Source: a virus
IMG/VR virus record: IMGVR_UViG_3300024528_000168
Coordinates: 1 to 35,828 of that record
Strand: one strand, 5' to 3'
Length of the DNA: 35,828 bases
Each line of letters begins with the position of its first letter. The first letter of the stretch is position 1. Under the pieces are notes generated by a model, which was given only the letters and a program-made list of their open reading frames with translations, made no database searches and was not told the origin of the DNA. Shown here piece by piece: positions 1 to 35,828 of this stretch. The translations under genes were made by a program, and so were the position numbers.

Positions 1-165
1 TTCGCCAAGGATTCCGCGATGGTCATGGAGTCAGGCACGATGACCATCACTGATGTCCACGATTTTAGTTCAGTCCAGATGGGCGAATTTATCGCGACTG
101 GAAATTCTCCGGCTAGGGGTGAAACCTCGTCAATCATCTATGGGAACACCTTCTCGGGAACGTGA
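1..165 (+). CDS. 3' end of an unidentified CDS (5' partial)
   Basis: Frame 1 is open from the first base to a TGA at 163-165 and gives 54 residues, with the N-terminus outside the window. The visible peptide is polar and rich in Ser, Thr and Gly (for example SGTMTITDVHDFSS and ETSSIIYGNTFSGT), which reads like the C-terminus of a beta-rich virion protein. I cannot assign a family. The gene lies on the same strand as the tail genes, and about 130 nt follow it before the first copy of the promoter-like motif. It is therefore probably the last gene of the preceding transcription unit. An in-frame Met at base 19 could in principle start a tiny ORF, but continuous coding from upstream is more likely. 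Confidence 0.5.
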   Translation, partial: FAKDSAMVMESGTMTITDVHDFSSVQMGEFIATGNSPARGETSSIIYGNTFSGT

Positions 166-295
166 TCCCATAGAACAAGGGCCAGAGGAGTTGCTGCTCC
201 CCTGACCCTCTACGTCACCATTCAAAGAGAGTTGAACGATGACGTTACACGACCGGCTGGGAACGTGGGATGCGTCCTCTGACGGGCTTGCTTCG

Positions 296-337
296 TTAGC
301 CCGCCTATCGCTCCCAACAGGTATCAATCGTTGGAGA
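296..337 (+). promoter_or_regulatory. Candidate phage promoter and leader, copy 1
   Basis: TTAG at 296-299, five bases, then CTATCG at 305-310; the TATCG starts 39 nt before the ATG at 345. From 304 to 337 the DNA is identical over 34 nt to 743-776, and the block ends in the GGAG ribosome binding site. A short hairpin (CGGGCT 283-288 with AGCCCG 298-303, nine-base loop) overlaps the front of the motif. The interval 166-344 otherwise holds no convincing gene. Calling it a promoter is inferred from position and repetition; no classical sigma-70 -35 box is evident. Confidence 0.5.
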
Positions 338-344
338 ACCCCTC

Positions 345-719
345 ATGGCTAAGACCCTTACTGCCACTGATCGATCGGCCCTGATCAGGTTGGCCTCGAC
401 TATGGAGAAGGGTTCAGTCGAGCGTAGGGCGATCTTGGCTGGGGTCAGGCAGGCAGGAGGCCGTTACAACGAAAGGGATGTCGAGGACATGGAGCCGGAT
501 ACGGCCCTAGACATGCTGGATGACCTGACGACTCAGGCCGGTCGGAAGGCTCACGAGTATGTGAGGCATTACCAACTGGCTCTCCGTGAAGCCGAGGAGA
601 ATCTCCGGGATCTGACGAAGGCGTGGGACAAGTGGGACTGGCAAACCCTCGCCAAGTTCAACGTCGTCACCGAAGACGAAGCTGACTTCGCCCGTGAAGT
701 CCTGGCCAGCTACACCTGA
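345..719 (+). CDS. Small phage protein with N-terminal RLAS-ERRAIL motif
   Basis: 124 residues. ATG with GGAG at 333-336, eight bases upstream. Residues 13-33 carry a motif (LIRLAS, GS, ERRAILAG) that is shared almost residue for residue with the next gene and, more loosely, with the reverse-strand gene at 34571. The rest is different: acidic (EDMEPDTALDMLDDL) and then a charged helical stretch (about residues 65-100, rich in Glu, Arg, Lys and Trp) with no signal peptide or membrane segment. I do not recognise the family. Similar N-terminal peptides are, to my memory, common on uncharacterised proteins of large phages, so it could be a sorting or assembly tag with a variable cargo. Start and coding status are secure; function is unknown. 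Confidence 0.75.
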   Translation: MAKTLTATDRSALIRLASTMEKGSVERRAILAGVRQAGGRYNERDVEDMEPDTALDMLDDLTTQAGRKAHEYVRHYQLALREAEENLRDLTKAWDKWDWQTLAKFNVVTEDEADFAREVLASYT

Positions 720-734
720 TCCCCTCTGGACCCG

Positions 735-776
735 GTAGTGATCCTATCGCTCCCAACAGGTATCAATCGTTGGAGA
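735..776 (+). promoter_or_regulatory. Candidate phage promoter and leader, copy 2
   Basis: GTAG at 735-738, five bases, CTATCG at 744-749; the TATCG begins 39 nt before the ATG at 784, exactly as in copy 1. Positions 743-776 repeat 304-337 with no mismatch, including the GGAG ribosome binding site. The short gap between the two small genes consists almost entirely of this element. Confidence 0.55.
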
Positions 777-783
777 CTCCCTC

Positions 784-1254
784 ATGGCGAAGACGCTCAC
801 CGCTGCCGACCGTAAAGCCCTCATTCGACTTGCTTCCTCTATGGAGGCGGGATCACAGGAACGCCGTGCGATTCTTGCAGGATTAACCAAGACCGCAGGA
901 GGCAGGGATGTGGTCTTGGAGGAGATGGTCGTCGGTGACCACCCCGAGGAAAATGAGGGTGTCAGGATGGTGCGGGTGACAGTCGAACTGGACAAGCGGG
1001 GTCGCCCGAGTGGTTTCTACGCCAAGGTCGCCCCCTACATCCGCTTCAACGCTGCCCGTGGAGATGAGCCTCCCTTTATGATGGAGTCTCATCGTTTCGG
1101 GGGTCAGGTCCGACCCTCGATCTTTCTGATTGAAGCCACCCGGTTCGGAGCCAAGGCCCTTCAACGTGCCGTGGACAAGGCCAAGCATGACCCCGAAACC
1201 AAACGTCTCATCGAGAATGCCAAAAATCAGGTCAGTCGCGGCGCGAAGTGGTGA
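784..1254 (+). CDS. Small phage protein with N-terminal RLAS-ERRAIL motif (second)
   Basis: 156 residues, ATG with GGAG at 772-775. Residues 1-34 match the preceding protein closely (MAKTLTA start, LIRLAS at 13-18, ERRAILAG at 26-33), although the codons differ at many synonymous sites. Selection has thus kept the peptide rather than the DNA. The remainder is unrelated to the neighbour: a beta-type stretch (VRMVRVTVELDKRG, about 60-73), a Phe-rich middle and a basic helical C-terminus (ALQRAVDKAKHD onwards). The MVR beta strand loosely resembles one in the reverse-strand protein at 34571-34089. No known enzyme motif, signal peptide or membrane segment is visible. Function unknown; possibly a virion or assembly factor. 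Confidence 0.75.
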   Translation: MAKTLTAADRKALIRLASSMEAGSQERRAILAGLTKTAGGRDVVLEEMVVGDHPEENEGVRMVRVTVELDKRGRPSGFYAKVAPYIRFNAARGDEPPFMMESHRFGGQVRPSIFLIEATRFGAKALQRAVDKAKHDPETKRLIENAKNQVSRGAKW

Positions 1255-1261
1255 AGACCCG

Positions 1262-1302
1262 GTAGCATCTCTATCGCCCTGATAAGGTCATCAGAGAACC
1301 CC
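1262..1302 (+). promoter_or_regulatory. Candidate phage promoter and leader, copy 3
   Basis: GTAG at 1262-1265, five bases, CTATCG at 1271-1276, 44 nt (from the T of TATCG) before the ATG at 1316. The sequence downstream differs from copies 1 and 2, but a GAGAACCCC box at 1294-1302 recurs at 334-342 and 5181-5189. The motif core and its five-base spacing are the conserved parts. Confidence 0.5.
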
Positions 1303-1315
1303 TGGACACCTAACG

Positions 1316-2017
1316 ATGTGGACTCTACTGCTGTCCTTGGCCTTAGCCCAAGACGACGTACCCTCTCTAGTGGAGCTTCTTCCTGACGTGCCGTCCTTCA
1401 CGACGGCCCGAAAACGCATGTACGAGATCCATGCCGACAATGGCGTCACTCTGTACTGCGGTTGCACCTGGACGGACAAGGTTGTGGACCTGAAGTCGTG
1501 TGGCCTTGGCGAGTACGACTCTATGCGGTGGAACCGGACGGAAGCCGAGCACGTCGTGCCAGCGTCCGCCATCGGCTCTACACGCGACTGCTGGGCCGAA
1601 GGGCGTGACTACTGCCTGAAGCATGACGCGGTGTTCAGGGCCGCTCATAACGATCTCCACAATCTCTACCCGGCTGTCGGTCAGATCAACAACTACCGCT
1701 CAAACAACCTCATAGGCATCGTCTTGGATGACACGCTTGAATGGGGCACCTGTGATTTCGAGATTGATCTTGAGACGGACAGGGCAGAGCCGCGTCCACA
1801 AGTTCGCGGAGACATCGCACGCATCCATTTTTATGTCGCCTGGATGTACGGCGTGCCTATCCCAGAGTGGCAGACAAGGCTGTTCCTGTGGTGGCATCAG
1901 TCAGACCCAGTAGACGCTTGGGAACTGGAAAGAAACGCCCGCATCCGCAAGATTCAGGGCAACGGCAACCCTTTCGTGGAGGCTAGTTTGGCAGCCATGT
2001 CCAAGTCCGACGAGTAA
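1316..2017 (+). CDS. Secreted endonuclease I (EndA/Dns/Vvn family)
   Basis: 233 residues. Predicted to cut DNA non-specifically in the periplasm or outside the cell. A short signal peptide (MWTLLLSLALAQ) ends near residue 12. Family landmarks appear in order: LYCGC at 46-50, the catalytic Glu-His pair in AEHVVPAS (E78, H79), DLHNLYPAVGQINNYRSN (113-130, with the metal-binding Asn near 125), RGDIARIHFY, YGVPIPEW, DPVDAWE and the family's usual ending GNGNPFV. Cysteines such as C48, C50, C62, C92 and C100 suggest disulfides, fitting export. A tail EASLAAMSKSDE follows the normal family end and overlaps the converging HNH gene by 35 nt, so the present 3' end may have been changed by that insertion. 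The ribosome binding site is weak: the GAGAACC box is 13 or more bases away. It may degrade host or competing DNA. Confidence 0.92.
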   Translation: MWTLLLSLALAQDDVPSLVELLPDVPSFTTARKRMYEIHADNGVTLYCGCTWTDKVVDLKSCGLGEYDSMRWNRTEAEHVVPASAIGSTRDCWAEGRDYCLKHDAVFRAAHNDLHNLYPAVGQINNYRSNNLIGIVLDDTLEWGTCDFEIDLETDRAEPRPQVRGDIARIHFYVAWMYGVPIPEWQTRLFLWWHQSDPVDAWELERNARIRKIQGNGNPFVEASLAAMSKSDE

Positions 2018-2519
2018 TGATCTGAGCCACCGTCATCTTGTGCACTCCATAGGTCTCCCCCAACTTAGCGTAGGAGACTCCTCCCTCAGCGTAGACTTTT
2101 CGGATTTCCCTCACCTCACTCTCGGTGAGTTTCGCTGTACCGTTTCTCTCTCCCCTGTTGGATGTTCCATGCTGAATACGGTCAGCCTGATTGGCAGCAG
2201 AGGTATCCCAGCGAAGGTTAGACAGTCGATTGTTGGGCGGCTTACCGTCATCATGACAGGCTTCCATCCCTTCAGGTTTCTCGCCTACAAAGGCAAGCAA
2301 GACCAAGTAGTGGACCTTCCTGTTGACCTTCTGTCCGGGTCTAGCCAGAATCACGTAGGGACGCCCTTCCAAGTCAGCACCAGGCTTCAGCACCCTCCCT
2401 CGAAATCTTCGGTCTCCGGTTCTTGTGCTCACCACGCGGTCCACCGATCGAACTCGCCCAAGGTCACTAGCCTCGTACCATCCTTCCCACTCTGGGATAG
2501 CTTTCCATGCCTCATACAT
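1983..2519 (-). CDS. HNH homing endonuclease (NUMOD4 - HNH - HTH)
   Basis: About 178 residues from the ATG at 2519; an in-frame GTG at 2537 would add six. NUMOD4 opens the protein (AWKAIPEWEGWYEASDLGRV), then the HNH nuclease core (ACHDDGKPPNNRLSNLRWDT), then NRGERNGTAKLT and a DNA-binding helix-turn-helix (YAKLGETYGVHKMTVAQI). This is the architecture of free-standing phage homing endonucleases of the I-HmuI type. It is the only reverse-strand gene in the first 34 kb and sits between a complete endonuclease I gene and a second, truncated one, as expected of a mobile intruder. Its 3' end overlaps the endonuclease I stop by 35 nt. A 22-bp tandem repeat covers its start, leaving the true start uncertain. 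All key HNH residues look present, so it is probably active. Confidence 0.88.
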   Translation of the reverse strand: MYEAWKAIPEWEGWYEASDLGRVRSVDRVVSTRTGDRRFRGRVLKPGADLEGRPYVILARPGQKVNRKVHYLVLLAFVGEKPEGMEACHDDGKPPNNRLSNLRWDTSAANQADRIQHGTSNRGERNGTAKLTESEVREIRKVYAEGGVSYAKLGETYGVHKMTVAQIITRRTWTWLPN

Positions 2520-2552
2520 ACTTTTATCTTGCCTCACGCATACTTTTATCTT
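2509..2552 (-). repeat. 22-bp tandem duplication over the HNH gene start
   Basis: Two adjacent 22-bp units (2509-2530 and 2531-2552) differ at only two positions. Read on the minus strand, each is AAGATAAAAGTATG, two variable bases, then TGAGGC. The A-rich block and an ATG are therefore doubled just before the coding region. The upstream copy's ATG runs into a stop after five codons, so only the inner ATG (2519) or the GTG at 2537 opens the endonuclease frame. Confidence 0.85.
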
Positions 2553-2558
2553 AGCACA

Positions 2559-2711
2559 CTATACGAGTGGCAGTACGGCGTGTCTATCCCAGAGTGGCAG
2601 AGGCCGACGCTGCTCCACTGGCACGCTCAAGATCCCGTGGATGCTTGGGAACGCACCCGAGACGAGCGCATTCAAGAAAGGCAAGGGAACGGCAACCCGT
2701 TTGTGCGCTGA
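2559..2711 (+). pseudogene. C-terminal remnant of a second endonuclease I gene
   Basis: About 50 codons matching the end of endonuclease I: WQYGVSIPEWQ, DPVDAWE, RQGNGNPFVR, then TGA at 2709-2711. Over 47 aligned residues I count 30 identical to the complete copy (residues near 176-222), with many synonymous changes, so it is a diverged paralogue or allele rather than a fresh copy. The family's proper ending NPFV plus one residue is kept here, unlike the extended first copy. The catalytic His and metal-binding regions are absent and the HNH gene occupies the place of the missing part. The long + strand reading frame through this region (from 2040) is mostly the antisense of the HNH gene joined to this fragment. 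Confidence 0.75.
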
Positions 2712-2753
2712 GTCACTCTAGGGCTACCCGTCTAGGTGGTTGACTCTTTTAGT

Positions 2754-2792
2754 CGCGGGTACTGTTCCGTGTCACGGGGTAGAGTTCCCGCG
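2754..2792 (+). promoter_or_regulatory. Branched RNA stem in the leader of the 2810 gene
   Basis: CGCGGGTACT (2754-2763) pairs with AGTTCCCGCG (2783-2792) in nine of ten positions. The enclosed bases form a second hairpin, CCGT (2767-2770) with ACGG (2774-2777). The structure ends five bases before the GGAGG ribosome binding site at 2797-2801. No T-run follows, so it is not a standard terminator. It could be a leader structure, an RNA-processing site or a weak terminator for the upstream unit. A possible TTGACT (2740-2745) lies just upstream with a poorly spaced TACTGT (2760-2765). Confidence 0.4.
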
Positions 2793-2809
2793 TGACGGAG
2801 GATTCCTGC

Positions 2810-3940
2810 ATGTTGGACCTAAGCGCGCTCAAACAAGCCCTTGAGCCTCTAACGAAGATTGGTCGTGACGAGGCCACCTTTGAGATCGGTGGGATGGAGA
2901 TCACCATTCTCCCCCTTCTCCCCTTGGATGAAGTCAAGGTCCAACGGTACTCGGCATCGGTATTGACGGACATTCAGGCGCAGGAGGGCTTGGCCGAGGA
3001 TGATCAAATGTCGCGTGCTGCGGCTCTCGATTACTTTGATCGGTTTCGGATCGAGATCATCTCCTACAGCATCGTACAAGTGGACTCGCTTGATCTCCGT
3101 GGTGTCGAGACAATCCCCACCGGGGAAGTCTTGGACAACGGTGTTGCCGTTCAGATCCCCAGGCCGTTGGCCATGCGAGAAATCGTTGAAGGCTGGTCGC
3201 GGGCCATGCTCACGGTCTGCTTCGCTCGCTATGGTGATCTTGTGCAGAGGATTGCCGATCAAGCGGACAAGATCGCCAAGTCTTCTTTGCCTGACATTGA
3301 AGCTGAGATCGGACGGGTTGAGTCTCGGCTGGCGCGGCTCAAGGCAGACCTCGAATCCCGTGCTGCGGGTGACCCCAGCATTACGTCCAAGCAGATCACC
3401 AGCCTGATCCGGGCCGGTGATCTTATGGAAACCCAAGCAGAGATGGCCGCCGAAGCGGCTGTTGAAGCAGCGGCCATGAGGCGTGTGGGAGCAACTAAAA
3501 ACCAGAAGTCCCCGACGCCGCCCCCGGCTGATGAACAACCGCCTCAGCGCAAGTCAGTGATCCCTCCGACCGCGCCGCCTCCCACGGCGGAGCCGGTGTA
3601 TCAGTCATCCAAGTCGGTCACAGAGCCGTCTGTTTCAGAGTTTCAGTCATCCTTTGGCGATGGCGACGATCCGAATGCGTTGGCCGTAGAGGAGCAGAGG
3701 ATCATGGCAGCGCGGGCCATTGCGGCTTCCGTCCGAGAGGAGGTCGAGAAGGCAGAGCAGGAGCCGGGTGACGCGCTACGCAACGCACAGCCAGCGGGTG
3801 AGATAGACGGCATTGAAGCGTACCGTCTACCACCTGAGAACATGTCTCCAAGGGGGCGTGGCCCGAAGAAAGAGCCTCAAGAGGCTGGCCCCCCAGAGAA
3901 GCGAGGGACAGAGAATCCCAACTTCAAGCCGCCTCAATAA
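2810..3940 (+). CDS. Probable tail assembly chaperone-like protein
   Basis: 376 residues from the ATG at 2810, chosen because GGAGG at 2797-2801 is eight bases upstream; a GTG at 2792 is an inferior alternative. The N-terminal part has the pattern of tail-assembly factors (FEIGGMEITILPLLPLDEV, about 24-45), followed by helices, a charged coiled coil near 163-185 (EAEIGRVESRLARLKADL), and a proline- and acid-rich, probably disordered C-terminal third. The gene is two upstream of the tape measure, the classical chaperone position. Chaperone pairs are often joined by ribosomal frameshifting, but I see no slippery site, and the next gene has its own start 12 nt later. The role is inferred from position and architecture; no confident family match. 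Confidence 0.6.
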   Translation: MLDLSALKQALEPLTKIGRDEATFEIGGMEITILPLLPLDEVKVQRYSASVLTDIQAQEGLAEDDQMSRAAALDYFDRFRIEIISYSIVQVDSLDLRGVETIPTGEVLDNGVAVQIPRPLAMREIVEGWSRAMLTVCFARYGDLVQRIADQADKIAKSSLPDIEAEIGRVESRLARLKADLESRAAGDPSITSKQITSLIRAGDLMETQAEMAAEAAVEAAAMRRVGATKNQKSPTPPPADEQPPQRKSVIPPTAPPPTAEPVYQSSKSVTEPSVSEFQSSFGDGDDPNALAVEEQRIMAARAIAASVREEVEKAEQEPGDALRNAQPAGEIDGIEAYRLPPENMSPRGRGPKKEPQEAGPPEKRGTENPNFKPPQ

Positions 3941-3952
3941 GAGAGGCGTACA

Positions 3953-5158
3953 GTGGACCGAGAGGCGTTCATCAGAGAGGCCGCAGAGGAGACGCTACTC
4001 CGGGAAGCGGACGAGCGGAGGTTTCTCTATGCCGACGTTGAAATGATGTTGCGGACGGGTTTGTTGACGCAATCCACGGTCGTCAACGACACTCTGGTGA
4101 TCTTCCGCACGCTGTACCCTAACGAACACCAGCACCTACTGGACCGAGCGGGTAGGCAAAACGCCCTTGGGTGGATGCGACAACACCTTGCAGCGTCGGT
4201 CCACATGATCGACGGGTATGCCGTCGAGCCTCAGTACGGGTCGAATCAAGCGTACTACCTGCACCGAGAATGGGCACAGGACATACGAGAGGAGTACCTG
4301 ATGGTGCTGTACTCCTACGTCGTAAGCCTTCGGTTGCGTTTGGAGCGTGCCATCAAGATCCTCGACGCCTTCTGCCACGAACGGTACTCCCGGTCGCTAT
4401 GGCGCATGGACGGCGCTCCACAGGGGCAACGGAACATCGTTCAGCGGTTGTGGGTGGCGTACAACGAGGCAGAGGACCGCTGGGAGCTTGACCAACAACA
4501 GTGGTCGCACACGCGGTCCATTGCCGGGGCCATGTCAGGCAAGCAAGCGAAGTCGTTGCAAGAGGCGATGAAGAAGTGGGAGACGCAACGCAAAGACAGG
4601 GGGAGTCGTATCATCGAGGATGCTGTCAACTGGATCATTTCGGGCGACAGGGCAGAGCAGGAGCCAATCACGGTCACCGTGAATGGTCAGACCTATGAGG
4701 TGCCGAAGGTCCATGCCTCGCAGACCGTCGAGGAGATGGAGGACGAGATGCTGCGGGCAGCGCGGGGCGAACAGGACTACCACGATGTCATGGTTGAACA
4801 GTACAAAGAGTTCCACCGTGGTCGTTTGGAGGATGCTCGTCGAGCACAGCGCGAGGCGATGGAAGCAGCATGGGGAGACACTGAGGGCGGCTTGACGGGT
4901 GAAACTCGGATGGTCGGGTACACCCCCGAACAGTTGGCGGAGATCAACCCGAACATGCTCAAGAAGAAGCCGAACACACAACGAGCGTCCGTGTCACCCG
5001 AGCATGAACGGTTCACCGAGTATCTAGGCACCGATGTCAAGGTGGGTTGGCTGGGGGCCGGTGGTGTTCCAGAGGAAGCCAAGAAACCAGTGCCCGACGA
5101 AGGGCCGGGGTCGTTGCAAGACAAGATCAGTCGTCGCTCCCCTCGTTTGAAGCAGTAG
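3953..5158 (+). CDS. Hypothetical protein preceding tape measure; second chaperone candidate
   Basis: 401 residues starting at a GTG with GAGG (3943-3946) six bases upstream; the preceding stop is only 12 nt away, so the two genes are probably co-translated. The protein is strongly helical and charged, with many Glu, Arg and Trp: an N-terminal helical bundle (DREAFIREAAEETLLREADE), a central aromatic region (about 90-165), a long amphipathic helix rich in Gln and Lys, and an acidic disordered tail with several prolines. There is no signal peptide or membrane segment. Its position just before the tape measure suggests it binds the tape measure during tail tube growth together with the 2810 product. 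I do not recognise the family. The TAG stop forms part of the promoter-like motif for the tape measure. Confidence 0.65.
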   Translation: MDREAFIREAAEETLLREADERRFLYADVEMMLRTGLLTQSTVVNDTLVIFRTLYPNEHQHLLDRAGRQNALGWMRQHLAASVHMIDGYAVEPQYGSNQAYYLHREWAQDIREEYLMVLYSYVVSLRLRLERAIKILDAFCHERYSRSLWRMDGAPQGQRNIVQRLWVAYNEAEDRWELDQQQWSHTRSIAGAMSGKQAKSLQEAMKKWETQRKDRGSRIIEDAVNWIISGDRAEQEPITVTVNGQTYEVPKVHASQTVEEMEDEMLRAARGEQDYHDVMVEQYKEFHRGRLEDARRAQREAMEAAWGDTEGGLTGETRMVGYTPEQLAEINPNMLKKKPNTQRASVSPEHERFTEYLGTDVKVGWLGAGGVPEEAKKPVPDEGPGSLQDKISRRSPRLKQ

Positions 5159-5189
5159 TCAGTCTATGGACGCCCATACAGAGAACCCC
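5155..5189 (+). promoter_or_regulatory. Candidate phage promoter for the tape measure gene
   Basis: GTAG at 5155-5158, five bases, CTATGG at 5164-5169, 39 nt (from the T of TATGG) before the ATG at 5204. The GAGAACCCC box recurs at 5181-5189. The GTAG half coincides with the stop codon of the upstream gene, so that part of the match carries less weight. Confidence 0.4.
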
Positions 5190-5203
5190 CGTGTAGGTGA
5201 ATC

Positions 5204-8200
5204 ATGCCGACTCCCGTGATGGCTGCGGATCTATTGCTCAACCCGAAGGGGTTGGCTCGTGCCATTGAGGACGAGGTGTCTGCGGGTGCGAGTGCGGGTC
5301 TGGAGGGTGGAACCAAGGCCAGCCAGAACAAAGTAATGAAGGCCATGTACGAGGCCCGGTGGAATGCGATCAAGCTGGGCAACCAGAAAGAAGCGGACTC
5401 CATCAAAGTGTTGGCGAAGCAGAAAGAGGCCACCATCATCGGCTATGCCGCGAAGCTGAAGAAAGTCAACCAGGAGATCAAAGCCTCGGAGGACGCGGGG
5501 ATCGAGGATTCGGCCCGCAAAGAACTGGTAGCGAAGCAGCGGAACCTCTCTAAGATGATCACGCTGGAGCAACGGGCCATTGAGGATGCGTCTGACAAGA
5601 TGGCTAAGGGTCAGGCGAACCGTCTCGCCCTGCTCGACGCGGGCTTGAAGAAGTCCGCACGGAGCCTCAATGAGAAGATGGAGGACGGCCTTAGTGGCTT
5701 TGCGGACAATTTTGAAGGGGCCATTAGCCAAGCCTTGAGCGCAGAGAACCTCGATCTCGGTGCGTTGGTCAAGGGGATGGGATCCGCATTAAAAGATGCA
5801 GGTCCGTCTTTGGTATCCGGTGGCACGAGTCTGGCCAAGAAGGGCGGGGCTATGGCCAAGAGCAAGGGCATGGTCGGGATGCTTGGCAAGGCTGCCGGGA
5901 TGCTTGGCGGAGCGGCAGCGTCACTGGGAGCGGTGGTTGGTGTTCTGGCTGGTGTTGCCGCAGTCATTGGAGCCGTCGTCGCTGTGATGATGGCTGCATA
6001 CGGTCAAACGAAGGAGTTCAACAAAGCGATTCTGGAAGGGGCTGGAGCACTCGACATGCTCAGTGGAGCGGCAGTCGGGAGCGCGAACGCCCTCGGGCAA
6101 GAGTTGGGGAAGCTGCGGAAGTCAGCCATGCTCACTGCAATGGAGTTCCGTACCACAACCGAGGAAGTGTTGGCCGTGACCTCTGCGATGAATCAGGCGG
6201 GGTTCACATTCAAGGAGCAAACCAAGGTTTTTGGCACCTATCGTGAAGCGATGTCCCAAGGCATCATTGTGATGCAGAACTTCGGTGTGGGGGCGGGTGA
6301 ATACGCTGAAATGGTGAACACCATGACCCGTGATTTCGCTATGGGTCAGCAGCAAATCGCAGAGTCCTTCGGGGACATTTTCGGTGCTGCAACGATGTCA
6401 GGCATGGGCGTCAAGAACTTTTTCACAGCGATTGGAGAAGCCACTTCGGGCATGGCCCTCTACAACTTCCGGTTGGAAGACACCTTGGAACTCATGGTTG
6501 GTTTGGAGAAGATTCTAGGTGAGGACATGGGCAAACAGGTCATGGGCCAGTTGAAAGGCAAGTACAAAGGGATGGGTACACAGGAGAAGTACAATGCCCT
6601 AATGACTTCGGGTGCGGCGGGACGTGGGGTGTTGAACGCCAGTTCGGCGCGTCAGGAGAAAGCGTTCACACAAAACACGTCAGACATCGACATGGCGGCA
6701 CTTCATGCGGCGGCGTTGAAGTTGGGCTTAGATATCGGAGGGAGCGGTGAAGCCAAACTCGGCAAGCTCTCCCGAGATGACGTGGCCAGCCTACAGGTTG
6801 CAGTAGAGGGTGCGGCACCGGAAATGGCGGACAAATTGTCGGGGTTGTTCCGCACACAGCGAGGGTCACAGGCGGGCGCTTCTATGGGAGCACGTTCCGA
6901 AGCAATGGGTGAACTCGACCAGATGGGCACACTGGCCTTCGATATGACACGCTCCGCTGCCGTCCTTGGAGAGAAAGGCATCAGTGATCTGGAAGGCATA
7001 TCGAAAATGGCCTTCGAGAACATCACAGGCCAGTCAGGCGAGATGCTGACCGCGTATCAGGACATCTATGCCCGCGTAAAAGCAACCATGAAGGATCAGG
7101 ATCCCGACCAGGATCTGTCGCTCTCAGCGGTCACCGCAGCGATTGCGTCAGGCGATATGCTCTCAAAGGAAGACGAAGCGAAGCTGGCAGAAGCCGCCAA
7201 GACCGGCTCTGAAAAGATGACTGACATCGCCAAACAGCAGTTGAAGGAGACAACGAGCATCCTCCAGACACTCAAAACCGGTGTCGTTATGATGCTGGAG
7301 TTGATCTACGATACGATGAACATTTTCGGAGGAGAGGACATTGCGGGGGCGCGTCAGAAGATGGAGGCGGAAGAAAAGAAGCTGGCGGGCATGGAGATCG
7401 GTGACGCGGGCTACGGAGCGCAATCGCAGGCGGCCAAAAGGACGCGAGAAGCCTATGAGGCAGTCCTTCAGGGAGGCACTTCGGAGGGTAGCTACCAAGA
7501 GGGCGCAGGCATCGTATCCGGCGAGGACCAGTTGAGGTCGGGTATGGCCGTCAAAGGGGGGGACGGGCTGCTGATGTCGCTGAATCGTCTGGCCACGGCT
7601 TCCGGCCACTCTGGGGTTACATCAGCCGCCGATTATATGGGCTTACCGACACAAGTAACGCCAGAGCAATCGCTCCCCAAAAACCTTGGGGCGACTGGTG
7701 TTCAACTGCTGTCAACATTGATGCAGGGGTTGCTCCCCGGAACGGGGATGCTAGGGCAGGGCTTCAATGTCACAGGCGAGGCGTATGCGACCGGGAGTGA
7801 TATCTACGAAGACGCTGATGTTGACAAACGGCTCGTTGAGATGGATGGCAAGCAGCAGGCGAAAGCAGACGAACAAATAAATCTGTCAGAGAAAGCCGTT
7901 GCCCTACAAGCCAAACTCAAGAGCGAATTGTCGGCGGTTGAGAAGAATACCGATCCCAAAAGAATCGCGGACCTGAAACGACGGGAGGAGTTGGCCGGTA
8001 TGGGCGTGGCCATTGGGGGGAATGCCACCGTCGATGAAATCACCGCCGCGATGGGTAGATACAAAGAGGAAGACGCGCAATATCAGAAACTAGATGCTCA
8101 CAGAAACATAATAGGGGCGGACCTTGAAGACTTCATTTACCGAGGGAATGCCCAGTCGGGAACAATCCATCCGATTGACAGCATGGATTCATTCTTCGGA

Positions 8201-8338
8201 GCCAAGCCCGGTGGTGCAATCGACAAAGCGATGGGAGGGCGTGGGGTCGTCATCAACAACCTGACGATCAACGAGTCAGGGAACCCACAAAAGACCCTGA
8301 GTATGATCAAGCAAGCCATCACCGCAGCCAACAAGTAG
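5204..8338 (+). CDS. Tail tape measure protein
   Basis: 1044 residues. Determines tail length and sits inside the tube before genome ejection. Features visible: a long charged helical N-terminal part (about 30-190, many Lys, Glu and Gln), a strongly hydrophobic Ala/Gly/Val block (about 222-264, with GAVVGVLAGVAAVIGAVVAV) that could form a membrane channel, an extended helical middle, and the typical ending VVINNLTINESGNPQKTLSM. At about 0.15 nm per residue it predicts a tail near 155 nm. ATG has AGGTGA just upstream. The longest gene after a chaperone-like pair and before adaptor and hub genes is the standard tape measure position. No lytic transglycosylase or peptidase motif was noticed. Confidence 0.88.
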   Translation: MPTPVMAADLLLNPKGLARAIEDEVSAGASAGLEGGTKASQNKVMKAMYEARWNAIKLGNQKEADSIKVLAKQKEATIIGYAAKLKKVNQEIKASEDAGIEDSARKELVAKQRNLSKMITLEQRAIEDASDKMAKGQANRLALLDAGLKKSARSLNEKMEDGLSGFADNFEGAISQALSAENLDLGALVKGMGSALKDAGPSLVSGGTSLAKKGGAMAKSKGMVGMLGKAAGMLGGAAASLGAVVGVLAGVAAVIGAVVAVMMAAYGQTKEFNKAILEGAGALDMLSGAAVGSANALGQELGKLRKSAMLTAMEFRTTTEEVLAVTSAMNQAGFTFKEQTKVFGTYREAMSQGIIVMQNFGVGAGEYAEMVNTMTRDFAMGQQQIAESFGDIFGAATMSGMGVKNFFTAIGEATSGMALYNFRLEDTLELMVGLEKILGEDMGKQVMGQLKGKYKGMGTQEKYNALMTSGAAGRGVLNASSARQEKAFTQNTSDIDMAALHAAALKLGLDIGGSGEAKLGKLSRDDVASLQVAVEGAAPEMADKLSGLFRTQRGSQAGASMGARSEAMGELDQMGTLAFDMTRSAAVLGEKGISDLEGISKMAFENITGQSGEMLTAYQDIYARVKATMKDQDPDQDLSLSAVTAAIASGDMLSKEDEAKLAEAAKTGSEKMTDIAKQQLKETTSILQTLKTGVVMMLELIYDTMNIFGGEDIAGARQKMEAEEKKLAGMEIGDAGYGAQSQAAKRTREAYEAVLQGGTSEGSYQEGAGIVSGEDQLRSGMAVKGGDGLLMSLNRLATASGHSGVTSAADYMGLPTQVTPEQSLPKNLGATGVQLLSTLMQGLLPGTGMLGQGFNVTGEAYATGSDIYEDADVDKRLVEMDGKQQAKADEQINLSEKAVALQAKLKSELSAVEKNTDPKRIADLKRREELAGMGVAIGGNATVDEITAAMGRYKEEDAQYQKLDAHRNIIGADLEDFIYRGNAQSGTIHPIDSMDSFFGAKPGGAIDKAMGGRGVVINNLTINESGNPQKTLSMIKQAITAANK

Positions 8339-8345
8339 GAGATGT

Positions 8346-8969
8346 ATGCCTGACTCCAATCCTATATTTAGCGGCTCGTTCCCCGCAGGGGCTTTGGACG
8401 AATTCTCGGGCCGTGGAGTCAGGCCGGTGGTTTTCGATATCATTGCCCCTGATGGTGAGACAAGCATCCTGCCTGACGATCTCAAGCTGGTGTTGCATGT
8501 GAACCCAAGCAACATGAGCGTGAAGTACCAGAAGATCATCGAGAGATCACAGACCAAGAGCGGCTTCGTCGAGCAACACTTCGGAGACGGCACTCAAACG
8601 CTTGACTTTGAGACAGCTACCGGGGGCTTCATGCGTCTGTACACGGGGTTGTCGAGCAACACCTCACCGACGATGACGGGAGGCACGCGACGGGAAACCT
8701 TGGCGTACAACAGCTATCTCGACCTTCTTGCGCTGTTTCACAACAACGGGTCGGTGTACGACATTGCAGGCCAGGTGGCCTTGCAGGGCAAGATCAAGAT
8801 CACGTTCGACGGTGGGATTTTCTTCGGGTGGTTCACTACCTTCAGCGTGACCGAGAGCACAGACAAGCCGTATCAGTTCTCGCTCAGTGCTGGCTTTGAG
8901 GTCGAACGAGAAATCCAATCGTGGCGTACTGCCGTCTCCCTCTCCAACCCTTTGATCTCCCCAACGTGA
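8346..8969 (+). CDS. Tail tube/baseplate adaptor-like protein
   Basis: 207 residues, ATG four bases after AGGAG (8337-8341), which overlaps the tape measure stop. The core reads VNPSNMSVKYQKIIERSQTK, then an FGDGTQTLDFETATGGF block, a YLDLLALFHNNG helix and a beta-rich end (KIKITFDGGIFFGWFT). The same order of blocks occurs in the next gene product, so the two are paralogues. Proteins at this place in contractile phages (XkdP/gp53 and gp48/gp54-like) cap the tube and join it to the hub. I infer this role from position and beta-rich character. No LysM motif is evident. Certain as a gene and as a paralogue, moderate for function. Confidence 0.7.
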   Translation: MPDSNPIFSGSFPAGALDEFSGRGVRPVVFDIIAPDGETSILPDDLKLVLHVNPSNMSVKYQKIIERSQTKSGFVEQHFGDGTQTLDFETATGGFMRLYTGLSSNTSPTMTGGTRRETLAYNSYLDLLALFHNNGSVYDIAGQVALQGKIKITFDGGIFFGWFTTFSVTESTDKPYQFSLSAGFEVEREIQSWRTAVSLSNPLISPT

Positions 8970-8977
8970 GGTGAACG

Positions 8978-10183
8978 ATGGCAGCCAACAGTTCAGTCGG
9001 AGATGTCAGTGCAGCATCCGAATATATTGGCGGTCGGTACGACGGCCTCGCTACCGGCCCTGATCTCACATACACGTTTGAGAACCAGCGTGGAGTCCCT
9101 TACGATGGGACCAACAAGCTGGCCCGTCGCCTCTCCCCGTTCACTTTCCGGCTAGTGATACCGGAGATCATGACGGAATCGTTGGGGTCTACCGCTCCTG
9201 ACGTGAACCTTCTAGGCCGTGCCGTGCAATCCGCTCAGGAGAAAGATGCACAGGCCAACAGCATACGGGCAGCCATCGGGGTTCCCCAGGTCACGGGCAC
9301 ACAGGTGTCTCCCTCTGATGTTCTCAACGGCTTGCGGTCCACTCTCTCAGCGGGCCAAGCCCTTCAGACGACGCTGGGCGACACAGAACGTGCGGTGCTC
9401 ACTGATCTCGTGACGGCGGCGGACATCCAGTATCAGGTGGAGAAGATGCTTCAGGTGCCTCCATTGACCCTGTTTGTGAACCCAAACAGCATGAACATCA
9501 CCCACACCACCATTCAGAACCGCACGAATCGGACCCGATACGGGTACGTTTTTGAGCGGTGGGGCGAGGGTCAGGTCGTACTGTCCATCTCGGGCACCAC
9601 AGGTGCCTTTGTGGCAGGCAACGCAGCGGGTCAAGCCCTTGGACCCACCGCCGTGGGCAACCATGAGAATGACGTGCCTACGGGCGTCCAGTTTGCATCT
9701 AAGAGAGACTCTGCGGCGTATCAGCAGTTGGTGTCCCTGTTCCAGATATACAAGAACAACGGCTACATCTATGACACCGTGGGCAAGAGTGAAGCGCACC
9801 TAGCGATCGGTGCTGTAGCCATTGATTACGACCAGATGACCTATGTGGGCAATATCGACTCGTTTGAGTACACCTACAGCGCAGAGATGCAGCATCGGAT
9901 CGAGTGGAGCATGGAGTTTACCGTAGGGCGCATGTACGATCATGCCGAGGAGCCAGTTGTCGTAGCACCACAGAGCACCCCGACTCCGGGCGTGGGGAGT
10001 TTGTCCGATGCAGAGTTGACTCGGATGATTGCGGACACTCCCACACGCAACAGCATTGGCGAGGGCAACCCGAGTTTCATCAACGTGTCAGGCACAGAGC
10101 AGTTTCGAGTAGACCAGAGCCGTGGTGAAACTCCTTTGTCGGTGGTGGGCAGCTACTTCCTGCCTACCGGTCTACTAGGGTAA
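8978..10183 (+). CDS. Second adaptor-like protein, paralogue of the 8346 product
   Basis: 401 residues, ATG preceded by GAGGTG. Residues about 150-320 repeat the scheme of the smaller neighbour: LFVNPNSMNITHTTIQNRTN, then RWGEGQVVLSISGTTGAF, YQQLVSLFQIYKNNG and a beta-rich end (IDSFEYTYSAEMQHRIEWSM). The first ~150 residues (a stretch with many Gln and Ala) and a Pro/Thr-rich tail after residue 325 are additions. The gene lies between the first adaptor and the hub, so both products may form successive rings between tube and hub, as gp54 and gp48 do in T4. This is an analogy, not a shown homology. No catalytic motif seen. Confidence 0.7.
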   Translation: MAANSSVGDVSAASEYIGGRYDGLATGPDLTYTFENQRGVPYDGTNKLARRLSPFTFRLVIPEIMTESLGSTAPDVNLLGRAVQSAQEKDAQANSIRAAIGVPQVTGTQVSPSDVLNGLRSTLSAGQALQTTLGDTERAVLTDLVTAADIQYQVEKMLQVPPLTLFVNPNSMNITHTTIQNRTNRTRYGYVFERWGEGQVVLSISGTTGAFVAGNAAGQALGPTAVGNHENDVPTGVQFASKRDSAAYQQLVSLFQIYKNNGYIYDTVGKSEAHLAIGAVAIDYDQMTYVGNIDSFEYTYSAEMQHRIEWSMEFTVGRMYDHAEEPVVVAPQSTPTPGVGSLSDAELTRMIADTPTRNSIGEGNPSFINVSGTEQFRVDQSRGETPLSVVGSYFLPTGLLG

Positions 10184-10192
10184 TGGTGAAGC

Positions 10193-13100
10193 ATGGCAAT
10201 CGGTGACCGTCCATACGTCGGGTCGTGGGAGATCGGCAAGCAAACCATCGTTCGGCACACGCCGGATGCGCGGGTGCTGATCAATGGGCAGACCGAGTTT
10301 GCGGTCTGCGCGACCTGCAACAAGAAGACTGACTTCAACCGATACATCACGTCAGTGACGGCTGATCCCAGCACGGACCCGATCACGTCCGCGACGATTT
10401 CTTTAGCGGTCCCACGCCATGAAGCTGATGTGTTCTCGCATGACGGCAACTACATCTTGCAGTCGGGTCTGGAGGTCGTGATCCAAATGCGCGGCTATTT
10501 CCCCGTCAAAGGATACGCGGCGAAGGGGCAGGAAACCAATGAGAGCGGTGATCCTTTAGAGGAAGTCCCTGTCTACCCCTACTATCAGGTGTTCCGAGGG
10601 GTGGCCACCGAGGTGACCCATGAGTTCAGCGGGGGGTTCTACACGGCTTCGATGTCGTGCTCCAATATCCTGCACTTCTGGCAGTACCTCTATCTGAGCA
10701 CCAACGGGTCTGTCTTCGGGGCAGCACCGAAGGGGGAAAGCCCCAAGGTGGACCTGACGGGCCACAGGTTTACCGGCCTTTCGCCGTATGGAATCATCTA
10801 CACGCTGATGCGCGTCGGATTTGGTTCCCCTTTCGGGGTCAACTGGACCATCTCGCAGAGCACGAACGTCGCGGCTAACGATGACACGACGGGTGAGAGT
10901 CTCTTCTCGCACGCGGCTCAATGGTGGGAGAAACGGTGGCAGGAACCGAATATGCGGCTCCGCATGTATGGTTTTGACGGATCGTTGTTCAATGCCTTTG
11001 AGCAGGCATTCCTCGGCTTGTTCGACGGCAAGAAGAACGCTGCTTTGATCAAGAAACTTGGGATCACAGCGGTAGATGACAAGAACTTCGACGCGAACGT
11101 GGCGAGGGCAAAAGCGGCAAGAGCGGTCGGCTACCGTGGCACTGAAACCACCGCCAATATCGCAGATGAAGATGGTGGCAAGATAGACTCCGCCAAGATG
11201 CAGGCGTACACGCTTGACCTTGGGCGTCTGGGCCAGGTGAACTTCTTTGAGACGGAGTACATGACGAAGCTGGAGATCGCCAACGCAGCGAAGGAGATCA
11301 CAGGCTTTGAGTTCTTCCAAGACGTAGACGGCGATATTGTCTTCAAGCCTCCGTTCTACAATCTCGACACGTCTGATGACCCCGTGTACCGGATCGCTGA
11401 CCGTGACCTCATTAGCATCTCGGAGTCCGAGCGAGAGCCGGAAGCGACCTATGTGAAAGGCTCCGGGAGTCTGTTCACCAACTTTACAGGCATCCTGTCA
11501 GGTGAGTTTGGGACACGCGAGGGCAAGTACGTCGATTGGCGGTTGGTGTCGAAGTTCGGGTGGAAGGAGACTTCATTTGAGTCTCACTACTACTCCGGGG
11601 CCAAGCAGATGTTCATCGGGTCCATCATGCGCCTTGACGTGGCGAACATGGAATCAAAGTCATGCTCCATCACCATCCCGCTGCGACCGGAGCTACGTCC
11701 CGGCTACCCCGTGTATATCGAGCACCTTGATTGCTTCTACTATATCAAGAGCATGACCCACTCGTTTGCGGCGGGCGGGTCGTGTCAGACGACCCTGACG
11801 TGTGCAGCGAAGCGTGCAAAGTGGCTGCCTCCCGGCCTCCCTTCACGCGATGAAGGGAGCCTTCCCTCACTGGATGACGTTCATCTCGACCAGCCCGGTG
11901 ATTATCCGCCGATGCCTTTGTATGTCTTCGCAGAGGACACCGAGGGCAACGTCGTCGGCTCCAGCGGGCCACCGCGCATCCAGGGCTACCCCAACGTCGT
12001 AATGGCGTTGGACCCCAACAAGATCAACCCACGAACCATCCCCGGAATGCCGACGTTCACAGGAGACAGCCTGTTTGATTCGGCCCTCACCCTCGGTGCC
12101 TTGAATGTGGACCCTGATGACCCTGACTCGTACCTCCTGAGCGGGGGCAATGATTCAGCGTCACAGCAAAGAATTTCAAGGTCAGAGATCACCAGCGCAT
12201 TCAATGAGATTCAAGCCACCTTCAACTCATCCCAGTCTGTCCAAGACCAGATTGATGCAATCTCCCAGGACAACGTGGTGTTGGGTCAGGTGCTCAATGC
12301 CGTGCTTCAGAGCCGCCTGTCAGATATCGAGGAGGCGGAGCACTTGAGCCGGTACATGGCGCTTCAACGCAACCTCAAGAACCAGTTTGGCGCGAGCACG
12401 GAGGCCAAAGGCGAGTACCGCTACTATTCGTCCTCTGCACCCAACGTAGAGGACCAAGCGCCCTCCGAGTTCCTATTCGATGGCGAGACGGGCAAGGTCA
12501 CGCAGGAGATCCCAGGTGGGCCAGATAGCTCGATCTCCTCAAAGGAGATCACGGTGCTCCGACAGGTGGGCGGTCGAATCAAGGTGCAGTCAGGTGTCCC
12601 AGAGAGAGCCTTTCGTGTCTATGGGCTGAACAGCAGCGATGAGTCTGACGCGGACCCTTATGTGGACATCACCACGCGGGACATTCGCTTCATCAACTTC
12701 ACGAAGCACGGCACCCGCGTCCAGATCAATGTTTCAAACGAGGGTGTGAGCGGTTTGGCTCAACTCCTGTTGAAAGTCGCTGACTTAAAGAAGCTCATGG
12801 CCGCTGAGATGGCCTCGTATGCCACCAACTACACGGCTTCGGGCGATGAACCACAAAATGTAGTGGACGTATTCGGCGTCGATGATCCCGACGGCGATGG
12901 CTACGGAGGCGTTTACAAGGCGATCTTGGATTATTCAAACGCCTTGAAGAAGGTGTCGCCTGGTTTTGACTCCTCCACCGTCAACAGTGCTTTGAGCAAA
13001 TATGACCCGGCGAACACAGGCGCGGACACGGGGGGTTTCTACAATGCCTTCACACCATTCAGCAAAAGTATCTCGCAGAAAGTGACCGTCATTGATTACG

Positions 13101-14281
13101 AAGACCCGGCCATCCAAGCCATCTTGCTGAGTTTTGAGAGCGGGGCGGATGTCACGGACGATCAGGTGCGACAAGCATGGACAGCAAAGAATGGCGCGGT
13201 TCTTTCAATCCCCGAAATAGAGGTGACCGAAAGAACCTCCGTGTCACGGACGAAGAAGGGCACCATAAAGGAAGTTACGGGGGGAACGTCAGACGCCGGG
13301 ATCAAAAAACTGGCCACGGGTTTGGGCAACAGCCTTGGTGTGCTCCTCGGGATCGTGCAGCAACAGTACAGAGGTTTTCTGCAAGGTCAGGAGATCACGG
13401 AGCCAGAGGCCGGTGCCTTCGATGCGAGGACCGAGTTCCTAAAGTCCTTCATTGGCTACAGCGAAGCGGAAGGCGGCGTCTATACGTTCCTCACTGCAAC
13501 CTACAACGTAACGAACATCCACACCGTCGTGTTGCCCGTCAGCGACAACGCTGGCTACGAGGTGTACGGGGCGCTTGCGTATGGGCGTGGTCTGAACATC
13601 GAGAAGTACAAAGGGCTTCTGGAGACGTTGGGGTCACCTACAGTGTCCGAGTCCATGTTGGCGGTCGAACAGTTCTTTGCCTCCCTTGCGCTCAATGGCG
13701 CGAATGTCGCCAAGGCGTTGGGGGCGATTTCTCCAGAGCTACGAGCCTCGTTGGCGGCACAGGTGGGCACTGATGACTCGGTAGAATCACTCACCGATAA
13801 GATCAACACCATCGTTTCGGGTGACTCCGACGCTGTTTACATCCGAAACACACCGGTCACCTCGCGATCACGAGGTATGTCGAACACGATCACGGTCAGC
13901 ATCGCGGAGTTGGCGGACCTCACAGTAGGGGAGAACGCGGTCTGTCTGTGCAAGGGGTCCGAGGCCACGTTCTTCCTGCAAGCCTTCACAGGAGCCTTTG
14001 TGGAGTTGACTGGGGATGACGCGGTGAATGACTTCCTTCAGGGCGAGGCGCTTGTGGCAGGCGACCTGTACGCAGTCACCAAGAAGGCCCTTGAGGGACA
14101 GGCTCTCGATACGCGGTTCCAGAACAAGCTGGAACAGACAGGCAAGAACGCATGGGAGAATGTCCGCAGCACAGGGCGCACCATTACCTCCGAGTACGAG
14201 ACGGCCCGTGATGAAGTGGTGGAATCGGGGCAGAGTGTAGCCGATGCGTTTCGGACCCTAACGCCTGACGGGGAGAGCTAA
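10193..14281 (+). CDS. Baseplate hub-like protein, greatly extended
   Basis: 1362 residues. The first ~545 have the character of a contractile-tail hub (gp27/gpD class): beta strands around ISLAVPRHEADVF and VVIQMRGYF, YPYYQVFRGVATEVTHEFSG, FYTASMSCSNILHFWQYLY, and the region SITIPLRPELRPGYPVYIEH with IKSMTHSFAAGG near 485-530. A Pro/Asp-rich linker (about 550-640) follows, then some 700 residues not expected in a hub: a helical stretch (about 665-745) with many Gln and Asn, beta-rich domains and a charged helical C-terminus. It precedes the spike gene, whose ATG follows the stop directly. Function of the C-terminal two thirds is unknown. The hub call rests on order and N-terminal pattern. 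Confidence 0.75.
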   Translation: MAIGDRPYVGSWEIGKQTIVRHTPDARVLINGQTEFAVCATCNKKTDFNRYITSVTADPSTDPITSATISLAVPRHEADVFSHDGNYILQSGLEVVIQMRGYFPVKGYAAKGQETNESGDPLEEVPVYPYYQVFRGVATEVTHEFSGGFYTASMSCSNILHFWQYLYLSTNGSVFGAAPKGESPKVDLTGHRFTGLSPYGIIYTLMRVGFGSPFGVNWTISQSTNVAANDDTTGESLFSHAAQWWEKRWQEPNMRLRMYGFDGSLFNAFEQAFLGLFDGKKNAALIKKLGITAVDDKNFDANVARAKAARAVGYRGTETTANIADEDGGKIDSAKMQAYTLDLGRLGQVNFFETEYMTKLEIANAAKEITGFEFFQDVDGDIVFKPPFYNLDTSDDPVYRIADRDLISISESEREPEATYVKGSGSLFTNFTGILSGEFGTREGKYVDWRLVSKFGWKETSFESHYYSGAKQMFIGSIMRLDVANMESKSCSITIPLRPELRPGYPVYIEHLDCFYYIKSMTHSFAAGGSCQTTLTCAAKRAKWLPPGLPSRDEGSLPSLDDVHLDQPGDYPPMPLYVFAEDTEGNVVGSSGPPRIQGYPNVVMALDPNKINPRTIPGMPTFTGDSLFDSALTLGALNVDPDDPDSYLLSGGNDSASQQRISRSEITSAFNEIQATFNSSQSVQDQIDAISQDNVVLGQVLNAVLQSRLSDIEEAEHLSRYMALQRNLKNQFGASTEAKGEYRYYSSSAPNVEDQAPSEFLFDGETGKVTQEIPGGPDSSISSKEITVLRQVGGRIKVQSGVPERAFRVYGLNSSDESDADPYVDITTRDIRFINFTKHGTRVQINVSNEGVSGLAQLLLKVADLKKLMAAEMASYATNYTASGDEPQNVVDVFGVDDPDGDGYGGVYKAILDYSNALKKVSPGFDSSTVNSALSKYDPANTGADTGGFYNAFTPFSKSISQKVTVIDYEDPAIQAILLSFESGADVTDDQVRQAWTAKNGAVLSIPEIEVTERTSVSRTKKGTIKEVTGGTSDAGIKKLATGLGNSLGVLLGIVQQQYRGFLQGQEITEPEAGAFDARTEFLKSFIGYSEAEGGVYTFLTATYNVTNIHTVVLPVSDNAGYEVYGALAYGRGLNIEKYKGLLETLGSPTVSESMLAVEQFFASLALNGANVAKALGAISPELRASLAAQVGTDDSVESLTDKINTIVSGDSDAVYIRNTPVTSRSRGMSNTITVSIAELADLTVGENAVCLCKGSEATFFLQAFTGAFVELTGDDAVNDFLQGEALVAGDLYAVTKKALEGQALDTRFQNKLEQTGKNAWENVRSTGRTITSEYETARDEVVESGQSVADAFRTLTPDGES

Positions 14282-16693
14282 ATGGGGAAGGGAAAGGTCA
14301 CCAGAGGCGACATCAAACGAGAGGTCGGAGCCTCTAATCTTGAAACGTCAAATCTCCGAGGCGGGCGTAGCTTCCCGATCCGGTATGGCAGCGTCACCCG
14401 CGTTGACCCGAAGCGCATGGTGGTTGATCTCACCATGCTAGGTCAAACCAGTGTGCCCTTCACCAATGTCGCCATCACCTTCCCCGGTGCAGGCTCTCGT
14501 CATTTCTTCGGAGCGATGCCAGAAGTCGGGGATATGTGCTTACTGGGCCAACAGCCCGCTGAATCGGGACGCTCGAAACGCCCCGTCATTCTAGGGTGGT
14601 ACGTCCCGAGCACCCAGGCGGGGTACGACTGGCTCAATGTCCGTTCCCACGGGCCTGAAGAACTGGACCTGACGCCAAAGCAGAAGGTGGCTTTGGAAGG
14701 CATCGCCTCCGAACGTAGACACAAGCTCCGCCAGATGGAGCCGGGCAATATCGTAGCTTCCTCCTCACAGGGGTCGGATCTAATGCTGACGGAGAGTGCG
14801 ACCCTCTCCAACCGACGCGGCAATGAGATCATCCTGCGAGATCAAGACCAGGCCCTCGTAGTCCGAAGCCTTCAGCAGTTCCATGCCGGTGCGGGGTTCC
14901 GTTCCTATTCAGGCATGGTCCAACGTGACGCCAACTTGCTCCCGACACAGGTGGTCAAGGCTGCCGTTGATTGGGCGTCCGACCGACAGGTAGACGAGAC
15001 GGGTGCGCCTCTGCCTCCGTCCGCCCTCGACGAGAACGGGGACGAGACGGGAACGTCGAACCTTGCGGGTGTTTTCGACACAGGCATCATCACACAAGAG
15101 GTGACAAACCCCAGCGACGTGTTGAAGCTGGGCTTGTTCATTGACCCGAGCGGGAACTTCACCGTCCAGGCATCGGACGCGGTGTACGGCGGTAAGCCCA
15201 TGTACCGTGTGTCCAGGGACATCGGCCTCAACGCAGTGACCGCTGCCGGGACGCAGACATTCACCGAATACCGTGTTGAAGTAGCGCATACGAGCACAGG
15301 CATCCTCCCAGTCACCGAACAGACGGACGGGATTGACATCGACAGGCTTCTCCTGTCGCCCCCCAACCCGGATCCTGACGCCGAAGGGGGCAACCAGAGC
15401 GGTACGACTGATCCCACGTTGCTCAATGCCAACAGCCCAATGGTCGAGTTCGTGTTGGGCACCGCAGTCGGCAACGACGCCTTCTACAAGCCTGACGAGT
15501 ACGGAATCCCACTTGTGGCGCGGGTCACAACGGAGAGCGGAGAACAACAGACCGTCATTCGAGCCTATGACCCCAAATCGGACACGCTCCAAGACCAACT
15601 GGCCTTCCTGGTCCGGTCCAGAGATCCCGAAGACCCAAGCAAGGAATCCTTCATCGCCCTCTCCAAAGGTGGCGCGTGGCTGACTTCCTTCCAAGGGCAA
15701 GGATCGAAAGTCAGTCAGGAGAACCTTCGGACAGGGAAGGTCAGCTTCTATGGAGCGGACGCAGACGGCAACAGCCGCATTCTCAACGCCTCCGGTGCGG
15801 TGGCCATCAGTGCCACCACAGGACGGCCCTCTGACAATGTGGGCGTTGAGATCAAGTCCGAGTCCGGCGCTATAGAAATCTACGGCGGCGGGCCGAACTC
15901 CGAGGGAGGGGCCGATGGAAGCCCCAACCCCAACAGTCCGTCGAACAGCAAGACAGCACTCTCTCTGCGGAGCGCCAACGGTGCGATCTTAGGCGCTGCC
16001 GAGCAAGTCAAGATCGCCGCACCCGAGATCAACCTGACCGAGAACAAGGTCACGAACATCTCCGCCTCCTCTGCGTTCAACGTGAACGCAGGTGACACCA
16101 TCTCGATGTCGAGTAAGGCATCGAACACCACGATAAACGGCAAGGCCGAGTACACCTATGGGGGGCCTCTGGACGGCCTCGCCACCAACGGGGCTACACG
16201 GTCCACCTCATTCACAGGCAACCCCGCCACGGGCGCTCTGGGGGCTTCTGTAGACAACTACGAGGTGGTGTTTGGCGGGCGTCACGAGTTGTTCCGGCTG
16301 GGGCGACACGAAACGGTGATGAACGTCGGGTCGTTCAATGTCTCTACGATGGCTCCAGACTTGCCTGACGTGGGGCCGGGCGCTGGGTTCTCCATCGCTA
16401 CAGGGCTGCCGCTTCTCGACAACAGGATCTCCGCAACCCCTCTTACGCTCACTGCGATTGCGAATACCGGCGCGGCTTTGCTCACGGCCACCAAAGGGGC
16501 GGTTACGGTCACAGGCATCGCCGGAACTTACGTCAACAGCCTCGCCTCGGTGGGGATCGCTGCACCTTTCGTCCGGGTCACAGCACCCGGACCTTTCGGC
16601 GGTGTGTTGACCGATGGCTGCATCGACTCTCTGACGGGTCGCCCGTTCTTGCTTTCGGGGACCATTGGGGCACCCAGCTTCCGGGTAGGCTGA
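14282..16693 (+). CDS. Baseplate central spike (OB-fold N-terminus, beta-repeat C-terminus)
   Basis: 803 residues; the ATG abuts the hub stop. Residues about 30-110 look like the OB-fold of gp5/gpV spikes (RYGSVTRVDPKRMVVDL, then FPGAGSRHFFGAMPEVGDM with LLGQ). The middle is beta-rich with Asn and Gly turns. The last ~300 residues have short repeating strands (INLTENKVTNISASSAFNV, ISMSSKASNTTING, FNVSTMAPDL, LTLTAIANTGAALLTATKGA) that would fold as a trimeric beta-helix needle. No lysozyme domain like that of T4 gp5 is visible, so cell-wall cutting would depend on another protein. Expected at the tip of the tube, piercing the outer membrane on contraction. Confidence 0.8.
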   Translation: MGKGKVTRGDIKREVGASNLETSNLRGGRSFPIRYGSVTRVDPKRMVVDLTMLGQTSVPFTNVAITFPGAGSRHFFGAMPEVGDMCLLGQQPAESGRSKRPVILGWYVPSTQAGYDWLNVRSHGPEELDLTPKQKVALEGIASERRHKLRQMEPGNIVASSSQGSDLMLTESATLSNRRGNEIILRDQDQALVVRSLQQFHAGAGFRSYSGMVQRDANLLPTQVVKAAVDWASDRQVDETGAPLPPSALDENGDETGTSNLAGVFDTGIITQEVTNPSDVLKLGLFIDPSGNFTVQASDAVYGGKPMYRVSRDIGLNAVTAAGTQTFTEYRVEVAHTSTGILPVTEQTDGIDIDRLLLSPPNPDPDAEGGNQSGTTDPTLLNANSPMVEFVLGTAVGNDAFYKPDEYGIPLVARVTTESGEQQTVIRAYDPKSDTLQDQLAFLVRSRDPEDPSKESFIALSKGGAWLTSFQGQGSKVSQENLRTGKVSFYGADADGNSRILNASGAVAISATTGRPSDNVGVEIKSESGAIEIYGGGPNSEGGADGSPNPNSPSNSKTALSLRSANGAILGAAEQVKIAAPEINLTENKVTNISASSAFNVNAGDTISMSSKASNTTINGKAEYTYGGPLDGLATNGATRSTSFTGNPATGALGASVDNYEVVFGGRHELFRLGRHETVMNVGSFNVSTMAPDLPDVGPGAGFSIATGLPLLDNRISATPLTLTAIANTGAALLTATKGAVTVTGIAGTYVNSLASVGIAAPFVRVTAPGPFGGVLTDGCIDSLTGRPFLLSGTIGAPSFRVG

Positions 16694-17268
16694 TGCCTGT
16701 CACACCCGTAGCCGTGACTACTGCAATCATTGCGGCGGGGCCGTTGCTCAAAGGCCCTGCATGGTTTCAACTGGCAGCCGCTATCGGCGTCGGTGTGGTG
16801 GGGTGGTCGATTATCCCAGTCAACGTGTTCCTGACGGGGAACACGACCGGGACAATCGGAGGCGGCGTCGTGACCGGGAAGCTGGTCGTTCCACCCATCC
16901 CTCTGCCGGTTGTAGGGTCGCTGTCCGCAGCGGGCATGATCGGCTTAAACGCACCACAGGTGGCCGTCGCCGTAGGTATCGGTATCGGCACGGCTTATTC
17001 AGCGTCGGGGGCCTACGTTGGGGCAAGCGTCGGAGCCATTGGACCAAACGTGTCAAAGGTGGTTTTCGCCAATCCGACGACCCTGGTGATTGCACTGAAC
17101 CTTGCAATGGCCGCACAGGGGATCATCGGACCTGCCTCCAAGCAACTGTCCGTGGGTCTAGCTCCCGGTATTGCGGCTATGTTCCTCACAGGGTTTGGGA
17201 CAGGCGTGGCTGCCGGTCCCGCTGGCCCTGCACCGGGTACAGGTGTGAGCACAGCCAGTATCATCTGA
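16693..17268 (+). CDS. Gly/Ala/Val-rich spike-associated protein
   Basis: 191 residues, starting one base inside the spike stop codon (TGATG), so translation is coupled. Composition is extreme: Gly, Ala, Val, Ile and Thr dominate, with almost no charged residues. Blocks such as FQLAAAIGVGVVGWSIIP, VAVAVGIGIGTAYSASGAYV and VIALNLAMAAQGIIG alternate with turns, and it ends PGTGVSTASII. It is hydrophobic but without clear positive-inside transmembrane helices; a packed beta or mixed fold is also possible. Its place after the spike is where T4 carries its PAAR-type tip gp5.4, but no PAAR motif is visible. It may be a tip or a protein that enters the membrane. Similar proteins, to my memory, follow spikes in other large phages. 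Confidence 0.65.
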   Translation: MPVTPVAVTTAIIAAGPLLKGPAWFQLAAAIGVGVVGWSIIPVNVFLTGNTTGTIGGGVVTGKLVVPPIPLPVVGSLSAAGMIGLNAPQVAVAVGIGIGTAYSASGAYVGASVGAIGPNVSKVVFANPTTLVIALNLAMAAQGIIGPASKQLSVGLAPGIAAMFLTGFGTGVAAGPAGPAPGTGVSTASII

Positions 17269-17280
17269 GGGACTTGCAAC

Positions 17281-20200
17281 GTGGGCTTCGATCTAAACGG
17301 CTATGTGCTTCGGCCCGCAAGGGCAGCGACGGGGAATGCTTCATCCACGGACGAGGCAACCACGGGCGTTGATCGGGATCACATTGACCCGGCCACGATG
17401 ACAACCCTCGGCTACACAGCCGTTCCAACGAATCCCGTCGAGCCTTACGCTGACATGTACCGGGCTGCGGTGTTGCTCCAACCGACAGGACGCGCCTCCA
17501 AGCGTGAATACTGCCTGTTCGCTGCCACCACAGGCTCATTAAGCACCATTGAGGATTCAGCGTTCACGCTTCTGGGTGCGGCAAGCACCGTAAGCCCAAT
17601 CCCCGATGACCTCCCCGTAGACGGTGGCACCTTCAACGACGGGACACTCAGCTTCTACGTCCGCGACCCGAACTCGCGGGACATTTCCTCGGTCACTTCC
17701 ATCGTGATCACAAAAGGAGGTGCGAGTCCTGCAACGCTGGTTGCAGTTGTCGCGTCCTTTGATCCCCTGAGTGGCCTGGCGACCATCACCGACCCCGGCC
17801 TGGCAGGTGGGTTCTCCCTTGAACGAGGCGATGGTATCATTGGTTCTTACTACGTTCTCGCGGGTGTTTCTTTCTGGTGGACCCGCAACGACCCTGACGA
17901 TGGGATCACGCGCTTTGGGTGGGACGGCCTTGCACAGAAGTGGTTGCCGCTCAAGGGAGCCACGCCAAGAAATCTAGGACCGACCGACCCTGACGAGACG
18001 TACAAGCTGACTCCGCCTCCGACTCGCTTCGTGGTCGGTGACACGCTGCCGGGTGCTCCGGGTTCTCCTGACTCGTATGCGTTGGTTCGTGTGGGCCTCT
18101 ATCCCGACGCAGGATCAGCCCCTCTGGAGATTCGGGTCGTCACCGATACGACGGTCAATGCAGGGTGGGATGGTGGAACGGGCAACGCCATCGTGGGCGT
18201 CACCAATGGCATCCTGGTGCTCAACCCGGCCTTTGCCTCTGCCGAAGCGGGACGCGACCTCTGGTACAACGCTGAAACCTTCGTCGTCGATGCAGACGGG
18301 AACATGGGGGCCGTCGCAGGGCTTCCCACCACGGACAGCCAAGGCTTCCCTGTCCTGTCTCCTGTACCGGGAGCAACGGAGCGGCCCTTCCTACGGATCG
18401 GCAACCGCCAATATCTGACGCCGATTGCAGTTGCGACCGACAGTGCTCTCGTTGCCCCCACCGCCATCACCGCTGGTCAGTTCTACTGGAGCCGTTCAAC
18501 AGGAAAGATCGTTCTCTCGGATGCAGATATCAATCGGTGTACGCCAGGAGCGGTCGGCTACGATGTCGCCTACCTCGGAGCACGTTTATGGTGTGACGGT
18601 GTGGCGTTGTCCACACAGCCTGTCCCGATCCGTGCGCCAAGCGCAGTTGTGGATTCAAACGGTGCCCTTCTGGACGGGAATCCCACTACGGTAAAGACCT
18701 CCTCTGGGGATCTGTACGTCCAGAAAGCCATTTGCCTGCCCCCACCGGGAGTGAGCGGGGTGTCATGGGTGCCTGACGGGTCTGGGAAGGCTCCAAGCCT
18801 TGTCTCTGACCCACAGACGCGCCCCAACGGGTCTGGGCTGGTACGACAGGTGCTCGCTGAAGCAGGCGATACGTTCTTCTTCTCGGGAGCCGCAGACGCA
18901 AGCGGGGGCGGCTATGCCTACGAGAACGTCGATGTGGTCGAGTACGACGGCGATCTTCCGAACCTCAAGATCAAGGTGCCCAAGAACGCTGTAGCGGTGT
19001 CCCGTATGGAACCGGACCCCTACCCGGCTCCAGTCCCGGACCACGCCTCTCGAATCAAGTTCCGACCACGGCCCGTCAAGAAGGATGCGCTGTATTTCCG
19101 ACAGACGATGGTGATCCCCTCGACCTACTCGGAAGGGGCCACCCTTTACACGCGCTTTGGTGAGCCATTCACTCTGGCAGGCACCGAAACCATCCGGTTC
19201 GTACTCAACGCGGTCCTCTACGAGTGGGATGCGACCACGCTGGGTGCGGGTGACTTCACTGCACAGGAGATCGCTGACTCGTTGCTCAACGACTCGACAC
19301 CAGGGCTACCGGCTGGCAGCACAGGGGTTGAGCGCGGTCGTGTGTGGTTGACGGACACAAGCGCGACCAACATTGAGATCGTTTGGAACGCCGATCAGAC
19401 GGACCTCTCTGGCCACGCGGTCTTGGGCCTATTGCCCGGTTGGAAGATCGTTCCAGGCAACGACAGCTTCCGATGGCTCCCCGACAACGGAGCGGCGTTG
19501 GGTGTGTTCCGAAGCCCGGTGAACCTAGACCGGAGCGAGACAACACCCGATATCCGAGCCAAGAGCGCATTCGACGACGTGATCTTGACCGATGACATTT
19601 CGGTGGTCCCGTTCGTCACGGTGAATCAACCCCCTCTGGAGGACATTCCCGGCTACGCGGACGGCTCCCATTTCCGCGTACAACTGGGCTTGTTGGCCAT
19701 CAACCTCAAGAACTACCAGACGACGTTTGGGATCGGCCTCAAGTACGAGTGGGAGAACAACCGTTTCTCATGGATTGCGGACGGTGTGACCAACGCCACC
19801 TCGGTCCCGTACCCGTCGCCTGTACTCCAGTTGACTGACACGGGTGTGCTGCCCGAAACGGTGTCCTCGGATGCGATGCTGAACGCTGCCTTCGGCCTTG
19901 ATCTCAAAGAAGCAACAGGCACGGCGTACACGGAACTGATCCGAGGCACTGATTTCTTGATGCCCGGTGACGGAAACCCTGGCCAAGCTCTCCGCATTGA
20001 CGTTGCCGGTGGGATCAAGGCACAGGGAGGCAAAGGGATGTTCGCGGCGGGTCAGTTCGTTTTCACTGACCCCAACGTGAACCAAGCGAGCCTCTTTGCA
20101 GCGGTCGAGGTCGGGTATCTGCTCCATATCCTCGGTGGTGACGCGCAAGGCGTCTACACGATCGAGAGCAAAGCACAGCCCTCGGACACAGAACTGACGG

Positions 20201-23200
20201 TAACCCCCGCGTTTCCGTTCGGGTCTACGACGGCGCAGTGGCGGATCTACGAGGCGCAGACGAGAAGCGTCCTCGACTCCACGTTGCTTGCGGACGTGAA
20301 GCAGGGGATCACGAACCACTTGCCGGAGGAGCCTTTTAAGATCCGGCTGCTCACTTCGTCCGGTGTCCTCCCGGCGACGATCACGGTGAATCCCGTGGAT
20401 GCCATCGCATCCAACCGTATTGTTCGGATGCGCTTCGGCCTCCCCTCGGGTTCCCCTGAAGCCGCTGTGAGCTACTTGGAGCGCGGTGTAGGCGCTGGAA
20501 CGGTCGCAGCCACAGGGCTTGTGCTCCCCACGTTGACCGACCCTCATGTGACCAACTCGGTGCCTGGTACGGCGTACTTCCAGATCCGCATTGGAGCCAA
20601 TGTCTTCGCGTCACCGGCCACGTTGACCATTGACCAGGGCGTTGCTCCGGTCGGTGGTGTGGATGTGAACGTGACCACGGGAGCCATCCTCATTGACTCC
20701 ACAGTGGTATCCGACCTGACCGGGAGCACGGTCTACTACGACCAATCGTTCCTCAGCCCGGCCCTTTTGGGTGCAGGCGCGTGTGAGATCAATGCAGCCA
20801 CCGGTCAAGTCAACCTGTCCGGTGCAGACGTGGCAGCGAATCCCGGTGCCACGCTCTACTTCGTGGAGCAAATGGTCACCGAGAACAACCTTGATGTGAC
20901 CACCTCCCCGGTGAACGGGAGCATCCTGTTCAACAAACCGCTGCGGGCGATGCAGGTTGTCGAGGTCAACTACTTCCAAGCCGACACCAATGGAGACAAG
21001 GCCCTTGACGACGATGGCAACACCATTGAGATCACGGAGTTCCTGCCTCTGACGGTGCGTCTGGAGGCGGCCCCGTCGGTCACGGGCACGACCTTTAGCT
21101 ACAACCCGACCGGGCGCACCCTGTCTGACAAGGTGGAGTCCTTTATATGGGTTGGCGTTGAGCTTCAGAACTTTGCCGGGGTCACGACAGCAAGCGCCGT
21201 CGCTGGGGTCATCACCCTTACGTCACCCGCCCCTCTCACGGATGCTGTGCAGATCAACTACGGCGTTCTGGAAGCGTTCGGCGGGGAGCAAGCGTACACA
21301 GTCAGCACGATTCCGGTGTACCGCAAGCCCTTTTGGCTGGACGTGCAACAGGACACGTTCACGTTGAAAACCAACCGGGCGGCTGATTTTCCGGTCGGGA
21401 GTCTGATCCTTCTGGGTCCAGCGCCCCTCTACATCGACACGGTGGCTTACGATGCAGGCGCAGATACAACCACCATCTCGGTGTTCCCGCCCCCTCAAGT
21501 CGAGGTAGGCAGCCGAGCCGTGGGACGTGACGCAGGACTGACCGTCTCCGACTTCCCGGTGTCTGTGGCCCGTGGTGGCGCAACGGGCTTCATGCCCAAC
21601 CTCAACACAGCGGTGACACCGCTCTTGCCTGCCGACAAAGGCCAGTTGCAGGTGGCCTTCTATGGCGACGTTCGCCAGTACACGAAAGCGAATCATCTCC
21701 TTGAGATTGGCGGTTACCCTTACATTATCGTGGGGGCCACACAATCGGAGGATGGCCGCAACACGGTCGTTGATCTAGCGACCCCGGTGTACCGGGAGCA
21801 TGACAACTCGGACATCGTGCGGGTGAGTGTGCGCCCCGTGTACGCCCCAAATCCCGTTGCATTTACAGGCATCGCCCCGTTTCTCCCCGATCAGGAGTAC
21901 GACCTGTTCCTACTGGGCCGCGTCAGTGGTGGGGTGGCGATCCCCGGCAAGCAGTTGATCGAGGGCGTTCACTACACTGTGGACACCAACACAGGCGGCG
22001 TGACCTTCCAGAGTCCGACACAGGGAGCGTTGCGGGCGGGTGAGTACCTGCACTTCCGCTACACAGGCTTAAACGAAGTGCGGCCTGAGATTGAGGACGG
22101 AGCGTTGCTCTACCCTTTCTACAAGGGTCGATACCTGCACCTAACGGCACCCTCGGTCGCAAACCGGGTCTTGGGAAGCACGCTGAAGGCGCAGTACGTC
22201 TACCGAGCGCCGGATTCGTTCTACTTCTCGGTGCTTCCTTTGGTGGCGTTCCTCCCCGAAGTCGAGAGCACGTCCAGTTCACAGGGCATTACACCCGTGA
22301 GCAGCGGAGCGGCGATTCCCTTTGGCGGATCTACGGACCTGAGCACACAGGGAGTCTTCGGGCTTCGTGGTAGCACCCAAGACCTCAAAGACCAAGACCG
22401 CGCTGCGCGGGCCTATCTCAGTCTGTTCAACGGAGTGGTGCTGGCTTTCGAGCAGGTGTTGGAGGCCATCGACGGGCGGGTGATTGGGGACCGGGACGGC
22501 AAGTTCCGATTCTTCATGGGTCGAGGCAAGCGGTACGCTCGTCCAGGCTGGGAGGATGAGATCACAGGGGATCTGGTCACCCGGCTCATTTGGCGAGGCA
22601 TCGTCAACGAGTGGGCAGAGGATTCTGCTTTTGATGGCTACTACAAGGTCGCGGATCCCGTGTTCGATCCCCTGACGGCGGAAGAAAAAGACCCGACTGA
22701 TCGGCCCGGTGAGACAGACGGCAAAACACCCAACCCGGACACGTTGAGCTACTTCACGGGCTTGCAGCGCAGCCGGGTCAAGAATGACATGGATGACAAG
22801 CTGTTGATCGGCTTTGGGCGTCCGCGTGGCTTGGCGGTGCTGTTCCCGCAGATCAATATCCCCGGTGTGTTCAAGCAGATGTGGGAGGCCCACCCGTATT
22901 CGCGGTTGTTCCCCGAGAAATCGAAGCACTTCACTCGGCTGTATCCTGGCCTAGAGTATGTGCCGGGGTCTGATCCTGGCTTCTACTCGTCAGGCCGCAA
23001 GCTGACGGCTCCCGGCCCTGAGCCGGGGGAGCAGACGGAACAGAAGATCAAGACCCGTGGTTCCACCATCGGGACGATCGTGAACCCGGCGTTGGGGGTC
23101 ATCACCAATGTGGTCGATGTCACCACGAATGATCGGTTTCCTCGCGCTCGTGTCTGGGCCTACTACCCGAACGGCAACGCTGACCTGGATGCTGCTTTAG

Positions 23201-26200
23201 GCACTTCCACAGTAGGATTTGCGACTCTGGTGGCGACACCATCGCCTCTGGGTGAGTTCCCTGTAGACCCGACGACGGGGTTCCCTGACACCACAGACCT
23301 GATCACGACCGCGAACCCCACGGGATCTCTGTTCTCATTGGAGTCGGGTGACGCCGATCTTTCGACCCCGGCCTTTGAAGCAGGGCAACAAGTCAACTAT
23401 GGGAAGCCCAACGACACGACCTACACCCTGACGGATTCCGCAGGGGATGGCATCTTCGTGGCAACGGTGCAGGCGGGGTGCGTGGTCACTCTAGGAGACA
23501 TCTCTGGCACCGAAAAGGCTGGGTCCGATGTGTTTTACGATGGGGTGACGCCACTACAAGACATCATCAGCGTAGACAACGGCTACGGCGATACTGTATT
23601 CGGCGTTCCGATTGTTGACTTCGGTGTGCTGGGGGCCATCGCAGATGTGATCCCAGGCGATCAAGACGACCTTCTCGCGATCACCGCTGCGCTGCCTGAC
23701 TACCGGATCCAGTTCGATCTCAAGGTGGGGAAGCGCACAGGCGAGTTCATCGACGCTTCCCTGGCCGTGAAGGAAGATGTGTTCCCGCTGCCTATGCAGA
23801 CGTGGTTGAACCAGAAGCCACCACAGCCGTTGACGTGCATCGAAGGCATGGTCGAGTTCGTCAACACGAACTCCGAGCCGGTGAAGCTCCCGTGTCTGTT
23901 GGGGCAAGACAAAGACGACTCGGGAGACAACCAGATCCCGTATCTCCGAAGCACGGACACCGAACTGGCTGTTCTTAGGCGCGTTGCGGCTAACCTGACG
24001 TTGCTGTTCGTGGATACGAGCATTGTGCCTCCGCATGACTGGCTCGCTGTGTACCCCGATGAGATCGTGGTCGAGGACGGAGAAATCCTGACCGCTGGTT
24101 ACTCCATCGGCCCCAACCGTGATCCCGCGACTCTCTACACGAGCACGGATTTGACCCCGGTGGCGACGGCTGGCTCCTACACGCCCAACTCTGGCGTGGG
24201 CGATGTCCGCGCAGGCGACCTTCTGTTCATGGAGACAGAACAGGCCGCTCCGATTCCGGCTGGGATCACAGGCATCTTGACGGTAGCGGCGGTAACGGGT
24301 TCGACCATCGAGGTGCCTCGGTTCGTGACCCCCACCGAATCGGCAACGATCGTCAAGCACACCATCGAGAACGCAGCGGTGGCCGTCAACGGTGGTGGCA
24401 TTGCGGGCGTGGGTGTCACGGAGACATTCAACCCTATCCCTCTGCCCCTCTACACCACGACGTTTGACTTCTCGACCGCTGGGTTCGTGTTGGACGACAA
24501 CGGCGGAGGCGTCCCGACAGGTCTGGGAGGGTACAACCAGTTTTTCGGCATAGGGGGCACCGGGAACACGCTGATCATTCGCATTTATGACGTGAATACG
24601 GGGGTCTTGGTAGAGGCGATTGCTTTCTCGGACCAAAGCCCTGCACCAAGTGTGTGGGGAACGGTGGTGGCTCCCGGTGGTGTGAACTTGTTCTCTCCGC
24701 CCACCGCCAACGGAAGCACGATCACGGTCGTGACTCTCGCTCCGATCTCCACGGTCGCCAATGACGGCACCCTGTACGACGTGACCATATCCGTCGATGC
24801 CTACACGACGGCAACGACGGATGCGATTACGGGATTGGGCGTCGGCTCCGCTACTGGGACGATCACCGCTGCGGTCGCATCGGATCGATTAACCTTCTCG
24901 GAAACCCTCAGCCTTGCCGACGCGGCTGACCGAGCCACAACCACAGCCACGGGCGCTGTGAACGTCGGAACGTCCCTTGCGGTGTGGGAGATTGAAGCAG
25001 GTGCGTCTCCGGGATGTACTGTCAACGCTCCCACCTCGGTGAACGATGGCGACCCCTTCACCTTCTTGGAAAGGCTTGTGGGAGTCATCCCTTACGTCGG
25101 CACGTTCACCCAAGCGTCTGTAGCCGGGGCGGGCAATGAAATCGGAACACTCCGTGCGATGTCCTGGGAAGCCTACGGCAACACGCCTTTGGATGCCTTG
25201 GACTTGTCTGGGATCAAGCTCGCAGCGGCGGCTTCCTCAAACGCAGGCGAATCCAGTCTGATCTTGGGCGGCACCGGCAGATGCCTCGATGCGAACTTGG
25301 TGGGTCGGGATCGGACGTGGATTCAAGACCTCACTGTAGCCACAGGGGCCACGGGGAACGTCGAGGCTGGGGATACCGTTGTGATCTACGAGGGGCCGAA
25401 CCCTGGTGATGCAGCGGTCAAAGCCGGGACGTACTTGGTCCGTCATGCGGTTCCGACCAACAACACAGCCTCGGACGGGACGGCTATTTTCCGTGTGAAC
25501 CCACAGGTCAATGCGGGTGCCAGCGAGAAGATCGACCTCTCATTCCCGAAGGTCAAGACATCGGATTTGGGTGCCTTGGAGATCGTGACCAGCCCCTTGA
25601 CCGCCATCACGACATCTCCCACAGGCCATGTCTTCACCCTCACGGGTCGGGTCTTCTTGATTCTCAAGGATCAGTATGCGACCTACGACTCGGGGACAAC
25701 GACGTGGACGGTAGACGGGTCTGCCGTCTATTCAGCGGACTACTCCAATGTGGCGGTAGACCCCCTCACAGGGAACGCCACGTTCACGATCTCTGGCAAC
25801 TACCTCGATGCGACCGGTGCCGTTCTCCTAGATACCGTCTTCTTCGCCGCTGCGGCGGCTGGCGTGAAGGTGTCTGGAATGACCCTCATGCCCTTGCGTC
25901 AGTTGAACGCCAACTTGCCGTTGAACAACACGGTCGGGTACAACCTCGCACCGGGAGGCACCGCTGCCATTGGAGGGATCGAGGAGATTCATCTAGGGTC
26001 TACCCTCACCGGGGGTGGGGATAAGACATTCGACACGAGCGGCGGTACCATCGTCCGCTCCACCGCTCCCCCAGTCCCCAACGAACTCGGAGTGGTCGTG
26101 GATGATGGCAATAGCAACACCGACTTCTACTCTGCGAGGGATACGGTCGTCTATCCAAGCGACCCCTCGGCGACACCAGCGACACCAAGTGGTGTCGCCA

Positions 26201-28056
26201 CCTCCATCAGCCTGTCTGAGTTGAACTCAACGGCGTGGAGGGACATTCACTTTGCTGTATTTCCGGTTGTTGTTGTCCCCGCGCTTCCAGCATTGGAGTG
26301 CCTGCTTCCAAGGGACCGGGTGTCTATCAGCACCGCCTTGACGGGAGGCGTAGGACGGTTCTACGCCTTGTCAGGGGTGTTCTTGGAGCCGTCGCTTCCT
26401 CTCCCAGTAGGGGATTTGGGCCAAGCCCTCCCACACGTCGTAGCCAACTCATACTCCTTGGCCACGACCAGCCAGATCGGTATGCGGAACTTCGATGACT
26501 TCAACACAGTTCCGGTTGGCGAGGAGATCATCGGCTTCGTGGTGAGGCGCATTCGACGGTTCCACAAGCAGAGCACCGATATCGTAGCGGGGCTGGACCC
26601 ACTTCGGTTTGCATACGAGATCAGGCGAGGTGAGGTGTCAGGCTATGTGCCTGGGACACGGACGTTTACCGCTGACACCGTGACCTACGGAGCGGCTACC
26701 AATCTCGGGTCATTCAGCAACGCCGATGTCAACATCAACTCCGGCGACTCCCTACGCATCCTTGATCCCACGACCCGCGCAGTCACGGACACCGTAGAAA
26801 TCCAACGGGTCACAGGTCCGACGACTCTCACGCTGAGGTCACCAGGGTTGACGGAGACGATTCCAGCGGGCGCTCTCTTTGAGGTCTACTTGGAGCAAGC
26901 CATCGTGCCTCAAGAGCAGTCGAATGAGCAGTTGCTCGATCTGATCACAGACAAGATGGTGTACGAACGGCGGGTGCCCTACACAACGCCCCCAGAGGAC
27001 GGTGGGTTCGTTGCTGCCGTCAATGAGATGCAGGACAGCGGTGTGTCTTCGTGGGCTGCGGAGGGGGCCGCTGAAGGGGATTACATCGTGGTGGACCCGG
27101 CTGGGGTTCTCTACGAAACCACCGAGAAGGGAGTGCGTCCATTTGGGGATCAGTCAGCCATCGAACGCGGTGCTGGACTGCCTTACGATGATGGCGCTCC
27201 GAGCAAGTTGGATGACAACCGAGGCTTCTACCAGATCACGTCAGTCGATGAGATTGCCAGTGGTGTGTTGGGGATCGACGGAGAGTCGCGGTTCTCTAAC
27301 GGGGATCCCTTCGGTGGAGACGGTGCGTCTGACTCTGAGTACGTCGTCTTGCCGACCATCCACGCTTCAGCCATCCCAGAGGGTCCAGACGAAGGGCAGC
27401 AAGACCTTCGTGTCACGGCGGGGCCAGTCGGAAGTTCCTATCTGGACCGGATAGCGCCCAACACGAACCGGAGCATCGAACCGTTCGCGTACCGGATCAT
27501 CCGACCCAACCCCGTGTTCTCTCGGGACGCAGTGGAGTTGGTGCTGTTTATGCGGGAACGGATGCTCTCATGGGTCGAGGCGTTGAGCACGTTCTACTCG
27601 CAGGGTGGTGACTATTACGTTTTTCAGCGTGATGACCACATCAAAGACGTGGGATCAAGCACCGATCCGACAGCGGGCCTTGGCGTGATTCACAACATTG
27701 CAGCCACGGGGTTGCAGGGTTTGGTGGGCGATACGCCGTTCGCCAACACATCGGACTGCCTCTCGGTTCTGGATCGTCGCTTCTGGGTGTTGGATTCCCG
27801 GCTAGACGCGCTTGGGTACACCGACTTCTCGGACGATGGTTTCAGTCAGCGTCCTGTGCTGCCTGATCTCATTGACGAGGTGTTGGACTTGGACGATCGT
27901 TTCCGGGACCAACGCTACGCATGGGTTTCGTTCCGAGCGAATCAACAGAGTGGTTCCATCCAAGCGGCCAAACGGGCTGTCTTCAGTCTGGATTCCCGTA
28001 TCCAGAAACAACGTGAGGCTATCGCTCGCCAGAAGGCGTTGGATGAGTCCTCTTGA
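17281..28056 (+). CDS. Giant baseplate/tail structural protein (3591 aa)
   Basis: One uninterrupted frame of 10,776 nt from a GTG with GAGG ten bases upstream. Mostly beta-rich, with Thr, Val, Gly, Asp and Pro high and many turn signals, consistent with strings of beta-sandwich domains. A distinct, more conserved-looking segment lies at about 1730-1880 (GDRDGKFRFFMGRGKRYA, WEDEITGDLV, MWEAHPYSRLFPEK, HFTRLYPGLEY). The last ~100 residues are helical and charged (DRRFWVLDSRLDALG, EVLDLDDRFRDQ, RAVFSLDSRIQKQREAIAR). No signal peptide, no peptidase or lysozyme motif noticed. It probably forms much of the baseplate body or proximal fibres. No separate gp25- or gpJ-like wedge gene is visible nearby, so this protein may take over wedge functions. 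Start and extent are certain; role is inferred from position and size. Confidence 0.75.
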   Translation: MGFDLNGYVLRPARAATGNASSTDEATTGVDRDHIDPATMTTLGYTAVPTNPVEPYADMYRAAVLLQPTGRASKREYCLFAATTGSLSTIEDSAFTLLGAASTVSPIPDDLPVDGGTFNDGTLSFYVRDPNSRDISSVTSIVITKGGASPATLVAVVASFDPLSGLATITDPGLAGGFSLERGDGIIGSYYVLAGVSFWWTRNDPDDGITRFGWDGLAQKWLPLKGATPRNLGPTDPDETYKLTPPPTRFVVGDTLPGAPGSPDSYALVRVGLYPDAGSAPLEIRVVTDTTVNAGWDGGTGNAIVGVTNGILVLNPAFASAEAGRDLWYNAETFVVDADGNMGAVAGLPTTDSQGFPVLSPVPGATERPFLRIGNRQYLTPIAVATDSALVAPTAITAGQFYWSRSTGKIVLSDADINRCTPGAVGYDVAYLGARLWCDGVALSTQPVPIRAPSAVVDSNGALLDGNPTTVKTSSGDLYVQKAICLPPPGVSGVSWVPDGSGKAPSLVSDPQTRPNGSGLVRQVLAEAGDTFFFSGAADASGGGYAYENVDVVEYDGDLPNLKIKVPKNAVAVSRMEPDPYPAPVPDHASRIKFRPRPVKKDALYFRQTMVIPSTYSEGATLYTRFGEPFTLAGTETIRFVLNAVLYEWDATTLGAGDFTAQEIADSLLNDSTPGLPAGSTGVERGRVWLTDTSATNIEIVWNADQTDLSGHAVLGLLPGWKIVPGNDSFRWLPDNGAALGVFRSPVNLDRSETTPDIRAKSAFDDVILTDDISVVPFVTVNQPPLEDIPGYADGSHFRVQLGLLAINLKNYQTTFGIGLKYEWENNRFSWIADGVTNATSVPYPSPVLQLTDTGVLPETVSSDAMLNAAFGLDLKEATGTAYTELIRGTDFLMPGDGNPGQALRIDVAGGIKAQGGKGMFAAGQFVFTDPNVNQASLFAAVEVGYLLHILGGDAQGVYTIESKAQPSDTELTVTPAFPFGSTTAQWRIYEAQTRSVLDSTLLADVKQGITNHLPEEPFKIRLLTSSGVLPATITVNPVDAIASNRIVRMRFGLPSGSPEAAVSYLERGVGAGTVAATGLVLPTLTDPHVTNSVPGTAYFQIRIGANVFASPATLTIDQGVAPVGGVDVNVTTGAILIDSTVVSDLTGSTVYYDQSFLSPALLGAGACEINAATGQVNLSGADVAANPGATLYFVEQMVTENNLDVTTSPVNGSILFNKPLRAMQVVEVNYFQADTNGDKALDDDGNTIEITEFLPLTVRLEAAPSVTGTTFSYNPTGRTLSDKVESFIWVGVELQNFAGVTTASAVAGVITLTSPAPLTDAVQINYGVLEAFGGEQAYTVSTIPVYRKPFWLDVQQDTFTLKTNRAADFPVGSLILLGPAPLYIDTVAYDAGADTTTISVFPPPQVEVGSRAVGRDAGLTVSDFPVSVARGGATGFMPNLNTAVTPLLPADKGQLQVAFYGDVRQYTKANHLLEIGGYPYIIVGATQSEDGRNTVVDLATPVYREHDNSDIVRVSVRPVYAPNPVAFTGIAPFLPDQEYDLFLLGRVSGGVAIPGKQLIEGVHYTVDTNTGGVTFQSPTQGALRAGEYLHFRYTGLNEVRPEIEDGALLYPFYKGRYLHLTAPSVANRVLGSTLKAQYVYRAPDSFYFSVLPLVAFLPEVESTSSSQGITPVSSGAAIPFGGSTDLSTQGVFGLRGSTQDLKDQDRAARAYLSLFNGVVLAFEQVLEAIDGRVIGDRDGKFRFFMGRGKRYARPGWEDEITGDLVTRLIWRGIVNEWAEDSAFDGYYKVADPVFDPLTAEEKDPTDRPGETDGKTPNPDTLSYFTGLQRSRVKNDMDDKLLIGFGRPRGLAVLFPQINIPGVFKQMWEAHPYSRLFPEKSKHFTRLYPGLEYVPGSDPGFYSSGRKLTAPGPEPGEQTEQKIKTRGSTIGTIVNPALGVITNVVDVTTNDRFPRARVWAYYPNGNADLDAALGTSTVGFATLVATPSPLGEFPVDPTTGFPDTTDLITTANPTGSLFSLESGDADLSTPAFEAGQQVNYGKPNDTTYTLTDSAGDGIFVATVQAGCVVTLGDISGTEKAGSDVFYDGVTPLQDIISVDNGYGDTVFGVPIVDFGVLGAIADVIPGDQDDLLAITAALPDYRIQFDLKVGKRTGEFIDASLAVKEDVFPLPMQTWLNQKPPQPLTCIEGMVEFVNTNSEPVKLPCLLGQDKDDSGDNQIPYLRSTDTELAVLRRVAANLTLLFVDTSIVPPHDWLAVYPDEIVVEDGEILTAGYSIGPNRDPATLYTSTDLTPVATAGSYTPNSGVGDVRAGDLLFMETEQAAPIPAGITGILTVAAVTGSTIEVPRFVTPTESATIVKHTIENAAVAVNGGGIAGVGVTETFNPIPLPLYTTTFDFSTAGFVLDDNGGGVPTGLGGYNQFFGIGGTGNTLIIRIYDVNTGVLVEAIAFSDQSPAPSVWGTVVAPGGVNLFSPPTANGSTITVVTLAPISTVANDGTLYDVTISVDAYTTATTDAITGLGVGSATGTITAAVASDRLTFSETLSLADAADRATTTATGAVNVGTSLAVWEIEAGASPGCTVNAPTSVNDGDPFTFLERLVGVIPYVGTFTQASVAGAGNEIGTLRAMSWEAYGNTPLDALDLSGIKLAAAASSNAGESSLILGGTGRCLDANLVGRDRTWIQDLTVATGATGNVEAGDTVVIYEGPNPGDAAVKAGTYLVRHAVPTNNTASDGTAIFRVNPQVNAGASEKIDLSFPKVKTSDLGALEIVTSPLTAITTSPTGHVFTLTGRVFLILKDQYATYDSGTTTWTVDGSAVYSADYSNVAVDPLTGNATFTISGNYLDATGAVLLDTVFFAAAAAGVKVSGMTLMPLRQLNANLPLNNTVGYNLAPGGTAAIGGIEEIHLGSTLTGGGDKTFDTSGGTIVRSTAPPVPNELGVVVDDGNSNTDFYSARDTVVYPSDPSATPATPSGVATSISLSELNSTAWRDIHFAVFPVVVVPALPALECLLPRDRVSISTALTGGVGRFYALSGVFLEPSLPLPVGDLGQALPHVVANSYSLATTSQIGMRNFDDFNTVPVGEEIIGFVVRRIRRFHKQSTDIVAGLDPLRFAYEIRRGEVSGYVPGTRTFTADTVTYGAATNLGSFSNADVNINSGDSLRILDPTTRAVTDTVEIQRVTGPTTLTLRSPGLTETIPAGALFEVYLEQAIVPQEQSNEQLLDLITDKMVYERRVPYTTPPEDGGFVAAVNEMQDSGVSSWAAEGAAEGDYIVVDPAGVLYETTEKGVRPFGDQSAIERGAGLPYDDGAPSKLDDNRGFYQITSVDEIASGVLGIDGESRFSNGDPFGGDGASDSEYVVLPTIHASAIPEGPDEGQQDLRVTAGPVGSSYLDRIAPNTNRSIEPFAYRIIRPNPVFSRDAVELVLFMRERMLSWVEALSTFYSQGGDYYVFQRDDHIKDVGSSTDPTAGLGVIHNIAATGLQGLVGDTPFANTSDCLSVLDRRFWVLDSRLDALGYTDFSDDGFSQRPVLPDLIDEVLDLDDRFRDQRYAWVSFRANQQSGSIQAAKRAVFSLDSRIQKQREAIARQKALDESS

Positions 28057-28095
28057 CGGTAATGTGCCTGTACCGAAGTGATTAGAGAGGTTTGC

Positions 28096-28344
28096 ATGGC
28101 CGTCGATGAAAACATGACCGTCGAGAAACTCCGAGAAGCCCTTGAGGCTCTAGGGGTGTCAACGGACGGTGATTGGAAGCAGACCACAGCCCGTGACAAC
28201 ATCGAATCTCCGATGGTGGCGCATCAAAAGAAAGCCCTGCGTAAAATCGAGGCGTTGTTGGTCAATCAGTTGGAGCAAGACAAGCAACAAGTAGCGGACC
28301 TTCACATTGCCATGCAGCGCATCAAGCACGGCGGGGGGCAATAA
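28096..28344 (+). CDS. Small helical protein
   Basis: 82 residues; the ATG at 28096 is preferred to an upstream in-frame GTG (28078) because AGAGAGG ends five bases before it. Contains KLREALEALGV near the start and a long charged helix at the end (ALRKIEALLVNQLEQDKQQ, then VADLHIAMQRI), probably a coiled coil. It lies between the giant baseplate gene and the 848-aa gene, three bases before the latter's start. No known family recognised. It could be a small assembly factor or a coiled-coil clamp in the baseplate. Confidence 0.65.
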   Translation: MAVDENMTVEKLREALEALGVSTDGDWKQTTARDNIESPMVAHQKKALRKIEALLVNQLEQDKQQVADLHIAMQRIKHGGGQ

Positions 28345-28347
28345 GGC

Positions 28348-30894
28348 ATGGCAAAGGACTGGATCACCGTCGCGCCGAGTCTGGACCCCGTTCTCGCTCC
28401 AGTCAACGCAGTCATCGCTTCGATTGACTCGGTGTTGTCGTTCCTGATCGCGCTCCTCAATGTGGTTCAGTTCATCCTGAACATCGTCAAAGCGTTCTTG
28501 ATTGGGTTGCTCAACCCGATTCGAGCGATCATCGAAGCGATCATCAAAGAGGTTCGTCAGATCATCAGCGATCTGCGGCAAGCGGGGCTGTACATCGCAG
28601 ACGACCTTCAGTTCTTTGAGGTTGAGCCGGTCAACAAAACCCAAGACCTGAAGGGTGGATACTCGGAGTACGAGCGTCGGATGCTCACCCGTCTACTCAA
28701 CCGAACGGACCCGACCCGCCCTGATCTCTCGTCTTCGGCCACGGTGGTTGCTCTTTTTGCGTACATCTCCTCTGGCGACGTGTTCGCTCTCATGGAGCTA
28801 CTGCAACGGATCGCACAGTTCTTTGGCAAGCGTGAGAATCTGCCCTCCGCACCCTTCCCGGCTCCGACGACCCCCACCACGTCAATGGGAACCTTTGGTC
28901 TGCCGGTGGTCCGTTTCAAACAGCCAAGCAAGCTCACCGTAGCGCCTGACGCCATAAACGTGTCTTGGGCCATGCCCAGCGTCGGCACGCCCTTCAGCAA
29001 CCCTCCCAAGGGCTTCCTCGTCCATGTATCGACGGTGCCTGACGGCTTCGGTGTGCGTGCGTTCAAACCGAACCGAGAGAACTCGCAGAGCGTGGAGAAT
29101 CTACCCATCTCCGCCTTGGCAGCGGTGGACCCTACGGATGGCACCGAGTTGCGTTTGTACGGGGGTATGAGTGACATCAGCTTTGATGGTTCACCGGCCA
29201 TCTTCACGGACAACACAGCGGAACCCCGTACAGCCAAGCTGTACTTCTCGTTGGACCAGAACACCCCTCTGATCCCACCGGACGAGTTGAACAACGGATC
29301 GGGAACGCCCCACGGTGCAGCGACCTTCTACTTCAACCAGCCACTTTCGGGGCTGGTTGGCGGTGGCGCGTCCTATTCCTGCACCCTCCAGAAATCGGAT
29401 CTTCCTCAGCGCATCTTCGTGGAGTCAAGCGGCGGGGTGGCCACGGTCAAGACGGAGGACGCGGATACGTTCTACATTCGGGTCCGTCCGGTCACGGACA
29501 CCTATGCGAGCAACGGGGGTCTGGTGGGAACACCTCGCAACCCCTCTTTGATCACGGCTGACAACCCTTGGAAGCCATACGTCATCACGGCTGACACCGT
29601 ATGGGCGGCGACGGGGATCATCCTCAATCCTTTCACGGGGTCGGAAACCACCGGCCTCTATGGCAAAGCCTCCCAATCCGCGTTGACCACCTTCCCGTCT
29701 GCATCGCAGTTGAACTTCGTGGAGGCGACCAAGACGGCTCTCACTGTGCTGTTTCTGGTCCGGCCTGATCTCATTCAGGAATCCGTGGTGGAGGACGGAA
29801 CTCAGCCTGCGAAGGACACCTACGCCGAGGGGTATGCGACCGGACTGGAGGGCCTGCGTGATCTGATGACAAGGGCGGGGATCGACGAGGACTTCTACAA
29901 GGAAGGCCAACTCCCCACCACCTTTGCAGCGAACGTAAAGGCCAAGGTCGATGCTCTTGTCGATGCTCTCATGGAGGTGTACGCCCCCTCTGACGCCTTG
30001 CTTGAGCACATAAGCGGCTCCCTCGACACGTTGACCACCTTCAAGTGGTCTGATCTCGACACGGACTGGCCTGACCAGACGGTACTGCAAACCCTTGATG
30101 CAACGAGTGTCGTTGGGGGTTTTGCTCCAACGCCTGCAAAGTACGGTGACCAGGGGGCGAAGCGCCTCCGTAGGGGCGATTTCCTGTCAGGTGGGAAGTG
30201 GCTAAACCGCAACCCCGTATTCCCAGAGAGATTCACCGGGAACGTCAACCTCGAAACGATCTTGGCTAACAAAGGGTTGCCGGGGGCATTTATCGAAGGC
30301 ATGGGCTGGTCGGACTATTGCCCCGTGTTGTTCTCCATCCCAGATGGGCGCAACGGATCTGCATATACCCTCTACATTCAATACGTCCGAAGGCTGCTTC
30401 TGATTGACGACAAGGGGGAGGTGCTGAGGGCAGCCATAACGGTCCTTTCCGTCTCGGGTGCTGTGCTGGCGAGGCAGAACCCTGGCCAATGGTTGGCGAT
30501 TCGGTTCCTCGACAAAGCACTCAAGCCGTTGGATTCGCTGCTTACCGACATTGATGCGTTCCTACAGGCCATTCTCGACGGTCTGCAAGGCACCCTCGAC
30601 AAGATCATCGCGTACATCGAAGCCATCCAGGCCCGCATTTACCAGTTGCAGGCACTCATTGAGAAGATCCGGGCGTTGCTCGCTGCTTTGGCTTTGTTCG
30701 ATCTGCCTTCGTTCTCGGGACTGCTTTTGGTCGAGAACGGTACGGATGGCATCGCCACGGGCTTGGTGACAGCGGGCAACAAACCGACAGACGGCCCCTC
30801 GACCTATGCAGCCGGGACGGTGGTGCTGTTCGGAGGACTTCCCGCCGTGATCCTAGAGATTATTGTTCTAGTGCTGGCAGGCGGGGAGGACTGA
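28348..30894 (+). CDS. Large virion protein with hydrophobic helices at both ends
   Basis: 848 residues. The N-terminus (about 10-80) is a chain of hydrophobic and amphipathic helices (IDSVLSFLIALLNVVQFILN, IRAIIEAIIKEVRQIISDL). The middle includes a beta-sandwich-like stretch with a fibronectin-like start (KLTVAPDAINVSWAMP, then KGFLVHVSTVPDGF). The C-terminal region (from about 725) is again helical (LLTDIDAFLQAILDGLQGTL, YIEAIQARIYQLQALIEKI), then a Gly-rich end (GTVVLFGGLPAVILEIIVLV). Such proteins with both ends helical are, as I recall, common in the tail regions of large phages but unassigned. It follows the giant baseplate gene with the same orientation. A role in the baseplate or in membrane contact during ejection is possible. 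No enzyme motif. Confidence 0.7.
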   Translation: MAKDWITVAPSLDPVLAPVNAVIASIDSVLSFLIALLNVVQFILNIVKAFLIGLLNPIRAIIEAIIKEVRQIISDLRQAGLYIADDLQFFEVEPVNKTQDLKGGYSEYERRMLTRLLNRTDPTRPDLSSSATVVALFAYISSGDVFALMELLQRIAQFFGKRENLPSAPFPAPTTPTTSMGTFGLPVVRFKQPSKLTVAPDAINVSWAMPSVGTPFSNPPKGFLVHVSTVPDGFGVRAFKPNRENSQSVENLPISALAAVDPTDGTELRLYGGMSDISFDGSPAIFTDNTAEPRTAKLYFSLDQNTPLIPPDELNNGSGTPHGAATFYFNQPLSGLVGGGASYSCTLQKSDLPQRIFVESSGGVATVKTEDADTFYIRVRPVTDTYASNGGLVGTPRNPSLITADNPWKPYVITADTVWAATGIILNPFTGSETTGLYGKASQSALTTFPSASQLNFVEATKTALTVLFLVRPDLIQESVVEDGTQPAKDTYAEGYATGLEGLRDLMTRAGIDEDFYKEGQLPTTFAANVKAKVDALVDALMEVYAPSDALLEHISGSLDTLTTFKWSDLDTDWPDQTVLQTLDATSVVGGFAPTPAKYGDQGAKRLRRGDFLSGGKWLNRNPVFPERFTGNVNLETILANKGLPGAFIEGMGWSDYCPVLFSIPDGRNGSAYTLYIQYVRRLLLIDDKGEVLRAAITVLSVSGAVLARQNPGQWLAIRFLDKALKPLDSLLTDIDAFLQAILDGLQGTLDKIIAYIEAIQARIYQLQALIEKIRALLAALALFDLPSFSGLLLVENGTDGIATGLVTAGNKPTDGPSTYAAGTVVLFGGLPAVILEIIVLVLAGGED

Positions 30895-30895
30895 T

Positions 30896-31690
30896 ATGCC
30901 ATCGTTTTCAGCCATCGACACATTCCGTGAAGGCCAGTGGAGAGTTTTCCGACAGTTCATTCTTGAGGAGCGTCGGGACGCGGGGGCACGGGAAGCCGTG
31001 ATCTTGGCGGAACTGCAACGCATCGGGAAGATTCGCATCTTGTATGGAACGGATGTAGAGACAGGCAAGGTCAGTCAAAGCCGGGTGGGCATTGTCATCG
31101 ACGGTAGCCCCAAATGTGCATTGGCGAAGCTCCTGTCAGCCTACATCGCACTCGGAGGCAACCCGTTCGATATCAGCATGTTCCTCTACCCCAACGACTC
31201 GGAGTGCCCGGACAACGGGTTCGCCTACCCCAAGGGCTTCTCCTACTCGTTGCAGGGGCAGGAAGCCGACTCGGACTCCAACATAGAGAAGTACAAACCC
31301 TCACGAATAGGCGGCACGCGAGAGACGCAGAGCGAGATCATCGCGTCGAACATGAGCTTGCTTCGGAGATGGTCGATTCAAGAGATGTACCAGAAGCGCA
31401 TCTTGATTGAGGAGCGCATTATCAAGCTCTCCGATCTTCACGAACAGTTGATGAATGAACGTGACCTGATTGCGGGGGCCACGTCTGCGGTGGGCATGAA
31501 AGCGATCTACTCAACCGACCGCTTCCAGAACAGCCATACCGTTCCGGTGTTGGTGTTCACCCTCGACTCGATTTACCACCAGGCCGACGCCGATGGTCGA
31601 GTTCCCGTCACGAACCCTGAAGGCGAGACTTTGGGTGAATTTCCGATGCTGATGTCGGACGGCCCTGGGGATGACAACAACGCCCTGTGA
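30896..31690 (+). CDS. Hypothetical baseplate-region protein
   Basis: 264 residues; the ATG lies one base after the stop of the 848-aa gene with GGGGAGG upstream, so it belongs to the same unit. N-terminus FREGQWRVFRQFILEERRDA, helical; then a mixed alpha/beta part (VGIVIDGSPKCALAKLLSAY), a stretch with Asp and Ser, a helical hairpin (about 165-200, YQKRILIEERIIKLSDLHEQ) and an acidic tail (MLMSDGPGDDNNAL). No signal peptide or membrane segment. I recognise no family. The next 143 nt hold no gene apart from a promoter-like motif, so it likely ends the long tail transcription unit. Confidence 0.65.
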   Translation: MPSFSAIDTFREGQWRVFRQFILEERRDAGAREAVILAELQRIGKIRILYGTDVETGKVSQSRVGIVIDGSPKCALAKLLSAYIALGGNPFDISMFLYPNDSECPDNGFAYPKGFSYSLQGQEADSDSNIEKYKPSRIGGTRETQSEIIASNMSLLRRWSIQEMYQKRILIEERIIKLSDLHEQLMNERDLIAGATSAVGMKAIYSTDRFQNSHTVPVLVFTLDSIYHQADADGRVPVTNPEGETLGEFPMLMSDGPGDDNNAL

Positions 31691-31781
31691 AAAACTCGCC
31701 TCCGTGATCCCCTGGAAACCCTACGAAAACCAGCATTTGGCCTCGGTTCTGGCTTTCCGGGCAACGCCAATGTGTGGGGCG

Positions 31782-31796
31782 TTAATGATCTTATCG
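31782..31796 (+). promoter_or_regulatory. Candidate phage promoter, copy upstream of 31834
   Basis: TTAA (31782-31785), five bases, TTATCG (31791-31796), 42 nt (from the T of TATCG) before the ATG at 31834. The core GATC[CT]TATCG is shared with the copy at 741-749. It is in the only sizeable non-coding gap after the tail unit, where a new transcription start would be expected. Confidence 0.45.
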
Positions 31797-31833
31797 TCTC
31801 CTGTAGGCAACGAACACGCTCCCGGAGAGCCTC

Positions 31834-32277
31834 ATGCCACGCCCCAGCCACCACAAAATCGCATTGCTTCACGCCACCCGTTCGTTGAAGGCAAAGGACT
31901 TGCCGAAGGACGTGGAACGCTACGTCCAAGAGGGCAAGGACAAGGGCATGGACGAGGACAAGGCGTGGGCCATAGCCTGGAGTCGTTTTTGCCGGTACAA
32001 GAACCCTGGCTCCGACCACTGCAAGAAGGACAAGAGCGATTACTTCGCGGGCAGGAAGGCACAAGGCAAAACCGCAGCCAGCATCGACAATGTGTTCAAA
32101 GAGTTCCCGAACAAGTTCCGTCGCAAGACCAAGGACGGCAAGCACGAGGTCCACTGGATGGGTGGGGATTGGTGGGTTCTGGAGGACCTTTCTTCAGCGG
32201 ATCTGAAGAAGATGTGGACCGCACTGTCATGGAAGCCGTCAGGCAAGACTGCCATGCCGAAGCTACGACGCAGGTAG
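31834..32277 (+). CDS. Basic protein with AWAIAWSRFC...NPGSDHC motif
   Basis: 147 residues, ATG with GGAGAG upstream. Residues 23-63 carry LPKDVERYVQEGKDKGMDED followed by a Trp- and Cys-containing motif (W45, W49, C53, then NPGSDHC ending at C63). To my memory this motif recurs on many uncharacterised proteins of tailed phages, often next to virion genes, but no function is established. The rest is strongly basic (KFRRKTKDGKH, KLRRR end) with a Trp-rich segment (HWMGGDWWVLEDLSS), fitting nucleic acid binding. It opens a four-gene run of unusual genes to 34023. A 204-aa frame over the same bases was rejected because it lacks this motif and a good start. Confidence 0.75.
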   Translation: MPRPSHHKIALLHATRSLKAKDLPKDVERYVQEGKDKGMDEDKAWAIAWSRFCRYKNPGSDHCKKDKSDYFAGRKAQGKTAASIDNVFKEFPNKFRRKTKDGKHEVHWMGGDWWVLEDLSSADLKKMWTALSWKPSGKTAMPKLRRR

Positions 32278-32339
32278 CAGTCTGACGGGTCGAAAGGCAT
32301 AGCGGGTGTGTGTGTGGGTATGGTCCCTTAGAGGAGATC

Positions 32340-32531
32340 ATGCCTATTTACGAGTACCGTTGCGAGAAGTGCGACACCCAGTTTGAGCGCCTGCTTCGCC
32401 ATCGCGAGCGGGATGCTCCACAGCCATGCTCCAACGAGAAGTGCGACGGCCAACACGCCAAGAAGATGATCAGCCAGACATCGTTCGCCTTGAAGGGCGG
32501 GGGCTGGGCTTCCGACGGGTACTCGGGATGA
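32340..32531 (+). CDS. FmdB-type zinc ribbon protein
   Basis: 63 residues, ATG right after GAGGAGATC. The start MPIYEYRCEKCDTQFE is the signature of the FmdB/Zn-ribbon_8 family. Zinc ligands are C8 and C11, then C30 and C35; the second pair is spaced by four residues where the family usually has two. The C-terminus FALKGGGWASDGYSG also matches the family. Such proteins are regulators or zinc proteins of unclear role; phage versions are common but uncharacterised. The stop overlaps the next start (ATGA). A GT-repeat lies just upstream. Confidence 0.88.
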   Translation: MPIYEYRCEKCDTQFERLLRHRERDAPQPCSNEKCDGQHAKKMISQTSFALKGGGWASDGYSG

Positions 32532-32815
32532 GGTGGTTCTACTTCATCGTGACCTCCGTGGAAGGCGAAAACCGACTCTCCCTTCTGCCTCCGTGGATCA
32601 AACTGCCAAAGCGGCCCGTTGACGCCAACGACACGAACGGGGATCCCTTGACCCCGTGGTACGAGACAAAAGACCACCATGACGAGAAACACGTCCATGT
32701 CTATGCAGGGACTTTGGCCGAAGCGTTGCTCAAGGCACGCGGTAGGGTGGGGAATCTTGAACGCAGCACTGTCATCAACCAACGTGCTGACGTGATCAAC
32801 AGGAGCCAAGCATGA
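32528..32815 (+). CDS. Hypothetical protein
   Basis: 95 residues from the ATG at 32528, which overlaps the zinc ribbon stop by four bases (ATGA); an open frame extends upstream to 32426 but inside the previous gene, so that start is rejected. Begins with a beta strand (MRWFYFIVTSVEGENRLSLL) and has a His/Asp/Lys-rich centre (YETKDHHDEKHVHVYAG) that could bind metal, then a helix (LAEALLKARGRVGNLE). No family recognised. It overlaps the next gene by four bases as well, so it is translationally coupled with both neighbours and probably works with them. Confidence 0.7.
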   Translation: MRWFYFIVTSVEGENRLSLLPPWIKLPKRPVDANDTNGDPLTPWYETKDHHDEKHVHVYAGTLAEALLKARGRVGNLERSTVINQRADVINRSQA

Positions 32816-34023
32816 TCCCCACAGATGAAGAAATCTCCAAGGTGCAGACCAACCTCTCCAACATGCAGACGTGGAATGATCGGCTGTACGCCTACGGGAA
32901 TCCGAAGATCATCAATGCCTTCGCCCTGTTGGATCAATCGGACAACCAGGACCGAGGGCTAACGGACGTACTCAATCTCCTGGACGGTGCGTTTTGGGCC
33001 ATTGGTGGTGAGCTTGGCCCCATCGGTGCCATCGGTGCTAACGTGATGTGTGGCTTGGTAGCGGAATGGTCCAATACGGCACCTCCTGACATGAACAACG
33101 CCTTTTCTAGTCTTCTCTCCAGGTTTGAGGCAGCGAGCCTTGACGTAGACCGTCAACTTGCCGTCTACCACGAAGATCCCGCGACCTACTGGGACACGAC
33201 GTTCACCGCACACGGGGAAACCTGTACGCTAGGTGATTTAGCGACCATTGACTTCCCCTCCGAAGCCGATCCTGGATTTTACACGCTACTTGATCCAGCG
33301 GTTTTCGCCTTGGACCAGACGGTTTGGTCGATTCTACTGAACGCTTTTTGCTACAATGTGCGGTGGAGTCCTGACGTTCAGATCACGGGGGACATCACTT
33401 CGTGGCTTCAGATGTTTTACGCCCGGAATCTGTCTTACTGGTGTGCGTACTACCAACATCAGGACACGGGGGACTGCGGGGACTACACCTACTGGAACGT
33501 GACCGAACACAACGTGTCCTTCGGTGCGGGTCGGTACAACGACGGGCACATTTCCGAAGGAGCGTGTGCGTACTTGTTCATTGACTCCACCGACGGGACG
33601 GTGATCAACTCTCAGGGCCTCTACGAGCGAGCGTTCGTCTTCAACAATCTGGGACTGAGGACGCAATCGATCTACGAGTCGATGCAGCCCAGCCCGATTC
33701 TTGAGCACCTGGGCACCGAAGGTGTGACAGCGGCTCAGGCTGTCGGGACTACGGGTTGGTTCCGGTACATGAGAGCGAAGAAGGACGGCAAACCTCTCCT
33801 GAGCGATCTGGAGGAGAGGGTTGGCATCGAGGGTGTCAAGCAACTGATCCTGGATGCAGTCAAAGAGGATCCGACTTTACGGAGCAGTTTCCGCACTAGA
33901 CCCCACCAGACAATGGAGCGGGTTCTGGGTGTCATCGTCCCGGAGTTCGTGGAGTTCAATATCACCGTCGAGGGTCCACGTCGGCACGGTCTGGTGATCC
34001 CACTGGAGGACAGTGATGCGTGA
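32812..34023 (+). CDS. 403-aa protein with C-terminal NHLP-like domain
   Basis: 403 residues, start coupled to the previous stop (ATGA). Residues 1-325 form an all-in-one domain I cannot assign: helical and hydrophobic first (GLTDVLNLLDGAFWAIGGEL, IGAIGANVMCGLVAEW), then Trp/Tyr/Cys-rich (FYARNLSYWCAYYQHQDTGD) and ACAYLFIDSTDGTVINSQG. Residues about 338-399 match the pattern of the nitrile hydratase alpha-subunit-like leader domain (NHLP): ILDAVKEDPTLRSSF, a Pro-containing turn, VLGVIVPEFVEFNITVE, and HGLVIPLE. In RiPP precursors that domain is an N-terminal leader; here it is at the C-terminus and no Gly-Gly core follows. It may be a structural or binding module. No modifying enzyme gene (LanM, YcaO or radical SAM) is visible nearby. 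Confidence 0.7.
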   Translation: MIPTDEEISKVQTNLSNMQTWNDRLYAYGNPKIINAFALLDQSDNQDRGLTDVLNLLDGAFWAIGGELGPIGAIGANVMCGLVAEWSNTAPPDMNNAFSSLLSRFEAASLDVDRQLAVYHEDPATYWDTTFTAHGETCTLGDLATIDFPSEADPGFYTLLDPAVFALDQTVWSILLNAFCYNVRWSPDVQITGDITSWLQMFYARNLSYWCAYYQHQDTGDCGDYTYWNVTEHNVSFGAGRYNDGHISEGACAYLFIDSTDGTVINSQGLYERAFVFNNLGLRTQSIYESMQPSPILEHLGTEGVTAAQAVGTTGWFRYMRAKKDGKPLLSDLEERVGIEGVKQLILDAVKEDPTLRSSFRTRPHQTMERVLGVIVPEFVEFNITVEGPRRHGLVIPLEDSDA

Positions 34024-34043
34024 TTCAATGAGGCCGAGGTCGG

Positions 34044-34072
34044 GGAGGCTGCGAAGTGAAGTTGCAGCTTCC
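34044..34072. terminator. Possible hairpin between convergent genes
   Basis: GGAGGCTGC (34044-34052) pairs with GCAGCTTCC (34064-34072), nine pairs including one G-U, with an 11-base loop. It lies 21 nt after the stop of the 403-aa gene and 16 nt beyond the stop of the opposite-strand gene. No T-run follows on either strand, so intrinsic termination is only weakly supported. Confidence 0.3.
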
Positions 34073-34088
34073 AGGGGTCGGGCGGTGT

Positions 34089-34571
34089 CTACATCGTGGA
34101 GATGGTGGTCCCCTCTCCGCGAGAAGCCAGGAAACGCTTGCCTTCGGCTTCCATGACCGCGACCGCTTCGACATAAGTTTTGACCGTCTCGTTCTGATGT
34201 CTTTGGCCGGAGTGGTTGATGTTCAATGTGTAGGGAGGCGCAAGAGCGTCCTCGACACGAAACGTCAGGTAGCTGGTCTCACCTGTGGCTTCACCCCATT
34301 CCGGGTAGGAAATGCGGACCATCCTTGCGTAGCCCCGTTGTCCTTTCTTCGCCCTCAATGGGAACAGGCCACCACGAATGGCCTCGACAAGCTCCTGGGG
34401 TTTCACCCTGCCCGCCAGACGAAGGGCCTGCTGCTTGTCCTTCTTGAAAACGTCCAGTTCGTCCCAGGTGTACGACCCTTCTTTCAGAACGTCGAGCAGG
34501 GCCTTTCGCTCTGTCGAGCCTTTGGGCATCGAGGCGGCGAGTCGGATCATCTTGGAGCGGAGGTCGGACAT
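34089..34571 (-). CDS. Small phage protein with N-terminal RLAS-ERKALL motif (reverse strand)
   Basis: 160 residues, ATG at 34571 with GGAG just upstream. Residues 8-29 (MIRLAASMPKGSTERKALLD and onward) are a third version of the motif found at the start of the genes at 345 and 784, here on the opposite strand and 33 kb away. After it comes a helical part (WDELDVFKKDKQQALRLAG), a beta region beginning YARMVRISYPEWGEA, loosely like the 784 product, and a helical C-terminal end rich in Glu and Ala. No known domain. The gene has its own promoter-like motif and is divergent from the 34752 gene. Function unknown; clearly coding. Confidence 0.7.
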   Translation of the reverse strand: MSDLRSKMIRLAASMPKGSTERKALLDVLKEGSYTWDELDVFKKDKQQALRLAGRVKPQELVEAIRGGLFPLRAKKGQRGYARMVRISYPEWGEATGETSYLTFRVEDALAPPYTLNINHSGQRHQNETVKTYVEAVAVMEAEGKRFLASRGEGTTISTM

Positions 34572-34609
34572 TGGAGGTCTCCAGCGAGGTCTTCTACACC
34601 TGTCCGACC

Positions 34610-34624
34610 CTATAGCCTCCGTAC
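34610..34624 (-). promoter_or_regulatory. Candidate phage promoter for the reverse-strand gene at 34571
   Basis: Read on the minus strand: GTAC, five bases, CTATAG, with the TATAG starting 43 nt before the ATG. It keeps the layout and five-base spacing of the + strand copies but has two differences from GTAG-N5-CTATCG. It is in the divergent intergenic interval 34572-34751, which holds no gene. Confidence 0.4.
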
Positions 34625-34714
34625 CGAAACCCGGAGGCCCGTATGAAGATCAACCGGGTATACGAACACACAGGTGATGTGTGGTAATCATGGTCCTTAC
34701 AGGCACGCGGTGGG

Positions 34715-34720
34715 TATAGT
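34715..34720 (+). promoter_or_regulatory. Possible -10 box (TATAGT) of the 34752 gene
   Basis: TATAGT lies 37 nt before the ATG at 34752, in the same position range as the other motifs, but without the upstream GTAG half. No convincing -35 was found. Support is positional. Confidence 0.3.
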
Positions 34721-34751
34721 CTGCGTGATCCCACTGAAGGACGGAACTCCG

Positions 34752-35312
34752 ATGTCTGAACGACTCAATAGATGCCCGAAGTGTGGTGCTGTCCAACCCG
34801 AAGGCGTCGTCAGTACAATGCGGGATTGGGCAAAGTCCCGACCGGACACAGAAGCCGTTGATCTCACGGAAATCGACCCGGAAGGGTTGGTGCAGATCGG
34901 AGGCAGGGGCCTCGGAGGCAACGCAACAGTCCCGATTGGGTCTGGTCCCAAACCCAAGGTCATCGAGATCGTCTGTGACACCTTATCCGAATGGGTCACC
35001 TCGGCTCGCTCTCGTCTGGTCAGTGGGCATACGCTCCACCCTGCCGACGACCCGAAGCGCCTGATGCTGGGGTTCGTGGACGAGCAAGACAACGAACAAC
35101 TCCTACTGCCCATGCGCGTGCTCCGACAGGCAGAGGACAGCGAGCTTGAGGCGGTTGGTGTCACGCGGGAGGCCCTCGCCACCACCACCGGGCGCGCTGA
35201 CCTTCTCAGCTTGAATGGCTTCTTTCTCTGGCAGCCGGGAGACAGCGTACACGAACCAGACCCTCGCTTGGAGGCGGCTTGGAGCCACTTATTCCAAGAG
35301 AGGCAAGACTAA
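34752..35312 (+). CDS. Hypothetical protein with one N-terminal CxxC
   Basis: 186 residues from the ATG at 34752, preferred because AAGGA (34737-34741) lies upstream and the promoter-like box is 37 nt before it; an in-frame start at 34674 would run through that box. The protein starts MSERLNRCPKCGAVQPEG, half of a zinc ribbon (C8, C11), with no obvious second pair. Then come a Gly-rich turn (LVQIGGRGLGGNATVPIGSG), a strand/helix region and a Leu-rich part (EQLLLPMRVLRQAEDSELEA). No known family. It converges with the reverse-strand pair after a 15-nt gap. Confidence 0.6.
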   Translation: MSERLNRCPKCGAVQPEGVVSTMRDWAKSRPDTEAVDLTEIDPEGLVQIGGRGLGGNATVPIGSGPKPKVIEIVCDTLSEWVTSARSRLVSGHTLHPADDPKRLMLGFVDEQDNEQLLLPMRVLRQAEDSELEAVGVTREALATTTGRADLLSLNGFFLWQPGDSVHEPDPRLEAAWSHLFQERQD

Positions 35313-35327
35313 ATCGAGGCGGGTTCG

Positions 35328-35510
35328 CTACCGTTCGCGGCCACGCCAAGCGCGTTGCACGACAGAAGTGACCTTCTTGATCTCGTCCGCCGCGTCCTCC
35401 AACTCGTACTTCTCCAAGATTTCTACCAGGGCGGACAGAAGGTCGTCAGGGTTGTACTTGTTGAACGCTTGTTTGTGGCGGAGCGCCACGCGGTTGGGTG
35501 ATGGTTTCAT
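35328..35510 (-). CDS. Small helical protein
   Basis: 60 residues from the ATG at 35510, overlapping the stop of the upstream reverse-strand gene by four bases (ATGA). A longer frame to 35600 was rejected for that reason. Basic start (MKPSPNRVALRHKQAFNKY) followed by an acidic helix (DDLLSALVEILEKYELEDAA) and a basic end (RAWRGRER). No family recognised. The coupling suggests it is made with the preceding gene product. Confidence 0.5.
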   Translation of the reverse strand: MKPSPNRVALRHKQAFNKYNPDDLLSALVEILEKYELEDAADEIKKVTSVVQRAWRGRER

Positions 35511-35812
35511 TGGTCTGCAATCCAGTCGAGCACGCTTTGGTGATTGATCGCCAGCCGTGCCATGTAAATCTGCGAGTAGTTCTTGGTTCGGCTTGTCCAC
35601 GTCATCGTGACCCGATCCTTCCAGTCATGGGCGTTCGTGGACCGGATGGGTCCAAGATCACCGAAGCCAACGCCGTTGAGTCCCGTGCCGCTGGTGTTTG
35701 ATTCCAGCGTCAGGATCTTACCTGTGGCTTCATCGTAGTCGAGGACCAGCCAGCTATGGCCCTTGGGCCACGTTGTGAAGCTCTGAATCAAGTACACGCC
35801 ATCCTTGGGCAC
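35507..35812 (-). CDS. C-terminal half of a hydrolase-like protein; possibly broken
   Basis: 101 residues from a GTG at 35812, with AAGG just before it. The text VYLIQSFTTWPKGHSWLVLD, then LESNTSGTGLNGVGFGDLGP, resembles the His-containing second half of a papain-like (NlpC/P60 or CHAP type) fold, where a buried His follows a Gly and faces a strand. The Cys half that should precede it is missing: a TAA stands in frame at 35819-35821, nine bases upstream of the GTG. Either this is a small stand-alone protein or the 3' part of a frameshifted gene whose first part lies outside the window. The edge is 16 bases away, so this cannot be decided here. Confidence 0.45.
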   Translation of the reverse strand: MPKDGVYLIQSFTTWPKGHSWLVLDYDEATGKILTLESNTSGTGLNGVGFGDLGPIRSTNAHDWKDRVTMTWTSRTKNYSQIYMARLAINHQSVLDWIADQ

Positions 35813-35828
35813 TGCGCCTTAACGGCGT

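Follow-up and report, generated by a model that had tools for sequence, protein, structure and literature searches.

Why would a phage protein end in an NHLP domain? The NHLP domain is described as a leader at the N-terminus of natural-product precursors. A sequence-only reading of this DNA had placed one at the other end of a 403-residue phage product and had proposed for it a role as a docking module, as a decoy for host RiPP enzymes or as a tail part. An NHLP fold that closes a protein, lacks the leader signals and is kept in two distantly related phages would show that the module is used outside natural-product biosynthesis. The domain would also offer a direct test of the folded NHLP half acting alone, and it is a starting point for an accessory gene of the phage which has no other annotation. 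No NHLP protein of a phage turned up in the literature searched.

The phage and the surroundings of the gene

The window analysed here is the whole of IMG/VR virus record IMGVR_UViG_3300024528_000168 (positions 1-35,828; 35,828 nt, or 35.8 kb). For its proteins of 3591, 1362, 848 and 264 aa, relatives come from large phages, namely LR745208.1, with 485 kb, and numerous IMG/VR records of up to 618 kb. The 3591-aa protein (17281-28056, plus strand) has long homologues in the related large phages and no Pfam match. The 1362-aa protein has a weaker relative in Tunturi 5, a jumbo myovirus of an acidobacterium (PMC11924767). In view of these relatives, the window is probably part of the genome of a large phage with a contractile tail.

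The 403-aa product is encoded on the plus strand by an open reading frame at 32812..34023, as first described. Upstream of it lie a conserved phage marker gene for the 264-aa protein (30896..31690, plus strand), which served to find 80 related loci, and a gene for an FmdB-like zinc ribbon (32340..32531, plus strand; PF09723, E 7e-11). Homologues of the FmdB-like gene are found near the marker gene in the relatives, so this neighbourhood is conserved. On the other side, about 1.5 kb away, the minus strand carries the C-terminal part of a putative endolysin, cut near the end of the record (35507..35828). It is 72% identical to a relative (L107 6430-7281) which matches PF01471 with an E-value of 1e-16, and the full-length relatives have a peptidoglycan-binding domain. 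The NHLP gene of the window thus sits between the FmdB gene and the fragment of the putative endolysin.

Two other features of this DNA were observed. Two adjacent plus-strand ORFs (1316-2017 and 2040-2711) both match Endonuclease_1 (PF04231), the second over only 38 positions near the end of the profile, which suggests a duplicated copy that has decayed or diverged. In addition, a segment of about 35 residues, of the type M.KxLTASDRKALIRLASSLPKGSxERRAILAGL, opens several otherwise unlike ORFs in this phage group (window 345-719 and 784-1254, plus strand, and 34089-34571, minus strand; also L007 at about 17002, L021, L025 and L031), and one L021 frame has it at both ends. This segment has the look of a protein tag that the ORFs share, perhaps with a part in packaging or maturation.

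The C-terminal domain

The NCBIfam scan of the 403-aa protein returned a single family, TIGR03793 (leader_NHLP), which matches residues 343-400 (33838..34011, plus strand) with an E-value of 1.3e-4 and 21.7 bits; when the last 79 residues are searched alone, the match improves to 5.3e-6 and 26.2 bits. The E-values are significant, as the sequence-only reading had led one to expect, but both scores are below the curated cut-off of the family (50.9 bits), so the hit in the window by itself is suggestive. The only full-length homologue that was found, encoded at 88330-89571 of a 205-kb phage (G006), matches the same family independently at its own C-terminus and more strongly (39.7-43 bits, E 3.3e-10), also under the cut-off. 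Apart from this homologue, the best scores in six frames of 50 phage records related to the window, some 5.2 Mb in all, are 13-15 bits; the weak hits in G003, G022 and G054 (11-15 bits) were treated as background, and a separate weak hit in G003, which runs antisense within the giant ORF, was rejected.

Searches that start from the phage domains lead back to NHLP proteins. The 59-residue domain of G006 matched five of 72,556 plasmids, two at genes annotated as 'NHLP leader peptide family RiPP precursor' and three at unannotated places. A profile of the two phage domains, which are 23% identical, was compared with 177,635 PDB sequences: NHLP leader structures take ranks 1 and 2 with a marginal E-value of 0.06, and nitrile hydratase alpha subunits rank behind them (E about 1).

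An AlphaFold2 model of residues 324-403, built together with the domain of the G006 homologue, has a pLDDT of 76.7 and shows helices at 7-29, 32-39 and 41-49 and strands at 60-63 and 69-72. It is a three-helix bundle followed by a beta hairpin, which ends in HGLVIPL; this is the helix-helix-strand-strand arrangement on which the NHLP assignment had been staked beforehand. Of 350,542 PDB chains, the two that match best are the NMR structures of the proteusins DprE2 and MprE7. They head the Foldseek matches (probabilities 0.95 and 0.84, TM-scores 0.60 and 0.54, with E-values above 0.1) and the VIA-align matches (Z-scores of 5.3 and 5.2, the next being 2.5 for a borosin precursor). Since the E-values are this high and the Z-scores modest, it is the ranking, together with its concordance with the sequence results, that gives the structural support, and no single score carries it. 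The best viral fold matches in BFVD, A0A6J5QI59 (probability 0.96) and A0A6J5SC77 (0.69), are unannotated proteins of 125 and 123 aa from uncultured Caudovirales, compared by predicted fold alone; they are possible further phage NHLP-like proteins.

An NHLP-type domain at the C-terminus of this phage protein is thus confirmed. A chance resemblance to the profile, which a score under the cut-off could allow, is already disfavoured and hardly credible given the stronger independent match in G006, the first places of NHLP structures in both the profile and the structural ranking, and the plasmid matches at annotated NHLP genes.

The N-terminal part and the distribution of the gene

The N-terminal part (residues 1-325; 32812..33786, plus strand) belongs to no known family: Pfam and PHROG scans and a single-sequence PDB search of the 403-aa protein gave no match, in agreement with its earlier description as an unassigned front. 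Neither DUF7217 (E 0.12-0.19) nor phrog_14671 (E 0.09) reaches significance as a match. The N-terminal part is acidic (40 D/E for 15 K/R) and has a Gly-rich hydrophobic stretch at about residues 66-86, which is kept in the G006 homologue. This stretch prompted the idea of a pore-forming or toxin-like fold, which has no Pfam backing and is not claimed. The full-length AlphaFold2 model has a pLDDT of 46.8, with most of the N-terminal part below 50; it matches membrane and apolipoprotein helices, which is uninformative, and the N-terminal part is probably helical, a prediction of low confidence.

Few relatives could be found. The 403-aa protein, used as a single query against viral and genome contigs, returned none, an alignment query retrieved G006 alone, and tblastn against the GenBank phages (50,697 records) gave chance matches only. 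In about 80 related records, of which many are short, a profile built from both proteins detected no other full-length member. The search for homologues of the front part yielded one full-length protein, with its own C-terminal NHLP match. The N-terminal parts of the two are 26% identical (E 1.2e-18), and the NHLP fold, retained at this distance, appears to be maintained, as judged from these two full-length members.

The closest relative of the window that was found, G001 (75% identity in the 264-aa marker), has in the equivalent order the marker, a 147-aa homologue, an FmdB-like region, a MazG-like ORF (named by eye) and a putative endolysin, and the NHLP gene is absent from it. The marker of G006 is 56% identical to that of the window, and in this phage the NHLP gene has a different genomic location, where a Baseplate_J protein and a weak match to a sheath initiator lie upstream of it and the gene of a 340-aa protein comes directly after it. 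The gene set downstream of the G006 marker differs (L007 13375-18000) and includes a transglycosylase-like ORF, named by eye; because of this difference, the site downstream of the marker gene looks like a variable accessory slot. In G045, whose marker is 32% identical to that of the window, the homologue is reduced to its first 42 codons or so. This stub stands just before a copy of the 340-aa gene, 82% identical to that of G006, and a putative endolysin lies downstream of it. In two phages, then, a member of this family of about 340 aa (L107 4860-6008; L008 2724-3746; L108 4992-5900) adjoins the NHLP gene or what remains of it, and a third phage also has one; the identity is 76-82% between otherwise distant phages. 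The G006 and G045 proteins have no known family and no relative among GenBank phages or plasmids.

G006 and G045 are otherwise distant yet share the cassette, which suggests that it moves between phages. From the gene content of these genomes, the NHLP gene is accessory or dispensable, because it is missing in the close relative G001 and is a stub in G045. It is found next to tail or baseplate genes or to putative endolysin genes, with details that vary between phages. The proposal of a tail part is weakly consistent with such a neighbourhood, but a dispensable gene fits it less well.

Possible roles and comparison with known NHLP systems

A proteusin leader consists of two halves: one is folded and akin to nitrile hydratase, the other is disordered, carries an LXXXXL motif and precedes the cleavage site (PMC2887384, PMC10858898, PMC12455567). 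The two halves can be separated (PMC10858898). The phage domain stops where the proteusin folded half ends. The LXXXXL recognition motif, the GG cleavage site and the CxxCSC motif of nitrile hydratase are absent from both the window protein and its G006 homologue, and the window domain has no Cys. The domain closes the protein instead of opening it: about 5 residues follow it in the window, with no Cys/Ser/Thr-rich core, so the earlier remark that there is no core peptide was correct. In G006 it is followed by about 22 strongly basic (Lys/Arg-rich), amphipathic residues, FKKFKKHKKGWLQRLLGWIKR. The NHLP exporter (TIGR03796), radical-SAM (PF04055) and LanC-like (PF05147) families have no match in the four phage records scanned for them, each of which may be a fragment. 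Because the enzyme-contact motif, the cleavage site and the core are all missing, the phage protein does not count as a RiPP leader of the usual kind.

A fold at the wrong end of the protein, without recognition or cleavage signals, is probably not part of a peptide precursor but a module borrowed for docking or structure. The explanation which we hold to be the best, and which we rate as somewhat probable, is that of an accessory phage protein whose novel, probably helical N-terminal part is joined to a structured NHLP half that serves at the C-terminus as a module for protein binding or stabilisation. The 325 N-terminal residues would be the working part, and the three-helix bundle with its hairpin would be reused for protein-protein docking or for stabilisation. 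The partner would probably be a component of the virion, the tail or the cell envelope, and the gene would most likely be expressed late. Docking through a folded surface has a precedent, by analogy, in known NHLP leaders such as MprE7 (PMC12455567). Of the functions first proposed, the docking module is the one that fits best, as an inferred role.

The domain could be a mere stabiliser or oligomeriser of the protein, that is, a cap which helps the N-terminal part to fold or oligomerise and has no outside partner. The weak conservation of the domain sequence (23%), with the profile match kept in both phages, is compatible with such a cap, and no conserved surface patch emerges from the two sequences. 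However, known NHLP leaders are monomeric binding modules (PMC10858898, PMC12455567) and no sign of self-association is seen here, which leaves the cap a doubtful candidate.

We consider it improbable that the protein is a decoy or inhibitor of host RiPP-modifying enzymes or of an NHLP-type ABC exporter, which would block or hijack the peptide weapons of the host. The fold is indeed that of the natural ligand, and the surface of helix alpha-1, which in MprE7 contacts the RRE domain of a YcaO enzyme (PMC12455567), could persist. But in the YcaO system that was tested both this surface and LXXXXL are required (PMC12455567), and LXXXXL is missing in both phage copies; no RiPP gene of the three families above is seen in the phage fragments. 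The decoy of the sequence-only reading thus finds no positive evidence. The broader idea of a captured NHLP fold which acts as a C-terminal tag and engages host RiPP-modifying or NHLP-export machinery, either as a decoy or so that the phage protein is modified or exported, seems equally improbable. Still less credit can be given to an unusual RiPP-type precursor, in which the protein itself is modified or the basic G006 tail after the domain is a released peptide: the window protein ends about 5 residues past the domain, GG and a Cys/Ser/Thr-rich core are lacking, and the phage fragments have no exporter, radical-SAM or LanC-like gene.

The protein-binding or stabilising module that we favour can be compared with three known systems. 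The borosin precursor and binding domain (SonA, 7lts) has a weakly similar helix bundle (Z 2.5); it differs in that the phage protein has no core peptide and that no methyltransferase family is recognised in its N-terminal part, a Pfam search of which gave no family at all (the record being a fragment). The proposed comparison with the nitrile hydratase alpha subunit holds for the helical region, which is distantly similar (4zgj, Z 2.1; profile E about 1), and fails for the CxxCSC metal site and the catalytic insert, which the phage domain does not have. Unlike the NHLP and proteusin leaders (TIGR03793; 8tb1 MprE7, 9cjx DprE2), the domain is phage-encoded, C-terminal rather than N-terminal, joined to an unrelated part of 325 residues and devoid of LXXXXL, GG and core; what it shares with them is the predicted fold of three helices and a hairpin, and a sequence pattern which closes in a strand of the lvlP type.
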